A DNA stretch of 64,000 nucleotides from Treponema sp. Lineage in GTDB: Bacteria; Spirochaetota; Spirochaetia; Treponematales; Treponemataceae. Location: NCBI GenBank assembly GCA_014804005.1, contig JAAVAP010000013.1:262302-326301 (forward strand), read 5' to 3'. The translations under genes were made by a program, and so were the position numbers. Under the pieces are notes generated by a model. That model had not been told where the DNA came from. It did no database searches and saw only the letters and a program-made list of their open reading frames with translations. Shown piece after piece: positions 1-64,000 of this stretch (the stretch's first letter is position 1; each line of letters starts with the position of its first letter).

Positions 1-2
1 AA

Positions 3-215
3 TTCGTCGGCGATGCGATGAGCTGCATGACGCAGCGCGGCGGAATGATTCTCGGGCAGGATTCCAAGCAATCGGGCGAAGTGATTCACTGCGAAGCGCC
101 TATGGCGAAGATGTTCGGATTTTCCACGACGCTCCGTTCCGCCACGCAAGGCCGCGCCTCGTTCACGATGGAATTCAGCCATTTCCAAAAAAAGCCGGGC
201 GGGTTTTATAGTTGA
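3..215 (+). CDS. fusA: Elongation factor G, C-terminal fragment (5' truncated by window edge)
   Basis: Only the last 70 codons are present; the frame is open from base 3. The residues MFGFSTTLRSATQGRASFTM and MEFSHF match the conserved end of domain V of EF-G, the GTPase that translocates tRNA and mRNA on the ribosome. The GTPase domain lies outside the window, so a specialised EF-G paralogue cannot be excluded; spirochaetes often carry more than one. No clear terminator follows; about 180 bp of AT-rich sequence separates it from tRNA-Leu. Confidence 0.85.
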   Translation, partial: FVGDAMSCMTQRGGMILGQDSKQSGEVIHCEAPMAKMFGFSTTLRSATQGRASFTMEFSHFQKKPGGFYS

Positions 216-359
216 TGGTGAAGAATGAATAGTTAATATTGAGTAGGGCTGATTTTGGACGGTTTCCGATTATTCCGCACGAAGAATCGAAAAGTTTTGC
301 ATGGATGGTTTTTGCCTTGTGCGGCGAAAAAGTTTTTCTTTATTTTTTCGCTTTTCTTC

Positions 360-388
360 TTGACATTTTTTTTGATTTCTGCTAGTAT
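360..388 (+). promoter_or_regulatory. Promoter of tRNA-Leu
   Basis: A perfect -35 box TTGACA (360-365) and a -10 box TAGTAT (383-388) are separated by 17 nt, and the tRNA begins 10 nt after the -10 box. Confidence 0.7.
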
Positions 389-398
389 ATTTTCACTT

Positions 399-480
399 GC
401 GGGGATGGCGGAATTGGTAGACGCGCTAGCTTGAGGTGCTAGTGGTGAAAGCCGTGGCCGTTCAAGTCGGCTTCTCCGCA
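399..480 (+). tRNA. tRNA-Leu (GAG)
   Basis: The acceptor arms GCGGGGA (399-405) and TCTCCGC (473-479) pair with one G-U. The anticodon loop TTGAGGT lies between CTAGC and GCTAG, giving anticodon GAG. A long variable arm marks it as a class II tRNA, and the discriminator is A. The 3' CCA is not encoded. Confidence 0.95.
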
Positions 481-517
481 AAAGGAAATCGTGGAAATCT
501 GCGGTTTCCTTTTTTTT
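481..517 (+). terminator. Rho-independent terminator after tRNA-Leu
   Basis: A 10-bp stem, AAAGGAAATC with GGTTTCCTTT (two G-U pairs), runs directly into a T tract immediately downstream of the tRNA. Confidence 0.75.
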
Positions 518-541
518 GTCCTTTCGAGCTTGAAATTTCCC

Positions 542-570
542 TTGAAAAAAATCGCACCTTGTGATATAAT
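542..570 (+). promoter_or_regulatory. Promoter of pgk
   Basis: TTGAAA (542-547) and TATAAT (565-570) are separated by 17 nt, with an extended -10 TGA. The expected start of transcription leaves a leader of about 40 nt that carries the AAGGAGAA ribosome-binding site at about 602-609. Confidence 0.8.
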
Positions 571-614
571 TATTATCCAAATGAATTCAAATTCAACTTC
601 TCAAGGAGAACGAA

Positions 615-1886
615 ATGATCAAGACAGTAAAAGACGTTGACCTCAAGGGTAAGCGCATCATCATGCGCGTGGATTTCAATGTGCCGATGAAAGACGGCGT
701 AGTTCAGGACGACACGCGAATTATGGCGGCGCTTCCTACCATCAAGTACATCATCGAGCAGAAGCCGCGCAGCCTCGTGCTTATGAGCCACTTGGGTGAT
801 CCGAAAAAGGACGTGAAAAAGGCGCAGGAAAAAGCAGAGAAGGCGGGAAAGCCGTGGACTGATGCCGATTCTGAAAAATTCATCAACGGCAAAAACCGCA
901 TGAAGCCCGTCGTCGAATATTTCGCGCAAAAGCTCGGCTCGCCTGTAACTTTCCTTCCCGACGCTCTCGGACAGAAGGCCGCGATTGATGCGCTTCCCGA
1001 AGGGGCTGTGGCGATGCTCGAAAATGTTCGCTTCCATAAAAAAGAGACTTCCAAGGATTCTGCCGAGCGCGATGTGATGGCTAAAGAGCTCGCATCTTAC
1101 GGAGACATTTTTGTGAACGACGCTTTCGGAACGGCGCACCGCGATCAGGCTTCCACAGCGTCGATTGCGAAATTCATGCCAGTGCCGAGCGTTGGCGGAT
1201 TCCTCATGGAAAAGGAAGTGAAATACATTCAGCCGATGGTTACGAATCCTGAAAAGCCGATGATCGCGATTATCGGCGGCGCGAAAGTTTCTTCAAAAAT
1301 CGCCGTGCTCGAATCGCTTCTCAAAAACGCGAGCGCGCTCGTTATCGGCGGCGGAATGGCGTACACGTTCCTCAAGGCGCAAGGACATTCTGTCGGAAAG
1401 TCGCTTGTCGAAGATGATTTCATCGACACTGCGAAAAAATTGCTCGCCGATGCCGAGGCGAAAGGCGCGAAAATCATTCTTCCTGTTGACCATGTTGGCG
1501 CGGAAGAATTTAGCCCGGACGCGAAGCCTGTCGCCGTTGACGGAACGGACATTCCCGAAAATCTCATGGCGATGGACGTAGGGTCTAAGACAATCGAGCT
1601 TTATAAAGAAGTCATCGGCTCTGCAAAGTCGATTGTATGGAACGGACCTGTCGGCGTTTTCGAATTCGAAGCGTTCTCGAAAGGAACTGAAACTGTCGCG
1701 AAACTTGTCGCCGAGGCGACCGGCCGAGGAGCAATGACTGTCGTTGGCGGCGGCGATTCTGTTGCGGCCGTGAACAAATTCCACCTTGCGGACAAAATGA
1801 GCCATGTTTCTACGGGCGGCGGCGCTTCGCTTGAATTCCTCGAAGGAAAGACGCTTCCTGGAATCGCGGTTTTGGCGACAAAATAA
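615..1886 (+). CDS. pgk: Phosphoglycerate kinase
   Basis: Cytosolic glycolytic enzyme that transfers phosphate from 1,3-bisphosphoglycerate to ADP. The 423-residue product starts with the family pattern for an N-terminal domain (VDLKGKRIIMRVDFNVPM). It contains the hinge-side motif GGAKVSSKIAVLESLL and the nucleotide-side NGPVGVFE and VGGGDSVAAV segments. Its length is slightly above the usual 395-415, with a Lys-rich insertion near residues 60-90. The ATG has a strong AAGGAGAA site 5 nt upstream. The gene has its own promoter and is followed by tpiA, a natural glycolytic pairing, separated by an unusual hairpin-rich spacer. Confidence 0.97.
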   Translation: MIKTVKDVDLKGKRIIMRVDFNVPMKDGVVQDDTRIMAALPTIKYIIEQKPRSLVLMSHLGDPKKDVKKAQEKAEKAGKPWTDADSEKFINGKNRMKPVVEYFAQKLGSPVTFLPDALGQKAAIDALPEGAVAMLENVRFHKKETSKDSAERDVMAKELASYGDIFVNDAFGTAHRDQASTASIAKFMPVPSVGGFLMEKEVKYIQPMVTNPEKPMIAIIGGAKVSSKIAVLESLLKNASALVIGGGMAYTFLKAQGHSVGKSLVEDDFIDTAKKLLADAEAKGAKIILPVDHVGAEEFSPDAKPVAVDGTDIPENLMAMDVGSKTIELYKEVIGSAKSIVWNGPVGVFEFEAFSKGTETVAKLVAEATGRGAMTVVGGGDSVAAVNKFHLADKMSHVSTGGGASLEFLEGKTLPGIAVLATK

Positions 1887-1892
1887 ATTTAA

Positions 1893-2060
1893 TTTTTATA
1901 GGAGTTATGAAAAAAGTTGCCTGAAATAGCGTCAACTTTTTTCATGTCAAGTTTCCGTTGGAAACTTGCATATTCAATGCACATTCTCATTTCATTGCGA
2001 ATGTGCGTAAAAAGCCAATCGCGATTTTGAAAAATCGTTCATGGCTTTTTTAGGAGTTAT
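1893..2060 (+). repeat. Four-hairpin intergenic element with duplicated Shine-Dalgarno (copy 1)
   Basis: The spacer between pgk and tpiA is bounded by a near-direct repeat (TTTTTATAGGAGTTAT at 1893-1908 and CTTTTTTAGGAGTTAT at 2045-2060); the right copy is the tpiA ribosome-binding site. Between them lie four consecutive hairpins. The first is a perfect 13-bp stem, ATGAAAAAAGTTG with its complement (1907-1919/1933-1945). The second is CAAGTTTCC-GTT-GGAAACTTG (1948-1968). The third is GCACATTC/GAATGTGC (1979-1986/1999-2006). The fourth is AAAAAGCCA/TGGCTTTTT (2009-2017/2042-2050), enclosing a smaller stem. The same layout recurs at 7321-7488. Function unknown; mRNA processing, stabilisation or translational control are possible. 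Confidence 0.75.
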
Positions 2061-2061
2061 T

Positions 2062-2811
2062 ATGGCACGGACACATTACATCGCTGGAAACTGGAAAATG
2101 AACACGTCGAAGGCGGAAGCGGTAAAATTGGCGGAGGACTTGGTCGCGGCTCTCAAGGGCAAGACGAACAAGTTCATGATTGGCGTTCCATTCGTTTATT
2201 TGGACGCGGTGGCGCAAGTCGTAAAAGGCTCGAATATAATCCTTGCGGCGCAGGACTGCGCTGCCACTGCGAACGGCGCGCACACTGGCGAAGTTTCCAC
2301 GGAAATGCTCAAGGACATCGGATGCTCTTGCGTCATTCTCGGACACAGCGAGAGACGGCATGAAATCGGCGAAAGCGACGAGCTCATCAACAAAAAAGTG
2401 CGCCGCGCCTTGAACGCCGGCCTCGAAGTGGACTTGTGCATCGGAGAGCTTTTGAGTGAGCGCGAGGCGGGCGAGGCGGAGCAAGTCTGCGCGTTCCAGC
2501 TTTCGGCAGGGCTTGCAGGCGTGAGCGAAGAGCAGATGAAGCGCGTGACGATTGCCTACGAGCCGGTTTGGGCGATTGGAACTGGAAAGACCGCCACTCC
2601 CGAAGACGCGCAGGCAATCCACAAATTCATCCGAGGCTACATCGCGAAACTTTACAATGAAAAAGTCGCCGAGGAAACGATAATCCAGTACGGCGGCTCG
2701 ATGAAGGCTTCCAACGCGAAAGAATTGCTCGCGCAGCCCGACATTGACGGCGGACTCATCGGCGGTGCTTCGCTCAAGGCGGAGACTTTCGTTCCGATTT
2801 GCGAAATCTAA
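2062..2811 (+). CDS. tpiA: Triosephosphate isomerase
   Basis: Interconverts dihydroxyacetone phosphate and glyceraldehyde 3-phosphate in glycolysis. The 249-residue product is of normal length. It shows the substrate lysine in GNWKMN (K12), the catalytic histidine in ILGHSERR, the catalytic glutamate in AYEPVWAIGTGK, and the phosphate-binding YGGSMK and GGLIGGASL segments. The ATG at 2062 is chosen because GGAG lies 5 nt upstream and the protein then begins MARTHYIAGNWKMN; an in-frame ATG at 2041 lies inside the upstream hairpin. Translation probably depends on the duplicated Shine-Dalgarno of the preceding element. Confidence 0.97.
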   Translation: MARTHYIAGNWKMNTSKAEAVKLAEDLVAALKGKTNKFMIGVPFVYLDAVAQVVKGSNIILAAQDCAATANGAHTGEVSTEMLKDIGCSCVILGHSERRHEIGESDELINKKVRRALNAGLEVDLCIGELLSEREAGEAEQVCAFQLSAGLAGVSEEQMKRVTIAYEPVWAIGTGKTATPEDAQAIHKFIRGYIAKLYNEKVAEETIIQYGGSMKASNAKELLAQPDIDGGLIGGASLKAETFVPICEI

Positions 2812-2826
2812 AATCAAAGTGAATGT

Positions 2827-2922
2827 TTAAAGTTTGCGTCAATGTTTTGACGCAAACTTTAATTTCGAACTTTCCGCGTTCTTTAAAAGGCGCGGAAAGT
2901 TTGTGCCGCCGGCATTTTTTTT
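2827..2922 (+). terminator. Triple-hairpin terminator after tpiA
   Basis: Three hairpins follow in series. The first is a perfect 16-bp inverted repeat (2827-2842/2847-2862) with loop TGTT. The second is an 11-bp stem AACTTTCCGCG (2868-2878/2891-2901). The third is TGCC-GCC-GGCA (2904-2914) followed by eight T. The last hairpin plus T run looks like the actual terminator; the other two may protect the 3' end. Confidence 0.75.
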
Positions 2923-2948
2923 ATTAAGAAAAAAAATTTTTTTTTCTC

Positions 2949-2977
2949 TTGAATAATTTTATTTTTTTCATTATAAT
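2949..2977 (+). promoter_or_regulatory. Promoter of secG
   Basis: TTGAAT (2949-2954) and TATAAT (2972-2977) are 17 nt apart in an AT-rich stretch. The predicted leader is about 25 nt and contains the GGAG site at 2999-3002. Confidence 0.75.
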
Positions 2978-3008
2978 TTAGTTTCATTGATTTGAATTGG
3001 AGTTTTTT

Positions 3009-3389
3009 ATGGGTGCTATAAAAGTTATTCTGATGGTCGCGTTTGTAATAATTTGCGTCCTGCTTGTTCTTTTGGTTTTGATTCAAAACGACGAGGGCGG
3101 CGGCCTTGGCGGACTTATGAGCGGTTCGGGGAGCGCGGCGTTCGGCTCGCATTCGGCGAGCGTGATAAACAAGACGACGTTCGTTTTGGTCGCGCTGTTC
3201 ATCGTTACGGCTTTTTCCATTGCGCGGCTCAACAAAAAGCCCGCTGTAAAATCGACACTCTCTCCTGCCGTCCAAGAAAGCGTGGACACGAGCGGCGCGG
3301 GCGTTGAAAATTGGTGGAACGACCTTGAAGCGGAAGGCGCGGCAGAAGCGGAGGCTTCGGAAGCCGAGTCCTTGCCCGACGAAAAATAA
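3009..3389 (+). CDS. secG: Preprotein translocase subunit SecG
   Basis: Small inner-membrane partner of SecYE that assists protein export. The product is 126 residues. It has a first membrane helix at about residues 3-25 ending in LVLIQNDEGGGLGGLMSGSG, the SecG signature loop, and a second helix at about 52-69. A variable acidic Glu/Ala-rich tail of about 50 residues follows, longer than in most SecG proteins. ATG 3009 is preferred over an in-frame TTG at 2997 because GGAG sits 6 nt upstream. It is transcribed alone, with its own promoter and a hairpin after the stop codon. Confidence 0.93.
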   Translation: MGAIKVILMVAFVIICVLLVLLVLIQNDEGGGLGGLMSGSGSAAFGSHSASVINKTTFVLVALFIVTAFSIARLNKKPAVKSTLSPAVQESVDTSGAGVENWWNDLEAEGAAEAEASEAESLPDEK

Positions 3390-3390
3390 T

Positions 3391-3409
3391 TTCGCGCGAA
3401 GTTTTTTTT
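3391..3409 (+). terminator. Short terminator after secG
   Basis: The palindrome TTCGCGCGAA is followed by G and eight T, starting 2 nt after the secG stop codon. The stem is short (about 4-5 bp), so termination may be partial and the ATPase operon could receive read-through. Confidence 0.55.
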
Positions 3410-3489
3410 GGGCGGCGGTGTCCGCACGGCATGGGTTCGCCTGCTTTGCGTCGAATTCTTTTAATGAAATTTTGAAAGAAGGTGATAGA

Positions 3490-3948
3490 ATGTTGGCTAC
3501 GTTTTTCAATCCGAATTTCATCAGCATGAATTTGGAGAGCGTGGACAAAGACGAACTTTTTGAGGAAATGGTGGAGATTTTCGTCCGGGGAGGCGAGGCT
3601 CTCGATCGCGCGGCGGTCTTGGATCGGCTTTTCGAGCGCGAAGCAAAAATGTCTACGGGAGTCGTTTCCGGAGTCGCCATTCCGCATGCCGTTTGTTCTG
3701 AAGTGAAAAAAGATATGGTCGCCGTGGGCATAAGCCCTGCGGGAATGGAATACGGCGCGCTTGACGGAAAGCCCGTGCACATCGTTTTTATGCTGCTTTT
3801 CGCGCAGGGCAATGCTTCCGACCATTTGGAAGTGATACGCAAGCTTTCGCTCATTTTGGACAACGCCGAAATCCGCGAAAAAATTCTCAAGGCCGAAAAC
3901 GCGCGCTCGCTTTTTGAAATGATTTGCGAAGCGGAGGAGTCTTTGTGA
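3490..3948 (+). CDS. PTS EIIA-like (PtsN/EIIANtr-type) phosphoacceptor protein
   Basis: The 152-residue product has the size and pattern of the fructose/nitrogen-type EIIA domain. Its conserved GVVSGVAIPHA segment carries the histidine that is phosphorylated by HPr/NPr in this family, and ASDHLEVIRKLSLIL matches the family's C-terminal part. No EIIB or EIIC domain is attached or adjacent, which favours a regulatory PtsN-like role over sugar uptake. ATG 3490 follows AAGGTGAT. Its stop codon overlaps the next start (TGATG), so it is the first gene of the ATPase operon as seen here; a link between PTS phosphorylation and ATPase expression is inference. Confidence 0.8.
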   Translation: MLATFFNPNFISMNLESVDKDELFEEMVEIFVRGGEALDRAAVLDRLFEREAKMSTGVVSGVAIPHAVCSEVKKDMVAVGISPAGMEYGALDGKPVHIVFMLLFAQGNASDHLEVIRKLSLILDNAEIREKILKAENARSLFEMICEAEESL

Positions 3949-4250
3949 TGGAAGGTGAAGAGCGAAATCTCATTGCGAATCTGCTTGAGGCGGAGGAAAG
4001 CGCGAGCGCGCTCATCGCCGAGGCTCGTTCCGAAGCCGACAAAATTTTGGCGCAGGCTCGGGCGCAAGCGGATTCGGACTACGAAAAGAAATTCAGGGAA
4101 ATGGATTCCTCGCTGGAAGAGAATTGTGAGAAAAGAATGCAGGAATTGAACGCGAATCATTCTTCCGCCCTTGAATCATACAAAGAAAAAATTTCCAAAA
4201 TCAATAAGGATACGGACTCATTCGACAAGTTTTTGCAATCTGTCTTGTAA
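3948..4250 (+). CDS. V/A-type ATPase peripheral stalk subunit (H/G-type coiled coil), operon 1
   Basis: A 100-residue, highly charged, almost entirely helical protein. The repeated pattern of A-E-A-R-S-E-A-D residues near positions 20-45 is typical of the H (G, NtpF) stator subunit that pairs with subunit E to tie the catalytic head to subunit I. Sequence identity in this family is low, so the call rests on the coiled-coil character, length and position at the head of a complete A-type operon. It overlaps the upstream gene by 1 nt and is followed within about 10 nt by the C subunit gene. Confidence 0.7.
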   Translation: MEGEERNLIANLLEAEESASALIAEARSEADKILAQARAQADSDYEKKFREMDSSLEENCEKRMQELNANHSSALESYKEKISKINKDTDSFDKFLQSVL

Positions 4251-4261
4251 GAAGGTGTGTG

Positions 4262-5272
4262 GTGGAACGTTCGGGCGCTCAATCTTATGTCTACGCAAAA
4301 GCAAGCGGAATCTTGGCGCGGTCTTTTATCGGTCAGCGAGCCGTGTCGCTTTTCAATGCGCGCTCGATTCCTGAACTTTGGTCGCTTGTCTTGAAAACCG
4401 AAGTTCCGTCCGTTCCCGAGACGCTTTTGGCGAAACGCTTCGAAGAAGAGGCGGGCGCGAAGCTGATTTTGGAATACAAAAGGTTGCTCGACATGTACGA
4501 CAGACCGGATGAAGTGGCTGTTCTTCTTTTGCGCTATTTCGACTATTCCAACTTGAAGTCGCTTGGAGCGGCGGCCGCGATGGGACAGAAAGAGCGTCCG
4601 AGCCTTCGAAACATCGCGCCGTACAATATTTTGAATTATGACGGCTGGCCTTCGATAAAGAAAATCACCGAACGCTCGCCGCTTTCTTGGTACGACAAGG
4701 AGCCGGAAATTTCGGAGCAGCAGTTTTTGGACGCTAAAATCGACAGGCAGTTCGTTTTTGATTTGTGGAAAGCCGCGAGCCGTCTCGGCGTTTTCGAACG
4801 GGCAATCGTCGAAGAATTGATTTTGAAAAAATACGCAATGCGGAACATGGTTTGGGCTTTGCGTCTCAAAGTTTTTTACAAAATGTCGCGCGACGAGATT
4901 TTGGAGCACATTTCCTTTTTGAATCCTTCGGCGAAAAAGGATGATTTGCTCGCGCATGACGCAATCGAAATTCTTGAAAAAAATCCCGAGCATTATGAAG
5001 ATTGGATCGGGTGGAAATATGCGAAATTTTTGAACGCGCACGAAGAGGGCTCGATATGGAGTATTGATCCAGGCTGGGTGGAGGACGCGGCGCAAAAGGA
5101 ACTCGTCGCGGAAGCGAACAGGCTTTTCCATGCCAAGCCTTTTGAGCCAGTCGTTTTGGTTTCGTGGTTTTTTATGAAGCTGCACGAACTCAATAATATA
5201 CGCGCGGCGGTGGAAGCCCTGCGCTTGAACGTCGGAGCCGAATCCGCGATGGAAGCGGCGGGAATAAGATAG
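4262..5272 (+). CDS. V/A-type ATP synthase subunit C (AC39/d family), operon 1
   Basis: The roughly 336-residue product matches the C (d, AC39) subunit that sits as a socket on the K ring and receives the central stalk. It is helix-rich and tryptophan-containing (residues ending PLSWYDKEP, ARSIPELW near the N terminus), with the length expected for the family. Two GTG codons (4259, 4262) follow the AAGG site at 4252-4255; 4262 gives the better spacing. It lies between the H-like gene and subunit I, as in archaeal and Enterococcus operons. The second ATPase operon in this window has no equivalent of this gene. Confidence 0.85.
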   Translation: MERSGAQSYVYAKASGILARSFIGQRAVSLFNARSIPELWSLVLKTEVPSVPETLLAKRFEEEAGAKLILEYKRLLDMYDRPDEVAVLLLRYFDYSNLKSLGAAAAMGQKERPSLRNIAPYNILNYDGWPSIKKITERSPLSWYDKEPEISEQQFLDAKIDRQFVFDLWKAASRLGVFERAIVEELILKKYAMRNMVWALRLKVFYKMSRDEILEHISFLNPSAKKDDLLAHDAIEILEKNPEHYEDWIGWKYAKFLNAHEEGSIWSIDPGWVEDAAQKELVAEANRLFHAKPFEPVVLVSWFFMKLHELNNIRAAVEALRLNVGAESAMEAAGIR

Positions 5273-5279
5273 GTGGGTT

Positions 5280-7274
5280 ATGGCAAGAACGACGCGAATG
5301 TGCCTTGTTGAGCTGATGGTTCTCAAAGAAGACATTTCGAATGTGCTTTTGTTTTTGGGAAAAAGCGGGAATTTTCAGTTCCAAAATAAATTGGGAGGCG
5401 AGGAGAATTCCCTGCGAACAACCGTCTCCGCACACGAAAACCGCGAGCGCGAAATGTTCGCCCGTCTTGATCAGGCGCGCGCCTTTTTGGGAATCGACGA
5501 CAGCGGAGTTTCCATAAAAGATGCGAATTTGCCCGACGGCAAGGATTTTGAGGAAGCAGAAAAAATAATTTCCTCGCTTGATAGCCTTATAAAGCGCGAT
5601 GCAACCGAGCGCGAAAATTACAAGCGGCTTGAAGAATCCTACAAAGAGGCTTCGGCTTTCAGCAACCTCAAGCAATCTTATGGCGAACTCGAGCGGCTTT
5701 CTTTCCTTTCGCTGCGAATCGGGAAAATTGATCCGGCCGTTTTTGACGAATTGAAATTTGCCGTGGGACAACGCGCGGTGGTAGTTCCGCTCGGCGACGA
5801 CAAGACGCGAATACTCGCAGCTTCCAGCAAAAAAGGTCGGTTCGCACTCGACACGGAACTCAAAAAATTCGGCTTCGTGCAAATGGAAATTCCGCAGGAT
5901 TTCAAGGGAATCCCGGACGAAGTTTTGGCTTCGCTGAAAAAACAGCGCGACGAAGGACGGATAAAGATTCGCGAGCTTGAGACGGAGCGCGCCAATTTCA
6001 CTGAAACTCACAAGGAAAAAATCCTGCGCCTTTTGGCTTCGTTTTCGCTCGGTGCGCAACTTGGCGACACGGAAAGTCTGCTTGAATCCACGCAATTGGT
6101 TTACCGGCTTACGGGCTGGATTCCGATTTCCGAATCGAGCGATTTTATAAAGAAAATTGATTCGCTCACTTCGCATCGCGTTTCGGTTCGCCAGTACAGA
6201 CCGGAGGAAGTTCCGAGCGTCGTCTCGGGAAGCGAAAAAGTTCCGGTCAGGCTCACTCGCTCGAAATTCGCGGGCGCGTTCAACAGGATGATTTTCAGTT
6301 ACGGCTCGCCTGTCTACGGCACGATCGATCCCACGCCGTTTGTCGCGGTTTTCTTCACGCTGCTTTTCGGAATAATGTTCGGCGACGCGGGGCAAGGGCT
6401 CGTTTTTCTCATAGCGGGAATCCTCATGGCGCGGAATGTCGTGAAAGTCGGCGGCTGGAACAAATTCGCGCCGATTTTCATCGGAATCGGAATTTCAAGC
6501 ACTTTGATGGGCTTGCTCACAGGCGAGTTTTTCGCGACGGAGACTGTCTTGGAACCGTTCGAACGTTTCGTGACTGGGCTTTTCGGCGAAAGCCGAAATC
6601 AAATCTTGCCGATGATGCCGCAGTCCGATCCGAATTCGATAAGGCGGATGTTCATGTTCTTCGGATTTTCGATCGCCGTGGGCTTCGTTATAAATTCGGT
6701 CGGAATAATTATCAACATCGTGAACTCGCTCGCGCGAGGAAAAATCGGCCGCGCGTTTTTCGGAAAGGGCGGACTTGCCGGCGCGATTTTCTTTTGGTAT
6801 GTCGTGGCGTTGGCGGTGCGCGTGGCGGCTTTCGGCCACAATGTCGCGCCTTATGACTGGATCGTAATCGGCGCGACGCTTTTCTTCTGCGCGTTCGGCG
6901 AGGTTTTCACGCGGCTCGTGGAAGGCGAAAGACCTGTAATGGAAAACGGCTTTGGCGCGGCGGTGATCGAGGCGGTGGTGGAACTTTTGGAGACAATCAT
7001 CACCTATCTTTCGAACTCGGTGAGCTTTTTGCGCGTGGGCGCGTTCGCATTGGCGCATGCCGTGCTCGGATTCATCATCAGCACGATGATGGGCTTGGTC
7101 GGCGGCGTGGGCGCGGTGGCAATCGGAATCGTCGGAAACGCGATTGTGATTGTCCTTGAAGGAATGATTGTCGCGATTCAGGCGATTCGTCTGCAATATT
7201 ATGAATTCTTTTCCAAATTCTTTGGCGAGACGGGAAGGGAATTCAAGGCGTATGAATTCGTCTATCGGAAATAA
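5280..7274 (+). CDS. V/A-type ATP synthase subunit I (a-subunit), operon 1
   Basis: Membrane stator subunit that forms the ion half-channels against the K ring. The 664-residue product has a soluble N-terminal half of about 340 residues with coiled-coil segments, then about seven to eight membrane helices. The motif PFVAVFFTLLFGIMFGDAGQ begins the membrane part. The segment NSVSFLRVGAFALAHA carries the arginine expected to face the ring's carboxylate. ATG 5280 has GGTGG just upstream. It is followed by a 217-bp hairpin-rich spacer before the K gene. Confidence 0.93.
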   Translation: MARTTRMCLVELMVLKEDISNVLLFLGKSGNFQFQNKLGGEENSLRTTVSAHENREREMFARLDQARAFLGIDDSGVSIKDANLPDGKDFEEAEKIISSLDSLIKRDATERENYKRLEESYKEASAFSNLKQSYGELERLSFLSLRIGKIDPAVFDELKFAVGQRAVVVPLGDDKTRILAASSKKGRFALDTELKKFGFVQMEIPQDFKGIPDEVLASLKKQRDEGRIKIRELETERANFTETHKEKILRLLASFSLGAQLGDTESLLESTQLVYRLTGWIPISESSDFIKKIDSLTSHRVSVRQYRPEEVPSVVSGSEKVPVRLTRSKFAGAFNRMIFSYGSPVYGTIDPTPFVAVFFTLLFGIMFGDAGQGLVFLIAGILMARNVVKVGGWNKFAPIFIGIGISSTLMGLLTGEFFATETVLEPFERFVTGLFGESRNQILPMMPQSDPNSIRRMFMFFGFSIAVGFVINSVGIIINIVNSLARGKIGRAFFGKGGLAGAIFFWYVVALAVRVAAFGHNVAPYDWIVIGATLFFCAFGEVFTRLVEGERPVMENGFGAAVIEAVVELLETIITYLSNSVSFLRVGAFALAHAVLGFIISTMMGLVGGVGAVAIGIVGNAIVIVLEGMIVAIQAIRLQYYEFFSKFFGETGREFKAYEFVYRK

Positions 7275-7320
7275 GCGCGGCGAAAATTCTCGCTCGGCGT
7301 GAATTGAAGTTGTTTTTTAA

Positions 7321-7488
7321 TATAGGAGTGTTAAACAGGAACTCCGCACAAATGGCGCAGCGTTCCTGTTTTCAAAGTTTGCGTTGCAAACTTCGATATT
7401 TACAGCGCGTTTTCATTTCATTGCAAATGCGCAGTAAAAAAACAGTCGCGATTTTCAAAAATCGCTCTTGACTTTTTATAGGAGTGTT
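7321..7488 (+). repeat. Four-hairpin intergenic element with duplicated Shine-Dalgarno (copy 2)
   Basis: The spacer before atpK begins and ends with the same 12-mer, TATAGGAGTGTT (7321-7332 and 7477-7488); the right copy is the atpK ribosome-binding site. In between, the order of hairpins matches copy 1 at 1893-2060: an AACAGGAAC/GTTCCTGTT stem, AAGTTTGCGTTGCAAACTT, a GCGCGTTTTCATTTCATTGC stem closed by AATGCGC, then GCGATTTTCAAAAATCGC nested in a weaker AGTC/GACT stem. Stem sequences differ, but the TTTTCATTTCATTGC loop and the GCGATTTT hairpin are shared. Both copies sit directly before an abundantly needed gene. Confidence 0.75.
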
Positions 7489-7491
7489 CTT

Positions 7492-7821
7492 ATGAACAAG
7501 AAAATTTTAGTTTTGGCGGCGGCGTTGTTCTGCGTCGCGATGGCAGGAATCTTCGCACAGTCTTCTTCCGAAGGCGCGGAAGAGCAGGCGATCGAGCAGA
7601 CGGACAACTCGAAGGCTTTCAAGTACATCGCGGCTTGTCTCGCGGTGGGCTTTTCGTGCATTGCGGGCGGAATGGCGGTCGGAAAGATCGGCGCGGCGGC
7701 GATGGGCGCGATGAGCGAAAATTCGGAACTTTCTGGAAAGGCTTTGCCGTTCGTCGGACTTGCCGAAGGTATCTGTCTTTGGGGATTCCTTGTGGCTTTG
7801 CTCATAATAATTCTCGGATAG
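7492..7821 (+). CDS. V/A-type ATP synthase subunit K (two-helix rotor protein), operon 1
   Basis: The 109-residue proteolipid forms the ion-carrying rotor ring. It has an N-terminal signal-like helix (MNKKILVLAAALFCVAMAGI) with a likely cleavage after FAQ, as in some A-type K subunits, then one helical hairpin. The second helix of the hairpin carries the ion-binding glutamate E92 in VGLAEGICLWGF. The position occupied by a Na+-ligand glutamine in sodium-type rings is V63 (AVGKIGAA), which argues for H+ coupling; this is inference from alignment by eye. ATG 7492 follows the duplicated TATAGGAGTGTT site. Confidence 0.9.
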   Translation: MNKKILVLAAALFCVAMAGIFAQSSSEGAEEQAIEQTDNSKAFKYIAACLAVGFSCIAGGMAVGKIGAAAMGAMSENSELSGKALPFVGLAEGICLWGFLVALLIIILG

Positions 7822-7834
7822 GCTCGGGCTTTCC

Positions 7835-8179
7835 ATGCAGTATTTTGTCATCGGCGAACGAGAAATCGTCCTCGTGTTTGCGCTCGTTGGCGTGGAGGGG
7901 GCTGTCGCGGTGAACCGTGCCGAGGCCCTCGAAGCGTTCAGCCGCGCTACGGGAAAAAATTTTCTCGAAAAAGGCGTTTCCGCGCCTGCGAGCGCGGAGC
8001 GTCCGAAAGTCCTGATTTTGACGGAAGAAATTTCTATGCTACTTGAAGAAGAAGTCATGGAATGGCAGCGCGGCGCGAAATATCCGCTCATCGTCGAAAT
8101 CCCCGGAATCGGCGGACATTTGGCGGGACGAAAAACTCTCACGCAGTCGATTCGCGAGGCGGTGGGAATACACATTTAG
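7835..8179 (+). CDS. V/A-type ATP synthase subunit F, operon 1
   Basis: The 114-residue product matches central-stalk subunit F, a small Rossmann-like protein that binds subunit D and can regulate activity. The family pattern is visible as MQYFVIGERE at the start (strand 1), a central VLILTEE strand and a C-terminal YPLIVEIPGIGG segment. It starts 13 nt after the K stop codon. The second ATPase operon has no F gene. Confidence 0.88.
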   Translation: MQYFVIGEREIVLVFALVGVEGAVAVNRAEALEAFSRATGKNFLEKGVSAPASAERPKVLILTEEISMLLEEEVMEWQRGAKYPLIVEIPGIGGHLAGRKTLTQSIREAVGIHI

Positions 8180-8196
8180 GAAAATTTGGAATAATT

Positions 8197-8832
8197 ATGG
8201 AAGAACTGCGGTCTACTGAAATTCTCGAAAAGGAAATTCAAGCCGAATCCAAAAAGGAAGCGGAAAAAATTCTTTCGGCGGCGAAGCGCGAGGCGGAAAA
8301 AATTCTTTCGGAAACCGGGTCTCGGTTGGAAGGCGCGAAAGCTGAGCGCGAAAAATTTTACGAGGAAAAAGTCACAAAGTGCGAGAAAGTCCTGCAAGCC
8401 TCCGTTCCGCTTGAAAGCCAGAGATTTTTGGTTTCGTTCGTTTCGCAGGGCGTGGATTCCGCTCTGAACGAATATTTCAAAAAGCTTTCGCAGGAAGAAC
8501 GCCTTGAAATTTCGCTCAAGCCGATTTCGGCGAAAAAGGAATTTTTTTCAGGCAAAAAGTTCCGCGCGAAAGTCTATGGATTCGACTTGGATTTGGCGCG
8601 AACATCGCTCGAAAAAAATCTCAAGGACAATCTTTTGTCCGCCGAAAAAATCGACTTCGCGCTTTCGGGCGAAGAGGCGCAAAGCGGAATCGATTTCCAC
8701 GAAGGCGTGATTTTGGAATCCGAGGACAAAGGCGTGAAATGCCGCCTCACTTTGGAAGAAGCCGTGGGTGAACTCAAGGACAAACATTACGGCGAGCTGG
8801 CGGAAAAACTTTTTGGCGATGAGATGAATTGA
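8197..8832 (+). CDS. V/A-type ATP synthase subunit E-like stalk protein, operon 1
   Basis: A 211-residue product with a charged helical N-terminal half (repeated KEAEKIL units at about residues 20-45) and a more globular C-terminal domain. This is the architecture of peripheral-stalk subunit E, partner of the H/G subunit encoded at 3948. The C-terminal [20 protein letters not shown] resembles the family's GGVIVESEDGRI strand pair. ATG 8197 is preferred over an in-frame start far upstream inside the F gene. It ends 7 nt before the A gene. Confidence 0.8.
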
Positions 8833-8839
8833 GGAAAAT

Positions 8840-10645
8840 ATGATAACTGGAAAAATTACGCGCGTTTCAGGTCCGATTGTGTTTGCCGAAGGACTTGAAG
8901 GTTGCGGACTTTACGATGTCGTGAACGTTGGCGAAAAGCGCTTGATGGGCGAAATAATCCGCCAAAGCGAAGGACAGGCCACGATTCAAGTCTACGAGGA
9001 TGTCACCGGGCTTCGCATCGGCGAAAATGTCGAATGCGTGGAGATGCCGCTTTCGCTTCATCTTGGACCTGGACTTGTCGGCACGATTTATGACGGAATT
9101 CAGCGTCCGCTTAAAACGATGTGCGAAAATTCAGGCTCGTTCCTTACGGCCGGAGAACGCGCGGACGCGCTTGATTTGGAAAAGAAATGGGAATTCCACG
9201 CCGCGAAGGATTCAAATGGAAATGAAATCGCGGAAGGCGCGCCGATTTTTCCCGGAATGGTTTTGGGAACGGTTCAGGAAACTTCCTCGATCTTGCACAA
9301 GGTGATGGTTCCGCCTCAGACTCGCGGGCGCGTCCTCAAAGAATTCTTTGGAAACGGCTCTTTTACTGTGGAAGAAAAAATCGCCGTGACGGAACTCGGC
9401 GAGGAAATAAAGCTCGCGCAATATTGGCCTGTGCGCCGCGCGCGTCCGTATGCGCGAAAGCTCGGCGTGACCGAGCCTTTGATTACGGGACTTCGCGTGA
9501 TTGACGTTTTGTTTCCGCTTTCGAAAGGCGGCACGGCGGCGATTCCGGGCGGATTCGGTACTGGAAAAACGATGACTCAGCATTCGATTGCGAAATGGTG
9601 CGACGCGGATTTGATCATATACATCGGATGCGGCGAGCGCGGAAATGAGATGACGGACGTTCTCACGGAATTTCCGGAAATCATCGACCCGAGGACAGGA
9701 CGTTCGCTCATGGAACGCACGATTCTCATCGCGAACACTTCGAACATGCCCGTGGCGGCTCGCGAAGTTTCGCTTTATTCGGGAATCACGCTCGCAGAAT
9801 ATTACCGCGACATGGGAATGGCTGTCGCAATCATGGCGGATTCCACGAGCCGCTGGGCGGAAGCCCTGCGCGAACTTTCGGGCCGCCTTGAAGAAATGCC
9901 CACCGAAGAAGGATTTCCAGCGTATTTGCCGACGCGCCTTGCGGAATTCTACGAGCGGGCGGGTCGCGTAAATCCGCTTTGCGGCGGAGAAGGAAGCGTC
10001 AGCGTAATCGGCGCGGTTTCACCTCCGGGCGGCGACTTTTCCGAGCCTGTCACTCAGCACACGAAACGCTTCATTCGATGCTTTTGGGCGCTCGACCGCG
10101 ATTTGGCGAACGCGAGGCATTATCCCGCCATCGGCTGGATCGACTCGTATTCCGAATATGCCAACGAAGTCAAGGAATGGTGGCAGACGCACAATCCGAA
10201 AATGTTCTCGATAAGGCAGCGCGCGCTCGACCTTCTCAAAGCTGAGCAGCGGCTCGAACAAATCGTGCGCCTCATTGGACCGGACGCGCTTCCCGACGTG
10301 GAGCGTCTCGTGCTCACTGTTTCGGAAATGATAAAAAGCGGCTTTTTGCAGCAGGACGGCTTCGACAAAATCGATTCGTACTGCGCTCCCGAAAAGCAGA
10401 TTGAAATCCTTTCGTTGATAATGAAATTCTACGACAAGGCGGAACGCGTCGTCAAGGCTGGCGCGCCTCTTTCCAAAGTGGCGGCTCTTCCCGTGCGCGA
10501 GGAAATCATGCGAATAAAAGGCAGCGTGGAAAATTCCGCGCTCGAAAAAATCAAGGAAGTCGAAGGACATCTTGAAAGCCAGATGGGAGACATCGAGCGG
10601 CTCTACATTTCGTCGCTTGAAAGCGAGCGCAAGGTGGCAATATGA
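8840..10645 (+). CDS. V/A-type ATP synthase catalytic subunit A, operon 1
   Basis: Catalytic, nucleotide-binding subunit of the hexameric head. The 601-residue product carries the P-loop GGFGTGKT (residues 237-244), where most family members have GPFGxGKT. It also has the bulge domain insert (about 120-190) that separates A from B subunits, and the catalytic region [29 protein letters not shown] follows the DST motif. ATG 8840 has GAGGAAAA upstream. It overlaps the B gene by 4 nt (ATGA), indicating translational coupling. Confidence 0.97.
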
Positions 10646-12051
10646 AAGGCATAGAGTATCGTGGAATAAATTCTGTTGACGGACCGATTGTCGTGGTTAA
10701 GCGCAGTGAAAACGTGGCGTACAACGAGGTCGTCTGCGTCCGCGACAAATTCGGCGCGAAACGCACGGGCCGCATTATCGACATGAACGCGGATGCGGCG
10801 GTCGTGCAGATTTTCGGCGCGACAAGCGGAATAGACTTGGACGTTTCTTCGGTGGAATTTCTCGGCGAGCCTTTGGAACTTCGCGTGGGCGAAGGCTTGC
10901 TCGGAAGAATCTTCAACGGACTAGGCGAGCCAATCGACGGCTACGGACAAATCGTCTCATCGGAAAAACGCGACGTGAACGGCGCTCCAATAAATCCCTA
11001 TGCCCGCGTCTATCCGCGCGATTTCATCCAAACGGGAATTTCCGCAATCGACGGAATGAACACGCTCATCCGCGGACAGAAGCTTCCGATTTTTTCGGGA
11101 AACGGACTTCCTCACAACCAGCTCGCCGCGCAAATCATAAGGCAGGCGAAGCTCAAGAATTCCAGCGACCAATTCGTTATGGTTTTTGCAGGAATGGGCA
11201 TCAAGTACGACGTGGCGAGATTCTTTACCGACTCTTTCGAGGAAAGCGGCGTGCTTTCGAAAGTCGTGATGTTCCTTTCGCTCGCGGACGCGCCAAGCAT
11301 CGAGCGAACGATCACTCCGCGCTGCGCGCTCACGGCGGCAGAATATTTGGCGTATGAAAAGGGAATGCACGTCCTCGTCGTGATGACCGACATGACGAAC
11401 TATTGCGAGGCGTTGCGCGAAATTTCCACGACGCGCGGCGAAGTACCTGGACGAAAAGGCTATCCAGGCTACCTTTATTCGGACTTGGCGGAACTTTACG
11501 AGCGCGCCGGCCGCATAAAGGGCAGCGAAGGCTCGATCACGCAGATTCCGATTCTGACGATGCCGAACGACGACATTTCAAATCCGATTCCTGACTTGAC
11601 CGGCTACATCACAGAAGGGCAGATCGTTCTTGACCGCGAACTTTTCCAGCGCGGAATGTATCCGCCAGTGGCAGGGCTTCCGTCGCTTTCGCGCCTTATG
11701 AAAGACGGAATCGGAATTGCGAAGGACGGCCGCGTCATGACGCGCGAGGATCACGCGAACGTTTCATCGCAGCTTTTTGCGGCGTATTCGAAAGTGAAGT
11801 CCATACGCAATCTCGCGGCAATCATCGGCGAAGAGGAATTGGGCGAACTCGACAAGCGTTATTTGAATTTCGGGCTCAGATTCGAAAAGGAATTCCTCGG
11901 TCAGGACGAGCACGAGGATCGTTCGATTGAGCAAACCCTCGACATTGGCTGGAAAATGCTTTCGCTTTTGCCGCGCGAAGAGCTTTTGCGCATAAAGCCC
12001 GAATTCATCGAAAAATATCTGCCGAAAAACGAGGAGGCGAGCAACACATAG
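10642..12051 (+). CDS. V/A-type ATP synthase subunit B, operon 1
   Basis: Non-catalytic regulatory partner of subunit A in the head. The 469-residue protein has the family segments [18 protein letters not shown], where the P-loop is degenerate as expected for [17 protein letters not shown], and [20 protein letters not shown]. Its length is normal. Its start codon overlaps the end of A by 4 nt and its stop codon lies 1 nt before the D start. It differs clearly from the B subunit of the second operon (431 residues), so this is not a recent local duplication. Confidence 0.97.
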
Positions 12052-12052
12052 A

Positions 12053-12688
12053 ATGAAGCTGAACATCGCACCAACAAAGTCGAATCTTCTCGCAATGAAA
12101 GAACAGCTTTCCAGCGCGGAAAACGGCTACGATTTGCTTGAACAAAAGCGCGAAATTCTCGTAATGGAATTGATGCACATGGCGGAGCGCGTCCGAATCC
12201 TCGAGACAAAAATCGACAAGGCCACGCAGACTTCTTATGCCGCGCTCAAGCGGGTTCTTATGAAAGTCGGCGGCGACCGCATCGAGCAGATTTCCCGCGC
12301 GGTAAGGTACGATTTCCACATCGAGGAAAAGCCCGTAACAATCGGCGGAATGAAATTTTCTTCAATCGTGATGAATCCGCCCCAAAAGCAGCTTTTCTAT
12401 TCCGCGCTCGGAACGTTTTCTTCTTGCGACGAGGTGATTTGCGACTTTTTCGACTTGCTCACTTTGCTCACGGAAATGGCTTCGATCAGGACGATTGTGT
12501 GGCGGCTCGCGGGCGAAGTGAAGAAAACTCAGCGCAGGGTGAACGCCCTCGACAAGATGGTGATTCCCCAGACGCGCGAGACAAAAAAATATATCGAAAG
12601 CCAGCTCGAGGAGCGCGAAAGGGACAACACGTTCGTGCTCAAGGCGTTGAAGAACAAAAAGAATTCACGGGGGGAAAACGAATGCTGA
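12053..12688 (+). CDS. V/A-type ATP synthase subunit D, operon 1
   Basis: Central rotor shaft. The 211-residue product has the usual two long helices at the ends, starting MKLNIAPTKSNLLAMKEQL and finishing with a positively charged helix. The family signature RRVNALDKMVIPQ lies near residue 160. The stop codon overlaps the start of the UspA-like gene by 7 nt, which ties that gene to the ATPase operon. Confidence 0.93.
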   Translation: MKLNIAPTKSNLLAMKEQLSSAENGYDLLEQKREILVMELMHMAERVRILETKIDKATQTSYAALKRVLMKVGGDRIEQISRAVRYDFHIEEKPVTIGGMKFSSIVMNPPQKQLFYSALGTFSSCDEVICDFFDLLTLLTEMASIRTIVWRLAGEVKKTQRRVNALDKMVIPQTRETKKYIESQLEERERDNTFVLKALKNKKNSRGENEC

Positions 12689-13191
12689 AACCTTTGGTTC
12701 ACAATGTTCTGGTGTCCATAAATGGCTCCGAATCTTCGTCGCGCGCGGCTATGTACGGAATTCTCATGGCAAAGCAGCAGCATCTCAACTTGAAATTCGT
12801 CTATGTCGTTGACACGGCCACCCTCAAGCGACTTACGATAAGCCATTTTTTGCTGGAAGAAGAGAACGTCAGTTTCGCGCAGAATCTCCGCGCCGACGGA
12901 CAGAAATATTTGGACTATGCGATGATGCTCGCAAAGAAAAAAGGCGTGAAGGCGCAGGCGGAACTTCTCGAAGGTTCTGTTTGGGGCGAAGTCATAAGCG
13001 CGGCCGACAAGTTCAAGGCGGAGCTGATTCTCATTGGCGGAAGCGGTACGAGGACTTCCGTACACGCGGCGGCATCAGGTTCCACGGGAGGGCATTTTTC
13101 CCTGGTGGACAAGGAGATCATAATGAACTCTCATTGCTCCGTGATGGTCGTCCGCGAGCCGAAAATCGAACAATTGTTCAGAATAGCGTAA
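12682..13191 (+). CDS. UspA-like universal stress protein domain
   Basis: The 169-residue single-domain product begins with the VLVSINGSESSSRAAMYGI strand and helix of the Usp fold. It has the central AELILIGGSGTR strand and ends with SVMVVRE. The nucleotide-binding pattern G-x2-G-x9-G-S/T is only partly recognisable (GGSG, then GSTGG later), so ATP binding is uncertain. ATG 12682 follows a GGGGGAAAA site and overlaps subunit D. Its location as a co-translated neighbour of an ATPase suggests energy-stress sensing; that is inference. Confidence 0.8.
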   Translation: MLKPLVHNVLVSINGSESSSRAAMYGILMAKQQHLNLKFVYVVDTATLKRLTISHFLLEEENVSFAQNLRADGQKYLDYAMMLAKKKGVKAQAELLEGSVWGEVISAADKFKAELILIGGSGTRTSVHAAASGSTGGHFSLVDKEIIMNSHCSVMVVREPKIEQLFRIA

Positions 13192-13201
13192 GCGCAAAAT
13201 T

Positions 13202-13960
13202 ATGGAAGACTGCTGGAAGGTTCTCGGAATAAGGCGCGACGCGACGCTCACAGAAATTCGCAGGGCGTACAGAAAGCGCGTCAAGAAGTTTCATCCCGAC
13301 GCTTCTGGAAATCCTGAAACTTCCGAGGAATTCCGCCGCGTCGTGCGAGCCTACGAAATCCTCACGGACGCGAAGACGAGGAAAATCTTCGACTCGTCGT
13401 TCCTCGAACATTTCCGCCGCCGTCCGCCCAAATCATGGGACTACCGCGAATGGCTTTTGGAGCGAGAAGATGACGAGAGCCGCGCGAAGCTTATTTTTTT
13501 CGACCTCACCCACGCGAGGGAAAGCGAGGCGGTGAGGGAATACAAGCGCATGCGCACGGAACGGACTTCGTTCAATCTTAGAAGATGGTTCACGAAAGAA
13601 GAATTCATGGACTATTCTTTTATCCTGTGTGAAGAAATGATTTTGCGCGAGGAATATTACGACGCCGCGATGCTTTTGTGCCAAATAATCGAGCTTGAGC
13701 GCAAGTACGAATATTTCAGGCTTTTTTTCCCCGAAGTTCTAGAACTTTTTCGGAACGTCATGCGAAGGCACATCGAAGGAAAAATCAGCGACGAGCTCGC
13801 GCTGGACTTTTTCGAAAGCGCGTTGGAACTGCGGCTTGGCAAGGCGGACGACGCGTTCATATTGCGCAAGATGGGAGAAATCTACGCAAGGATTGGCGAC
13901 TGGCGCACGAGCAAAATCTGCCATGAAGAGGCGGACAGGATTTTAGTTAATAGTGATTAG
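13202..13960 (+). CDS. DnaJ-domain protein (N-terminal J domain, unknown C-terminal domain)
   Basis: Residues 1-65 form a J domain: CWKVLGIRRDATLTEIRRAY, then KKFHPDASG with the HPD motif that stimulates Hsp70 ATPase, then YEILTDAKTRKIFD. The remaining 185 residues have no zinc-finger or DnaJ C-terminal domains. They are acidic and helical, with TPR-like spacing near the end (KMGEIYARIGDWRTSKICHE). It is therefore a specialised co-chaperone, not DnaJ itself. It begins 10 nt after the UspA-like gene and is probably the last gene of the ATPase operon. Confidence 0.85.
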   Translation: MEDCWKVLGIRRDATLTEIRRAYRKRVKKFHPDASGNPETSEEFRRVVRAYEILTDAKTRKIFDSSFLEHFRRRPPKSWDYREWLLEREDDESRAKLIFFDLTHARESEAVREYKRMRTERTSFNLRRWFTKEEFMDYSFILCEEMILREEYYDAAMLLCQIIELERKYEYFRLFFPEVLELFRNVMRRHIEGKISDELALDFFESALELRLGKADDAFILRKMGEIYARIGDWRTSKICHEEADRILVNSD

Positions 13961-13998
13961 TTAATAATTAATAGTTGATGGAAATTAGTTGATAGTTG
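13942..13998. repeat. AT-rich short-word repeat (TAGTTAATA / TAGTTGATAG)
   Basis: Overlapping copies of TAGTTAATA, TTAATAATTAATAG and TAGTTGATRG fill the gap after the DnaJ-domain gene. The words ATAGTTGATGG and TAGTTAATA also occur at about 207-235, and a related GTTAATGTCAATTAAC inverted repeat occurs near 25812. It looks like a dispersed low-complexity intergenic repeat; no function is visible. Confidence 0.45.
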
Positions 13999-14093
13999 GC
14001 GGAGGATAGTCGCGATTTATCGCTTTGCCATAAGATTGCGTTTCGCGGCGATGAAATTCCGATTTCCTGCTGTCGAAAAATTTGGAGACTTTT

Positions 14094-14867
14094 ATGATAA
14101 GAATCAAAAACGAAAAGCAAATCGAAGGCATCCGCCGCTCGTGCCACTTGCTCGCAGACATGTTCAACGAAGTGATTCCTCAAGTGAAGGCCGGAATGTC
14201 CACGAAGGACATCGACGACCTTTGCAAGAATTTCATCACTTCCCATGGCGGAAAGCCCGCATGGTATCGCGAGGACTTTCCAGGCGCGGCATGCGTTTCC
14301 GTGAACGAGGAAGTGATTCACGGAATTCCTTCAAAGAAAAAAATCATCCGCGACGGTGACCTCGTTTCCATCGACGTGGGAATCGACATTTGCGGCTACA
14401 TAAGCGACTCCACCCACACGGTCCTTGTGGGAAATGTCCGTCCCGAATGGAAAAAGCTCGACGACGTTACGCGCGAATGCCTTGAAGCGGGAATCCAAGC
14501 TTGCAAGGCCGGAAACCGCATCAGCGACATAACGAAAGCCGTCTATGAAATCGCGCACAAAAAGCACGGCTACGGCGTGGTCTACGAATATTGCGGGCAC
14601 GGTGTGGGGCTTGACGTGCACGAAGATCCAACCATTCCAAACAGTCCGAAGGGGCGCGATTCGAATCCGCGGATTCAGCCTGGAATGGTTCTCGCAATCG
14701 AGCCGATGATAAATCTCGGTGTCGATGAAGTGGAACTTTTGGACAACGGTTGGACGGTGGTCACCGAGGACGGACTTTGCAGCGCGCACGAAGAGCATAC
14801 CGTAGCAGTCTTTCCCGACCACACGGAAATTCTCACCGCGCTTGACTGGCGCGCCTCCTCACTGTAA
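14094..14867 (+). CDS. map: Methionine aminopeptidase type I
   Basis: Removes the initiator methionine from new proteins in the cytosol. The 257-residue product contains all five metal ligands of the family: aspartates in SIDVGIDICGY and ISDSTHTV, the histidine in YCGHGVGLDVHEDP, and glutamates in AIEPMINLG and SAHEEHTV. The length is that of a plain type I enzyme. ATG 14094 is chosen because TTGGAG lies 6 nt upstream; an in-frame TTG at 14082 overlaps that site. It is monocistronic by position, with a terminator hairpin at 14898. Confidence 0.97.
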   Translation: MIRIKNEKQIEGIRRSCHLLADMFNEVIPQVKAGMSTKDIDDLCKNFITSHGGKPAWYREDFPGAACVSVNEEVIHGIPSKKKIIRDGDLVSIDVGIDICGYISDSTHTVLVGNVRPEWKKLDDVTRECLEAGIQACKAGNRISDITKAVYEIAHKKHGYGVVYEYCGHGVGLDVHEDPTIPNSPKGRDSNPRIQPGMVLAIEPMINLGVDEVELLDNGWTVVTEDGLCSAHEEHTVAVFPDHTEILTALDWRASSL

Positions 14868-14897
14868 CCATTTTTGCCTGCCGCAGTTTTTTTATGT

Positions 14898-14931
14898 AAA
14901 AGGCGCAGAAAACTATGCGATGCGTCTTTTT
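14898..14931 (+). terminator. Terminator-like hairpin between map and htrA
   Basis: AAAAGGCGCA (14898-14907) pairs with TGCGTCTTTT (14921-14930) over 10 bp with one G-U, and a T run ends the stem. It lies inside a longer possible pairing of CCTGCC (14877-14882) with GGCAGG (14946-14951), the latter overlapping the htrA ribosome-binding site. Confidence 0.6.
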
Positions 14932-14959
14932 ATAGTTATATTTTAGGCAGGGGGCATTT

Positions 14960-16435
14960 ATGAAAACTACGACAAAAAATGTAATCACCACGGCATTAGC
15001 CGCAGTCCTTTCTTTCGGGCTGATTTCATTCTCATGCGCGGCAAAGCCTTCCGCGCAGCGCGGGGCGAACACGGCGTTCGCGGACACAGTTCCTTCTGCG
15101 AAAGTTCCCGAAGACTCGCTCAAAGTGCTCGAAGCGATGCAGAACGCTTTCCGCTCGATTTCATCGCAGGTTCTTCCTTCGGTTGTCGAAGTGGATGTCA
15201 CGGAAAAGAAAACTCGGCCCGCGAATCCTTTCGGTGATTTTCCGTTCCGATTTTTCGGAATTCCGCAGGGAAGCGAGGAACGCGAATACGAGCAGCAAGG
15301 ACTTGGTTCGGGCGTAATAATCCGCCGCGACGGAAAAAAATATTATGTCCTCACGAACAATCACGTGGCAGGAAAAGCGACCGAGATTTCCATAAAGCTG
15401 AATGACGGCCGCAATTTCGAAGGAAAGCTCGTAGGCGCGGACGAGCGCATGGACATCGCGCTCGTTTCGTTCGAAAGCGATGACGGCTCAATTCCAATCG
15501 CGACGCTCGGAGATTCGGACAGCGTTCAAACCGGCGACATTTGTTTCGCAATGGGCGCGCCGCTCGGCTACAGCCAGTCCGTCACGGAAGGAATCGTCAG
15601 CGCGACCGGACGTTCAGGCGGACAAATCGGCAGCATCAGCGATTTCATTCAGACGGACACCGCGATAAACCAAGGAAACTCAGGCGGTCCGCTTTTGAAC
15701 ATCTACGGCGAAGTCATCGGAATCAACACGTGGATTGCGTCGCAGTCAGGCGGAAGCCAGGGACTTGGATTTGCGATTCCAATCAACAATATCAAACACG
15801 CCATCGACGAGTTCATTTCGAACGGAAAAGTCACATACGGCTGGCTCGGCGTTTCACTTGTCGAAGTGGGCGATGAGGTAAAAGACTCGCTCGGAGTGAA
15901 AGGCAAAGACGGCGCGTTCGCCTCGCAGATTTTCGTTGATTCTCCGGCGTTCAAAGGCGGAATGCAGGCGGGCGACTACATCATCGAGCTGAACGGAAAG
16001 AAAGTTCGCAACACGGATCAGCTTGTCCGCGACGTGGGAAGCCTTCCCGCAAACAAGGACGCTTCGTTCAAAGTGATTCGCGGCGGAAAGGAAATCTCGC
16101 TCACTGTGAAAATCACGGAGCGCACGAAAGAAGTTTCTTCGGGCAACGCGAAGCTTTGGCCTGGTTTCATTCCGATTCCTCTCACGGACGACGTGCGGAA
16201 AAAATTGGAAATCGATTCCAAGGTGGAAGGCGTGGCGGTAACCGGCGTTCAGCCAAAATCTCCGGCTGCTTCGCTCAGACTTCAGGAGGGGGATGTCATC
16301 ACGGCGGTGAACGGAACGAAAGTCAAGAATTTGGCGGAGTTCTACGCCGCGCTTGACCTCAACAAAACAAAGTCAATCCAGTTCACGATTACGAGCGGCG
16401 CAGGCTCAATCACGACTGGAACGTACAACTTCTAG
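14960..16435 (+). CDS. HtrA/DegP-family periplasmic serine protease with two PDZ domains
   Basis: Envelope quality-control protease. The 491-residue product begins with a signal sequence ending in ISFSC at C26, a loose spirochaetal lipobox, so it may be a lipoprotein. The trypsin-like domain has the complete triad H135 (LTNNHVAG), D165 (RMDIAL) and S241 (GNSGGP). Two PDZ domains follow (about residues 285-380 and 395-490). Both the FGIPQGSEE loop before the catalytic domain and the overall length fit DegQ/DegP. The GGCAGGGGG site before ATG 14960 can pair with an upstream segment, a possible temperature- or structure-dependent control. Confidence 0.93.
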   Translation: MKTTTKNVITTALAAVLSFGLISFSCAAKPSAQRGANTAFADTVPSAKVPEDSLKVLEAMQNAFRSISSQVLPSVVEVDVTEKKTRPANPFGDFPFRFFGIPQGSEEREYEQQGLGSGVIIRRDGKKYYVLTNNHVAGKATEISIKLNDGRNFEGKLVGADERMDIALVSFESDDGSIPIATLGDSDSVQTGDICFAMGAPLGYSQSVTEGIVSATGRSGGQIGSISDFIQTDTAINQGNSGGPLLNIYGEVIGINTWIASQSGGSQGLGFAIPINNIKHAIDEFISNGKVTYGWLGVSLVEVGDEVKDSLGVKGKDGAFASQIFVDSPAFKGGMQAGDYIIELNGKKVRNTDQLVRDVGSLPANKDASFKVIRGGKEISLTVKITERTKEVSSGNAKLWPGFIPIPLTDDVRKKLEIDSKVEGVAVTGVQPKSPAASLRLQEGDVITAVNGTKVKNLAEFYAALDLNKTKSIQFTITSGAGSITTGTYNF

Positions 16436-16458
16436 TTTTGCGAAAAGCGGCGAAATGC

Positions 16459-16494
16459 ACGGCGGGCATATTTTGAAATGTCCGCCGTTAATTT
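16459..16494 (+). terminator. Terminator-like hairpin after htrA
   Basis: ACGGCGGGCAT (16459-16469) pairs with ATGTCCGCCGT (16478-16488) over 11 positions with one G-U pair, followed by a short TAATTTT tract. Confidence 0.6.
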
Positions 16495-16509
16495 TAAATG
16501 AAAATCGCA

Positions 16510-16538
16510 TTGAAATCAATCCCGAAAAATGCTACAAT
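16510..16538 (+). promoter_or_regulatory. Promoter placing transcription start at the DUF4954 start codon
   Basis: TTGAAA (16510-16515), 17 nt, then TACAAT (16533-16538) preceded by TGC. Only 7 nt (TTAGTTT) separate the -10 box from ATG 16546 and there is no Shine-Dalgarno, so the mRNA is probably leaderless. Confidence 0.7.
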
Positions 16539-16545
16539 TTAGTTT

Positions 16546-18693
16546 ATGGTGCAAATTTCTTACGAACAAAAAAAATCCCCCATGGAATTCCCTGACGGCG
16601 TTTTGGAAGGAAAGCGCGCGCTAACTTCGGACGAGATTTCCGCGCTCGAAAAAAATCGCAACGTTTGCCAAGACTGGAACTGCGTGCGCGTCACCGAAGA
16701 CGCGTTCGACGCGAGCCTTGTTTCGGACTGCGAATTTTCAGGCTTCGTCGTCTTGGGTGCGCTCAATCGCGCGCAGCTTCGTTTTCACGACTTGGAACTG
16801 GAAGTGGGAATCCGCCGCTCGAAATTGCGCGATGTCGTGACTGGCGATGAAAACGCGATTTACAATGTCGCATACTTGGACAACTACCGCCTCGGTCGCA
16901 ACGTGATTTTGTTCAACATTCAGGAAATGTCTTGCACCAAGCATTCCAAATTCGGAAACGGAATCTTGAAAGAAGGCGAGGACGAATCGCTTCGCGTTTG
17001 GATTGGCGTGGCGAACGAAAATGACGGACGCGCAGTCCTTCCGTTCGAAAACATGATCGCGGCGGATGCGTACATTTGGTCGAGAAAGCGCGACGACAAA
17101 ATCTTGATGGAACGCCTCATCGAACTCACGGAAAACGGAAATCCGAAAACGCTCGACACTTTCGGCACAGTGGGCGATGCGTCCGTGATAAAAAACACGA
17201 CTCTTCTCAAGGACGCGAAAATCGGCGAAGGCGCGTACATAAAAGGCGCGTTCAAATTGAAAAATATAACGGTGCTCTCTTCGGCGGAGGCGGAAAGTCA
17301 AATCGGCGAGGGAGTGGAAATGGTGAACGGAATCATGGGCTACGGAAGCCGCGTTTTCTATCAGGCTGTGGCGGTGCGCTTCGTCATCGGGCAGAACTGC
17401 CAGCTGAAATACGGCGTGCGGCTTTTGAATTCCGTGCTCGGCGACAATTCCACGGTTTCATGCTGCGAACTTTTGAACAATCTCATTTTTCCGTTCCATG
17501 AACAGCACCACAATTCATCGTTCCTCATCGCCAGCACCGTAATGGGACAATGCAACATCGCGGCAGGCGCAACGGTCGGAAGCAATCACAATTCGCGAAG
17601 CCCTGACGGAGAAATAATCGCGGGACGCGGATTTTGGCCCGGGCTTTGTTCCGACTTCAAGCACAATTCGAAATTCGCGTCGTTCGTGCTCGCGGCGAAA
17701 GGCTCGTATCAGCACGAGCTGAACATCACATATCCGTTTTCGCTGATTTTGGCATCGGGCGAGAACGAGCCTGTCCAAATAATTCCCGCGTATTGGTTTA
17801 TGTTCAACATGTTCGCCATCGCGCGAAACCGCTACAAATTCGAAAAGCGCGATCGCCGCCTTAAAAAAATCCAGCACATTGAAACTGATCCTCTTGCGCC
17901 CGACTCGATGCAGCAAATTCTTTCTTCGCTCGGAAGGCTCGTCGAACTTTCGAAAAACCACTTTCAGGACATCGGCCTTGAAAGCGTGATTTCTGCAAAA
18001 ACCGAAGAAGAAAAATTGCAGGCGGCGAAGGATTTTCTCCATCAAAATCCGAAATGCGAATTCACGCTTTTTGACGCGGAATGCCAAAAAAAATACGGAG
18101 CGAAAATTCTAAAGCCCGTCAAGGCGTACAAAGAATATCGCAAGGTTTTGAAATATTTCGCATCGCGTTCGCTCGTGGAATTCTGCGACTTGGAAAAATG
18201 CAAAAAACTTGACGGCGCGGCACTCGAAAAAATTCTTTCGATAAAACTTCACACGAAATGGACGAACGCGGGCGGCCAAATTCTTCCGAGCGAAATGCTC
18301 GACGAATTTTCGCAACTCGTGAAAAACAAAAAAATAAATTCATGGGACGAAGCCCACGAATTCTACGACCGCTGCCAATCGCATTACGCCGAGTTCAAGG
18401 CGCGATATTCGATTTTCATTTTGGAAAAATTGTACTCGCGGAAAATCCAAGAATTCACGCAAGAGATTTTCGACGACATAATTTCGGACGTCGCGACTTT
18501 TTCGAACGAAATGTACAAGGCTTCGATTTATTCGCGCAAAAAGGACTACGACGATCCGTTCAGGAAAATGACTTACGGAAACGACGAAGAAATGGTGGCG
18601 GTGCTCGGCTCGCTCAACGACAACGAATTCTTGCATTCGCTCAAAAATTCCACGGCGAAATTCAACGCGCGTTTGAAAGAAGTTTTTTCTTGA
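16546..18693 (+). CDS. DUF4954 family protein with left-handed beta-helix region
   Basis: A 715-residue protein of the DUF4954 family, known mainly from spirochaetes and Bacteroidetes, with no established function. Residues about 190-400 contain hexapeptide-like turns (for example VGDASVIKNTTLLKDAKIGE and VLGDNSTVSCCELLNN), suggesting a left-handed beta-helix as in sugar-nucleotide transferases. The conserved ATVGSNHNSRSPDGE and FWPGLCSDFKHNSKFA segments look like an active or binding site. The C-terminal 250 residues are helical. It probably acts in the cytosol, since no signal sequence is present. The promoter geometry indicates a leaderless mRNA. Confidence 0.8.
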   Translation: MVQISYEQKKSPMEFPDGVLEGKRALTSDEISALEKNRNVCQDWNCVRVTEDAFDASLVSDCEFSGFVVLGALNRAQLRFHDLELEVGIRRSKLRDVVTGDENAIYNVAYLDNYRLGRNVILFNIQEMSCTKHSKFGNGILKEGEDESLRVWIGVANENDGRAVLPFENMIAADAYIWSRKRDDKILMERLIELTENGNPKTLDTFGTVGDASVIKNTTLLKDAKIGEGAYIKGAFKLKNITVLSSAEAESQIGEGVEMVNGIMGYGSRVFYQAVAVRFVIGQNCQLKYGVRLLNSVLGDNSTVSCCELLNNLIFPFHEQHHNSSFLIASTVMGQCNIAAGATVGSNHNSRSPDGEIIAGRGFWPGLCSDFKHNSKFASFVLAAKGSYQHELNITYPFSLILASGENEPVQIIPAYWFMFNMFAIARNRYKFEKRDRRLKKIQHIETDPLAPDSMQQILSSLGRLVELSKNHFQDIGLESVISAKTEEEKLQAAKDFLHQNPKCEFTLFDAECQKKYGAKILKPVKAYKEYRKVLKYFASRSLVEFCDLEKCKKLDGAALEKILSIKLHTKWTNAGGQILPSEMLDEFSQLVKNKKINSWDEAHEFYDRCQSHYAEFKARYSIFILEKLYSRKIQEFTQEIFDDIISDVATFSNEMYKASIYSRKKDYDDPFRKMTYGNDEEMVAVLGSLNDNEFLHSLKNSTAKFNARLKEVFS

Positions 18694-18767
18694 AAGCGAA
18701 TCGGAAATTCCGAGGAAAAGCGCGGCGCCATGGATTTTTCCGCGCCGAACAAATTTTTATTTTTCCC

Positions 18768-18796
18768 TTGCGCAAATTTTTTTTTTGTGCTATAAT
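18768..18796 (+). promoter_or_regulatory. Promoter of the second V-ATPase operon
   Basis: TTGCGC (18768-18773) and TATAAT (18791-18796) are 17 nt apart with an extended -10 TGC. A roughly 14-nt leader with ATAGGAG follows before ATG 18817. Confidence 0.75.
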
Positions 18797-18816
18797 TTAA
18801 GGATATAGGAGCTGTA

Positions 18817-19434
18817 ATGGACGTTCAGTTACAAGAATTAATCGACAAGATTAAAAAGGACGGCGTCGCTTCGGCCGAAGAGACGGCCGCTGGAATAATC
18901 GCGGAGGCGGAAAAGAAAGCCGCAGCGATTATCGACGACGCCAAGCAGAAGGCTGAAAGCTTCGAAAAGGAAGCGAAGGCCAAGGCCGCCGGTCAGCAGA
19001 AAGCGGGCGAGGATGCGCTCAAGCAGGCATCCCGCAATCTCCTCATATCCTTTCGTGATGGAATCGGCGCACAGTTGCGCGCGATTGTCGAGGATGAGAC
19101 AGTAAAGGCTTATTCCAAGGATTTGCTCGCAAAACTCGTACCGGAAACTGTGAAAGCATGGAGCGTGAAATCGGACGCGGGCGACCTTTCCGTGCTTCTT
19201 TCAAAATCCGACCTCGACGCGTTGGAAAGCGGATTGAAGGGCGCGCTAAAAGACGAGATTTCCAAAGGACTTGAAATCAAGGCGGACAAGACGCTTGAAA
19301 GTGGATTCCGCGTGGGACTCAAGGACGGAAGCGCGTATTACGACTATTCCGCAGAATCAGTGGCGGAACTTTTCTCCGCATACCTCAATCCAAAAATCGC
19401 GCAGATAATGAAAGACGCGGCGAAAGAGGCGTAG
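18817..19434 (+). CDS. V-type ATPase subunit E, operon 2
   Basis: A 205-residue peripheral-stalk protein. Its N-terminal half is an Ala/Lys/Glu coiled coil (IIAEAEKKAAAIIDDAKQKA near residues 28-47). The C-terminal domain ends with ELFSAYLNPKIAQIM and contains the FRVGLKDGSAYYDY strand pair seen in this branch of E subunits. It is the first gene of the operon and has a strong promoter and ribosome-binding site. It is distinct from the E-like gene of operon 1. Confidence 0.88.
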   Translation: MDVQLQELIDKIKKDGVASAEETAAGIIAEAEKKAAAIIDDAKQKAESFEKEAKAKAAGQQKAGEDALKQASRNLLISFRDGIGAQLRAIVEDETVKAYSKDLLAKLVPETVKAWSVKSDAGDLSVLLSKSDLDALESGLKGALKDEISKGLEIKADKTLESGFRVGLKDGSAYYDYSAESVAELFSAYLNPKIAQIMKDAAKEA

Positions 19435-19435
19435 A

Positions 19436-19993
19436 GTGGCAAGTTTGTTCCAATCATCGCAGTATTATTTGGTTTCGCAGTTGCCGGCAATCGAAAATGT
19501 CGATTCCAAGCAATTGCCGATCACCGAAAAATACTACCGTGATTTGTGCGAGAGATTTCTCGACGAAAAAAGCCTTGACATCGTGCGAAATCTTTCCCTC
19601 GAGCCGCCGAAAAAAGAAACCAAGACTGGCTCGGCTTTTCTCGACGCTTGGAACGACAGGGAACGATGCTTGCGGATGGCATTGGCGCAAGTGCGCGCGC
19701 TCAAGATGAAAAAGGATTCGGACACGCTTCCTGGCGGATGCACCGCCGATATCCTTCAGGCCGCGCGCACGGCGGTGGGAATAGAAAGCCCGCTCGCCGC
19801 GGAGGAATTCCTCAACAAATATAGAATGGAAACGCTGCGCTCGCTCGCGCCGCTCGACACATTCAGCGTGGATGCGGTTTTCGCCTATGGCATTTCTCTG
19901 ATGCTTGCCCAGCGCATGAAGAAGTTTGACGTGGAGACTGGAAAAGTTTCCTATCATAAAATTTACGATGAAATACTGGAGGACGCTAAGTAA
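19436..19993 (+). CDS. DUF2764 family protein in V-ATPase operon 2
   Basis: A 185-residue protein of DUF2764, a family found between the E and A genes in V-ATPase operons of spirochaetes, Chlamydiae and Bacteroidetes. It starts with GTG 1 nt after the E stop codon and ends 1 nt before the A start, so it is co-translated with them. The pattern SQYYLVSQLPAIE at the N terminus and the helical remainder suggest a soluble, compact protein. By position it may replace subunit C, which this operon lacks; that is inference. Confidence 0.82.
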   Translation: MASLFQSSQYYLVSQLPAIENVDSKQLPITEKYYRDLCERFLDEKSLDIVRNLSLEPPKKETKTGSAFLDAWNDRERCLRMALAQVRALKMKKDSDTLPGGCTADILQAARTAVGIESPLAAEEFLNKYRMETLRSLAPLDTFSVDAVFAYGISLMLAQRMKKFDVETGKVSYHKIYDEILEDAK

Positions 19994-19994
19994 T

Positions 19995-21794
19995 ATGAGT
20001 TCGCAAGAAAACAACACATATACAAAAACGGATGCCAAAGGAAAAGTAGTCGGCATTAACGGCAACATGGTTTCGGTGGCATTTGACGGCACTGTCACCA
20101 TGAACGAGGTCGGCTATGTCGCTGTCGAGGGCAAAAAGCTCAAAGGCGAGATAATCCGAATCCGCGGAAACACTGCCCAAATGCAGATTTACGAAATGAC
20201 CGAAGGAATCAAATCCGGATGTGACGTGGAATTCACGGGCGAAATGCTCGCCGTTCGTCTCGGACCTGGACTTTTGGGGCAGGTTTACGACGGACTTCAA
20301 AACCCGCTTCCCGAACTCGCGGAAAAGGCGGGCTACTTTTTGGAGCGCGGAGTCTATGTCGAGCCGCTTCCGAGCCAAAAGGAATGGGAATTCACTCCGA
20401 GCGCGAAAGAAGGCGACACTCTCTATCGCGGCGACAGTTTCGGCTCAGTTCCCGAAGGACCTTTCAAGCACAAGATTCTCGTTCCGTTCGACATGCTCGG
20501 AACATACAAAGTTAAGTCGATTGTTCAGGCTGGAAAATACAAGTTGGACGATACGCTTTGCGTTGTCACGGACGAGCGCGGCAATGAGAAAAATCTTTCA
20601 ATGTCGTTCTATTGGCCGGTAAAGCGCGCCGTGGATTGCTACGCCGAACGCCTTGAGCCGACTGAAACAATGGTCACGAAAACTCGTCTCATCGACACGT
20701 TCTTTCCAGTGGCGAAGGGCGGAACTTACTGTATTCCAGGACCTTTCGGCGCGGGAAAAACCGTCATTCAGCATACGACAAGCCGCAATGCGGACGTTGA
20801 CATCGTAATCATCGCGGCGTGCGGCGAACGCGCGGGCGAAGTCGTAGAAACGATCAAAGAATTCCCGGAACTCAAAGATCCGCGCACGGGCGAAAGCTTG
20901 ATGAAACGCACCGTCATCATTTGTAATACTTCTTCAATGCCGGTCGCTTCGCGCGAGGCTTCGGTCTACACGAGCGTAACTTTGGCGGAATATTATCGAC
21001 AAATGGGATTGAACGTGCTTTTGCTCGCAGACTCAACGTCCCGCTGGGCGCAGGCTTTGCGCGAAATGTCAGGTCGCCTTGAAGAGATTCCTGGCGAAGA
21101 AGCGTTCCCCGCGTATTTGGAATCATATATCGCGGCGTTCTACGAGCGCGCGGGAATGGTTCGGCTTCGCGACGGAAACAAAGGCTCGGTCACGATTGGA
21201 GGAACGGTTTCTCCGGCGGGCGGAAACTTCGAAGAGCCTGTCACGCAGGCCACGCTCAAAGTCGTGGGCGCGTTCCACGGACTTACGAGGGAACGTTCCG
21301 ACGCGCGAAAATATCCCGCGATCGATCCGATTACATCTTGGTCAAAATATCCCAGCGTAATCCGCAAGGATTGGGTGGATTTCGCGCGCTCGTCGTTCAA
21401 GCGCGGCGTGGAAGTGAATCAGATGATGAAAGTCGTCGGCGAAGAAGGAACGACCACGGAAGATTACGTCGCGTATCTCAAGAGCGAATTCTTGGACGCG
21501 GTTTATTTCCAGCAGAATTCATTCGACGAAGTGGACGCGGCTTGCAGCGTCGAACGCCAGCAATATCTTTTCAAGAAAGTCTTGTCGGTTTTGGCGAGCG
21601 AATTCGGGCTTGAGTCAAAGGACGACGCGCGAGCCTACTTCAACCAGTTGCGCCGCGTTTTCGGCGACTGGAATTATGTCGAATTCAAGACGGAACAGTT
21701 CAATTCCCTCGAAAAGGAAATTGACGAAATTTATTCACAGAAAAAAGGCGCGCTCACCAAGGCGGGCGAAGCACTTCTCAAGGACGGTGAATAA
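19995..21794 (+). CDS. V-type ATPase catalytic subunit A, operon 2
   Basis: The 599-residue catalytic subunit carries a canonical P-loop GPFGAGKT (residues 249-256), the [20 protein letters not shown] segment and [20 protein letters not shown]. The bulge domain lies at about 125-205. ATG 19995 begins 1 nt after the DUF2764 stop; an upstream in-frame start at 19926 lies inside that gene. It overlaps the B gene by 1 nt (TAATG). Divergence from the operon 1 A subunit, including P-loop and insert sequence, indicates separate origins. Confidence 0.97.
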
Positions 21795-23089
21795 TGAACA
21801 AAGTTTACAGCAAAATCGAATCGATAAACGGAAGCGTCATCACGGTAAAAGCCTCCGACGTTTCATACGGCGAGCTTGCCGAAATCGAGACACGTTTCGG
21901 CAAGTCGCTTGCGGAAGTGAGCGCGATTCAAGGTGAGAACGTTTCGCTGCAAGTTTTTGCGGGCGGACGCGGCGTTTCCACCGGCGACCACATCAAATTC
22001 CTCGGACACCGAATGGAAGTAAGTTTCAGCGAAAACCTTTTGGGACGAATCTTCAACGGTTCTGCCGAGCCTCGCGACAAAGGACCTGCTCTCGCGGAAA
22101 ATCTCGTGGCAATCGGCGGACCTTCGGTCAATCCTTCAAAGCGCATCATGGCGCGGCGAATGATTCGCACCGGAATTCCGATGATTGACATGTTCAACAC
22201 TTTGGTCGTTTCGCAGAAACTTCCGATTTTTTCAATTTCAGGCGAGCCGTACAACCAGCTTCTCGCGCGAATCGCGATGCAGGCCGAAGTTGACGTGATC
22301 GTTCTCGGCGGAATGGGACTCAAGTACGACGACTACTTGTATTTCAAGAACACGCTCGAAAACGGCGGCGCGCTCAGCCGAACTGTGATGTTCATTCACA
22401 CGGCGGCAGACCCGACCGTAGAATGCAAGAAGATTCCGGATCTTTCGCTTGCCGTGGCGGAGCAATTCGCTTTGCAGGGAAAGGACGTTCTCGTTCTCCT
22501 TACAGACATGACGAACTTCGCCGATTCAATGAAGGAAATCGCCATCACGCAGGAGCAAGTTCCTTCAAACCGCGGCTATCCTGGAGACTTGTATTCGCAA
22601 TTGGCGAGCCGCTATGAAAAGGCCGTTGACTTCGCCGACGCGGGATCTGTGACGATTCTCGCCGTGACGACGATGCCTGGCGACGACGTTACGCACCCTG
22701 TTCCTGACAACACGGGCTACATCACCGAAGGACAGTATTATCTCAAAGGCGGACGCATCGAGCCTTTCGGAAGCCTTTCGCGCCTCAAGCAGAACGTCAA
22801 CGACAAGACGCGCAACGACCATCGCGCGCTCATGGACGGAATGATTCGCCTGTATTCTTCATATAAGGACACGCTCGAAAAGAAGTCGATGGGCTTTATG
22901 ATGAGTGCGTGGGACGAAAAGCTCATAAAATACGGCGCGCTCTTTGAAAGCGAGATGATGGATCTTTCCAAGAACATCGCTTTGGAAGACGCTCTCGACA
23001 TGGGCTGGAAGATTCTCGCCGACTGCTTTGAAAAGGACGAAGTGGGAATCAAGTCCGCTTTGATTGAAGAGCACTGGCCCGTCAAATAG
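21794..23089 (+). CDS. V-type ATPase subunit B, operon 2
   Basis: The 431-residue regulatory head subunit is about 40 residues shorter than its operon 1 counterpart. Family segments are [36 protein letters not shown] and [20 protein letters not shown]. The absence of a consensus P-loop is normal for B. It is translationally coupled to A through a one-base overlap and followed by a 153-bp spacer with a strong hairpin before D. Confidence 0.97.
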
Positions 23090-23117
23090 AAGCCTTTTTA
23101 CTGTTAAAAAATAGGTG

Positions 23118-23162
23118 CGAGTTTTTGTCTTTCGCAGGACAGGAACTCGTGCGGCGTTTTTT
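23118..23162 (+). promoter_or_regulatory. Intra-operon hairpin between subunits B and D
   Basis: CGAGTTTTTGTC (23118-23129) pairs with GACAGGAACTCG (23138-23149) over 12 positions with two G-U pairs. A run of six T follows 7 nt later. It resembles a terminator or attenuator placed inside the operon, and could also be a processing site that sets different levels of head and stalk mRNA. Confidence 0.55.
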
Positions 23163-23242
23163 AGTATTGATTTCGGCATCGGTTTTTCATTTCCATTCGG
23201 ATTTAAATGGATTTGGAACGCTGAAAAAAATTGAGGATTTGT

Positions 23243-23857
23243 ATGGCGAAGATAAAGCTGACAAAAAACGAGCTTAAGACGCAGAAAGACGCGCTGAAAA
23301 TGTTTCGGCGTTATCTTCCTACGCTCACGCTCAAAAAGCAGCAGCTTCAGACTGAAATACGCACAATCGATGCCCGCGCCAAGGAAGTTCGCGCGCAGCG
23401 CAAGGCCTTGGAAAAGGAATTCGAAGAGTGGATTTCGGTTTTCGGGGAAAAGGAAGCCTTCAAGCCAGGCATGGTCACGGTGAAAAACATCCGCAAGGGC
23501 ACTGGCAACATCGCCGGCGTTACGATTCCAATATACGAAGGCGCGGATTTTTCGCGCGGCGACTACGACCTTTATTCGACCCCGCTTTGGATCGATTTGG
23601 CCGCCGACCGCATGGAAAAGGCGCTTTCGCTTGATTTGGAAGCCGACACTTTGGACGAACAGGTGCGGCTTTTGGCAAGGGAATTGCGCGTGACGACTCA
23701 GCGCGTAAACCTTTTCGAAAAGGTCAAGATTCCCGAAACGAAGGCGAACATAAAGAAAATCACGGTGTACTTGGGCGACGAGCAAGTCGCAGCCGTAGTG
23801 CGCTCGAAAATTTCCAAGAAAAAGCTGCAACAAAAGGCGCAGGAGGAAACTGAATGA
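23243..23857 (+). CDS. V-type ATPase subunit D, operon 2
   Basis: The 204-residue central shaft protein has long terminal helices (KIKLTKNELKTQKDALKMFR at the start) and the conserved TQRVNLFEKVKIPETKANIK segment near residue 155. ATG 23243 is preferred over a TTG at 23231, which forms part of the TTGAGGA site. It overlaps subunit I by 4 nt. Confidence 0.93.
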   Translation: MAKIKLTKNELKTQKDALKMFRRYLPTLTLKKQQLQTEIRTIDARAKEVRAQRKALEKEFEEWISVFGEKEAFKPGMVTVKNIRKGTGNIAGVTIPIYEGADFSRGDYDLYSTPLWIDLAADRMEKALSLDLEADTLDEQVRLLARELRVTTQRVNLFEKVKIPETKANIKKITVYLGDEQVAAVVRSKISKKKLQQKAQEETE

Positions 23858-25797
23858 TTGTTCCGATGAAAAAAGTTTCCCTTGTGATTTTGAGCAGGGA
23901 AAAAGAAGCCGCCCTCAAAACGCTTCGCGCGTCGGGGCTGGTTCATTTGCAGAACGTCGAGGGCAAGGGCGAGCGGCTTTCGGAACTGAAAAACGTTTCG
24001 GCAAAGCTTCGCGCGGCTCAGGCGATTCTCGCGGAGATGAAAATTCCGCAGAAAAATTTGAAGATGGTTTCCGCGTCGAACGAAGAGACCGCGCTTCGCG
24101 CCGAAAAAATCGTTGCGCTCGCGGAACGCAAAAAGGCTTTGCTCGACAAAATCGCGCAGAGCGCGGCGGAACTCGAACGCCTTTCTCCGTGGGGAATCGT
24201 AAATCCCTCCGACTTGGCGTTCCTTTCGCAAAAGGGCATTCACCTTTCGCTCTACGAAATTCCTTCCGATAAATACAATTTGATCGGCGAGGACGTGAAG
24301 ACGCTTTTGGTGAATTCTTCGAAAACCACGAAACGATTTTTGCTCATTTCCGAAACGGAAGCGGAAAAGGGCGAGCGGCCGGCGGGACTTGTTCCCGATG
24401 CGTACCAAGTGGTTTTGCCCGAAAAGTCGAGCGACGAAATCGCGGCGGAAATCGATTCCGCCAAAAACGAAATTTCCAAAATCGAAGCGGATTTGACGGA
24501 GAGCGCGGTTTTTGCGAAGTCGCTTTCGGACTATGAAAAATCGCTTGAAAAGGAAATCGAATTCGAGTCGGTTTATTCTGGAATGGAGCGGGACGCGGAG
24601 GAAAAGAACACTTCGCTTTCATGGATTTCGGGATTCGTTCCCGTGGATTCGCTTGCCGCGCTCAAGGAAACGGCGGCGCGTTCGAACTGGGCTTTGCTTT
24701 GCGAAGATCCTTCGGATGACGATCCCGTTCCCACGAAACTCAAGAACAACAAGCTTGTGAGCCTGATTTATCCGCTTACGGATTTTCTCGACGTTACGCC
24801 GGGCTACCGCGAGTTCGACATTTCGGCTTGGTTTTTGCTTTTCTTCTGCGTTTTCTTTTCCATGATTTTCGCGGACGCGGGATATGGCGCGTTGATTGCG
24901 GTTGTGGGATTGATTCTCGCGGGAAAGGCGAAAAAAGGCAAAAAGTCGCTTTCGGCTTTGGTCGTGCTTTTGGGCGCGTGTACGATGGTTTGGGGCGTTC
25001 TCACTTGTTCGTATTTCGGAGTGAACGCGAGTTTGCTTCCGCCGCAATTGGTGAGCCTTTCAAGTTCGCTTTTCTCGCAGCCGAAACTCGTCTTGCAGGG
25101 AATGAGCGCGGAGGCGGCGAAAAGCCTTGCGGACAAAAACCAGCAGATTTTCTGCTTTACACTCGCATTGATTCAACTGAGCATCGCGCACATAACTTGC
25201 TGCGTTTCGAACGCGCGGCAAAAAAGCCTCAAGGCGGCTGGCGACTTCGGCGCGCTCCTGCAATTGTGGGGCACGTTCTATGTGGTGCTGAGCATGGTCG
25301 TTGCGGACGGCGTGAATTACACGTTCCCGCTTATGGACAACGGCCAAAGCGTGAATCTTTTCGGGTTCGCCGCGCCACATTATTTTCCGACGGCCGCGCT
25401 CGGGGTCTTGGGATTCGGCTTTTTGCTGAATTTCATTTTCTCGAACTACGAGGGAAGCGTCGGAAAGTCGATTCTCGAAAGTTTGAAGAACATAATCAGC
25501 GTTTTGCTCGGAATCGTCAACGTGTTCAGCGACATCGTTTCTTATATCCGACTTTGGGCGGTGGCTCTCGCGGGAGCAGCGATAAGCAATACGGTGAACG
25601 AGATGGCAGGACCTATGCTCGGGAAACTTTCGATGATAATTGTTGTGGTGATCCTTTTGTGTTTCGGACACGGTCTGAACATGATACTGAACGCGCTTTC
25701 GGTAATCGTTCACGGCGTGCGACTTAACACGCTGGAATTCTCGCAGCATTTGGGAATGGCATGGAGTGGCACGAAATACAAGCCGTTTTCAAATTAA
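23854..25797 (+). CDS. V-type ATPase subunit I, operon 2
   Basis: The 647-residue membrane stator has a coiled-coil soluble half (to about residue 310) and about seven membrane helices afterwards. The membrane part starts with FLLFFCVFFSMIFADAGYGA. The segment IVSYIRLWAVALAGAAIS contains the arginine facing the rotor. The first codon is ATG 23854; a second in-frame ATG at 23866 (MKKVSLVIL) is possible. It overlaps D, confirming a single operon. The C terminus NTLEFSQHLGMAWSGTKYKP matches the V-type family ending. Confidence 0.93.
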   Translation: MIVPMKKVSLVILSREKEAALKTLRASGLVHLQNVEGKGERLSELKNVSAKLRAAQAILAEMKIPQKNLKMVSASNEETALRAEKIVALAERKKALLDKIAQSAAELERLSPWGIVNPSDLAFLSQKGIHLSLYEIPSDKYNLIGEDVKTLLVNSSKTTKRFLLISETEAEKGERPAGLVPDAYQVVLPEKSSDEIAAEIDSAKNEISKIEADLTESAVFAKSLSDYEKSLEKEIEFESVYSGMERDAEEKNTSLSWISGFVPVDSLAALKETAARSNWALLCEDPSDDDPVPTKLKNNKLVSLIYPLTDFLDVTPGYREFDISAWFLLFFCVFFSMIFADAGYGALIAVVGLILAGKAKKGKKSLSALVVLLGACTMVWGVLTCSYFGVNASLLPPQLVSLSSSLFSQPKLVLQGMSAEAAKSLADKNQQIFCFTLALIQLSIAHITCCVSNARQKSLKAAGDFGALLQLWGTFYVVLSMVVADGVNYTFPLMDNGQSVNLFGFAAPHYFPTAALGVLGFGFLLNFIFSNYEGSVGKSILESLKNIISVLLGIVNVFSDIVSYIRLWAVALAGAAISNTVNEMAGPMLGKLSMIIVVVILLCFGHGLNMILNALSVIVHGVRLNTLEFSQHLGMAWSGTKYKPFSN

Positions 25798-25903
25798 ATT
25801 AAGAATGAAGTTAATGTCAATTAACTTGTGATTTCGGAAAAACGGGCGCAAGTCCGCTTGAATAAAAAATCTTCCGCTTTTTGCGGACAAATAGGAGTAA
25901 TTT

Positions 25904-26350
25904 ATGAACTGGGGAATGATTGGAGCCGGTGTGGTCATGGGAATTGCAGCTTTGGGAAGCGCAATCGGAATCGGAATCGCTGGACAGGGCGCGATTGGCG
26001 CGTGGAAACGTTGCTATTTGAACAACAAGCCCGCTCCGTTCTTGCTGGTCGTCTTCGCGGGTGCGCCGCTCACTCAGACAATCTACGGATTTTTGCTGAT
26101 GAACACGATGCTCGGCGTTGCTCCCGACGCAAGTCCTGCGGCGCAGAGTTTCTTGCTCGGAATGGGATTTGCTTGCGGTTTGGCGATGTGCCTTTCTGCC
26201 GTGGCGCAGGGAAAAGCCGGTGCTGCTGGCAGCGACGCGCTTGGCGAAACCGGAAAGGGCTTCACCAACTACATCATGGTCGTAGGTCTCTGCGAAACTA
26301 TCGCTTTGTTCGCGATGGTATTCGGCATGGTCGCGTCAGGCTCTCTTTAA
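25904..26350 (+). CDS. V-type ATPase subunit K (four-helix rotor protein), operon 2
   Basis: The 148-residue proteolipid has four membrane helices, that is, two fused hairpins. The first hairpin has T57-Q58 (GAPLTQTIYGF) in helix 2; helix 3 has Q102 (AVAQGKAGAAG); helix 4 has the single carboxylate E131 (VGLCETIALF). These align by eye with T64, Q65, Q110 and E139, the Na+ ligands of Enterococcus hirae NtpK, so Na+ coupling is likely. A spacer with GTCCGC/GCGGAC and CCGC-TTTTT-GCGG stems and an ATAGGAG site precedes the ATG. Confidence 0.93.
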   Translation: MNWGMIGAGVVMGIAALGSAIGIGIAGQGAIGAWKRCYLNNKPAPFLLVVFAGAPLTQTIYGFLLMNTMLGVAPDASPAAQSFLLGMGFACGLAMCLSAVAQGKAGAAGSDALGETGKGFTNYIMVVGLCETIALFAMVFGMVASGSL

Positions 26351-26353
26351 TAA

Positions 26354-27439
26354 ATGACACGCACTGTTTCCATCGGTGGGAGCGGTTTGACCAAAAAAAT
26401 AAATATCGGTGGTGGCAGTCCGATTTCCGTCCAAACAATGTGGAAGGAAGGAATTGCCGGCATCGAAAACGACTCGCAAAAATTTGAGCGCACTTTGCGC
26501 ACCCTTTCCGAATTGGAAGGATTGGGTTGCGACATAGTGCGCTTTGCCGTGCCCGACGAAGCCAGCGCGAAATTTTTGCGCGCGATCGCCGAGCGCACTC
26601 AAATGCCGCTTGTGGCGGACATCCATTTTGATTACCGCTTGGCTTTGGAATGCCTCAAGGGAAATGTCGCGGCAATCCGTATAAATCCCGGCAACATCGG
26701 AAACCGCGAGCGCGTGGAAGCCGTGGTGAACGCCTGCCGCGAAAAGAACGTCGCGATTCGGATTGGCGTGAATTCGGGAAGCCTTCAAAAGGATCTGGCG
26801 GAAAGTGTCGCGGAAGGAAAAATTTCCCGTGGAGAGGCTTTGGCGATTTCCGCAGAGCGCGAAGCGCGAATTTTCGACGAACTCGGATTTTCGCAGGTAG
26901 TCGTGAGCATGAAGGCTTCGAGTGTCGCCGAAACAATCGAGGCGAACGAGGCGTTTTCAAAAAAATTCGACATTCCGCTTCACATCGGAGTCACGGAGGC
27001 AGGCCCTCTAATCGGCGGAATCGTAAAAAGTACGCTCGCTTTTTCGACTCTTCTTTCAAAGGGAATCGGCGACACAATCCGCGTGAGCCTTTCTTCTTTG
27101 CCGCAAAACGAAGTAATTGCTGGCTGCGAAATCCTGCGCGAATGTGGCAAACGAAGCGGCGGCGTGCGAATAGTCTCGTGCCCGAGATGCGGACGCGAAG
27201 GCTTTGACGTGCATTCCTTTGTGCAAAAGTGGGAGGCGCGGCTTCTTTCAAGCCCGAAAGATGTTACGATAGCCGTGATGGGCTGCGCCGTGAACGGACC
27301 CGGGGAGGCGAAGCACGCCGACTTGGGAATAGCGGGCGCGGGCGGCAAGGCGATTATTTTCAAAAAAGGAAAAATAATCCGAACAATTCCCGAAGAAAAT
27401 GCCGATAATGTCTTTGAAGAGGAATTCAATTCCCTTTAA
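26354..27439 (+). CDS. ispG: 4-hydroxy-3-methylbut-2-enyl diphosphate synthase (IspG/GcpE)
   Basis: Iron-sulfur enzyme of the non-mevalonate isoprenoid pathway that converts methylerythritol cyclodiphosphate. The 361-residue product is of the short bacterial type. It has GGGSPISVQTMW at the N terminus, RINPGNIG in the barrel, and the [4Fe-4S] cysteines in SCPRCGREGFD and MGCAVNGPGEA. ATG 26354 lies 3 nt after the atpK stop with no clear ribosome-binding site, so translation is probably coupled to K. Its place behind an ATPase operon is not explained by function. Confidence 0.95.
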   Translation: MTRTVSIGGSGLTKKINIGGGSPISVQTMWKEGIAGIENDSQKFERTLRTLSELEGLGCDIVRFAVPDEASAKFLRAIAERTQMPLVADIHFDYRLALECLKGNVAAIRINPGNIGNRERVEAVVNACREKNVAIRIGVNSGSLQKDLAESVAEGKISRGEALAISAEREARIFDELGFSQVVVSMKASSVAETIEANEAFSKKFDIPLHIGVTEAGPLIGGIVKSTLAFSTLLSKGIGDTIRVSLSSLPQNEVIAGCEILRECGKRSGGVRIVSCPRCGREGFDVHSFVQKWEARLLSSPKDVTIAVMGCAVNGPGEAKHADLGIAGAGGKAIIFKKGKIIRTIPEENADNVFEEEFNSL

Positions 27440-27459
27440 AAAATTTGGGAAATGACATT

Positions 27460-28584
27460 TTGAAGAAAATCGCTTTTTTTTCGCTTTTTACAATTTTTCT
27501 CGCGCTGAAAGTTTTTTCGCAAAATCTGGCTCGTTCCGAAAATCCAGTCCAAAGCGACCGAATTTTCGCACGGGCACAGCATTCGTTCGACGCGGAGCTG
27601 TATTCCGAGGCGATGACTCTTTGCGAGGAGGCGCGGCTCGCCCGCAGGAACGAAGTGCGCTGGAGTTGCTTTGTAATCGGCAATGTTCTCAGCGCGCCCG
27701 CCATAAAAAAGGCAGGAACTTTAATTTCGGATCTCATGCCGATTTTGAGGGAACGCGAAGAATACGACGCCATTGAAATCATCAAAAATCAGCTTGAACG
27801 TCACGGCTCGGATTATTTTGGCAATTCGCTTTCGCGGCTTTACGACTACCTTGAAAGTCTCGAGAATTATCCCGAAAGCGACTTTCTCATCGCGAAAATT
27901 TATCGGCTTGAGGGCGAATACGACTTGGCTATGCGCTATTTGGAACGCGCCTGGAGCCACAGCGACATTCTCGACGTGCCGGCCGTGAAATTCGACATTC
28001 TCTATGAAATGGCGGACTTGGCGAATGTCCTTGGCGACGACATCGCTTACGAAAAGTCTTTGCTTTTGGTGGTTGAAGGCGACGGACTTTACAAGAACAC
28101 GACAATCAGCAACGCGATTGAAAAAAGCGTCAAGCTCAAACGGCGCGGCGTGGATTTGGCGGAATATTTCCTGCAACTTTTTCGCTCTCCCTCCATCAAT
28201 TCCATGCGCGCGTATTTCGAACTGGCGGATCTCTACGAAAAGCGTGGCGAACTGAAAGAAGGTTTTTTGATGACCGCGTTCGGAGTGATTGTAGGATTCT
28301 CGCATGCGGTGGAAATCCTTGATGACAGGCTTGGTGAAATCACGTTCGACGAAAACGACAGGCGTTCGATGGAATATTTCTTCGCGGAATGCGGCCGCAA
28401 CTATGACATAATGTCCTGGATGCAGGAAAAAGGATTGTGGCGCGGTTTTTTCAATTTGGCGATTCGCGCCCGCCAAAACGGCTGGAATGATTTTGCCACG
28501 TCGTTTTTGGAAAAGCTTTCGAAATCTTGTCCCGATCCATACTGGCGAACGGCGGCAGAATTCGCGCTCGAAGACAAAGTTTGA
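27460..28584 (+). CDS. Exported helical-repeat (TPR-like) protein, unknown function
   Basis: The 374-residue product has a signal sequence at residues 1-21 (MKKIAFFSLFTIFLALKVFS, then Q). The mature part consists of paired helices with TPR-like spacing, for example HSFDAELYSEAMTLCEEARL and SDFLIAKIYRLEGEYDLAMR, the latter followed by YLERAW. TTG 27460 is chosen as start because it gives a clean signal peptide; an in-frame TTG at 27445 would add five residues. No enzymatic motif is seen. It is followed on the other strand by two outer-membrane proteins, which suggests an envelope role. Confidence 0.65.
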   Translation: MKKIAFFSLFTIFLALKVFSQNLARSENPVQSDRIFARAQHSFDAELYSEAMTLCEEARLARRNEVRWSCFVIGNVLSAPAIKKAGTLISDLMPILREREEYDAIEIIKNQLERHGSDYFGNSLSRLYDYLESLENYPESDFLIAKIYRLEGEYDLAMRYLERAWSHSDILDVPAVKFDILYEMADLANVLGDDIAYEKSLLLVVEGDGLYKNTTISNAIEKSVKLKRRGVDLAEYFLQLFRSPSINSMRAYFELADLYEKRGELKEGFLMTAFGVIVGFSHAVEILDDRLGEITFDENDRRSMEYFFAECGRNYDIMSWMQEKGLWRGFFNLAIRARQNGWNDFATSFLEKLSKSCPDPYWRTAAEFALEDKV

Positions 28585-28634
28585 AAAATCAACATACGCC
28601 GACGCAGAGCACAAGGTTTTGAACTCCGCACGGA

Positions 28635-30302
28635 TCAATAGAAAAGTCCTATTCCTATGGAAAATTCTTTGTTGCTCGCTTTTTCGTCCCGCCACGACGT
28701 GTCCACCGCGCTCTTCAGAAGAATTCGGCTCATGTCGAAACCCGCGCTTGCGCGGAGCTGGACGCTTTTCCATTTTTCAGGAAAAACAAGGATTTCCACT
28801 CCGCAAGTGTAGAATCCGTCGAGCGGAGAAAAGGCTCTTCCTGTAATCCTGTTTTGCGCCAGCGCGACATCAATGAACGGCGATATTTGCACTTCGAAAT
28901 TGAAATTTTTAAGCCATCCTTTTTCAAATCGCGTGGAAAATATTTTTATCGGCACATCGAGATTCAATATCAGTGCGGACGCGCTTTTGCAAGCGTAAAC
29001 ATCATCCATTCCGGTCTGCGATGAAAAATATTGGTCATCGGGAATTCCGCGCAAAAGATGACCGTAGCGTTTGTACGAATCGAATTCGGCGAAAAGCGTG
29101 AGGCGCGATGCGAGCGCGGCGCGATTCCATGCGAAGAAGGCTTCCGCCCGCAATTCGATTCCTGGCTGGAATTCGTTGAGCTGGAAATTGTATGCCGCGC
29201 TTTGGAAAATGCCGGCGGAAAATCCCTTGCGGAAATTTCCGTACCAGTTCACGCGACCCGCGCTTATTCCGTGCGAAAATGTCAGGTTTGGCGAAACCAA
29301 GTCTTCGTCCAAAATGTCGATTCCGTCCGAATCCCAATTGTACACGATTTCCGCCGCCGGAGTGTAAACGATGTCGCCGATTCCGGGAATTGTGTCGAGC
29401 CGAATCGGAACGGAAAATTTCGCCCGCTCCGTGAAGAAAAGCTCGTCGTTGAATTTCTTATAGTCCAAGTCGCGTGTCGTGCCTTGCGTCAAATCCAAAC
29501 GCAGTGCGATGTTTTCGAACGGCAAGACGAATGTGAAGCCGCTTTGGAAATTCCATTCCGGCTCGCCCCGAACGAAAGCGTATTCGAACGAAAGGTCGTT
29601 GTTCCAGGAGGCTTCGACTTTTCCCAGCGTGAACGGAAGGTCGTAGTCGAAGGTTCCACCCAAAACGAAATCATTTTCCTGCCCGTCCTTTTGCTCGAAG
29701 CGGAAGAACGCGTCCGCCTCCATCTCGCTCATCGTGCCCAAAAAATTGGCGTCCTTGAATTTTAACTTCAGCTCGAAACCTTCGTTGGAATCGTACTTGG
29801 GATATGGCAGAAGAAGGAAATGCCGCGAATCCACGGTAACGACATTTATCGCGACGGGAATATCGCCGTCTTCGTCGGCTTCCCCGGCGAGCGTGTATTC
29901 AACTTCTGCCGTCTCAAACAGGCGGGCGTTTATAAGCTTTTGCTTGATGTCGAGAATGTACGCTTCGATATCTTCGCGGCTTTCGAATTTTTTCCCTTCT
30001 TCGATTTTGACATTGCGAGAAAGCGCGCTTTCTTTCGTAACGCCCTGCGCGTCGTAATTTACGGTGTCTATTTTGTAAAACACCTTTCGGGCGATTTCTT
30101 CCGGATTTTCAATGCCTTGGGTATATATTTCCTGCGCGAACGAAAATGCCGAAAATAAAAGCACGGCGACAAAAAAAATCGCGCGCCTAAGATTTCCTCC
30201 AAGATGACGCGCCAATTTTAGATTCGGTTCGTCTTTAAAAAAATCGCATTTTTCCGCGCCGACGAAATGCGCTTTCTTTGGCAAAGATTCAATTTTTCGC
30301 AT
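28635..30302 (-). CDS. Outer-membrane beta-barrel protein of the Omp85 (BamA/TamA-like) type
   Basis: The 555-residue product has a hydrophobic export segment at about residues 40-56 (AIFFVAVLLFSAFSFAQ), one POTRA-like domain (EEIARKVFYKIDTVNY onward to about residue 165) and a C-terminal barrel. The barrel has alternating aromatic strands and ends in a terminal F-x-Y pattern (IGIGLFY). It is shorter than BamA, which has five POTRA domains, so it is a minimal Omp85 relative. About 38 residues precede the signal helix, unusually long. A perfect GGAGGAAA lies just upstream of the signal helix (30193-30200) but is not followed by a standard start codon, so the true start is uncertain. Confidence 0.7.
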   Translation of the reverse strand: MRKIESLPKKAHFVGAEKCDFFKDEPNLKLARHLGGNLRRAIFFVAVLLFSAFSFAQEIYTQGIENPEEIARKVFYKIDTVNYDAQGVTKESALSRNVKIEEGKKFESREDIEAYILDIKQKLINARLFETAEVEYTLAGEADEDGDIPVAINVVTVDSRHFLLLPYPKYDSNEGFELKLKFKDANFLGTMSEMEADAFFRFEQKDGQENDFVLGGTFDYDLPFTLGKVEASWNNDLSFEYAFVRGEPEWNFQSGFTFVLPFENIALRLDLTQGTTRDLDYKKFNDELFFTERAKFSVPIRLDTIPGIGDIVYTPAAEIVYNWDSDGIDILDEDLVSPNLTFSHGISAGRVNWYGNFRKGFSAGIFQSAAYNFQLNEFQPGIELRAEAFFAWNRAALASRLTLFAEFDSYKRYGHLLRGIPDDQYFSSQTGMDDVYACKSASALILNLDVPIKIFSTRFEKGWLKNFNFEVQISPFIDVALAQNRITGRAFSPLDGFYTCGVEILVFPEKWKSVQLRASAGFDMSRILLKSAVDTSWRDEKASNKEFSIGIGLFY

Positions 30303-30329
30303 TTTTCACGGCGTCCTGTTCGCGATTTT

Positions 30330-31220
30330 CTACAATTGAAAACGGACGCTCACGTCCGCCGCCCAAATAGAATTCTTGAAATCCCACGACGCGCCGAAAT
30401 TGAGCGCCATCATCGAGATGTCAAGTCCGAATCCGCCGAAAACCTGCGGCATGAACGAGCCGAAAAATCCCGATGACTTTTTTTCCGATGCCGAATGCGT
30501 GCCATTGTATTTCGACGCGTCCGCAAGTTCGGACGTAACTTTCCAATTCCATTTGATGTCCGAATCCGAGAAAATTCCGCGGAATCCAGCGTAAGGCGTG
30601 AAGAAAATGAACTTTTTGGAAATTTGCGCGCTGAAAAAGGCCGTCTTCACGCTGTAGTCCAGCGAAGTGTCGAATCCGTCCTTTTCGAACGAAAATCCGC
30701 CTTTGGTATAGTAGAATCCGCTGCCGACCGAAAGTTTCGGAAACGCGCCTTCGCCCTTGAAAATCGCCCAGCGGAAATCGCCGCCGACATTGAAATAATT
30801 TACGCCGATTCCGTCAACAAGCCGCAGTTTCGAAAGGTCGATGTACATGAACGAAAGTCCCAAGTCGAACGGCAGAATCACGCCGCCGAGCCTCGCGTTC
30901 GCCGTGAAAGTCGGGAAAATGAAAGTCTTGGGGATGGCCGAAATTCCGAAAATGCCCGCGACATCTTTCAGGGGAGAAAGGTCGAACTTCGCCACTCCGA
31001 ATTCCGCTCCAAATCCGAAATGCGGCGGCGCGGAAGGAAAGAATTTTCCGATCCAAGCGTCGGCGTATACATTCTGCTGAACCGCCGCGTTGGGAAGCGT
31101 TTTTTCTAGCGATGACGCGAATCCGTCCAAACCTAAAGCAACTTCGTCAAAAACGTGTTCCTGCGCGAAAGTCGAAAAAAGCGCGCCCGCTGCGAAAAGT
31201 GAAAGGAAAAATTTTTTCAT
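30330..31220 (-). CDS. Outer-membrane beta-barrel protein, unknown function
   Basis: The 296-residue product has a signal peptide (MKKFFLSLFAAGALFSTFAQ) and then a body rich in alternating hydrophobic and aromatic residues. Strand-like segments include LGLSFMYIDLSKLRL and LSVGSGFYYTKGGFSFEKD, and the protein ends SIWAADVSVRFQL, the terminal-strand pattern of outer-membrane barrels. ATG 31220 has GGGAGG 5 nt upstream. It is the first gene of a two-gene minus-strand unit with the Omp85-like gene (27-nt gap). No family name can be assigned from the sequence alone. Confidence 0.7.
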   Translation of the reverse strand: MKKFFLSLFAAGALFSTFAQEHVFDEVALGLDGFASSLEKTLPNAAVQQNVYADAWIGKFFPSAPPHFGFGAEFGVAKFDLSPLKDVAGIFGISAIPKTFIFPTFTANARLGGVILPFDLGLSFMYIDLSKLRLVDGIGVNYFNVGGDFRWAIFKGEGAFPKLSVGSGFYYTKGGFSFEKDGFDTSLDYSVKTAFFSAQISKKFIFFTPYAGFRGIFSDSDIKWNWKVTSELADASKYNGTHSASEKKSSGFFGSFMPQVFGGFGLDISMMALNFGASWDFKNSIWAADVSVRFQL

Positions 31221-31525
31221 TGTGCCTCCCGATTTTTTATTTACTATATTTTTATTGCCATAAAATAAATTTTCCTGCGACAAAAAAGTTTCAGCATTTC
31301 TCCGAAAAAATTCCGAAAGCGCAGGAAAACAATCGTCATCGTGTAGAACAATTCTACATTATTGCGGAAAAAAAATCAATGGCGGGATTGAATTTTGGCG
31401 AGTAAAAAAATTCCTGAAAACCGATTCGAAAGAAAGCCGCGATTTTCAAAATTTTTTTCGAAAATTAAAACAAAGAAAAAAACGCGATTTAATTCAAAAA
31501 AATCATGTTTTTTCAAAAAAAAGGC

Positions 31526-31554
31526 TTGACAAATTTTCAAAAAAACGATAATAT
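31526..31554 (+). promoter_or_regulatory. Promoter of tRNA-Phe
   Basis: A perfect -35 TTGACA (31526-31531), 17 nt, then TAATAT (31549-31554), ending 12 nt before the tRNA. Confidence 0.75.
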
Positions 31555-31566
31555 TTCGGAACAAAT

Positions 31567-31639
31567 GCCGCTGTAGCTCAGTTGGTAGAGCGGTGGACTG
31601 AAAATCCATATGTCGTTGGTTCGATTCCAACCGGTGGCA
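31567..31639 (+). tRNA. tRNA-Phe (GAA)
   Basis: The acceptor GCCGCTG pairs with CGGTGGC (two G-U pairs). The anticodon loop CTGAAAA between GTGGA and TCCAT gives GAA. The T arm GTTGGTTCGATTCCAAC is perfect. Discriminator A; 3' CCA not encoded. Confidence 0.96.
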
Positions 31640-31668
31640 AAGTAGCGTTTCGCGACGCTACTTTTTTT
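31639..31668 (+). terminator. Terminator after tRNA-Phe
   Basis: AAAGTAGCGT (31639-31648) pairs with ACGCTACTTT (31655-31664) around a 6-nt loop, followed by more T. The stem begins at the tRNA discriminator base. Confidence 0.85.
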
Positions 31669-31796
31669 ATGCCCGGCCGATTTTCCTGTTTGAAGTTCGA
31701 GCGATTGCGTTCGCGATGCCCGCACGGTTCGCGTTTTCGCGCAAAAAGCAAAGTCAATTTTTTTTGCAATGTTCCCGAGGCGAGTGAATTTCAATC

Positions 31797-31825
31797 TTGT
31801 CAAATTTTATTTTTCGTGATATAAT
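31797..31825 (+). promoter_or_regulatory. Promoter placing transcription start at the deoD start codon
   Basis: TTGTCA (31797-31802), 17 nt, then TATAAT (31820-31825) with extended -10 TGA. Only 6 nt (GAAAAA) separate the -10 box from ATG 31832, and no Shine-Dalgarno is present, so the mRNA is probably leaderless. Confidence 0.75.
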
Positions 31826-31831
31826 GAAAAA

Positions 31832-32536
31832 ATGAGCATACACATAAACGCGCCCGATGGCGCAATCGCTCCGACAGTGCTTTTGCCGGGCGACCCGCTC
31901 CGCGCTAAATACATCGCGGAGAATTTTTTGGAAGACGCAAAATGCTACAATGAAGTTCGCGGAATGTTCGGCTTCACGGGAAAATACAAGGGAATTCCTG
32001 TTTCCGTGCAGGGAACTGGAATGGGACAGCCTTCGATTTCGATTTACGCGAACGAGCTTTTTTCGTCCTACGGCGTGCAGACTGCGATTCGCGTCGGCAC
32101 ATGCGGAGGACTTTCCGAAAAGACGAAAGTGCGCGACACGATAATCGTGAACGCGGCTTCGAGCGAGTCGGCAATGCAAAACGGAAGGTTCGGCTCGCTG
32201 CACTACGCGCCCGTTGCGGATTTTGAGCTTCTCTTGCGCGCGCACGAGGCTGCGAAAAAACTCGGCGTTCCGTTCCATGTCGGTCCGTGCGCTTCGAGCG
32301 ACGCTTTTTATGACGAAAACGAAAATTGGAAGATTTGGGCGAAATACGGCGTGCTCGGCCTTGAAATGGAAGCCGCTGAATTGTACACGCTCGCCGCGAA
32401 ATTCGGAAGGAAGGCGCTTTGCATACTCACCGTCAGCGATCATCTGATTACGAATGAAATCACCACAGCGGAAGAACGGCAGAAAACTTTCAACGACATG
32501 ATAAAAATAGCCCTTGAAACAATTGCGAATAATTGA
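31832..32536 (+). CDS. deoD: Purine nucleoside phosphorylase, DeoD type
   Basis: Cleaves purine nucleosides with phosphate for salvage. The 234-residue product aligns with the hexameric DeoD family from its first residues ([20 protein letters not shown], then DPLRAKYIA). It has the phosphate-binding arginine in [10 protein letters not shown], the ribose-binding LEMEAAELY segment and the catalytic SDHL aspartate near the end. Because the N terminus aligns from the start, ATG 31832 is secure, which supports the leaderless promoter arrangement. It is followed 12 nt later by the bactofilin gene, probably in the same transcript. Confidence 0.95.
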
Positions 32537-32548
32537 TAGGATTTAAGA

Positions 32549-32920
32549 ATGTACGATAGCAAAGGAAGCGATTTGCTCGACTACGAGGAATCGGATTTTG
32601 ACACGATAATAGCGCCGGACATTTCTTTCACGGGAAACATCCGCTTCGCAAAGCCTTTCTTGATTCAGGGAAAAGTAAGCGGGAAGATTTCCGCGCAAAG
32701 CGATTTGGTGGTGGATTCGGGCGCGAGGGTTGACGCGGACATTCAGGCGGAGCGTGTTTTGGTGCGCGGCTCGGTGAACGGAAACGTAAACGGACGCTCG
32801 CTCATATTCGTAACTTCGACGGGCTCGATAAACGGGGACATTTCCTCGGCGCAGGTCGTCCTTGAACAGGGCGGAAATTTTTCCGGCAGATGCGCGATGT
32901 TGGGGAAAAGCGATGAGTAG
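32549..32920 (+). CDS. Bactofilin (polymer-forming cytoskeletal protein)
   Basis: A 123-residue beta-helical protein that assembles into filaments involved in cell shape or envelope organisation. It has the family core with regular six-residue turns (FLIQGKVSGKISAQSDLVVD, GARVDADIQAERVLVRGSVN) between short disordered ends. The length is typical. ATG 32549 has ATAGGATT upstream. Its stop codon lies inside the next gene (overlap of 8 nt). In helical spirochaetes such a protein may contribute to cell shape, though nothing here proves this. Confidence 0.88.
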   Translation: MYDSKGSDLLDYEESDFDTIIAPDISFTGNIRFAKPFLIQGKVSGKISAQSDLVVDSGARVDADIQAERVLVRGSVNGNVNGRSLIFVTSTGSINGDISSAQVVLEQGGNFSGRCAMLGKSDE

Positions 32921-33530
32921 AATTTTTTTCGCCGTTTTCTTCACGTTGACGTTTTCGGTTTTCGCGCAAGGACGCGACGCGCTGGCGTTGTACCGAGCAG
33001 GAAATTATGCCGAATCGATTCAAATTTGCGAAGACGAAATCAAGTCGAATCCCGCGAACCTTGATTCATACGTCGTGATGTGCTGGTCGCTCGTGGGAAA
33101 CCGCGAGTACGCCCGCGCCGAGCAAGTGGCATACGACGGGCTCAAGCTCAGCCGCTACGACATCCGCCTAATTGAAATCCTTGGCGAGGCGAAATTCTAT
33201 CTCGGCAAGAACAGCGACGCTTTGAAGCAGTTTCAAGATTACATCGCGAACGCGCCCGACAGGACAGGCGCGCGGATTGACACGGCGTATTATTTTATGG
33301 GCGAAATTTATATCCGCCAGGCGAAATTCCAGCACGCCGACATCGCGCTGAGCGCGGCCGTAAGGAAACGGACTCAGGCGAGCACTTGGTGGACGAGGCT
33401 TGGTTACGCGCGGGAAATGGCAGGAAACTATTACGAGGCGCTCGCCGCCTACGAAGAGTCGCTCAAACTTGACCCGACAAGCACGGATGCGGAGAACGGA
33501 AAAAAGCGTGTTTCCGATCATCTCAGATAA
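32913..33530 (+). CDS. Exported TPR-repeat protein
   Basis: A 205-residue product with a short signal peptide (MSRIFFAVFFTLTFSVFAQ), followed by tetratricopeptide units: ALALYRAGNYAESIQICEDE, AEQVAYDGLKLSRYDIRLI, AKFYLGKNSDALKQF and AREMAGNYYEALAAYEESLK. Such repeats bind partner proteins in the periplasm. ATG 32913 overlaps the end of the bactofilin gene, so the two proteins are probably made together. Its end overlaps the start of mtaB. Confidence 0.82.
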   Translation: MSRIFFAVFFTLTFSVFAQGRDALALYRAGNYAESIQICEDEIKSNPANLDSYVVMCWSLVGNREYARAEQVAYDGLKLSRYDIRLIEILGEAKFYLGKNSDALKQFQDYIANAPDRTGARIDTAYYFMGEIYIRQAKFQHADIALSAAVRKRTQASTWWTRLGYAREMAGNYYEALAAYEESLKLDPTSTDAENGKKRVSDHLR

Positions 33531-35064
33531 ATCCGAGAATTCGCCACACCTTTCCGCGCATTTCGAGACGCTTGGCTGCCGTCTCAATCAAATCGAAAGC
33601 GAAGGCGCGGCGGATTTTTTTTCTCAAGCCGGATTCCGCGTGGAAATGAACGGCGTTTCCGCGAACGATGCCACGGACGGAAAAATCTGCGTCTGTGTGC
33701 TGAACACTTGCGCCGTCACTACGAAAGCCGAGCAAAAGGCGCGGCGCATCATTCGCCTGCTTCTCAAAAAATTTCCCAACGCCGCAATTATTGTTACTGG
33801 TTGTTACGCCCAACTTTCGCCAAAAGAAATTCGTTCTATTGATGAAAGGGTAGTGGCATTGCCCGGGCTTGCGAAAAGTTCGCTCCGCGAGATTCCTGAA
33901 AAAATTTTTGCCGCAAGAAATAATTCTTCCGCGCAAAATCCTTTTCCAAAAAATTTCATCGAAGAAATTTTAGGCGAAAAAAAATTCTTGAGCGAAAATT
34001 CGAATGGTGAATTCCCACAGCAAAAAGAAATTCGCGAAACTGATTCCGCAAAAAAAACTCCGCATGGCATCTACGCGAAAAATCCTGCGCTTGATCCATT
34101 CATTTTTTTCTCGAAAGAATTTGTCTCGCATTCTCGCGCCTCGCTCAAAATTCAGGACGGCTGCGACAATTCCTGCTCGTACTGCGCGATTCATCTTGCG
34201 CGTGGAAAATCCGTGTCGCTCGAAGCCGAAGCCGTGGTGGAACGCGTGAACGCGCTGGAAGAGGCAGGGCATGCCGAAGTGGTGCTCACGGGCGTGAATG
34301 TCGGACAGTACGCGGGAACTTTCGGTGAAAGAAAAATCGGCATCGCGGAACTTCTTTCCCTGATTCTTTCGCGGACAAAAAAAATCGCGATTCGCCTTTC
34401 GAGCATACATCCCGAAATCGTTGATGAAAAATTCTGCGCCGCCATAAAAAGCGAGCGGGTGCGTCCGCACTTCCATCTTTCCGTGCAAAGCGGAAGCGAT
34501 TCGATTTTAAAGAAAATGAATCGGCGTTATACAAGAAACGACGTTCTACGCGCATGCGAAATGCTACGCGCCGCGAAAGAAAATCCGTTTTTGGCATGCG
34601 ACATAATCGCGGGTTTTCCCGGCGAAAGCGAAGAAGATTTTTCGATGACACTTGACTTGCTCGAACGCTGCTCGTTCACGAACGTGCACGCGTTTCCGTT
34701 TTCGTCAAGAAAAGGCACGCCCGCGTTTTCCATGAAACCGAAAATTCCCGAAAGGACAAAGGATTCGCGCGCAAGAATTCTCGCAGATTTCTCCGCGCGG
34801 CAAAAAATCCGCTATGTCGAATCTTTCGCGCAAAGCTCGCGGCGCGCGATTTTGGAAAGCGTCCGAAGCAAAAAAATCGCAGTTCCGAGCGGAAAGAAAA
34901 TCCTGCGCGCCGTGACGGACAATTTCATTCATACGGAAATTCTTTGCGACGAAAATTTTTCCGCGCCGAAAGAAGGAAGCGAAGTTTTTGTAAAAATCTT
35001 TGCGGCGCAAAAAGAGAGGATTATCGCGGGCGAGGAGTGGGAAGCATGGGGCGAAATTTCTTGA
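33508..35064 (+). CDS. mtaB: tRNA t6A37 methylthiotransferase (MtaB family)
   Basis: Radical-SAM enzyme that adds a methylthio group to t6A at tRNA position 37. The 518-residue product has the N-terminal UPF0004 domain with its three cysteines (ETLGCRLNQIESE, LNTCAVTTKAEQKARR, VTGCYAQ), the radical-SAM C-x3-C-x2-C motif (DGCDNSCSYCAIHLARG), and a C-terminal TRAM-like region. The TCAVTTKAEQKAR pattern fits MtaB better than MiaB. A low-complexity insertion of about 75 residues after the first domain makes it longer than the usual 430-450. GTG 33508 is the likely start, overlapping the TPR gene by 23 nt. Confidence 0.88.
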   Translation: MFPIISDKSENSPHLSAHFETLGCRLNQIESEGAADFFSQAGFRVEMNGVSANDATDGKICVCVLNTCAVTTKAEQKARRIIRLLLKKFPNAAIIVTGCYAQLSPKEIRSIDERVVALPGLAKSSLREIPEKIFAARNNSSAQNPFPKNFIEEILGEKKFLSENSNGEFPQQKEIRETDSAKKTPHGIYAKNPALDPFIFFSKEFVSHSRASLKIQDGCDNSCSYCAIHLARGKSVSLEAEAVVERVNALEEAGHAEVVLTGVNVGQYAGTFGERKIGIAELLSLILSRTKKIAIRLSSIHPEIVDEKFCAAIKSERVRPHFHLSVQSGSDSILKKMNRRYTRNDVLRACEMLRAAKENPFLACDIIAGFPGESEEDFSMTLDLLERCSFTNVHAFPFSSRKGTPAFSMKPKIPERTKDSRARILADFSARQKIRYVESFAQSSRRAILESVRSKKIAVPSGKKILRAVTDNFIHTEILCDENFSAPKEGSEVFVKIFAAQKERIIAGEEWEAWGEIS

Positions 35065-35094
35065 AAAATAATTCAATTTTTCAGCGTTTTCCAC

Positions 35095-35124
35095 TTGACA
35101 CTTTTGGCGAAAAAGTGCTATCAT
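35095..35124 (+). promoter_or_regulatory. Promoter of tRNA-Lys
   Basis: TTGACA (35095-35100) and TATCAT (35119-35124) are separated by 18 nt, about 30 nt before the tRNA. Confidence 0.65.
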
Positions 35125-35156
35125 ATTCATACGCTTTTCGGCGAGAGCCGTAGCGC

Positions 35157-35229
35157 GGGCTATTAGCTCAGTAGGTAGAGCAACGCCCTTTTAAGGCGTG
35201 GGTCGATGGTTCGAATCCATCATAGCTCA
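35157..35229 (+). tRNA. tRNA-Lys (TTT)
   Basis: The acceptor GGGCTAT pairs with ATAGCTC (one G-U). The anticodon loop CTTTTAA between ACGCC and GGCGT gives TTT. The T arm GATGGTTCGAATCCATC is perfect. Discriminator A; CCA not encoded. Confidence 0.96.
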
Positions 35230-35261
35230 ATAAAAATCCCCACATTCAGGCGAATTCGCGC

Positions 35262-35290
35262 TTGAACAAAAATTCAAAATATGATAGGAT
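35262..35290 (+). promoter_or_regulatory. Promoter of tRNA-Arg/tRNA-Gly
   Basis: TTGAAC (35262-35267), 17 nt, then TAGGAT (35285-35290), 10 nt before tRNA-Arg. tRNA-Gly follows 4 nt after tRNA-Arg and is probably co-transcribed. Confidence 0.6.
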
Positions 35291-35300
35291 AATTTCACAC

Positions 35301-35374
<74 letters not shown>

Positions 35375-35378
35375 TTCC

Positions 35379-35449
35379 GCGGTAATAATACATCGGTAGT
35401 ATGCGGGCTTCCCAAGCCCGACAGGCGGGTTCGACTCCCGTTTACCGCT
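35379..35449 (+). tRNA. tRNA-Gly (CCC)
   Basis: The acceptor GCGGTAA pairs perfectly with TTACCGC. The anticodon loop TTCCCAA between CGGGC and GCCCG gives CCC. Discriminator T, as usual for tRNA-Gly. CCA is not encoded. The last two bases overlap the stop codon of the convergent ComFB-domain gene. Confidence 0.95.
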
Positions 35450-36194
35450 ATTCTTCGGCAATATACCTTTCCATCGTGTTTTCCGAGCCTTTCGGAAAGA
35501 GAAACAAATCCTGTATTTTGAGCGAATAGTTCGAAAATCCGCTGGAATCTTTCGCGATCATGCTTGAAATCGGCACGGTAAACGAATAGTTCACGCTTTC
35601 GTAGCCATCGGCCTCGACTTTCAGAAGAATGTTGAAATCGCGCGTCAAATTCGCCTTCATCGCCTTCCTTGGAAGCACGCAAAAATTGTACGCGCCTTCG
35701 GTGGCCTTGAAAGTCTTGCACGGATTCTGCCACGTCGAGTCGAGCATTTTCGCCAATTTTCCATCGACGAAAAGCGATATTTGCGCGTCAACGAGAGATT
35801 CGAACGTGAGTCCGTCATACACGTAGCCGGACAAAATCGGAAAGAAAAAGAACGGCCGTTGTTTCGTAATCTTGAGTTTTTCAAGGTAAGCGATGTGCGA
35901 AGAGTTGTGGTTCGGACGCTTGGAAGAACTTATCAGGCGTATTCCGTCCATCACGATTTTTCCCACGTCAGCGGAAATCTGCTTTAGGTTTTCGAATTCA
36001 CGCTGCGTGTGGCTGACTCCTCTAGACGAAACGGTGTATTTTGGAGGCACTCTGTTGAGCACATAGCAAATTACGTCAAGCCGGCAGTTTTCGCAGTCGC
36101 AAATTGGCGAGGACGGATTTTCTTCTTTTATTCTTGCGTACATGTCATCGACTTGTTCTTTGACAAATTGTTCCATTAGGTTCGTGGCTTTCAT
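35448..36194 (-). CDS. ComFB-domain protein with C-terminal extension
   Basis: Residues 1-95 of the 248-residue product match the ComFB (late competence development) domain. The domain's cysteines are in CDCENCRLDVICYVLN, and PPKYTVSSRGVSHTQ follows. ComFB-type proteins have been linked to cyclic-dinucleotide binding in cyanobacteria, so a signalling role is plausible here. The remaining 150 residues are of unknown type, with beta-rich segments. ATG 36194 is chosen because the upstream ATG at 36203 lies inside the -10 box. The promoter (-35 GCACAA and -10 ATTATA read on the plus strand) leaves only 7 nt before the start, so the mRNA looks leaderless. Confidence 0.75.
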   Translation of the reverse strand: MKATNLMEQFVKEQVDDMYARIKEENPSSPICDCENCRLDVICYVLNRVPPKYTVSSRGVSHTQREFENLKQISADVGKIVMDGIRLISSSKRPNHNSSHIAYLEKLKITKQRPFFFFPILSGYVYDGLTFESLVDAQISLFVDGKLAKMLDSTWQNPCKTFKATEGAYNFCVLPRKAMKANLTRDFNILLKVEADGYESVNYSFTVPISSMIAKDSSGFSNYSLKIQDLFLFPKGSENTMERYIAEE

Positions 36195-36201
36195 GTCTGC
36201 C

Positions 36202-36230
36202 ATTATAGCACAAGATCGGCAATTGCACAA
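36202..36230 (-). promoter_or_regulatory. Promoter placing transcription start at the comFB-like start codon
   Basis: On the minus strand, TTGTGC (36230-36225), 17 nt, then TGC-TATAAT (-10 at 36207-36202). GGCAGAC then leads directly into ATG 36194, with no Shine-Dalgarno. Confidence 0.75.
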
Positions 36231-36283
36231 GTTTTTTTTTCAAAGTCGCGCCGCCGCCCGTGGAGAGGGCGGACGGCACATTG

Positions 36284-37069
36284 TCACGCGGTCACCTTGA
36301 AGCTCTGCGTTACCGTCTGTATCAGAGACTTGCGCTCGCGCTTGGAGTAGCCCAGGCATCGCGTCCTCAACACAAAGCAATAGCTGCCGTCGGGAGCGAG
36401 CCCTTGTGGTAACGTGAAAAGCAGCTTGGACGGAGTATTGTAGAAGAACGAGCCATCCACTTCCTTCCATTGGGCGGTGTCCGTCGTGCAGTTTCCGTCC
36501 CCGTCTGTCGGGGCGCACCACACACCGGAATCCTGCCCGAAAATCCTAAGCCCGCTGCCCTCAATCGCCACGGACGAGCCGCCTGTGAGTGTTCCGTCGC
36601 TGGCGTTGCGTACTACATCCGCGATCCTGTCCACGGTGACCTTCGGCTCCGAGAGCGAGGATTCCATAATAGTGACATTCTGGGCGGCGTTGAGCAGCAT
36701 CTCGTCGGCGGTGAAGCGGACGGTCAGGGCGGGCTTTCCCGTCTGGCTGTCGGTAAGCCCCTTGGCGGCTATGTAGAAAGTGCCAAGGTTGCCGAACCGG
36801 GCCGCTCCGCCCGATGCAAGAATCCGCTGAATGATGGTGGTGTAGGCGGTCATCACGTCGGTGATTTTTCCCACGCTTATGTCGGGCAGCTCGTCCGCCA
36901 TCATGTCCAAAATGTTTTGGTTTGTGTAGGTGACCCGCGCCACCTTTCCGTAATACTGTTCGGAGTCAGAATCCTTCACAAGGTTGCTCGCGTGAAGTTT
37001 CACGGAGACCCGTCCCTGCGCGCTTTCGCGCAGATCGATGAATGAATTGTCATTTTCAAGGCTTTTCAT
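36284..37069 (-). CDS. HU/IHF-like DNA-binding protein with C-terminal DUF4469 domain
   Basis: A 261-residue two-domain protein. Residues 15-130 resemble the HU-like domain of the Bvu_2165 type (VARVTYTNQNILDMMADELP, then GKITDVMTAY and ARFGNLGTFYIAAKG). Residues 160-261 fit DUF4469, an IPT/TIG-like beta-sandwich (SSVAIEGSGLRIFG, SFFYNTPSKLLFTLP, CFVLRTRCLGYSKRERKSLI). Such proteins are frequent on mobile elements and in accessory DNA of Bacteroidetes and Treponema; the function is unknown. ATG 37069 has GAGGTGAAAC upstream. Its GC content is higher than that of neighbouring genes, consistent with transfer. Confidence 0.75.
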   Translation of the reverse strand: MKSLENDNSFIDLRESAQGRVSVKLHASNLVKDSDSEQYYGKVARVTYTNQNILDMMADELPDISVGKITDVMTAYTTIIQRILASGGAARFGNLGTFYIAAKGLTDSQTGKPALTVRFTADEMLLNAAQNVTIMESSLSEPKVTVDRIADVVRNASDGTLTGGSSVAIEGSGLRIFGQDSGVWCAPTDGDGNCTTDTAQWKEVDGSFFYNTPSKLLFTLPQGLAPDGSYCFVLRTRCLGYSKRERKSLIQTVTQSFKVTA

Positions 37070-37186
37070 AGTTTCACCTCAAAAAAATTTTGTCCAAGGC
37101 CGGGCTAGGGGGTAGACAAGACAAAGAAAATTCTCTACACTGAAACCAGCTACGATTTCGCAAGGAAGAAATTCTTTGCCGCCAGC

Positions 37187-37265
37187 TTGAGAAGCCCGCC
37201 TTGCCGCTTTTCCGCCGACCAACGGTCGGATTTGCGAAAAGCAGGTTTTCTCAAGCTATTTTTTT
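37187..37265 (+). terminator. Long composite hairpin with plus-strand T run
   Basis: GCTTGAGAA (about 37185-37193) pairs with TTCTCAAGC about 65 nt downstream. Inside it, CCT...GCTTTTC pairs with GAAAAGCAGG, and the top is CCGACC-AAC-GGTCGG. A run of seven T follows on the plus strand. No plus-strand gene is seen upstream, so it could end an unseen small RNA or act as a structural boundary element. Confidence 0.45.
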
Positions 37266-37281
37266 CAACGCATCCATAAGG

Positions 37282-37692
37282 CTAGCCCTCCTGCAATTTT
37301 TCAAGCATAGTCTCCATGACCATAGCCGCTTTCATGAAGAAATCGGCTTCGGCCTCCGCCAGCTGGCTTTCCTGCTTGTGCCCAAGCCGGATATGCCCCA
37401 ACTCGTGCCATGCCGTTTTCCGCAACTCTTTACCGCTCTGCTTGTTGTTGTACATGAACAGAAATCTTCCGTCAGGCAGAGGCAGGATGAACCCGTATTT
37501 GCCGTACTCGCGGAACAAGAGTCGCCGCTTTCCCGCCGGCAAGACACTGTAGGGAACTGGAAAGACACGATGCTTTATAATAAGATAGGCGCAAATCTTT
37601 CCCGCCTTGATGTCGCTGTTTTCGAGAAAAGTCAAGCATACCTCTTTTGCTATTTCGCTTTGCCTCCATCCGGGCAAGACAAAATCATTCAT
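37282..37692 (-). CDS. ImmA/IrrE-family metallopeptidase
   Basis: The 136-residue protein has the zinc-protease motif HELGH in ELRKTAWHELGHIRLGHKQE (about residues 89-108), the IrrE/ImmA signature, with a downstream EAEADFF segment providing the third metal ligand. ImmA-type peptidases cleave a partner XRE repressor to induce mobile elements or stress genes. The partner is almost certainly the XRE gene 15 nt upstream (37708-38019). It is shorter than most family members, keeping only the catalytic core. Confidence 0.85.
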   Translation of the reverse strand: MNDFVLPGWRQSEIAKEVCLTFLENSDIKAGKICAYLIIKHRVFPVPYSVLPAGKRRLLFREYGKYGFILPLPDGRFLFMYNNKQSGKELRKTAWHELGHIRLGHKQESQLAEAEADFFMKAAMVMETMLEKLQEG

Positions 37693-37707
37693 ATAGAACC
37701 TCCATAT

Positions 37708-38019
37708 TCAATCTCCAAAAAGCGCGTCGATAATCTCGCGTTTTTGCTTATTTGTAAGTTGTTTTGCGCTCCGGGCTAGCAGCGTCTTCACGTTCCGGAA
37801 CTCAAACTCCTTGTCCGACTCCTTTCCGAGAAGAAAGTCCGTGGTCGTGTGCAGCGCGGTAGCGATGTTCGCGAGCGTTTCGATTGACGGGTCTCGCTCC
37901 CCGCTGATGTAGCGGCTCATAGAGACTTCCGTCACGTTTGCAAGCTCCGCAAGCTGCTTTTGGCTCAACGCCAACTCGGCCATAAGGCAGCGGATTTTTT
38001 CTCCCAGTTCTTTTGCCAT
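37708..38019 (-). CDS. XRE-family repressor paired with ImmA-like peptidase
   Basis: The 103-residue protein has a Cro/CI helix-turn-helix at about residues 10-60 (LALSQKQLAELANVTEVSMS followed by RYISGERDPS) and a short C-terminal tail. ATG 38019 has GGAGGAG 6 nt upstream. With the downstream metallopeptidase gene it forms the repressor-protease pair known from ICEBs1 (ImmR-ImmA). Its own promoter overlaps an inverted repeat, suggesting autorepression. No integrase or conjugation gene is present in the window, so the regulated element is not evident. Confidence 0.85.
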   Translation of the reverse strand: MAKELGEKIRCLMAELALSQKQLAELANVTEVSMSRYISGERDPSIETLANIATALHTTTDFLLGKESDKEFEFRNVKTLLARSAKQLTNKQKREIIDALFGD

Positions 38020-38039
38020 ATACTCCTCCAATACAATTG

Positions 38040-38100
38040 GAAACAAAAATTACCATTTGTTTCTTGCCAAGAGTATAACTCAAGTTTCCACTCGTGTCAA
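38040..38100 (-). promoter_or_regulatory. Promoter and inverted-repeat operator of the XRE-ImmA pair
   Basis: On the minus strand, TTGACA (38100-38095), 17 nt, then TATACT (38077-38072). Immediately downstream, GAAACAAA (38040-38047) and TTTGTTTC (38056-38063) form a perfect 8-bp inverted repeat with an 8-nt gap. A further GGAAAC lies in the promoter spacer. This fits an autoregulated XRE repressor. Confidence 0.7.
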
Positions 38101-38157
38101 TGGGAAAATAACGAAATTTTTGAAAAAATTCTTGCGGGCGCAAGGTTTAACGGCCGC

Positions 38158-38241
38158 GCATTGCTAGGTTAGACCATCTAACCTAGTTAGGTTGAATGAT
38201 AGTGCATTGCTAGGTTAGACTGTCCAACCTAGCTAGGTTGA
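38158..38241. repeat. Two 38-bp direct repeats with internal inverted repeats
   Basis: Two near-identical copies (38158-38195 and 38204-38241, period 46) begin GCATTGCTAGGTTAGAC and end with TAGGTTGA. Each contains CTAGGTTAGA facing TAACCTAG (copy 1) or CTAGGTTAGACTG facing CAACCTAG (copy 2). A second word, TTGAGCGGYTGAA, is repeated just downstream at about 38238-38273. It lies between two regulator genes and resembles iterons or protein-binding sites. Confidence 0.65.
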
Positions 38242-38323
38242 GCGGTTGAAGCTAGTGGATTTGAGCGGCTGAAACTGGGGGCGGGCGATGAGGGGAATGT
38301 GCGGGTTGTGTAGGGCGGAATTA

Positions 38324-38677
38324 TTAAAAATTTTCGTCAGAAAAAGCGTCCGCCATTGTCTTTGTGATGGCGGCCGTTACACTATTGCAAAGGGAGTCGT
38401 TAAGTTTGGCAAACATTTTCCGTTTTCTGCCAATTTCTGCAAATGTTTGGATATTTTCGTCGGCAGGAAGAAGCAGTTCAAACGGATTGATATTCAGGGC
38501 ATCGGCGAGTTTTGAAAATGTTTCGGGAGTTCCCCACCGTCTGCCGCTTTCCAAGTCGCAGATATAGCCAACTGAGAGATCCGATTTTTCCGCAAGCTTC
38601 ATCTGGCTGAAATGCAGCCTGTTGCGCGCGTTCTTAAGGTTTTTTGAAAAAAGTTTTTGCAATTCCGCTGAATTCAT
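38324..38677 (-). CDS. XRE-family regulator, candidate controller protein of the adjacent methyltransferase cluster
   Basis: The 117-residue protein has a helix-turn-helix at about residues 10-65 (LHFSQMKLAEKSDLSVGYIC, DLESGRRWGTPETFSKLADA). It is transcribed divergently from the methyltransferase genes, the arrangement of restriction-modification controller (C) proteins, though it is somewhat longer than typical ones. Start ATG 38677 is supported by a minus-strand promoter (GTGTCA, 17 nt, TATACT) only 7 nt upstream and no Shine-Dalgarno, so the mRNA looks leaderless, as known for several controller genes. Its targets are inferred. Confidence 0.72.
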   Translation of the reverse strand: MNSAELQKLFSKNLKNARNRLHFSQMKLAEKSDLSVGYICDLESGRRWGTPETFSKLADALNINPFELLLPADENIQTFAEIGRKRKMFAKLNDSLCNSVTAAITKTMADAFSDENF

Positions 38678-38684
38678 TACAATC

Positions 38685-38748
38685 AGTATATACGCTTTCG
38701 GCGAACTTGACACTTTGCTATATGCTGATATATACTATTGCTATATGC
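38685..38748. promoter_or_regulatory. Overlapping divergent promoters with repeated TTGCTATATGC
   Basis: The rightward -35 TTGACA (38707-38712) overlaps the leftward -35, which is GTGTCA on the minus strand (38713-38708). The leftward -10 AGTATA (plus strand) is at 38685-38690; rightward -10 candidates are TATATA/TATACT at 38729-38736. TTGCTATATGC occurs twice (38715-38725 and 38738-38748), flanking the rightward -10, as expected for a controller-binding site. Confidence 0.65.
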
Positions 38749-38784
38749 GAAAATAAATTTCGCAAAGGTTCGCTGGAATTGCTT

Positions 38785-39444
38785 ATGGAACAAACCGACA
38801 GACAGACAAAATCAAAGGAGCGGGTGCGCGACCACGGAGAGGTGTTCACGTCCGAGCGCGAGGTGAACGCGATGCTCGACTTGGTAAAGAACGAGACGGA
38901 GCGCATAGAGAGCCGCTTTTTGGAACCGGCGTGCGGCACGGGCAATTTCCTCATAAAGATACTTGAGCGCAAATTGGACGTAGTTGACGCGGTGTACCGC
39001 CGCGCGCAGTACGACTGGGAGACGCACGCATTTTTAGCTGTGTCCAGTATATACGGAGTGGAGCTTTTGCCCGACAACACCGCCGAATGCCGCGAGCGGC
39101 TGTTAGCCTGCCTGAAAGGTCGCTACGCACGGATATTCAAGGGCAAAACGCGGCAAAAGTTCTTGGACAGCATTCATTTCTTGCTGCAAAAGAACATCAT
39201 CTGCGGCGACGCGCTCACGCTGCTTACAGCGGACGGCAAACCGATAGTTTTTTCCGAATGGTCGTTCGTTTCGGGCGGCAAGGTTCAGCGGCGCGACTTT
39301 TCCATGAGCAACCTTTTGGAAAGCAAATCGGGTAAAGACGATTTTTTCAGCCAATTCCCCGAACTGCGGTTGCCCGTCGCATTGGGAACATTCCCTGCTG
39401 TACATTTTTTGGAGATAAAAAAGTATGATACAAAAAATTCATAA
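38785..39444 (+). CDS. SAM-dependent methyltransferase-like protein with motif I only
   Basis: The 219-residue protein has a textbook SAM-binding motif ([20 protein letters not shown], about residues 45-64) and the [17 protein letters not shown] acidic loop expected after it. It contains no NPPY or DPPY catalytic motif. It overlaps the next gene, which has NPPY but a weakened motif I (DPCCKSGVF), so the two may form one enzyme in two chains, or the first may be a regulatory half. ATG 38785 has GGAA 6 nt upstream; longer in-frame starts run into the promoter. Confidence 0.7.
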
Positions 39445-40915
39445 TCCAGACGTGCTGACCTGCCTTGCAAACCTTTCAAACGACGAGGTGTTCACCCCGC
39501 CCGAGCTTGCAAACGCAATGCTCGACACTCTTCCCAAAGAGATATGGCAGAACGAGAACGCAACCTTTTTAGACCCGTGCTGTAAGTCGGGCGTGTTTTT
39601 AAGGGAAATTGCAAAGCGGCTTATCGTCGGCTTAAAGGACAAAATCCCAAATGAACAGGAACGCATAGACCATATATTTAAAAATCAGCTTTTCGGAATT
39701 TCCATAACCGAAATGACGGGTATGCTTTCGCGGCGCAGCGTGTATTGCAGTAAACACGCAAACGGCAAATATTCAGTGTGTACCAAGTTCACGGACGAAA
39801 GCGGCAATATCATTTTCAACGAAATTAAGCACACTTTCAAAAATGGCAGATGCGAATTTTGCGGCGCGGCGGAAACCGAATACGGCGAAAAGGTAAGAGT
39901 GAATTTAGAAAGCCACGCCTATCAGTTTATACACACTTTAAACGCAGAGGAAATTTTCAATATGAAGTTTGACGTAATAATCGGCAATCCGCCCTATCAG
40001 CTTTCGGACGGAGGCGGAACAGGTTCAAGCGCAATTCCCATTTATGACAAATTTGTAGATACTGCTAAAAAATTAAAGCCGCGCTATTTAGTTATGATTA
40101 TTCCGTCGCGTTGGTTTGTTGGCGGTAAAGGATTGGACGATTTCAGGGACAGTATGTTGCACGACGACAGATTGCGTGTAATGCACGACTTTTTAAATGC
40201 GGGCGACTGTTTCCCCGGTGTTGAAATAAAAGGCGGTGTTTGCTATTTCCTTTGGGATAGGGATAATCGCGGACTTTGTAAAGTTTATACACACGAGAAC
40301 AATGAGATTTCTTCAATTGCGGATAGACCCTTGCTGGAAAAAGATGTTGATGTCTTTATAAGATTTAATCCCGCAATTTCAATTTATAACAAAGTAAAAG
40401 ATTTTGGTGAAAAGTCATTTGCAAATATTGTAAGTACGCGTAAGCCGTTTGGCTTTGCTTCAACATTTAGCAGCTTTCAAAATTTCGGCGATAGTAATTA
40501 CACAAAAATATATGCAAATAAAACAGTTGGATATTTGTCAAAAGATATTGTTATACCGCAAAACGAACAATGGGTTAATGATTATAAGATTTACATTTCA
40601 TTTGGGTATGGCGCAGGGGAAGGATATCCACATCAAATTATAAACAAGCCAATTTTAGGCGAACCAAACAGTTGTTGCACTGAAACTTATTTGTTAATCG
40701 GACCTTTTCCTAACAAACAAATTACTGAAAATGTAATAAGTTACATAAAGACTAAATTTTTTAGATTTATGGTAATGTTAAGAAAAAACACACAAAATGG
40801 AACGAAACAAGTTTATCAATTTGTACCTATGCAAGATTTTACCGAAAACTCAGATATATTGTGGGGCAATCGGCAACCGACATTGACAAACAACTCTATA
40901 AAAAGTACAACTTAA
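39425..40915 (+). CDS. Eco57I-type adenine-specific DNA methyltransferase, C-terminus frameshifted
   Basis: As it stands, a 496-residue protein. The catalytic motif [13 protein letters not shown] lies at about residue 187, and motif I is the variant [19 protein letters not shown] at about 48-66. The remainder is a target-recognition-type region. The last 18 residues (from GNRQPTL) look spurious. A -1 shift at the GGGG run (40863-40866) opens a frame reading [20 protein letters not shown] to a stop at 40968, directly before the next gene. The second half is clearly more AT-rich than the first, suggesting replacement of the recognition domain. Confidence 0.85.
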
Positions 40916-40968
40916 CTCAAGAAGAAATGGATTTTATTGAGTCTATGATTAGACCAATGGAGGGATAG
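40862..40968 (+). pseudogene. Out-of-frame C-terminal tail of the Eco57I-type methyltransferase
   Basis: In frame -1 relative to the main gene, codons from about 40864 encode [20 protein letters not shown] and end MDFIESMIRPMEG before TAG at 40966-40968. This is the kind of ending seen in related methyltransferases. The next ATG is at 40969, preceded by GGAGGG, which supports 40968 as the ancestral gene end. A lost base in the GGGG run, a sequence error or ribosomal slippage would each explain it. Confidence 0.75.
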
Positions 40969-41610
40969 ATGAAAAAGTATAAAAAGCAATTATTGAAAAA
41001 CGCTGCTCAAGATATAATTGTTGAACCAATAGAAAATGCCTTGGGAAAATATGTGCCTCTTAGAAAAATTTTTTATCACATTAAGGAAAGAAATTTTTGT
41101 CAGTTTCTTGAATCATTATATGATAGTATGAAGAGAAATAAAAATCTAAGTAGGGAAGAAGTCGATCGCTTAGTGGAAGAAGTTGGAAACAGTACTTCAA
41201 AACAATACATGTCCACGATATTAGATAACTTATGTTTTTCTAAAGGTTTGTTTGCGGTGAAAATATTAGCATTAATCACAAGCAAATATATGCTAGAAGA
41301 AGATTTAGATTGTTGTGATTTATATTTGATATCTGCTTTAAATGATTTATATGATACAGACTTAGATACTTTCTTTCATACTTTTATGAATAATAGTACA
41401 GTGATTGATGGGGTGTCAGTATTATATGAATATACTGAAGAAAATAGAATAGTGCTCGATAAACTACAGAATTTAAATATATTTGGAAGAGATAGAACAC
41501 CAGGAAGATTAACGGATGGTAAACAAAAACCGCTTTTATATGAAATAACAGAAGTATCTCAAAGACTTCATTGCTATTGCAAAGAAATAATAAAGCCTTG
41601 TTTGGATTAG
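40969..41610 (+). CDS. Unrecognised protein within the methyltransferase-helicase cluster
   Basis: A 213-residue protein with no motif I recognise. It is helical, rich in Leu, Asp and Tyr, with no signal sequence or membrane helix. Segments such as LSREEVDRLVEEVGNSTSKQ and YLISALNDLYDTDLDTFFHT suggest a compact helical bundle. The gene is much more AT-rich than surrounding core genes. It starts directly at the restored end of the methyltransferase gene with GGAGGG upstream and ends 11 nt before the helicase gene, so it is a co-transcribed member of the system: accessory, immunity or specificity factor are all possible. Confidence 0.75.
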   Translation: MKKYKKQLLKNAAQDIIVEPIENALGKYVPLRKIFYHIKERNFCQFLESLYDSMKRNKNLSREEVDRLVEEVGNSTSKQYMSTILDNLCFSKGLFAVKILALITSKYMLEEDLDCCDLYLISALNDLYDTDLDTFFHTFMNNSTVIDGVSVLYEYTEENRIVLDKLQNLNIFGRDRTPGRLTDGKQKPLLYEITEVSQRLHCYCKEIIKPCLD

Positions 41611-41621
41611 GGGAGTAAAAT

Positions 41622-44090
41622 ATGCCACAGGAATTTTTCCCTGCACGGGGTGACAGCCAACCGAAAATATATGCGTACAGCGACATTCGCTTCCCCGGCC
41701 AGCTTAAAGTGGGATACACTGTGCGAGACGTGCGCGAGCGCATTGCCGAACAATATCCCACGGTCACGCCCGAAACCTCATATCGGATTGAGTACGAGGC
41801 ATCTGCCATGCGCGACGATGGCACGACATTCACCGACCACGATGTGCACGAAGTCCTAAAGGCGGCCGGCATTTCCAACACTGCGGGCGAATGGTTCAAG
41901 TGTTATGTTGAAGATGTCAAGGCGGCGGTACTTGCATTGAAGCGCGGAGCTGTCTGTGTTGAAAATCGGATATATGACTTTGCGATGCGTCCCGAGCAGG
42001 AGGAAGCCGTAGCTAAAACTTCGGCGTATTTCACTGAATATATGGCGAGTGAATCGAACAAGCCGCCTCACTTTTTATGGAACTGCAAGATGCGGTTCGG
42101 AAAGACGTTCGCGACTTATCAACTTGCAAGGCGCATGGGCTTCAAGCACGTGCTTGTGCTGACGTTCAAGCCCGCCGTACAGAGCGCGTGGCAGGATGAT
42201 TTGAATAATCACGTTGACTTCGAGGGCTGGCAGTTCATCGCGCGCGGCGGTCTCACCTACGAGCAGGCGGACAAAAACAAGCCGTTCGTGTGCTTCGCTT
42301 CATTTCAGGACTTCCTCGGCAAGAACAGTGCGGGCGGAATCAAGCTTAAGAACGAATGGGCGCACACAATTCTTTGGGACATGGTCGTGTTCGACGAGTA
42401 CCACTACGGAGCGTGGCGCGAGCGGGCAAGGGAATTGTTTGAAGTTGAGGACGGTCGGGCAGAGAGCGGCGGCATGGAGTTCTTCAACGAGGACTATATG
42501 CCTATATCCACGCGAGCGTACCTCTACCTTTCAGGCACACCTTTCCGCGCCATCGCTGCGGGCGAGTTCATTGAAGAGCAGATTTACAACTGGACGTATT
42601 CTGACGAGCAGCGCGAGAAACTGAACTGGGACATATCAAAAGGACAAAACCCCTATGAAGCCCTGCCGCGCATGGTGCTGATGACCTATCAACTACCAGA
42701 CAGTATAAAGGATATCGCGTCAGGCGGCGAGTATGACGAGTTTGATTTGAACGTGTTTTTCTCCGCCGAGGGAGAGGGCGAGGACGCGCGGTTCAAGTAC
42801 GAGGACGAGGTGCAGAAGTGGCTCGACCTAATCCGCGGCGCGTATCTTGCGACGAGCATTGACAATTTGAAATTGGGCGCGAAAAAGCCGCCCCTGCCTT
42901 TTTCTTCTGGACGGCTTTTAAATATTCTTTTACATACGCTGTGGTTCTTGCCAAACGTCGCCGCGTGCCACGCAATGAAAAATTTGTTGTTCAGACCGAA
43001 CAACAAATTTTACCACGACTACAATATAGTCGTCTGCGCAGGGGCGGGCGCAGGTATCGGAATTGACGCTTTGCCGCCTGTAAAAAAGGCCATGGAAGAG
43101 CCGCTTGAAAGCAAGTCCATCACTCTCACGTGCGGCAAGTTGACGACGGGCGTTACCGTAAAGCCGTGGACGGGGATTTTTATGCTGCGCAATCTTACCA
43201 GTCCCGAAACGTATTTTCAGGCGGCGTTCCGAGTGCAGTCGCCGTGGACGATAAAAAATCCGACAGGCGGCAATCCGAATGAGGAAGAAATCATTAAAAA
43301 AGAATGCTATGTCTTCGACTTCGCGCCCGATAGAGCGTTGAGGCAGATTTCCGACTATGCCTGTCGTCTGAATGTGGACGAGGTGAATCCCGAGCACAAG
43401 GTCGAGGAGTTCATAAAGTTTCTGCCCGTGCTCGCCTACGACGGAAGTAGCATGAAGCAGATTGACGCGGCCGGCATCCTTGACATCGCGACGAGCGGAA
43501 CCACTGCCACGCTGCTTGCGCGGCGGTGGGAGTCGGCTTTGCTCGTCAACGTGGACAACGCTACCTTGAAGCGACTTTTAAGCAATCAACAGGCGATGGA
43601 CGCGCTCATGAAAATCGAGGGCTTCCGCTCGCTCAACGCCGACTTGGAGACGATTATCAACAAGTCCGAGAAAATCAAGAAAGCCAAAGAAAATGCGAAC
43701 GAGCGTGAACTGACACAGTCGGAAAAGAAGGAACTTTCCGAGGACGAAAAAGAGTACCGCAGCAAACGCAAGCAGATTCAGGAGAAGCTGATTAAGTTCG
43801 CGACGCGCATACCAGTGTTCATGTACCTGACAGACTTCCGCGAGCAGACTTTGAAAGAAGTCATCACGCAATTGGAGCCGGGGCTGTTCAAGCGTGTTAC
43901 TGGGCTTGAGATTAAGGACTTTGAGTTGCTTGTTAGCCTGAATGTTTTCAACGCTCCGCTGATGAACGACGCGGTGTTCAAGTTCAAGCGGTATGAGGAC
44001 AGTTCGCTTTCATACACAGGCATCAACCGCCATGCCGATGAGACCAAAGTCGGCGGGTTCGACACCGCGTTGGAGATTACGGAGGTGTGA
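41622..44090 (+). CDS. GIY-YIG nuclease fused to SF2 DEAD/H-type helicase (putative restriction protein)
   Basis: The 822-residue protein has an N-terminal T5orf172-like GIY-YIG domain (about residues 12-100; KIYAYSDIRFPGQLKVGYTV, then RDVRERIAEQYP, DVHEVLKAAGI and EWFKCYVED). An SF2 motor follows, with MRFGKT as a variant Walker A (about 155), FDEYHYG as motif II (about 256), YLSGTPFRA as motif III (about 303) and YFQAAFRVQSPW as motif VI. The C-terminal 200 residues are helical and charged. It is the likely DNA-cleaving or translocating part of the cluster with the upstream methyltransferases. ATG 41622 follows GGGGAG. Confidence 0.85.
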   Translation: MPQEFFPARGDSQPKIYAYSDIRFPGQLKVGYTVRDVRERIAEQYPTVTPETSYRIEYEASAMRDDGTTFTDHDVHEVLKAAGISNTAGEWFKCYVEDVKAAVLALKRGAVCVENRIYDFAMRPEQEEAVAKTSAYFTEYMASESNKPPHFLWNCKMRFGKTFATYQLARRMGFKHVLVLTFKPAVQSAWQDDLNNHVDFEGWQFIARGGLTYEQADKNKPFVCFASFQDFLGKNSAGGIKLKNEWAHTILWDMVVFDEYHYGAWRERARELFEVEDGRAESGGMEFFNEDYMPISTRAYLYLSGTPFRAIAAGEFIEEQIYNWTYSDEQREKLNWDISKGQNPYEALPRMVLMTYQLPDSIKDIASGGEYDEFDLNVFFSAEGEGEDARFKYEDEVQKWLDLIRGAYLATSIDNLKLGAKKPPLPFSSGRLLNILLHTLWFLPNVAACHAMKNLLFRPNNKFYHDYNIVVCAGAGAGIGIDALPPVKKAMEEPLESKSITLTCGKLTTGVTVKPWTGIFMLRNLTSPETYFQAAFRVQSPWTIKNPTGGNPNEEEIIKKECYVFDFAPDRALRQISDYACRLNVDEVNPEHKVEEFIKFLPVLAYDGSSMKQIDAAGILDIATSGTTATLLARRWESALLVNVDNATLKRLLSNQQAMDALMKIEGFRSLNADLETIINKSEKIKKAKENANERELTQSEKKELSEDEKEYRSKRKQIQEKLIKFATRIPVFMYLTDFREQTLKEVITQLEPGLFKRVTGLEIKDFELLVSLNVFNAPLMNDAVFKFKRYEDSSLSYTGINRHADETKVGGFDTALEITEV

Positions 44091-44204
44091 GTGGAGAAGC
44101 AATCCGTCAAAACCAAATCCTTCCCCAAATAAAGGGCAGAATTACACTTGCAATTTTTCCCGAAATCCATTAAAATGAAAACACTTTTTGTTGGGTGGAA
44201 AACC

Positions 44205-47200
44205 GTGTTTTTAAAAAGTTTGGACATTTTCGGATTCAAAAGTTTCGCCGACCGCACGCATGTGGATTTCGCCGACGGAATCACAGCTCTTCTCGGACCG
44301 AACGGCTGCGGAAAAAGCAATGTCGTGGACGCGATGAAATGGGTTTTGGCGGAAAACAAATCCAAGAATCTCCGCGCCGACAAAATGGAAGACGTGATTT
44401 TCAACGGTACGGAAACCCGGCCGCCGCTCAACGTGGCGGAAGTCACGCTCACGATTCTAAACGAAAATTCATTGCTTCCGCTTGAGGACGCGGAAATCGC
44501 GATAAAACGCCGCCTTTTCCGTTCGGGCGAATCGGCGTATTTCATAAACAACCGGCAAGTCGGCCCGCGCGAAATCCGGCAGCTTTTCATGGACACGGGC
44601 GTTGGAAAGGCCGCGTATTCTGTGATGGAGCAGGGCAAAATCGACCAGGTTCTTTCGAGCAAGCCCGAAGACCGCCGCTATCTTTTCGAGGAAGCCGCTG
44701 GAATCAGCCGTTCAAAGGCGGAAGTGGCGGAGGCCGAGCGCGAGCTTGAAAAGACTCGGACAAACCTTTCGCAAATCGAAATCTCGCTTGCCGAAATAAA
44801 GACGAACTACGAGCGGCTTAAAGTCCAGTCCGAAAAAACCACGAAATATCGCGCGGTAAAAGAAGAAGTTTTCAATTTGCAGCTTGACTTGCAGCTTTTG
44901 AAACTGAAAGGCTTCGTCGAGACAAAGACGCGCGGCGAGGCTTCAAAAAAAGAAATCGAGCAAAAACGCGCCGCGGTTCGCGAGGAAATCGACGCGATAA
45001 ATAGCGCGCTCACCGAAAACACCGACAAGATAAAGTCGCTCCAAGACCAAGTCGCGCTCGGCACGCAGGAACTCATAAAAATCCAAGGCGAAAAAACCGG
45101 AAAGCAAGAATTGCAAAAGCAGTTCAATTCGCGCGCCGCTGAAATCGACGAAAAAATTTCCACGCTCGAAGCGCACAAAAAGACAATCCAGTCGCGCATC
45201 GACGATCTCGGCGAAGAATTGGACGAGGCGGAAGCATCCGTCTACGAAAAGCAAAAGCAGCTTTCGGGCATAAAAGAAAACATCGCCTCGTTCAACGAGA
45301 ACATCGCCACGGCTTCCGGCACAATCACGAACAACGACATTCAGGCGGAAGAAAAGCAGGAAATGATCGAAAGCCTCAATTTGGCGCGCGCGGATTTGCA
45401 AAAAGAACTCACCGCCATAACCGAGGACATCGTTACCGAACTTGACGCGAAACTCAAGGACGCGGGCTATTCGCAGAGCGCGATGGAAAACGCAAAGGGC
45501 GCGCTCGAAGAAACTTTGGGGCGGCTCAAGATTTTCGTGGAAGGAAGAAAAAACATTTTCGGCGACATCGCGCAGGGCGGCGAGGCGAATCCGCAGAAAG
45601 TCGCGCAGGACGCGCTTTCGGCTTTCGGCGAGACGCTTTCGATGCTGCAAAATCTCGAGGACGCGCTTTCTTCATACATTTCGTCTTCTCCGCAATTCAT
45701 CGGCGAATTCTTGAGCCCGGAAGGAATCATCACGAAAAAACGCGGAATCGACGAAAGGATTCACGACAACATAAGCCAAATTTCCGCGCTTGAATCGCGC
45801 ATCGACGAACTGAAAAAAGAGAACGATTCGCTTTCGGAAAAAATCGATGAATATCGCCAGACGCTCGCCGCGCTCCAAGTGAACGAAGCGAAAATGAACG
45901 AGCAGATTTCCGCCGCGCAGTCGCAGATGTCGCTTTTGCGCCGAAGCATTTCCGCCGAGGAAAACACGCTCCGCCAAAACGAGGAAGAGCTTTTCACCGA
46001 GCGCAAACGCAAGGAAGACTTGCAGGAACAAATCGAAGGCATCGCCGAGGAACTTGCCGAAATCGAGCGGCGCGGAATGGAAACCGCCGAAAACCTGAAA
46101 AGGCTCGACGAAGAAATCAAAGATTACAACAACAAAGTTTCTGGCAAGACGAACGATCTCAACAAAAAGCAGGAAACCTTGAATCGATTCCAGACGCAGT
46201 ACGAGCAGCTTTCGAATTCGATGATTCAAGTGGAAACCGAAATCCGCAACGTCAAGCAGAATTTCCTCGACCAATATTCGCGCGACCTCATGGAATACGA
46301 AGAGCACATGTACACGATTACGACTCCGGCCGCCGAAATCCGCGACTCGCTTTCCAAGAAAAAGTCCGAGCTTGAAAGCCTTTCGCACGGAATAAATTTG
46401 ATGGCACCAGAAGAATTCGTGGAAGTGAAAGAACGCTACGAACGCCAGCAGGCGAACTTCGACGACACGCAGAAATCGCTAAAGGATTTGGAGCGCGTGG
46501 CGGAAGAAATCCGCTCGAAGTCCAGCGAACTTTTTTTGGACACCTACAACAAGATAAAGCGCAATTTCCACAATATGTTCCGCCGCCTTTTCAACGGAGG
46601 ACGCGCGGAACTCCGCTTGGAAAATCCCGAGAACGTTCTTTCCACTGGAATCGACATTTTCGCGCAGCCGCCGGGAAAAAAGCTTGAAAACATCGCGCTT
46701 CTTTCGGGCGGAGAAAAAACGATGACTGCGATTGCGTTGCTTTTCGCGACGTACCAAGTGCGCCCAAGCCCGTTCTGCCTGCTCGACGAAATCGACGCTG
46801 CTTTGGACGACAAGAACGTCTCGAGCTTTGTCACGACGCTCAAGAGTTTTGCGAACGTGAGCCAATACATCGTCATCACGCACAACAAAAAAACCGTGCT
46901 TGGCGCGAGCACGACGCTCGGCGTTACGATGGAAGAGTCGGGCGTTTCCAAAGTCATCGCGCTTCGCCTTGACGACGACATCGAAAAAATAAAGAGCGAA
47001 TACAGTGACGACGCATACGCGAGCGAGCCTTTCGTGGAAGAGGATGTTCCGTCCGAAGAAGGCGTGGTGATTCCGCCGCGTCCGCCGCGCCGCAAGAAAA
47101 ACGAAGGCGCGCAAAATTCGAAAGAATCCTCGCCGCAAAATGACGCGCCCGAAACCCGCGAGGAAGAAACGCAAGCGCAGGCAAGCGGCGAAAATCTCGC

Positions 47201-47252
47201 AGACGAAACGCCAGCGCAAGAGGGCGGAAATATTACGGAGGGCAGCGAGTGA
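44205..47252 (+). CDS. smc: SMC-family chromosome condensation ATPase, non-canonical hinge
   Basis: The roughly 1015-residue protein has the SMC N-terminal ATPase lobe (LKSLDIFGFKSFADRTHVDF; Walker A GPNGCGKS at residues 31-38). Two long coiled coils follow. The C-terminal lobe has the LSGGEKTMTAIALLFA signature and the PFCLLDEIDAALDD Walker B. The middle section (about 430-530) lacks the glycine-rich pattern of a normal hinge and looks helical. A 90-residue Pro/Glu-rich tail extends the end. GTG 44205 is chosen because GGGTGG lies just upstream and the protein then starts at the conserved strand. The last 4 nt overlap the next gene. No scpA or scpB is nearby. Confidence 0.9.
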   Translation: MFLKSLDIFGFKSFADRTHVDFADGITALLGPNGCGKSNVVDAMKWVLAENKSKNLRADKMEDVIFNGTETRPPLNVAEVTLTILNENSLLPLEDAEIAIKRRLFRSGESAYFINNRQVGPREIRQLFMDTGVGKAAYSVMEQGKIDQVLSSKPEDRRYLFEEAAGISRSKAEVAEAERELEKTRTNLSQIEISLAEIKTNYERLKVQSEKTTKYRAVKEEVFNLQLDLQLLKLKGFVETKTRGEASKKEIEQKRAAVREEIDAINSALTENTDKIKSLQDQVALGTQELIKIQGEKTGKQELQKQFNSRAAEIDEKISTLEAHKKTIQSRIDDLGEELDEAEASVYEKQKQLSGIKENIASFNENIATASGTITNNDIQAEEKQEMIESLNLARADLQKELTAITEDIVTELDAKLKDAGYSQSAMENAKGALEETLGRLKIFVEGRKNIFGDIAQGGEANPQKVAQDALSAFGETLSMLQNLEDALSSYISSSPQFIGEFLSPEGIITKKRGIDERIHDNISQISALESRIDELKKENDSLSEKIDEYRQTLAALQVNEAKMNEQISAAQSQMSLLRRSISAEENTLRQNEEELFTERKRKEDLQEQIEGIAEELAEIERRGMETAENLKRLDEEIKDYNNKVSGKTNDLNKKQETLNRFQTQYEQLSNSMIQVETEIRNVKQNFLDQYSRDLMEYEEHMYTITTPAAEIRDSLSKKKSELESLSHGINLMAPEEFVEVKERYERQQANFDDTQKSLKDLERVAEEIRSKSSELFLDTYNKIKRNFHNMFRRLFNGGRAELRLENPENVLSTGIDIFAQPPGKKLENIALLSGGEKTMTAIALLFATYQVRPSPFCLLDEIDAALDDKNVSSFVTTLKSFANVSQYIVITHNKKTVLGASTTLGVTMEESGVSKVIALRLDDDIEKIKSEYSDDAYASEPFVEEDVPSEEGVVIPPRPPRRKKNEGAQNSKESSPQNDAPETREEETQAQASGENLADETPAQEGGNITEGSE

Positions 47253-47617
47253 TCGACTTTTCGCAAATCGCGGAAAATGTCCAAGACTTTCTCTCGGAGC
47301 GGAAAAAGGCGGTTTTGATTTCCGCAATCCTCGTGCTGTTTTTTTGCGCCGCGCTCATCGTGCTTTCGTTCGCGCCCCAATCGAAAAAAAATGAAATTGA
47401 GCCTTATCGCGCCGAGCCTTTCATAGCCAACCAAGAATTGCTTTTGCCGCAAGGACCTTCCGTTCCGCAAAGTTATTCCGTGGGCAGACAAAATGCCGAA
47501 GGCTGGGACGAAAACGAAATCGAACGCTGGCTCACCCGTCCCGATGCCGATGCAGTGGAAAAACTTTCGTCCGCGAACGACGCGATGATTTCAGAAATAA
47601 CAGGAGCCGCGCCGTGA
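47249..47617 (+). CDS. Small membrane-anchored protein downstream of smc
   Basis: A 122-residue protein with one membrane helix at about residues 20-43 (KKAVLISAILVLFFCAALIV) and a roughly 80-residue polar domain outside it; no family recognised. It starts with GTG overlapping the smc stop by 4 nt and ends overlapping the next lipoprotein start by 4 nt (GTGA at both joints), so the three are translated as a unit. The topology suggests N-in with the larger domain in the periplasm. Confidence 0.7.
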   Translation: MIDFSQIAENVQDFLSERKKAVLISAILVLFFCAALIVLSFAPQSKKNEIEPYRAEPFIANQELLLPQGPSVPQSYSVGRQNAEGWDENEIERWLTRPDADAVEKLSSANDAMISEITGAAP

Positions 47618-49548
47618 AAAAAATCGCATTTCTGATTTTGGCAAGCGCATTTTTTTTCTCTTCTTGCAAGACCACGAATTCTTCCGCAGAGAACGCCGCC
47701 GCGCAGAATTTTTCCGACGAAAGCGAAATTTCCCAAACCGATGAAAGCACGGAAAACGAAATTCCCGATTCAGAATCCGTGCAAGAATCCGCACCAAATG
47801 AAAACAGCGCGCAAACTTCTGATGAAATTCAAGACGAGCAAAACACCGACGAAAAAATTGCGCCGGACGAAAACGCGCAAATCCAAGACGGATTTGACGA
47901 AATAGAAGAAAGCGAAGATATTTTTGCGCAAGAAAATTTCACGGACGAAAACGCCCAAAAAAACGATTCTCCTTCAAGCGAAATTTCTCCGCAAGAAAAT
48001 CCATCTGAAATTGAAAGCGCAGAAAATTTCGCTCAAGACGAAAACGCGCGGCAAGAAGAAATTTCATCCGAAGAAAAAATTCCGCAAGAAGAGCTTTTTG
48101 CCGAGCGCGTTCCGCAAACCGAACAAAATTTATCTCAAGATGAACTTGTCGAAAGCGAAAATGCGGTCGCGGAAAACGGCGGCGAAGATGCGAATGTTTC
48201 AACTCCGCACGATCCTGAATTTGCGGAATTGAATTCTGCGCAAAGCGAATCTGATTCACAAACGCCGCCCGCAGCCCAATCTGAAATTGAAACGCAATCG
48301 CAATCCGCAGGCAATAATTCCGCAGGTCAAAATCAAAATTCACGCCAACGTCAAAACGATGCGTCAAGGCAAAACCAAAGGCAGAACGCGCCTGCGGATT
48401 CCGCGCAAAACGTTCCGCAAAGAAATCCTGTTCCTCAAGGAAACGGGGCGCGGCAGAATTCTTCGAACGGGAATTCCACCCAAGTTCCCCCGACTGGAAA
48501 TTCCGCAAGGCAAAATTCCAAAAATGAAAATTCTTCCACGGAAAACGGAAACGAAATCGCTTCGAAATACGACTTTTCCGAAAGCGGCGAAAATTCCAAC
48601 GAAATTGAGTCGGAAGAAAAACCAAAGCCGATTCCTTCGCGCTCGCTCACGTTGAAACGCAATCAATTCGTGGACATAATTTATCCCGGAAGCGGCTGGA
48701 TTTATCTTGGAGAAGATGGCGGCGATCATTTCACTTTTTACGGGCGAAAACAAGGCGGGGGAGAAAGCACGTTCACGCTTCGCTCGAAAAAAGCCGGCAA
48801 AGCATTGTTGCATTTTTACAAGAACGACGCGCTTACGGGAAAATACATTGACGACTACATCGAACTGAATGTGACGCAGGAAGCCGCGTTGGATGCGGCG
48901 CATGTGGAAGCGCCTTCATACGCGCAAGCCGTTCCGCAAAAATATGAGCGCAAAAATCCGAGTGAAGAAGGTGACGAAATTCCTGCACAAGCCGAAAACG
49001 ATGCGCCGAATTCGGAAAGCAAAAAAAATTCTTCCGAAACGGTTACAAGCAATACCGACGGAAAAAATGGCGCAGAGCAAAATGCCAACGATGAAATCGC
49101 GCGGAACTCGGCGAAAGAAGTGGCCGCGTCAGAAAAAGTCCAGACCGTGATACAAACTTCACCAACGCAGGAAGAAAGCGCGTCGCGCACATCGATAGCG
49201 TCGTCCACGCAAAATTCTCCGGCGCGAAACGAAAATCCTAAAAAAGATTCGCAGGCAGCGGCGAATGCGGCATCGCTTTTGGAGCAAGCGCAAAAGGCTT
49301 ACGACGAAAAGCGATTTGCGGATGCCCTCGACCTCGTGCGGAAATTCCTTGACATCGCTACGGAAAACATCGACGCCGGCATTTTCCTTGAAGGTCAAAT
49401 TCTAGAAGCAAAGTCCGAAGTGCGCGACATAAAGTCCGCGATTGTCTCTTACGATACCGTCGTGAAAAATTTTCCGCAAAGCAAATTTTGGACGCGGGCG
49501 AACGAGCGCGGAATTTATTTGAAAAGATTTTATATCAACATACGATAA
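47614..49548 (+). CDS. Large acidic lipoprotein with low-complexity region and C-terminal TPR-like repeat
   Basis: The 644-residue protein begins with a lipoprotein signal (AFLILASAFFFSSC, cysteine at about residue 18). Residues 20-320 are a Glu/Asn/Gln/Ser-rich low-complexity region without hydrophobic core. A small folded domain follows (about 345-420; QFVDIIYPGSGWIYLGEDGG). After a second disordered stretch comes a TPR-like helical end (AQKAYDEKRFADALDLVRKF, SAIVSYDTVVKNFPQSKFW). It probably reaches across the periplasm to bind peptidoglycan or outer-membrane partners; this is inference. GTG start overlaps the upstream gene. Confidence 0.7.
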   Translation: MKKIAFLILASAFFFSSCKTTNSSAENAAAQNFSDESEISQTDESTENEIPDSESVQESAPNENSAQTSDEIQDEQNTDEKIAPDENAQIQDGFDEIEESEDIFAQENFTDENAQKNDSPSSEISPQENPSEIESAENFAQDENARQEEISSEEKIPQEELFAERVPQTEQNLSQDELVESENAVAENGGEDANVSTPHDPEFAELNSAQSESDSQTPPAAQSEIETQSQSAGNNSAGQNQNSRQRQNDASRQNQRQNAPADSAQNVPQRNPVPQGNGARQNSSNGNSTQVPPTGNSARQNSKNENSSTENGNEIASKYDFSESGENSNEIESEEKPKPIPSRSLTLKRNQFVDIIYPGSGWIYLGEDGGDHFTFYGRKQGGGESTFTLRSKKAGKALLHFYKNDALTGKYIDDYIELNVTQEAALDAAHVEAPSYAQAVPQKYERKNPSEEGDEIPAQAENDAPNSESKKNSSETVTSNTDGKNGAEQNANDEIARNSAKEVAASEKVQTVIQTSPTQEESASRTSIASSTQNSPARNENPKKDSQAAANAASLLEQAQKAYDEKRFADALDLVRKFLDIATENIDAGIFLEGQILEAKSEVRDIKSAIVSYDTVVKNFPQSKFWTRANERGIYLKRFYINIR

Positions 49549-49563
49549 TTTTTCGGAGGTTTT

Positions 49564-50280
49564 ATGAAAAAGCATTTTTTGGCGGGAACAATTTTCCTCG
49601 CGGCAATTTTTTCTTCGTGCGTCTTGCAAAAGCCGAACGAAGATTCAAAGTTGCCCCGAACGGTTTCGGTGAGCGGAACTGGGACTGTGGGCGTGCAGGC
49701 CGACATCGCTACGATAAATATGGCGGTCGTAACTTCAAACCGTTCTGTGGTGGAAGCGAGCCGCCTCAACGCAGAAGCAGTAGCAAAAGTGCGTGCCGAT
49801 CTCATCGAGGCCGGGCATTCCGCCGATTCGATTGTCACGGACGGCTATACGATAAATCAGGATGTCTCGTACAGAAACGGCTTGCCGATTCGTGGCGACT
49901 ACCGCGTCTCAAATTCGATGCACATCGTCGTGCGAAACATTTCCAACATCGGAAACGCGATTGACATTGCCGTGAACGCTGGCGCGAACGAATTTTCTTC
50001 TATTGATTTTTCGGTGAACGACATGGAAGGCGCGCTACGCGAGGCGAGGACGCAGGCGGTGAAGCGAGCCTATGAAGCGGCGAACCTCATGGCGAAGACG
50101 GCGGGCGCGGAACTCGGGCAAATCGTTTCGATCGCGGAAGAGCGCAACAGCGGATTCAGATCCGTTATGAACAATTCCGCGAAAATGGCGATGGATCTTG
50201 CCGCAGGCGAATCCACGATGGTAAGTCCCGGAAAGCAGATCGTAAGCGTCACGGTTTCGTGCGTTTATGAAATACAATAA
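49564..50280 (+). CDS. SIMPL-domain (DUF541) lipoprotein
   Basis: The 238-residue product has a lipoprotein signal (FLAAIFSSC, cysteine at residue 19) and a SIMPL/DUF541 domain. The domain is recognisable from RTVSVSGTGTVGVQADIATI at its start, through DGYTINQDVSYRNG, to GKQIVSVTVSCVYEI at the end. SIMPL proteins are periplasmic beta-alpha proteins of unclear function, some linked to stress resistance. ATG 49564 has CGGAGG 5 nt upstream. It is placed 15 nt after the large lipoprotein gene and is likely in the same unit. Confidence 0.85.
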   Translation: MKKHFLAGTIFLAAIFSSCVLQKPNEDSKLPRTVSVSGTGTVGVQADIATINMAVVTSNRSVVEASRLNAEAVAKVRADLIEAGHSADSIVTDGYTINQDVSYRNGLPIRGDYRVSNSMHIVVRNISNIGNAIDIAVNAGANEFSSIDFSVNDMEGALREARTQAVKRAYEAANLMAKTAGAELGQIVSIAEERNSGFRSVMNNSAKMAMDLAAGESTMVSPGKQIVSVTVSCVYEIQ

Positions 50281-50318
50281 AAGATAGAACTAAATAAACT
50301 AAAATTAGGAAGAAGAAA

Positions 50319-51602
50319 ATGCTTGACTACAGATTCATAAAAGAAAATCTCGACGCAGTAAAAGAAAACATAAAAAACCGCAACATGAGCGCGGACGCTG
50401 ATGCCGTCGTGGAACTTTACAACAGGCGGACATCTCTCGTGACCAAACGGCAGGAACTCCAACAAAAACGAAACGAAAACGCCGCCGCGATGAAAGGCAA
50501 GATGGATGCCAAATCGCGCCAAAAACTCATCGAAGAAGGAAAGCGCGTAAAGGACGCGATTTCCGAAGTGGAAAAAGACTGCGAGGAAATCGAGGCGCGA
50601 CTTGAAGAAGCCGCCCGGAAGATTCCGAACATGGCGCATCCCGACGCGCCTGTGGGAAAGCTCGACACCGAAAATCTCGAAGTGAAAAAAGTCGGCGTTC
50701 CGCGAAAATTCGATTTTGAGGCGCGCGATCATGTCCAACTTATGGAAGAGCTCGACCTCGTGGACTTCGAGCGCGGAACGAAAGTTTCCGGACAGAAATT
50801 CTACTATCTCAAAAACGAGGCGGTTTTTTTGGAGCAGGCTCTGATAATGTACGCGCTCGGCATTTTGCGGAAGCACGGCTTCACGACTTTCATCACGCCT
50901 GACTTGGCGAGGCAGGAAATCTTGCAGGGAATCGGCTTCAATCCGCGCGGAAACGAAAGCAACGTCTATTGCATCGAGGACGAGGGAACGTGCCTTGTGG
51001 CGACGGCGGAAATCACGCTCGGCGGCTATCATTCAGGCGAAATCCTGAACAAGGAAAATCTTCCGCTTATGTATTGCGGACTTTCGCATTGCTTCCGGCG
51101 CGAGGCCGGAGCGGCAGGGCAATTCAGCAAAGGACTTTACCGCGTGCATCAGTTTGACAAAGTGGAAATGTTCGTGTACTGCCTGCCCGAGCAAAGCGAC
51201 GCGCTCCACGAAAAATTGCGGAGCATCGAAGAGGAAATCTTTACGGGACTTGAAATTCCTTTCCGCGTCGTGGACACTTGCACAGGCGACTTGGGCGCGC
51301 CCGCATATCGCAAATGGGATTTGGAAGCTTGGATGCCGGGACGAAACGGCGGCGAATACGGCGAAGTCACTTCGACATCGAACTGCACGGACTATCAGGC
51401 GCGCAGGCTCGGAGTGCGCTTCAAAGATTCCGACGGAAAGAACAAGTTCGTGCACATGCTCAACGGAACTGCGATCGCGGTGGGACGCGCGATGCTCGCC
51501 ATCATCGAGAATTTCCAAAACGCCGACGGATCGATTACGGTTCCGAAAGTGCTCGTGCCTTTCTGCGGATTTGAACAAATCTCTCCAAAAAACAGGAGCT
51601 AA
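50319..51602 (+). CDS. serS: Seryl-tRNA synthetase
   Basis: Class II synthetase charging tRNA-Ser. The 427-residue product has the N-terminal tRNA-binding coiled coil (MLDYRFIKENLDAVKENIKN through about residue 105). The catalytic core has motif 2 (CFRREAGAAGQFSKGLYRVH, then QFDKVEMF) and motif 3 (LNGTAIAVGRAMLAIIENFQ). The length is normal. ATG 50319 has AGGAAGAAG upstream. It is followed after 2 nt by the AI-2E-family permease gene. Confidence 0.97.
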   Translation: MLDYRFIKENLDAVKENIKNRNMSADADAVVELYNRRTSLVTKRQELQQKRNENAAAMKGKMDAKSRQKLIEEGKRVKDAISEVEKDCEEIEARLEEAARKIPNMAHPDAPVGKLDTENLEVKKVGVPRKFDFEARDHVQLMEELDLVDFERGTKVSGQKFYYLKNEAVFLEQALIMYALGILRKHGFTTFITPDLARQEILQGIGFNPRGNESNVYCIEDEGTCLVATAEITLGGYHSGEILNKENLPLMYCGLSHCFRREAGAAGQFSKGLYRVHQFDKVEMFVYCLPEQSDALHEKLRSIEEEIFTGLEIPFRVVDTCTGDLGAPAYRKWDLEAWMPGRNGGEYGEVTSTSNCTDYQARRLGVRFKDSDGKNKFVHMLNGTAIAVGRAMLAIIENFQNADGSITVPKVLVPFCGFEQISPKNRS

Positions 51603-51604
51603 TC

Positions 51605-52684
51605 ATGGAAGAAGAAAGGCGCGACTACACGCGCGGCATCTACAACGTGCTCATCGTGCTCTGTTGCGTCCTTTTCGTGGCCATCTTGAAAATCACGCAG
51701 GCATTTTCGATTCCGCTCGTGATTGCGATTTTCCTCTCGCTCGTCGTGCTTCCGCTTTTGCAGAAGATTCACAAAAAGTTTCGCGTACCGTGGTTCTTTG
51801 GAATCGCGTGCACGCTGATTTTTTTCGCGGCGTTGATTGCGGGAATGGCGAGCCTTTTGCAAAGCAGCGTCGGCGCGATAATTTCTGCGTATCCGAAATA
51901 CGAAGCCCGCTTCCTTTCGATTTACAGGCAGCTTTCCGCCACCTTCAATTTGAGCTATGACGAAGGAAAGACCTTGATCGAGAACATTTTCGCGCAGCTG
52001 AGGATAATGCAATACTTGCAGCGTTTCGCGCTGTCGCTTTCGGGCTCGGCGATCGGATTCGTCAAAAACATTTTCATAGTCTTTTTGCTCTACACTTTTT
52101 TGCTCATCGAGGCGAACGACTTCCAGACGAAAATCTCGCTCGCGTTCGAAGGAAAGATGCGCCATCGCGTGAAGTCGATAATCGTGAACGTCATCGTGGA
52201 CACGACGCGCTTTTTTTCGATAAAATTCATCGTCTCGCTCGCGACGGGAATCTTGGTCTATTTGGGCGCGCTTGCAATCGGACTGGACTTCGCCGCGATT
52301 TGGGCGTTCATCGCGTTCCTTTTGAATTTCATCCCGACTTTCGGAAGCACGATTTCATTCGTGCTCACGACGTTCTTCGCGTTCGTGCAGTTTTTCCCGA
52401 AATGGCCGCCCGTCATCGCCGTAGCGATTCTGATGCTCGCCGTCAATTTCATTTTGGGCAACATCGTCGAGCCGAGAATCGAGGGCGAGAATTTGGGAAT
52501 ATCGCCGTTTTTCATTTTGGTGAGCCTTTCAATCTGGGGATGGATTTGGGGATTCGTAGGAATGATTCTGGCAGTGCCCTTCATGGTCTTCATAAAAATC
52601 CTCTGCGAGAACATCCCTTCGATGAATCCCGTGGCGATAATTTTGGGCAACAAAAAAGGCGCGCGCAAGCGAAGAAGAGTTTAA
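51605..52684 (+). CDS. AI-2E family (PerM/TqsA-type) membrane transporter
   Basis: The 359-residue protein has about seven to eight membrane helices in the pattern of the family: two N-terminal hairpins (VLIVLCCVLFVAILKITQAF; SIPLVIAIFLSLVVLPLL), a central soluble loop of about 90 residues, then five C-terminal helices. Family-typical segments are FLLNFIPTFGSTIS and LVSLSIWGWIWGFVGMILAV, the latter followed by PFMVFIKI. Members transport diverse substrates, including Na+/H+ exchange and autoinducer export, so the substrate is unknown. Its stop codon lies at the edge of a 41-bp palindromic repeat array. Confidence 0.9.
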   Translation: MEEERRDYTRGIYNVLIVLCCVLFVAILKITQAFSIPLVIAIFLSLVVLPLLQKIHKKFRVPWFFGIACTLIFFAALIAGMASLLQSSVGAIISAYPKYEARFLSIYRQLSATFNLSYDEGKTLIENIFAQLRIMQYLQRFALSLSGSAIGFVKNIFIVFLLYTFLLIEANDFQTKISLAFEGKMRHRVKSIIVNVIVDTTRFFSIKFIVSLATGILVYLGALAIGLDFAAIWAFIAFLLNFIPTFGSTISFVLTTFFAFVQFFPKWPPVIAVAILMLAVNFILGNIVEPRIEGENLGISPFFILVSLSIWGWIWGFVGMILAVPFMVFIKILCENIPSMNPVAIILGNKKGARKRRRV

Positions 52685-52890
52685 AACTCGCCGACGCGAG
52701 TTCCGAGCTTTAAACAAAATGTTTAAATTCGCCGACGCGAGTTGTGGGCTTTAAATATTTTGTTTAAACTCGCCGACACGAGTAGTGGACGTTAAACAAA
52801 ATATTTAAACCTGCCGACGCAAACTTTGGCATTTAAACAAAATGTTTAAAGCCATTTCCGCCAGATTGGACTTTAAATATTTTGTTTAAA
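52680..52890. repeat. 41-bp tandem array of palindromes after the AI-2E-type gene
   Basis: Five copies of a 19-bp AT palindrome occur at 52709, 52750, 52791, 52832 and 52872 (period 41, 41, 41, 40). Two forms occur: TTTAAACAAAATGTTTAAA (copies 1 and 4, with A for G in copy 3) and its near reverse complement TTTAAATATTTTGTTTAAA (copies 2 and 5). A half copy, TTTAAA, overlaps the stop codon of the preceding gene. The 22-bp spacers start as CTCGCCGACGCGAG, itself a small hairpin, and decay to the right. Neighbouring copies can pair into long stems. It is not a CRISPR, since spacers are related to each other. Confidence 0.8.
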
Positions 52891-52930
52891 ACGCTGAGCG
52901 ACACGTTCGTGCGCCTGTACAAGTACTCAT

Positions 52931-52970
52931 AAAAGCAAGAGCCGTCCTGCGTGGACGGCTCTTTGCTTTT
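52931..52970. terminator. Bidirectional terminator between convergent genes
   Basis: An almost perfect 18-bp stem, AAAAGCAAGAGCCGTCC with GGACGGCTCTTTGCTTTT, has an A run on the left and a T run on the right. It serves the convergent genes ending at 52684 (plus) and 52973 (minus). Confidence 0.85.
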
Positions 52971-52972
52971 AT

Positions 52973-53923
52973 TCACAACAATTTTTCGTTCGTGCATTTT
53001 TCGTACAAGAATCGCAAGTCCTCTTCCTGTATCGAAGTGTAGCGGCAGACCGAGCAGGAAGCCTTTTTCTCGTCGTCGAAATAAATGCTTTCCACGCGGC
53101 ATGTCGTGAAAATCTTTCGGTCGTTGAGCGGACGCTTCATCGGGAAAAGCATTTCTAGCGCGTACTCGCAGCCTTCCTTGAGCGACGTCTCCGCGGCGTT
53201 CGTTTTCGTGCCGAACACGATTCGCTCGTGGTTCGCAAAAAGCACTTCGAGAGGCTCGGCTCTTCCTTCGATGCTTTGCACTTTCGCGCCTTGGCTTTCT
53301 TCCGCAAGGAATCTCACCACGGGAATCAGCTGCACTCCGTTTCCTGCCACGCCTTGCTTGCGCGCGTGCGCGATGAATTCTTCAAGGTAGGATTTTGCCT
53401 TTTGCTGCGCTTTCTCCGCAACGTCCTTCCAAACGGGCTTCGCGAAAATGTCGTAGCCTTGCGCAGGAACGCATTCAATGTGGATGTTTCCTTCCGCGTC
53501 CTTTTCGACGCTTTCGCGGCTGAGAGAATAATAAAGTGTCGCGGAAAATTCCGTGGCGCGTCCCGAAACTGGCGTTTCCTCGATGCGGCTTATCGCCGAA
53601 GGAATTACGAGCGCGAGTCCCGCGCTGATTTCTTTCATCCGCGTCTCGAAATAAAGTCCGAGACGGTTGAAATAGAATTCCACCTTGACATTTCGCCCGA
53701 TGAAATTCCGCACGTTTTCGCTCGGATTCGTGAGGAGGATGATTCCCTGTTGCAGGACTTTTTGCTGTTCGGCCTTTATCGCGATCGGAAAGACCGACGA
53801 CGACGCGGGCTTCACTTTGCCGTCCGCCTCGCCATCTTCGATGGGCGTTACCGTTATCGGAACATTTCCGTCGATCAAATATTGAAGGACAAGCTCGCGC
53901 TCAATTCCCGTGAGTTTTTCCAT
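52973..53923 (-). CDS. PilZ/YcgR-like protein (tentative)
   Basis: A 316-residue soluble protein. Its N-terminal part has short beta strands (VRNFIGRNVKVEFYFNRLGL, YFETRMKEISAGLALVIPSA), reminiscent of YcgR-type domains that precede PilZ. The C-terminal part has a second strand-rich region (YALEMLFPMKRPLNDRKIFT) and a CSVCRY segment. A clear RxxxR...D/NxSxxG c-di-GMP motif is not evident, so the call is tentative. ATG 53923 has GGAGGAAAA upstream and lies inside the end of the upstream lipoprotein gene (overlap 23 nt), so both are translated together. Confidence 0.5.
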   Translation of the reverse strand: MEKLTGIERELVLQYLIDGNVPITVTPIEDGEADGKVKPASSSVFPIAIKAEQQKVLQQGIILLTNPSENVRNFIGRNVKVEFYFNRLGLYFETRMKEISAGLALVIPSAISRIEETPVSGRATEFSATLYYSLSRESVEKDAEGNIHIECVPAQGYDIFAKPVWKDVAEKAQQKAKSYLEEFIAHARKQGVAGNGVQLIPVVRFLAEESQGAKVQSIEGRAEPLEVLFANHERIVFGTKTNAAETSLKEGCEYALEMLFPMKRPLNDRKIFTTCRVESIYFDDEKKASCSVCRYTSIQEEDLRFLYEKCTNEKLL

Positions 53924-54677
53924 TTTTTTCCTCCACCTTGTAGATTTCGATTTGCTGGATTTTCCAAGATTCTTCGTGCGGCGCGGGGTAGGCGAGGGCG
54001 TACACCGTCGCGTTTTCGCATGAAAGGCGGAGAGGCACTTCGATGTTCTCGTCGTCCACGAAAGGCTTTCCGACCAAAAACGATTTCACCGCGCCAGCCT
54101 CTTCGCTGTCCGCCAAAAAAAGCACGAGCGAATAAAGCGTGTTTTCCGAAAAGTATCCGTCAATTTTGGAAGAATCCTCCTGCGCGGATTCTTCTTCAGA
54201 TTCGCTTTTTTTTTCTTCGCTTTCATTTTTTTTCGAATCGCTTTTTCGCGAGGGGGAAGTGTGCTCGATGAGCGCGCGGCAAAATCCGCTTACGGTGTCG
54301 AGCACTTCGCCCTGAATGTCCGTCGTGTCGAGGACGGCGAAGCCTTCGAGTTCGGGAAAGATTGCGGGAAAAGGCCTTCCGCCTTCAAGCGCGATCATCG
54401 AAAGCGGCTCAAGCGGAATGTTCTTTTCAATCGCGTCCACGGAAGAGATTTTTTTCGAAAGCCGCTCGCCTTCGATTTCATACGACCAGGCGGCCTTTTC
54501 TCGCGCCTCGTCGATTTTCCTTGAAAGCTCCGTGCGTTTTTCGAGCGTGCGCTGCGCCTTTTTTTTGCAGGAAGAAAATGCCGCGCAAAAAATCATGGCG
54601 CAAATTGCCGCCGCGAATTTCGCAGGAAGAATCGCGCGGTTTTGAGGATTCGCCTTTTCTTTCGGAACTTTTCCCAC
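53901..54677 (-). CDS. Lipoprotein of unknown function
   Basis: The 258-residue product has a lipoprotein signal (AAAICAMIFCAAFSSC, cysteine at about residue 36), a coiled-coil segment (TLEKRTELSRKIDEAREKAA) and a Ser/Glu/Lys low-complexity stretch near residue 160. The folded end contains NTLYSLVLFLADSEEAGAVK. No family is recognised. GTG 54677 is chosen because the promoter (TTGAAT, 17 nt, TACAAT on the minus strand) ends 6 nt before it and there is no Shine-Dalgarno, indicating a leaderless mRNA. Divergent from nfeD. Confidence 0.65.
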   Translation of the reverse strand: MGKVPKEKANPQNRAILPAKFAAAICAMIFCAAFSSCKKKAQRTLEKRTELSRKIDEAREKAAWSYEIEGERLSKKISSVDAIEKNIPLEPLSMIALEGGRPFPAIFPELEGFAVLDTTDIQGEVLDTVSGFCRALIEHTSPSRKSDSKKNESEEKKSESEEESAQEDSSKIDGYFSENTLYSLVLFLADSEEAGAVKSFLVGKPFVDDENIEVPLRLSCENATVYALAYPAPHEESWKIQQIEIYKVEEKNGKTHGN

Positions 54678-54683
54678 GCGGAA

Positions 54684-54725
54684 ATTGTAGCACGAATTGA
54701 CAAAAAATTCAATTGCTGATAGAAT
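54684..54725. promoter_or_regulatory. Interleaved divergent promoters for lipoprotein gene and nfeD
   Basis: Leftward: -35 ATTCAA (54707-54712) and -10 ATTGTA (54684-54689), as read on the plus strand, 17 nt apart. Rightward: TTGACA (54697-54702), 17 nt, then TAGAAT (54720-54725) with extended TGA. The two promoters overlap. Each -10 box ends 6-7 nt before a GTG start codon, so both mRNAs appear leaderless and their polymerases would compete. Confidence 0.7.
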
Positions 54726-54732
54726 GTTTCCC

Positions 54733-55173
54733 GTGAATTTATTTTTCATCGCGTGGTTTTGGATAATTCTGCTTGTCGTGTTCCTTGTGATAGAGGCATG
54801 CACGATGGCTTTGACGACGATTTGGGCTGCGGCGGCCTGCGTTCCGATGATTTTCATTTCGTTCACGCCGCTTGCGTTCCGATGGCAGCTGCTCATATTC
54901 ATGGTTTTGACAATCGCGCTGCTTTTTTTCACGCGACCTCTCGCGGTAAAAACCCTAAAATCAAAACGATTGCGCACGAATGTTGAAAGCCTTGCAGGGC
55001 AAGAAGTCCTTCTCGTCCGAGACATCAAGCCGTTCGAAAAGGGTGAGGCAAAGGCGAAGAACGGCGTTATTTGGACTGCGGCTGCGGAAGGCGATGCGGA
55101 AATTCCTGCGGGAACAGTATGCGTCGTATCTTGCGTGGAAGGCAACACGCTTAAAGTCATCCCAAAGGGTTAA
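54733..55173 (+). CDS. NfeD-family membrane protein
   Basis: The 146-residue short-form NfeD has two to three membrane helices in the first 75 residues (FFIAWFWIILLVVFLVIEAC and LLIFMVLTIALLFFTRPLAV). The C-terminal OB-fold follows (VESLAGQEVLLVRDIKPFEK, then GEAKAKNGVIWTAAAEGDAE and IPAGTVCVVSCVEGNTLKV). Such proteins act with SPFH/stomatin proteins at membrane microdomains, and the SPFH gene is next. GTG 54733 is chosen over ATG 54724 because that ATG lies within the -10 box. Confidence 0.88.
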   Translation: MNLFFIAWFWIILLVVFLVIEACTMALTTIWAAAACVPMIFISFTPLAFRWQLLIFMVLTIALLFFTRPLAVKTLKSKRLRTNVESLAGQEVLLVRDIKPFEKGEAKAKNGVIWTAAAEGDAEIPAGTVCVVSCVEGNTLKVIPKG

Positions 55174-55215
55174 AGTTGTATTGATATTTCGCTCAAGTTT
55201 TTTTAGGAGATTTAT

Positions 55216-56100
55216 ATGGTATATGTAGTTGTCGCGCTGCTTGTTATAGTGGTGTTGTTCGTCATCGCGAACATCAGGATGATTTCGCAGTCTCAGGCGG
55301 CGGTCATCGAACGGCTCGGCGCATATTGTTCTACGTGGCAAGTTGGGCTGCACGTAAAGCTTCCGTTCATCGACCGCATCGCAAACAGGATGTCGCTCAA
55401 GGAAAAAGTTTTGGATTTTCCGCCGCAGCCTGTCATCACGAAAGACAATGTCACGATGATGATTGACACGGTTGTGTACTTTCAAATTACCGATCCCAAA
55501 CTGTACACATACGGCGTGGAAAAGCCAATCAACGCGCTTGAAAACCTTTCGGCGACGACGCTGCGCAACATCATAGGCGACCTTGAGCTTGACCAGACGC
55601 TCACAAGCCGCGATGTCATCAACACAAAAATGCGCAGCATTCTCGACGAAGCGACCGACCCATGGGGAATCAAAGTGAACCGCGTGGAAGTCAAGAACAT
55701 CATTCCGCCCGAAGCGATCAAGGAAGCTATGGAAAAGCAGATGCGCGCCGAACGCGAGCGTCGCGAGGCGATTCTGATTGCGGAAGGGCAAAAGCAAAGC
55801 GCGATTCTTGTAGCGGAAGGAAAAAAGCAGTCTATGATTTTGGAAGCCGAGGCGCAGAAAGAAGCCGCCGTTCAAAAGGCGCGCGGCGAAGCCGAGGCTA
55901 TCAGGGAAGTGCAAAAGGCAAAGGCGCAGGGAATCGCCATGCTTCGCGAAGCCGCCGCCGATGAAGCCGTAATCAAATTGAGAAGCATCGAGGCGTTCGA
56001 AAAGGCCGCCGACGGAAAGGCGACAAAAATTATCGTGCCGTCGGAAATCCAAGGGCTTGCGGCGCTCGCGGCAGGAATCACGGAAACTGTGAAAAATTAA
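55216..56100 (+). CDS. SPFH/band-7 (stomatin-like, QmcA-type) membrane protein
   Basis: The 294-residue product has an N-terminal membrane helix (VYVVVALLVIVVLFVIANIR), then the SPFH domain (SQSQAAVIERLGAYCSTWQV, then GLHVKLPFIDRI, and TKDNVTMMIDTVVYFQITDP). An Ala/Glu/Lys coiled coil (AEAQKEAAVQKARGEAEAIR) follows, with the stomatin ending VPSEIQGLAAL. It forms membrane-associated oligomers with NfeD, encoded 42 nt upstream. ATG 55216 has AGGAG 7 nt upstream. Confidence 0.93.
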   Translation: MVYVVVALLVIVVLFVIANIRMISQSQAAVIERLGAYCSTWQVGLHVKLPFIDRIANRMSLKEKVLDFPPQPVITKDNVTMMIDTVVYFQITDPKLYTYGVEKPINALENLSATTLRNIIGDLELDQTLTSRDVINTKMRSILDEATDPWGIKVNRVEVKNIIPPEAIKEAMEKQMRAERERREAILIAEGQKQSAILVAEGKKQSMILEAEAQKEAAVQKARGEAEAIREVQKAKAQGIAMLREAAADEAVIKLRSIEAFEKAADGKATKIIVPSEIQGLAALAAGITETVKN

Positions 56101-56190
56101 AAGATTGCTCGGCGAGCATGCGAGGCTCGCATTTGCTTGGCATTAAAACTGTCGCGACATTTCGCGTCATCTTTCAATTAGGAGAAAAAA

Positions 56191-58215
56191 ATGGCACTCA
56201 CACTTGCGGAAAAAATTCTTCAAGCGCACATCGTAGGCGATGCTTGCGCCCAAACCAAATTCACGAAAGGGCAGCCGATCGAGCGCGGGGCGGACATCGC
56301 GATAAAAATCGACCAGACGCTCACGCAGGACGCGACTGGAACTATGACTTATTTGCAGTTCGAGACAATCGGGATTCCTCGCGTCCGCACGGAACTTTCG
56401 GTTTCTTACGTTGACCACAACACGCTTCAAACCGACTTCAAGAACATGGACGACCACAGATATTTGCAGAGCGTCGCACAAAAGTACGGACTTTATTTCA
56501 GCCGGCCCGGAAACGGAATCTGCCATCAAGTTCATCTCGAATGTTTCGGAAAACCAGGAAAGACGCTTTTGGGAAGCGACAGCCACACGCCCACGGGCGG
56601 CGGAATCGGAATGATCGCGATAGGCTCTGGCGGACTTGACGTTGCCGTGGCGATGGGAGGGGGCGCGTTCCACCTCGCGATGCCGAAAATTTTCGGAGTG
56701 AAATTGACCGGCCGCCTCAAAAAAGGTGTGGGTGCGAAAGACATAATCTTGGAAGTGCTGCGGCGCGAAACGGTGAAAGGCGGCACTCTCGCAATCTACG
56801 AATATTTCGGCGAAGGCGTTTCTTCGCTCACTGTTCCGCAACGCGCGACGATTACGAACATGGGCGCGGAACTCGGAGCGACGACTTCAATTTTTCCGAG
56901 CGACGAAAAGACAAAGAAATTCCTCGAAGCGATGGGACGCGGCGGCGACTGGACGGAACTCAAGGCGGACGACGGCGCGCAATACGACAAACTGATCGAA
57001 ATAAATTTGAACGAGCTTTCCGCGCTCGCGGCATGCCCGCACAATCCCGACGTGATCGATTCGTTGAAAAATCTTCGCGGAAAGAAAATCACGCAAGTCG
57101 TAATCGGCTCGTGCACGAATTCTTCGCTCGACGACCTTGCGGCGGTGGCTGCGATCGTAAAGGGAAAGCACGTGGCAATTGGCGTGGAAGCGGGAATCGC
57201 GCCGGGAAGCCGCGCCACGCTGATGATGGCGGAAAAGGCGGGAATCCTCGGCGAACTCATAAGGGCTGGATTTCGGATTTTGGAAAGCGCGTGCGGACCT
57301 TGCATCGGGCAGGGCTTCGCTCCGAATTCGAACGGAGTTACGCTCCGCACGTTCAACCGAAATTTCAAAGGAAGAAGCGGAACTGCGGACGCGGAAGTGT
57401 ATCTCGTTTCGCCCGAGACTGCGGCGGCGAGCGCGATTACGGGCGTTTTCGAAAGCGCGGAAAACATTCAATATGACGATGCCTCGTACAAAAACGGCAC
57501 GCGCGAAAGCATCCTCGAAGGACGCGACGAGAGGCTTTCTTCAAAAGAAATCCTCGAAGCCGCTTGCGACCGCGCTATGGTGATAGCTCCTCTTGCTTTG
57601 GCGGAAGCCGAGAAAGTCGAAATCCTGCGCGGGCCGAACATCAAGCCGTGCCCGGAATGCCGCGAATTCCGCCCGACTCTTTCTCTCCCTGTGATGCTCA
57701 AGGCAGGCGACAATGTTTCCACCGACGACATAATGCCCGCCGGCGCGAAAATCCTTCCGCTTCGCTCGAACATTCCTGAAATCTCGAAGTACACGCTTTC
57801 GCGCTTGGACGAAACTTTCTATTCCCGCTGCGAAAAAAGCGGATTTTGCGACTGCGTTGTCGTGGGAGGGGAAAACTACGGACAAGGCTCGAGCCGCGAG
57901 CACGCCGCGCTCGGCCCGATGTACCTCGGAGTCCGCGCAGTGCTCACGAAAAGTTTCGCGCGAATCCACAAGGCGAATTTGGTGAACTACGGAATAATTC
58001 CGCTGTGCTTTTCGGACGCATCGGACTACGACAAGATCTCGCAGGGCGACACGCTTTTCCTTTCGAACGTCGAGGAAGCCTTGGACACCGGCTGCGAATT
58101 CAAAATCGAGCTGAACGGAAGGACATTCCTTGCGACGAACGACCTTTCCGAGCGAAGCCGCGCGATATTGAAGCAAGGCGGACTTGCCCGATACACGCGC
58201 AACGGCGGAAACTGA
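56191..58215 (+). CDS. Aconitate hydratase
   Basis: Iron-sulfur hydro-lyase interconverting citrate and isocitrate. The 674-residue product is of the shorter archaeal/bacterial aconitase type. The [4Fe-4S] cysteines are in VIGSCTNSSLDD and ESACGPCIGQGFAPNS, with GSDSHTPTGGGIGMIAIGSG in the N-terminal domain and YGQGSSREHAAL in the swivel domain. Related homoaconitase or isopropylmalate isomerase activities cannot be excluded, but the fused large and small domains favour aconitase. ATG 56191 has TTAGGAG upstream. It is monocistronic by position. Confidence 0.9.
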   Translation: MALTLAEKILQAHIVGDACAQTKFTKGQPIERGADIAIKIDQTLTQDATGTMTYLQFETIGIPRVRTELSVSYVDHNTLQTDFKNMDDHRYLQSVAQKYGLYFSRPGNGICHQVHLECFGKPGKTLLGSDSHTPTGGGIGMIAIGSGGLDVAVAMGGGAFHLAMPKIFGVKLTGRLKKGVGAKDIILEVLRRETVKGGTLAIYEYFGEGVSSLTVPQRATITNMGAELGATTSIFPSDEKTKKFLEAMGRGGDWTELKADDGAQYDKLIEINLNELSALAACPHNPDVIDSLKNLRGKKITQVVIGSCTNSSLDDLAAVAAIVKGKHVAIGVEAGIAPGSRATLMMAEKAGILGELIRAGFRILESACGPCIGQGFAPNSNGVTLRTFNRNFKGRSGTADAEVYLVSPETAAASAITGVFESAENIQYDDASYKNGTRESILEGRDERLSSKEILEAACDRAMVIAPLALAEAEKVEILRGPNIKPCPECREFRPTLSLPVMLKAGDNVSTDDIMPAGAKILPLRSNIPEISKYTLSRLDETFYSRCEKSGFCDCVVVGGENYGQGSSREHAALGPMYLGVRAVLTKSFARIHKANLVNYGIIPLCFSDASDYDKISQGDTLFLSNVEEALDTGCEFKIELNGRTFLATNDLSERSRAILKQGGLARYTRNGGN

Positions 58216-58321
58216 TTTCTGCGAACGGCACGCCTCGCGCCAAAGCGCGCCGTTTTTCAAGCGTGGCTTTTTGCGCCGCGTAATTTCTCTCTGCGTGAAA
58301 TCGTGAGAACGGAGCAAAAAC

Positions 58322-59836
58322 ATGCCCAAACCAAAACAGACCAATTCCGCATCGCTCGGTTTTGAGCAGCAGATTTGGAATGCCGCCTGCGAACTGTGGG
58401 GACACATTCCTGCGGCGGACTACCGCAAAATATTTACGGGACTCATTTTCCTCAAGTACATTTCGGCGGCGTTCGAAAAGAAACACGCCGAGCTTGTCGA
58501 AGAAGGCGACGGCTTCGAGGACGATCCCGACGCATACGCGGCGGAGAACATCTTCTTCGTCCCGCAAAAAGCCCGCTGGCAGCACATCGCGAGGGCAGCC
58601 CACACGCCCGAAATCGGCGCGGTCATCGACGGCGCGATGCAGGCGATCGAAGCCGACAACAAAAGCCTCAAAGGGGTCCTCCCCAAAAACTACGCAAGCC
58701 CGGAACTGGACAAGCGTGTGCTCGGCAACGTGGTGGACGTGTTCACCAACATGGACATGAGCGACACGGAGGCGAGCAAGGACCTGCTCGGCCGCACCTA
58801 CGAATACTGCATCGCGCAGTTCGCAAGCTACGAAGGCGTAAAGGGAGGCGAATTCTACACGCCCGCAAGCGTGGTAAAGACAATCGTGGGCATACTCAAG
58901 CCCGCCGAAGGAAAGCGCGTGTACGACCCGTGCTGCGGTTCGGGCGGCATGTTCGTCCAGTCGGTGAAGTTCATCCAGGAGCACGCTGGGAACAGGAACA
59001 ACGTCAGCGTGTTCGGGCAGGAAGCCAACGCCGATACCTGGAAAATGGCGAAGATGAACATGGCGATCCGCGGAATCGACGCGAACTTCGGCGACCACCA
59101 CGAGGACACTTTCTTCAACGACCTGCACCCGACATTGAGGGCGGACTTCATCATGGCAAACCCGCCGTTCAACCTTTCCAACTGGGGGCAGGACAAGCTC
59201 AGGGGCGACGAACGCTGGGAATTCGGACTTCCGCCCGCGGGCAACGCGAACTACGCATGGATTCAGCACATGATCCACCACCTCGCGACGAACGGGAAAA
59301 TCGGGCTGGTGCTCGCGAACGGCGCGCTTTCCACGCAGTCGGGCGGCGAAGGCGAAATCCGCAGGAGAATCATCAAAGAAGATTTGGTCGAAGGCATCGT
59401 CGCCATGCCCACGCAGCTTTTCTACAGCGTCACCATTCCCGTGACGCTCTGGTTCATCACCAAGGGCAAAAAACAGAAAGGCATGACGCTCTTCATCGAC
59501 GCGCGCAAGATGGGCCACATGGTGGACCGCAAGCACCGCGACCTTTCCGAAAGCGACATCGCGCGCCTTGCCGACACGTTCTCGGCGTTCCAGAACGGCA
59601 CGCTCAAGGACGAAAAAGGCTTCTGCGCCGCCGCGACTACGGAAGAAATCGCGAGGCAGGACTACATCCTCACGCCCGGCCGCTACGTCGGCATAGAGGA
59701 GCAGGAAGACGACGGCGAGCCGTTCGAAGAAAAAATGACGCGCCTCACCGCCGAGCTTTCGGGAATGTTCAAGAAATCGCGCGCGCTGGAAGATGAAATC
59801 AGGGAAAAGTTGGGAGCGATCGGGTATGACATATAA
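58322..59836 (+). CDS. hsdM: Type I restriction-modification methyltransferase subunit HsdM
   Basis: The 504-residue N6-adenine methyltransferase has the helical HsdM N-terminal domain (residues 10-150; SLGFEQQIWNAACELWGHIP). The SAM motif VYDPCCGSGGMFVQS is at about 202 and the catalytic ADFIMANPPFNLSNW at about 280. It pairs with HsdS (60742-61980) for sequence recognition; hsdR is not in the window. ATG 58322 has CGGAGC 7 nt upstream. The end overlaps the MNT gene by 11 nt. The gene is noticeably more GC-rich than the second half of hsdS. Confidence 0.95.
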   Translation: MPKPKQTNSASLGFEQQIWNAACELWGHIPAADYRKIFTGLIFLKYISAAFEKKHAELVEEGDGFEDDPDAYAAENIFFVPQKARWQHIARAAHTPEIGAVIDGAMQAIEADNKSLKGVLPKNYASPELDKRVLGNVVDVFTNMDMSDTEASKDLLGRTYEYCIAQFASYEGVKGGEFYTPASVVKTIVGILKPAEGKRVYDPCCGSGGMFVQSVKFIQEHAGNRNNVSVFGQEANADTWKMAKMNMAIRGIDANFGDHHEDTFFNDLHPTLRADFIMANPPFNLSNWGQDKLRGDERWEFGLPPAGNANYAWIQHMIHHLATNGKIGLVLANGALSTQSGGEGEIRRRIIKEDLVEGIVAMPTQLFYSVTIPVTLWFITKGKKQKGMTLFIDARKMGHMVDRKHRDLSESDIARLADTFSAFQNGTLKDEKGFCAAATTEEIARQDYILTPGRYVGIEEQEDDGEPFEEKMTRLTAELSGMFKKSRALEDEIREKLGAIGYDI

Positions 59837-60116
59837 CCTTGACAAAAGGGTCGAAGACGATATTGTCAGAATCGCGAAGGAAAACGACATAAAGAAAGTG
59901 ATTCTGTTCGGCTCGCGGGCAAGGGGCACCAATTCCGAAAGAAGCGACATTGACCTTGCCATAAGCGGCGGAAACGCGCTCGACTTTTATTACGATGTCG
60001 AAGAAAAAGCGCATACATTGCTCATGTTCGATGTCGTAGATCTTGACAAGGGGATTTCCGAAGCATTGCAAGCCGAAATAAAAAAAGACGGAGTGATTTT
60101 ATATGAAGAAATATGA
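59826..60116 (+). CDS. MNT-domain nucleotidyltransferase (MntA-type antitoxin)
   Basis: The 96-residue minimal nucleotidyltransferase has the motif LFGSRARGTNSERSDIDLAI (about residues 24-43), with the GS pair and the two catalytic aspartates. In MNT-HEPN pairs, this enzyme AMPylates and silences the HEPN toxin. ATG 59826 starts inside the end of hsdM. It overlaps the HEPN gene by 14 nt, as usual for this module. Its insertion between hsdM and hsdS suggests guarding of the restriction locus. Confidence 0.9.
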   Translation: MTYNLDKRVEDDIVRIAKENDIKKVILFGSRARGTNSERSDIDLAISGGNALDFYYDVEEKAHTLLMFDVVDLDKGISEALQAEIKKDGVILYEEI

Positions 60117-60498
60117 CAATTTCTGCAAGGCGCTTGCCAACCTGAACGTCGGCTCGCAGCTTTCCGAGCCGTATACAGTCGTTGAACAGACGGGCATTGT
60201 CGGGCTGTTCGAAATCTGCTTTGAGCAGGCGTGGAAGCTTATGAAAGAACTTCTCGAAGAACACGGCAGGTTCGAGGAAAGAATCGGCTCGCCCAAAGCG
60301 ATTATCAAAATCGCCTATCAGTGCGGAATGATAAACGACTGCGAGGGCTGGCTTGAACTTCTAGAATCAAGAAACATTCTTGCCCATATATACAGCGACG
60401 AACAGGCGTTGTATGTCATAAGAAAGCTGAAAACTGATTATATCGCTTTGTTTGAGACGCTTAAAAATGAAATCGACAGCCGCTGGCTTGATTCGTAA
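60103..60498 (+). CDS. HEPN-domain toxin (HI0074/HepT-like)
   Basis: The 131-residue all-helical protein of the HI0074-like nucleotidyltransferase-partner family has YTVVEQTGIVGLFEICFEQA near residue 22. The HEPN RNase motif R-x4-H is visible as SRNILAHIYSDE (about residue 91), so it is probably an active ribonuclease. Toxicity would be controlled by the MNT gene upstream. ATG 60103 has GGAGTGA upstream. Confidence 0.88.
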   Translation: MKKYDNFCKALANLNVGSQLSEPYTVVEQTGIVGLFEICFEQAWKLMKELLEEHGRFEERIGSPKAIIKIAYQCGMINDCEGWLELLESRNILAHIYSDEQALYVIRKLKTDYIALFETLKNEIDSRWLDS

Positions 60499-60682
60499 GG
60501 CGGGCGTCATCCTTTCAGTCGTGAAAAAAGAAAGTCGGGCCGAATACATCCGAAGCCTTGCCGAAAGCGAGGAGAAAGGCGATCCCGCGCAGTTCATCGG
60601 TTTTATGACGACCCACCACGCCGAAAACCTGCGCCGGCAGATTCAAGAATACAAGGCTTCCATGGAATCCGACGTTTCGTAA
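60467..60682 (+). pseudogene. Small gene resembling the C-terminal end of a Fic-family protein (remnant)
   Basis: The 71-codon frame has KKESRAEYIRSLAESEEKGD followed by PAQFIGFM, the pattern of the last helices of Fic/DOC proteins (YxxALxxAxxGDxxPFIxFL). The FIC catalytic loop HPFxxGNGR is absent and nothing upstream in any frame supplies it. It lies between the HEPN gene and hsdS, overlapping the former. A remnant of a deleted fic gene fits best; a short functional protein cannot be excluded. Confidence 0.5.
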
Positions 60683-60741
60683 GGCAGGCGGAAACGGCGC
60701 GGAAAATGGATTGTGAAATAAAAGCTGGAGGCGAATGGGAA

Positions 60742-61980
60742 ATGAAGAATGATATTGTAAGACTTGGCGACATTGTTCTTTTCAATCCTCATGAAACAAT
60801 GAAAAAGGGAAAATTGGCAAAGAAAATAGATATGTCTGTTTTGCAGCCGTTTACAAGAGATGTTCCGTCATTTGAAATTTTGGAGTATAAAGGCGGATCT
60901 AAATTCAGAAACGGCGATACAATAATGGCAAGAATTACGCCTTGTCTTGAAAACGGAAAAACCGCAAAAGTAAACATATTGGAGGATGACGAGGTAGGAT
61001 TCGGTTCTACGGAATATATTGTATTCAGGGCTATTGACGGTATTACGGATGCGGATTATGTTTATTATCTTGTTTGCAGCCCTATTGTGCGTGAGCCAGC
61101 CGTAAAATCTATGGTTGGCTCATCGGGCAGACAGCGGGTTCAAACAGATGTTTTGAAAAATCTCAAAATCAGCATTCCCGATTTGAAAACACAAAGCCGA
61201 ATTACCGCCGTTCTTTCCGCCCTTGACGACAAAATCGCCCTAAACACGGCGATAAACGAAAACCTTGAACAGCAGGCGCAGGCGATTTTCAAGTCATGGT
61301 TCGTGGACTTCGAGCCGTTCGGCGGCAAAATGCCTGATGACTGGCGACAAGGAACATTTTCTGATATTATTGAATCAACACTTAGCGGGGATTGGGGAAA
61401 AGAAAAGCCTACAGGCAATTATACAGAACAAGTTTATTGTATTCGTGGCGCAGATATTACAGAAGTTAAAGTTGGCAATAAAGGCAAAATGCCTACTCGA
61501 TACATTTTGCCAAATAATAAAATGAATAAACAACTTGTTGCTGATAACATAGTTGTTGAAATATCAGGAGGAAGTCCTACGCAATCAACGGGGCGTGTTG
61601 TTGCTATTTCTCAATCACTATTGGACAGATATGACAAGGCTATGATTTGTACAAATTTCTGTCGGGCAATTAAACCAATTCAAAAATACAGCAAATTTAT
61701 TTATCGCTATTGGCAATACTTGTATGATAGAAAAATCTTTTTTTCTTATGAAAATGGAACTACTGGAATAAAAAATCTTGATATATCTGGATTTATTGAA
61801 ACAGAACCCATTACCATTCCTTCAGTGGATGTGTTAGATGAATTCAATGAACTTACTTCTGCTTTTTCATCACAAATTTCTGCAAATGGGTTAGAGAATG
61901 AAAAACTTTCCGCCCTCCGCGACACGCTCCTCCCCAAACTCATGAACGGCGAAATCGACGTGTCGGAAGTGAAGATTTAG
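60742..61980 (+). CDS. hsdS: Type I restriction specificity subunit HsdS
   Basis: The 412-residue protein has two target-recognition domains separated by conserved helices. TRD1 starts KNDIVRLGDIVLFNP; the central spacer helix is INENLEQQAQAIFKSWFVDF, then EPF. TRD2 is at about residues 215-385, and the terminal helix is ENEKLSALRDTLLPKLMNGE. TRD2 (about 61330-61910) is much more AT-rich than the rest, pointing to exchange of the recognition domain. ATG 60742 with GGAGG 10 nt upstream is preferred; an in-frame ATG at 60706 would add 12 residues. Confidence 0.93.
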   Translation: MKNDIVRLGDIVLFNPHETMKKGKLAKKIDMSVLQPFTRDVPSFEILEYKGGSKFRNGDTIMARITPCLENGKTAKVNILEDDEVGFGSTEYIVFRAIDGITDADYVYYLVCSPIVREPAVKSMVGSSGRQRVQTDVLKNLKISIPDLKTQSRITAVLSALDDKIALNTAINENLEQQAQAIFKSWFVDFEPFGGKMPDDWRQGTFSDIIESTLSGDWGKEKPTGNYTEQVYCIRGADITEVKVGNKGKMPTRYILPNNKMNKQLVADNIVVEISGGSPTQSTGRVVAISQSLLDRYDKAMICTNFCRAIKPIQKYSKFIYRYWQYLYDRKIFFSYENGTTGIKNLDISGFIETEPITIPSVDVLDEFNELTSAFSSQISANGLENEKLSALRDTLLPKLMNGEIDVSEVKI

Positions 61981-62059
61981 GCAGGAACGCTTCCTGCTTG
62001 GCAGGCGTTCGCGCCCGTGCGCCCCGCATCCGCTTCAAATCCTTTGAGGTTTCGGCTAA

Positions 62060-62185
62060 AAAGACTGTATCTTTTCGTCCGAAAGATACAGTCTTTTGGT
62101 CTGAAAGATACAGTCTTTTAGGGGTAAAACATACAGTGTTTCGGACCGAAAGATACAGTCTTTTGGACGGAAAGATAGTATCTTT
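62060..62185. repeat. 22-bp repeat array (GAAAGATACAGTCTTTT)
   Basis: This holds most of the gene-free stretch 61981-62325. Copies lie at 62081, 62103, 62125 (degenerate), 62148 and 62170 (degenerate), a period of 22-23 bp. An inverted copy, AAAAGACTGTATCTTTT, is at 62060-62076. Each unit is itself an imperfect palindrome (AAAGA/TCTTT). Both strands are open across the array, giving repeated KDTVF-like or RYSLL-like peptides, which is a by-product of the repeat. Confidence 0.75.
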
Positions 62186-62216
62186 TAAACGAAGCGCGCG
62201 AGCCAAAGCAAAACGC

Positions 62217-62241
62217 AACCTGTCGGAATTTCCGACAGGTT
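62217..62241. terminator. Perfect inverted repeat between hsdS and the TIR operon
   Basis: ACCTGTCGGAA (62218-62228) and TTCCGACAGGT (62230-62240) form an uninterrupted palindrome around a single base, followed on the plus strand by TTTAAAAAATT. It may end hsdS transcription or the convergent TIR operon. The bases from 62242 to 62325 show no gene. Confidence 0.5.
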
Positions 62242-62325
62242 TAAAAAATTATCTTATCTCAACTAAAAAATCTCTCCCACAAAATACCGTGGTTGTTGAT
62301 TTTGTAGGAGAGAATCTTTGTATCT

Positions 62326-62796
62326 CTACAAAATAGCTTTTAAGCTTTTATAGAATTGTTCTGTTGTCGAAAGTCCATGACTAAACATTTCTACAGAAGA
62401 ATCTATATTTTTACGAACTTCTTGCATATGATTTTTTCTTACTTGAACATATTTTGCAATATCATCAAGAGATTTCAATCGAGGCCAGTAATCAAGATAT
62501 TCTGGCAACGACACAAAATCTTGCAAGAATGTTACTGTTGGTAAATCCTGATTTGCCGCAATGCCGATTTCAAATGGAACCCACCATGAGTTCTTTGTAT
62601 TTTCTGACATTACTACAAGAATATCCGAGCTATTTCTTACTATATCTTTAAGATGTTCCGTAAGAATTTTGCTGTCAGATAATAATGAATTGTCAAAAGT
62701 GTCTAAATAGGCTTTTATACCATAATTATTCAATTCATTATGAATAGCATAAGCAATATCTGCATCTTTCTTTTGATGTGAAATAAATACCTTCAT
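62326..62796 (-). CDS. TIR-domain protein (putative NAD+-processing immune sensor)
   Basis: The 156-residue protein opens with a canonical TIR strand and box (MKVFISHQKKDADIAYAIHN). It has the SDILVVMSENTKNSWWVPFE segment, in which E76 aligns with the catalytic glutamate of NADase TIRs, and a short helical C-terminal extension. It is the last gene of a three-gene minus-strand operon; its start is 2 nt after the stop of the TIR-like gene upstream. By analogy with Thoeris ThsB it would make a cyclic ADP-ribose-type signal on infection. Confidence 0.85.
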   Translation of the reverse strand: MKVFISHQKKDADIAYAIHNELNNYGIKAYLDTFDNSLLSDSKILTEHLKDIVRNSSDILVVMSENTKNSWWVPFEIGIAANQDLPTVTFLQDFVSLPEYLDYWPRLKSLDDIAKYVQVRKNHMQEVRKNIDSSVEMFSHGLSTTEQFYKSLKAIL

Positions 62797-62798
62797 TA

Positions 62799-63185
62799 CT
62801 ACCTTGCTCCTTGAAACAACGCTTTTAAGTTATCCCATGTCCAATTATACATTTTATCACTAAAGCAGGCGTGATTGGGCCTTGCACAAGCTTTGTCAGG
62901 ACGTCCGCGAAGTAAGAAATATGGTATTCCTTCTTCTTGCGCAATTGTCAATTCTGCTGTAACTCCAGATGCTGTATCCGTATGTTCACCGCACAAAACA
63001 ACAACTACATCACAACTTCTAATTCTGCGCCTTGCATTTTCTTTCCAGTTATAACTGATTGGTTCTTTTATTGACATATCAGTAATCTCAAATGGAGAAT
63101 CTGGATTTTTTGCCTGCCCGACGAGACATTCTTTTATATCATGGTCGTTGTCATAATCAAAACTTATAAATGTTCTTTTTTTCAT
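62799..63185 (-). CDS. ThsB-like (DUF1863-type) TIR-like protein
   Basis: The 128-residue protein has the TIR-like/ThsB pattern: a KKRTFISFDYDNDHDIKECL start, SYNWKENARRRIRSCDVVVV and LCGEHTDTASGVTAELTIAQ with a candidate catalytic E78, ending FLLRGRP. DUF1863-type domains are the sensor component of Thoeris defence. ATG 63185 has GGAGGAAAC upstream; longer in-frame starts run into the caspase-like gene. It is placed between a caspase-like gene (14 nt upstream) and a second TIR gene. Confidence 0.82.
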   Translation of the reverse strand: MKKRTFISFDYDNDHDIKECLVGQAKNPDSPFEITDMSIKEPISYNWKENARRRIRSCDVVVVLCGEHTDTASGVTAELTIAQEEGIPYFLLRGRPDKACARPNHACFSDKMYNWTWDNLKALFQGAR

Positions 63186-63199
63186 ATTTTGTTTCCTCC

Positions 63200-64000
63200 T
63201 TATATTCTTTCTTTTTGAGCAAGCATAAAATAATACTGCCCCAAAGGTGTCAACCGACAAGATTTGGATTCCATTGCCGCAAAATACATATGCTCAGTAC
63301 CTACCGGCTCAACGAGTCCGACCCGTTCTAAGCGCTGCAAAAGTTTGAATTTGTCTACATTCTCTTTTATAGCATATGGTTTTTTATAGGCATGTTTTTC
63401 CGATGGGTCATTTGTGAATTCAAAGGACGGATCAAGCAAAATGCAATCCTTTGAATTTGAAAAAAGCGTCTTCAATGCTTTTAAATCTTTACATTCAATG
63501 GGTGCTTTTACATTCCGAAGCGAAATAAATTCTTGAACATTTGTCTTGAAAACAGGTCTTTGTTCCCAACGCCCAAGTGCTTTGTCTATATAAGCATAAA
63601 CAGAACCAAGCGTTATATTTCCGAGAAGGTCAGCCGCACCGCCTTTCAGCGCCTCAATTAACAATGACGTAAAAATACCATGCCCATTGCACTCAACTGA
63701 ACATTCATTACTCTTGCTTGCCGCAAGAATAGTAACACCCTTTGCCAATTCTGCGCAATCTGCCATTAACGGATTGTTTCCCATCCCGCCGGAAAAACAA
63801 CTGTCTAAGATAACTGTCTTGTTTTTGCATTTTGACTTAGATATCCATGTTGAAATGCCAGAGAGTTTTATACCAGGAAAATTCTCAGAACAATCGGGCG
63901 TACAAAGATATTCTCCGTCATCTCTGCTTGTACCGTGACCTGAAAAGTACAACAAGGCAACTTCATCATCGCCTGAAAAAAGATCTTTGATCGCAGCCGA
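63200..64000 (-). CDS. Caspase-like (peptidase C14) protein, 5' end beyond window
   Basis: The 266 visible codons are open to the window edge. The caspase dyad is complete: histidine in ALLYFSGHGTSRDDGEYL (about 22 codons from the edge) and cysteine in TVILDSCFSGGMGNNPLM. Further core features are TILAASKSNECSVECNGHGI followed by FTSLLIEALKGG. The last 110 residues form a separate helical/winged-helix-like part (KFKLLQRLERVGLVEPVGTE) that may sense a signal. With two TIR-type genes in the same operon it is most likely the protease effector of a Thoeris-like system. Confidence 0.88.
   Translation of the reverse strand, partial: SAAIKDLFSGDDEVALLYFSGHGTSRDDGEYLCTPDCSENFPGIKLSGISTWISKSKCKNKTVILDSCFSGGMGNNPLMADCAELAKGVTILAASKSNECSVECNGHGIFTSLLIEALKGGAADLLGNITLGSVYAYIDKALGRWEQRPVFKTNVQEFISLRNVKAPIECKDLKALKTLFSNSKDCILLDPSFEFTNDPSEKHAYKKPYAIKENVDKFKLLQRLERVGLVEPVGTEHMYFAAMESKSCRLTPLGQYYFMLAQKERI

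Follow-up and report, generated by a model that had tools for sequence, protein, structure and literature searches.

The spacer between pgk and tpiA in the window, that is, the whole 64,000-nucleotide stretch of Treponema sp. DNA that was analyzed, raises the question of why a ribosome-binding site should be present twice with a block of tight hairpins between its copies, and why a similar arrangement should precede atpK in the same window. Each of the two spacers, 1899-2060 before tpiA and 7321-7488 before atpK, harbors one four-hairpin element. As the earlier note had observed, the ends of the tpiA spacer are alike, with AGGAGTTAT located at both 1900-1908 and 2052-2060 and the hairpin block lying between them; the order of the four hairpins is identical in the two spacers, and the loop TCATTTCATTGC is common to both (1987-1998 in the tpiA copy, 7413-7424 in the atpK copy). 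The middle parts of the two copies align at 77% over 65 nucleotides, and the direct repeat around the atpK copy is the longer of the two (TATAGGAGTGTT at 7321-7332 and 7477-7488). The components, numbered P1 to P4 for the hairpins and flanked by Shine-Dalgarno (SD) regions, are as follows, with the supporting evidence in parentheses.

1899-1908, plus strand: left SD-region copy TAGGAGTTAT of the tpiA element (sequence; pair-specific SD identity across copies)
1907-1945, plus strand: hairpin P1 (ATGAAAAAAGTTG...CAACTTTTTTCAT), which holds the nonconserved MKKVA frame at 1907-1924 (sequence, fold, covariation in alignment A3)
1948-1968, plus strand: hairpin P2, CAAGTTTCC-GTT-GGAAACTTG, the hairpin that is best conserved across the family (fold, alignment, covariation)
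1979-2006, plus strand: hairpin P3 with loop TCATTTCATTGC (fold, alignment, covariation)
2009-2051, plus strand: hairpin P4 (AAAAAGCC...GGCTTTTT), abutting the right SD (fold, alignment, covariation)
2051-2060, plus strand: right SD-region copy TAGGAGTTAT, the predicted working ribosome-binding site of tpiA, whose ATG is at 2062 (sequence; the empty L043 site with a single AAGGAGTTAT)
7321-7332, plus strand: left SD-region copy TATAGGAGTGTT of the atpK element (sequence; the empty ortholog L330 with AAGGAGTGTTC once)
7333-7371, plus strand: hairpin P1 of the atpK copy (sequence, fold)
7374-7394, plus strand: hairpin P2 of the atpK copy, AAGTTTGC-GTT-GCAAACTT (sequence, fold)
7405-7432, plus strand: hairpin P3 of the atpK copy (sequence, fold)
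7436-7479, plus strand: hairpin P4 of the atpK copy (sequence, alignment)
7477-7488, plus strand: right SD-region copy TATAGGAGTGTT, the predicted ribosome-binding site of atpK, whose ATG is at 7492 (sequence)

Chance hairpins can be dismissed as the source of this arrangement, since the predicted folds of the tpiA spacer (-59.7 kcal/mol, z -7.7) and the atpK spacer (-53.1 kcal/mol, z -4.9) lie far below those of shuffled sequences, none of 200 shuffles equaling either value, and since a genome-wide family exists. No strict intrinsic terminator was found in the tpiA spacer, and the atpK spacer gave a few terminator-like matches. The tiny MKKVA frame noticed previously is present exactly as described in the tpiA copy (and in L019); it is not conserved, the frame being longer in some other copies, the ATG missing from others, and the atpK copy lacking the frame altogether, and a conserved leader peptide was accordingly rejected. 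The window also contains arrays of other kinds, namely, a 41-base unit (TTTAAACTCGCCGACGCGAGTT...) in at least four tandem copies at 52681-52885, units of approximately 22 bases with alternating inverted ACTGTATCTTT/AAGATACAGT motifs at 62050-62187, and palindromic 23-base units around AGGTTAGAC/CTAACCTAG at 38143-38257.

The two spacers are members of a large family. BLAST with the tpiA copy as the query returned approximately 20 further copies in its own genome at E values below 1e-5, and the covariance-model search that the earlier note had proposed, performed with a model of the full-length element built from 27 copies, identified 73 matches there (E<=0.01). The consensus structure derived with RNAalifold from the element alignment retained 38 pairs, 29 of which display changes on both sides. 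Among 59 genomes (the source genome and its relatives), matches were present in 18, all belonging to the same genus, at 0 to approximately 50 copies per genome (the highest tabulated count being 48), while 76 of 146 genomes of the genus matched in a wider sample, with per-genome copies ranging from none to at least 20. The outcome that had been named as contrary to a shared element, that is, an absence of further copies together with only unrelated random hairpins in orthologous spacers, was thus not encountered. Between unrelated loci, the identity of copies rises to 99.3% in one genome (G018) and 98.7% in another (G016), and recent spreading in some species is therefore indicated. Head-to-tail tandem units occur in three genomes (G030, G006, and G104), and a second element type exists, which often forms tandem arrays (G030 and G006). 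Two copies, L030 and L031, carry extra hairpins, nearly alike in both, in the P1 and P3 loops, and are followed by genes for an unidentified secreted protein and a transketolase.

Orthologous sites proved to be predominantly empty. Nearly all of the 80 tpiA orthologs that were fetched and read lack the element and possess one SD, including the syntenic loci L043 and L048, in which tpiA likewise lies next to pgk; besides the window, occupied sites were seen only in L055, which ends at a contig end, and L091. In L051, the tpiA spacer holds a different set of hairpins between two GGAG motifs, for which the covariance model gives no match. For atpK, the element is missing from every inspected orthologous spacer other than that of the window, among them the spacer of the closest ortholog (G016, L324); the spacer of G007 (L330) contains AAGGAGTGTTC once, this being the repeat that is present twice in the window.

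To compare the left and right SDs across the family, these were aligned on GGAG, and true pairs were set against shuffled pairs. Left-right identity within one copy exceeds that of the shuffles only at positions -1, +4, and +6 (z values of 4.4, 6.2, and 3.2, respectively), such that the two SDs agree pair by pair only around RGGAGNNN. A direct-repeat score of at least 10 was obtained in 31% versus 7.6%, and many copies have only a weak direct repeat. Because the agreement is pair specific, the left SD is taken to be a copy of the target, with a duplication of approximately 6 to 8 nucleotides, and the comparison points to a short target-site duplication around RGGAGNNN. The longer direct repeats of some copies (L035 and L281) are attributable to older P4 remnants located just upstream. 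One copy, L116 (G000:C19:23789-23896, minus strand), lacks the 5' half of P1 and is flanked by a long duplication which spans the SD, the start codon, and the signal-peptide start of the downstream gene.

As to position relative to genes, 59 of the 62 main-type copies from the relatives end on the right at an SD that is followed by a start codon on their own strand; the mirror arrangement on the opposite strand was found in none of the 62, and random positions gave 128 of 2,620 (4.9%). In the source genome, where both types are mixed, the corresponding values are 30 of 49 and, for the mirror, 2 of 49; the second type shows no such association with SDs (2 of 20). Selection against insertions within genes contributes to this bias, alongside any choice of target. 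The downstream genes, as judged by inspecting their translations, are unrelated to one another (tpiA, pgk, atpK, adk, lepA, rpsR, rpoD, lexA, galE, dapA, purC, fabZ, and others) and also include flagellar and transport genes. At dapA, the element occupies the same place in three species (G008, G019, and G034; L188, L189, and L192), each of which has a single detected copy, and the genes upstream of that copy differ; this looks like retention, and the element could have a function there.

Taken together, these data led us to propose that the family is probably a non-autonomous, palindromic DNA repeat that is mobile, or has at least been dispersing recently, and that inserts at SDs. The repeat, of approximately 150 bp and with the four consecutive hairpins P1 to P4, would enter the Shine-Dalgarno sequence of a gene in one orientation and would duplicate a short stretch, about RGGAGNNN, in so doing; an orphan SD would stay before P1, and, since the SD is duplicated on insertion, the gene would keep a working SD directly after P4; the insertion would be nearly neutral for it. 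Later insertions could hit the right-hand SD of a copy already in place, thereby generating tandem units or P4 remnants. The hairpins are most likely kept as DNA or single-stranded DNA structures for a mobilizing enzyme rather than as regulatory RNA. The earlier note had offered two readings, intergenic elements that move or recombine and form a family, or a conserved RNA device: the mobile option gains from the dispersed copies, their patchy occurrence between species, orthologous sites that are empty, the near-identity of some copies at unrelated loci, and a duplication of the SD that is specific to each pair, while the RNA device is weakened by the diversity of target genes and by stems in which G-U does not exceed A-C.

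The nature of the enzyme is central to the first alternative, namely, that the family is REP-like and owes its movement to a Y1 transposase of the IS200/IS605 type (RAYT), which would cut and rejoin single strands beside GGAG, with the element itself supplying the right GGAG. Palindromic ends, a fixed orientation, tandem units, and GGAG at both ends would all suit such a system; in the first 24 genomes of the genus, moreover, Y1 matches were confined to four, all rich in the element, and one Y1 gene of G010 (L300:1250-2148, minus strand, 246 amino acids) has an element in its own 5' untranslated region (UTR), directly before the start codon. This link faded in the 146-genome sample, in which RAYT-size Y1 genes were present in 6 of 32 element-rich genomes and 9 of 114 others, a weak association, and in which 21 of the 32 element-rich genomes, including the one- or two-contig assemblies G067, G072, G131, G155, and G168, had no Y1 match. 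Of the seven Y1 loci that were retrieved within the genus, just one carries a clear element copy, on one side, and no GTAG-headed REP pair surrounds the Y1 genes examined. The duplication, furthermore, extends to +4 and +6 beyond GGAG, which such chemistry does not give. We consider this alternative unlikely.

The second alternative, a cis-regulatory leader RNA whose hairpins, within the mRNA, control how well the downstream gene is translated or how stable its message is, and whose copies are kept as regulators, bears on how the family is classified in Rfam. At the gathering threshold, the window yielded only tRNAs and no match to the element. With a relaxed threshold, the tpiA copy gave two matches, both of which fall under the curated cutoffs.

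1939-2055, plus strand: Rfam TD-1 (RF03155), corresponding to P2-P3-P4-SD (49.9 bits, E 1.2e-7, gathering score 64.5)
1902-2001, minus strand: Rfam TD-2 (RF03162), corresponding to P1-P2-P3 in reverse complement (40.7 bits, E 3.5e-5, gathering score 48.7)

The tpiA copy thus reaches neither gathering score, while two other copies of the same genome pass the TD-1 cutoff (68.7 and 64.8 bits) and one passes that of TD-2 (49.1 bits). Both families belong to clan CL00124, and the window copies align along the full length of both models (TD-1 positions 1 to 120), reproducing the TD-1 layout of P2-P3-P4 followed by an SD and start codon. The top TD-1 scores, of up to 136 bits, come from complete genomes that belong to other genera of the same family, chiefly G169, G186, G199, and G203. 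All 18 distinct classical TD-1 copies that are readable in full include P1, are flanked on either side by an SD or an SD-like sequence, and thus resemble the window unit in having, in order, a left SD, P1, P2, P3, P4, a right SD, and a start codon. The Rfam models differ from this unit in that each covers a part of it only, on opposite strands, with TD-1 typed as Cis-reg and TD-2 as sRNA, and in that neither treats the left SD as one half of a duplication. On the basis of these alignments, TD-1 and TD-2 appear to turn out to be overlapping pieces of one repeat, read on opposite strands. In two complete genomes (G264 and G274; L375 and L376), TD-1 units are arranged head-to-tail with periods of approximately 190 and 165 bases. 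The TD-1 and TD-2 motifs were reportedly described by Weinberg et al. in 2017; a literature search on both found no paper, the original motif description lying outside its reach. The family is already known by name, and the full unit with its SD duplication, which may have been noticed before, is absent from the Rfam models.

Were the stems kept as one-strand RNA, G-U would be expected to exceed A-C. Counted in pairs that are at least 70% Watson-Crick, the G-U:A-C ratio was 26:25, 54:46, and 38:41 in alignments A3 (aligned by sequence), A4, and A5, respectively, and the stems thus display no strand bias. These counts exclude a pair at the base of P3 that fitted badly and that alone is rich in U-G cells; when it is included, the raw counts lean toward G-U (80:46 in A4 and 80:42 in A5); a tRNA comparison gave 23:0, a weak control because ARAGORN draws no A-C pairs. 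The parity argues for palindromes at the DNA level and is compatible with an RNA effect at single genes. A leader RNA would account for the nearly invariable location in the sense-strand 5' UTR ending at the SD, the strong structure with covariation, the Cis-reg label of TD-1, and the site before dapA kept in three species. It fits poorly, however, with downstream genes that share neither a kind nor a common pathway, with the lack of the element before the same genes in most relatives, with stems devoid of a G-U excess, with an SD duplicated on the upstream side, and with a TD-2 model that reads the opposite strand of the same DNA, and it is accordingly judged improbable.

Copying through RNA, in which a transcript would be reverse-transcribed into the target in the manner of a bacterial SINE-like element, would explain the fixed orientation, the copies cut at the 5' end with an intact right end (L002 and L032), and the 5'-cut L116 with its long duplication, but is very unlikely given the absence of a G-U bias, the usually short duplication, and the lack of any link to reverse transcriptases, the complete, element-rich genomes G067, G072, G131, G155, and G168 being absent among the reverse-transcriptase matches listed.

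No Y1 transposase and no reverse transcriptase was found in the source genome, which is approximately 92% complete, and on the best reading, the host genome need not encode an IS200/605-type (Y1) transposase or a reverse transcriptase. The Y1 search of the 146 genomes of the genus yielded no transposase tied to the element family; the mobilizing enzyme may have been lost, may act from another replicon, or may belong to another family. It is conceivable, and we advance this only tentatively, that the repeat represents a new class of mobile element which homes to SDs and duplicates them, such that the gene stays translatable, and whose mobilizing enzyme belongs neither to the Y1 transposases nor to the reverse transcriptases.

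If the proposed dispersing DNA repeat is correct, two Rfam RNA families would represent overlapping parts of a single DNA repeat, and the Cis-reg and sRNA labels that they bear would mislead the annotation of treponeme genomes, apparently including that of Treponema denticola. An SD that serves as the landing site and is rebuilt would allow a mobile element to precede essential genes without breaking them. Dozens of copies may also alter how long leaders are, how stable mRNAs are, and how operons are built in these genomes, and the repeat offers a concrete target for finding the mobilizing enzyme.

Among known repeat systems, REP/BIME elements with their RAYTs (PMC2817692) are similar in being species-specific, palindromic extragenic repeats with compensatory changes. 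The treponeme element differs in that it measures approximately 150 nucleotides, comprises four hairpins, and resides in 5' UTRs; its consensus has no GTAG head, no RAYT was seen between two inverted REPs at the Y1 loci examined, and element-rich treponeme genomes have no dependable RAYT. A further parallel is provided by the MITE-like BOX, RUP, and SPRITE repeats of the pneumococcus (PMC3049150). Unlike these, the treponeme element has four successive hairpins in place of one terminal inverted-repeat stem (by eye, the main type has only a short, ATAAAAAGT-like inverted repeat), inserts at SDs in one orientation, and has no identified parent IS or autonomous partner. It is nevertheless comparable to them in being tightly folded and shorter than 200 bp, in its many intergenic copies, which are abundant in some species and few or absent in relatives, and, for BOX and RUP, in the duplication of its target; the combination expected of a MITE, i.e., dispersed copies, a target-site duplication, and empty orthologous sites, is found in the treponeme family.
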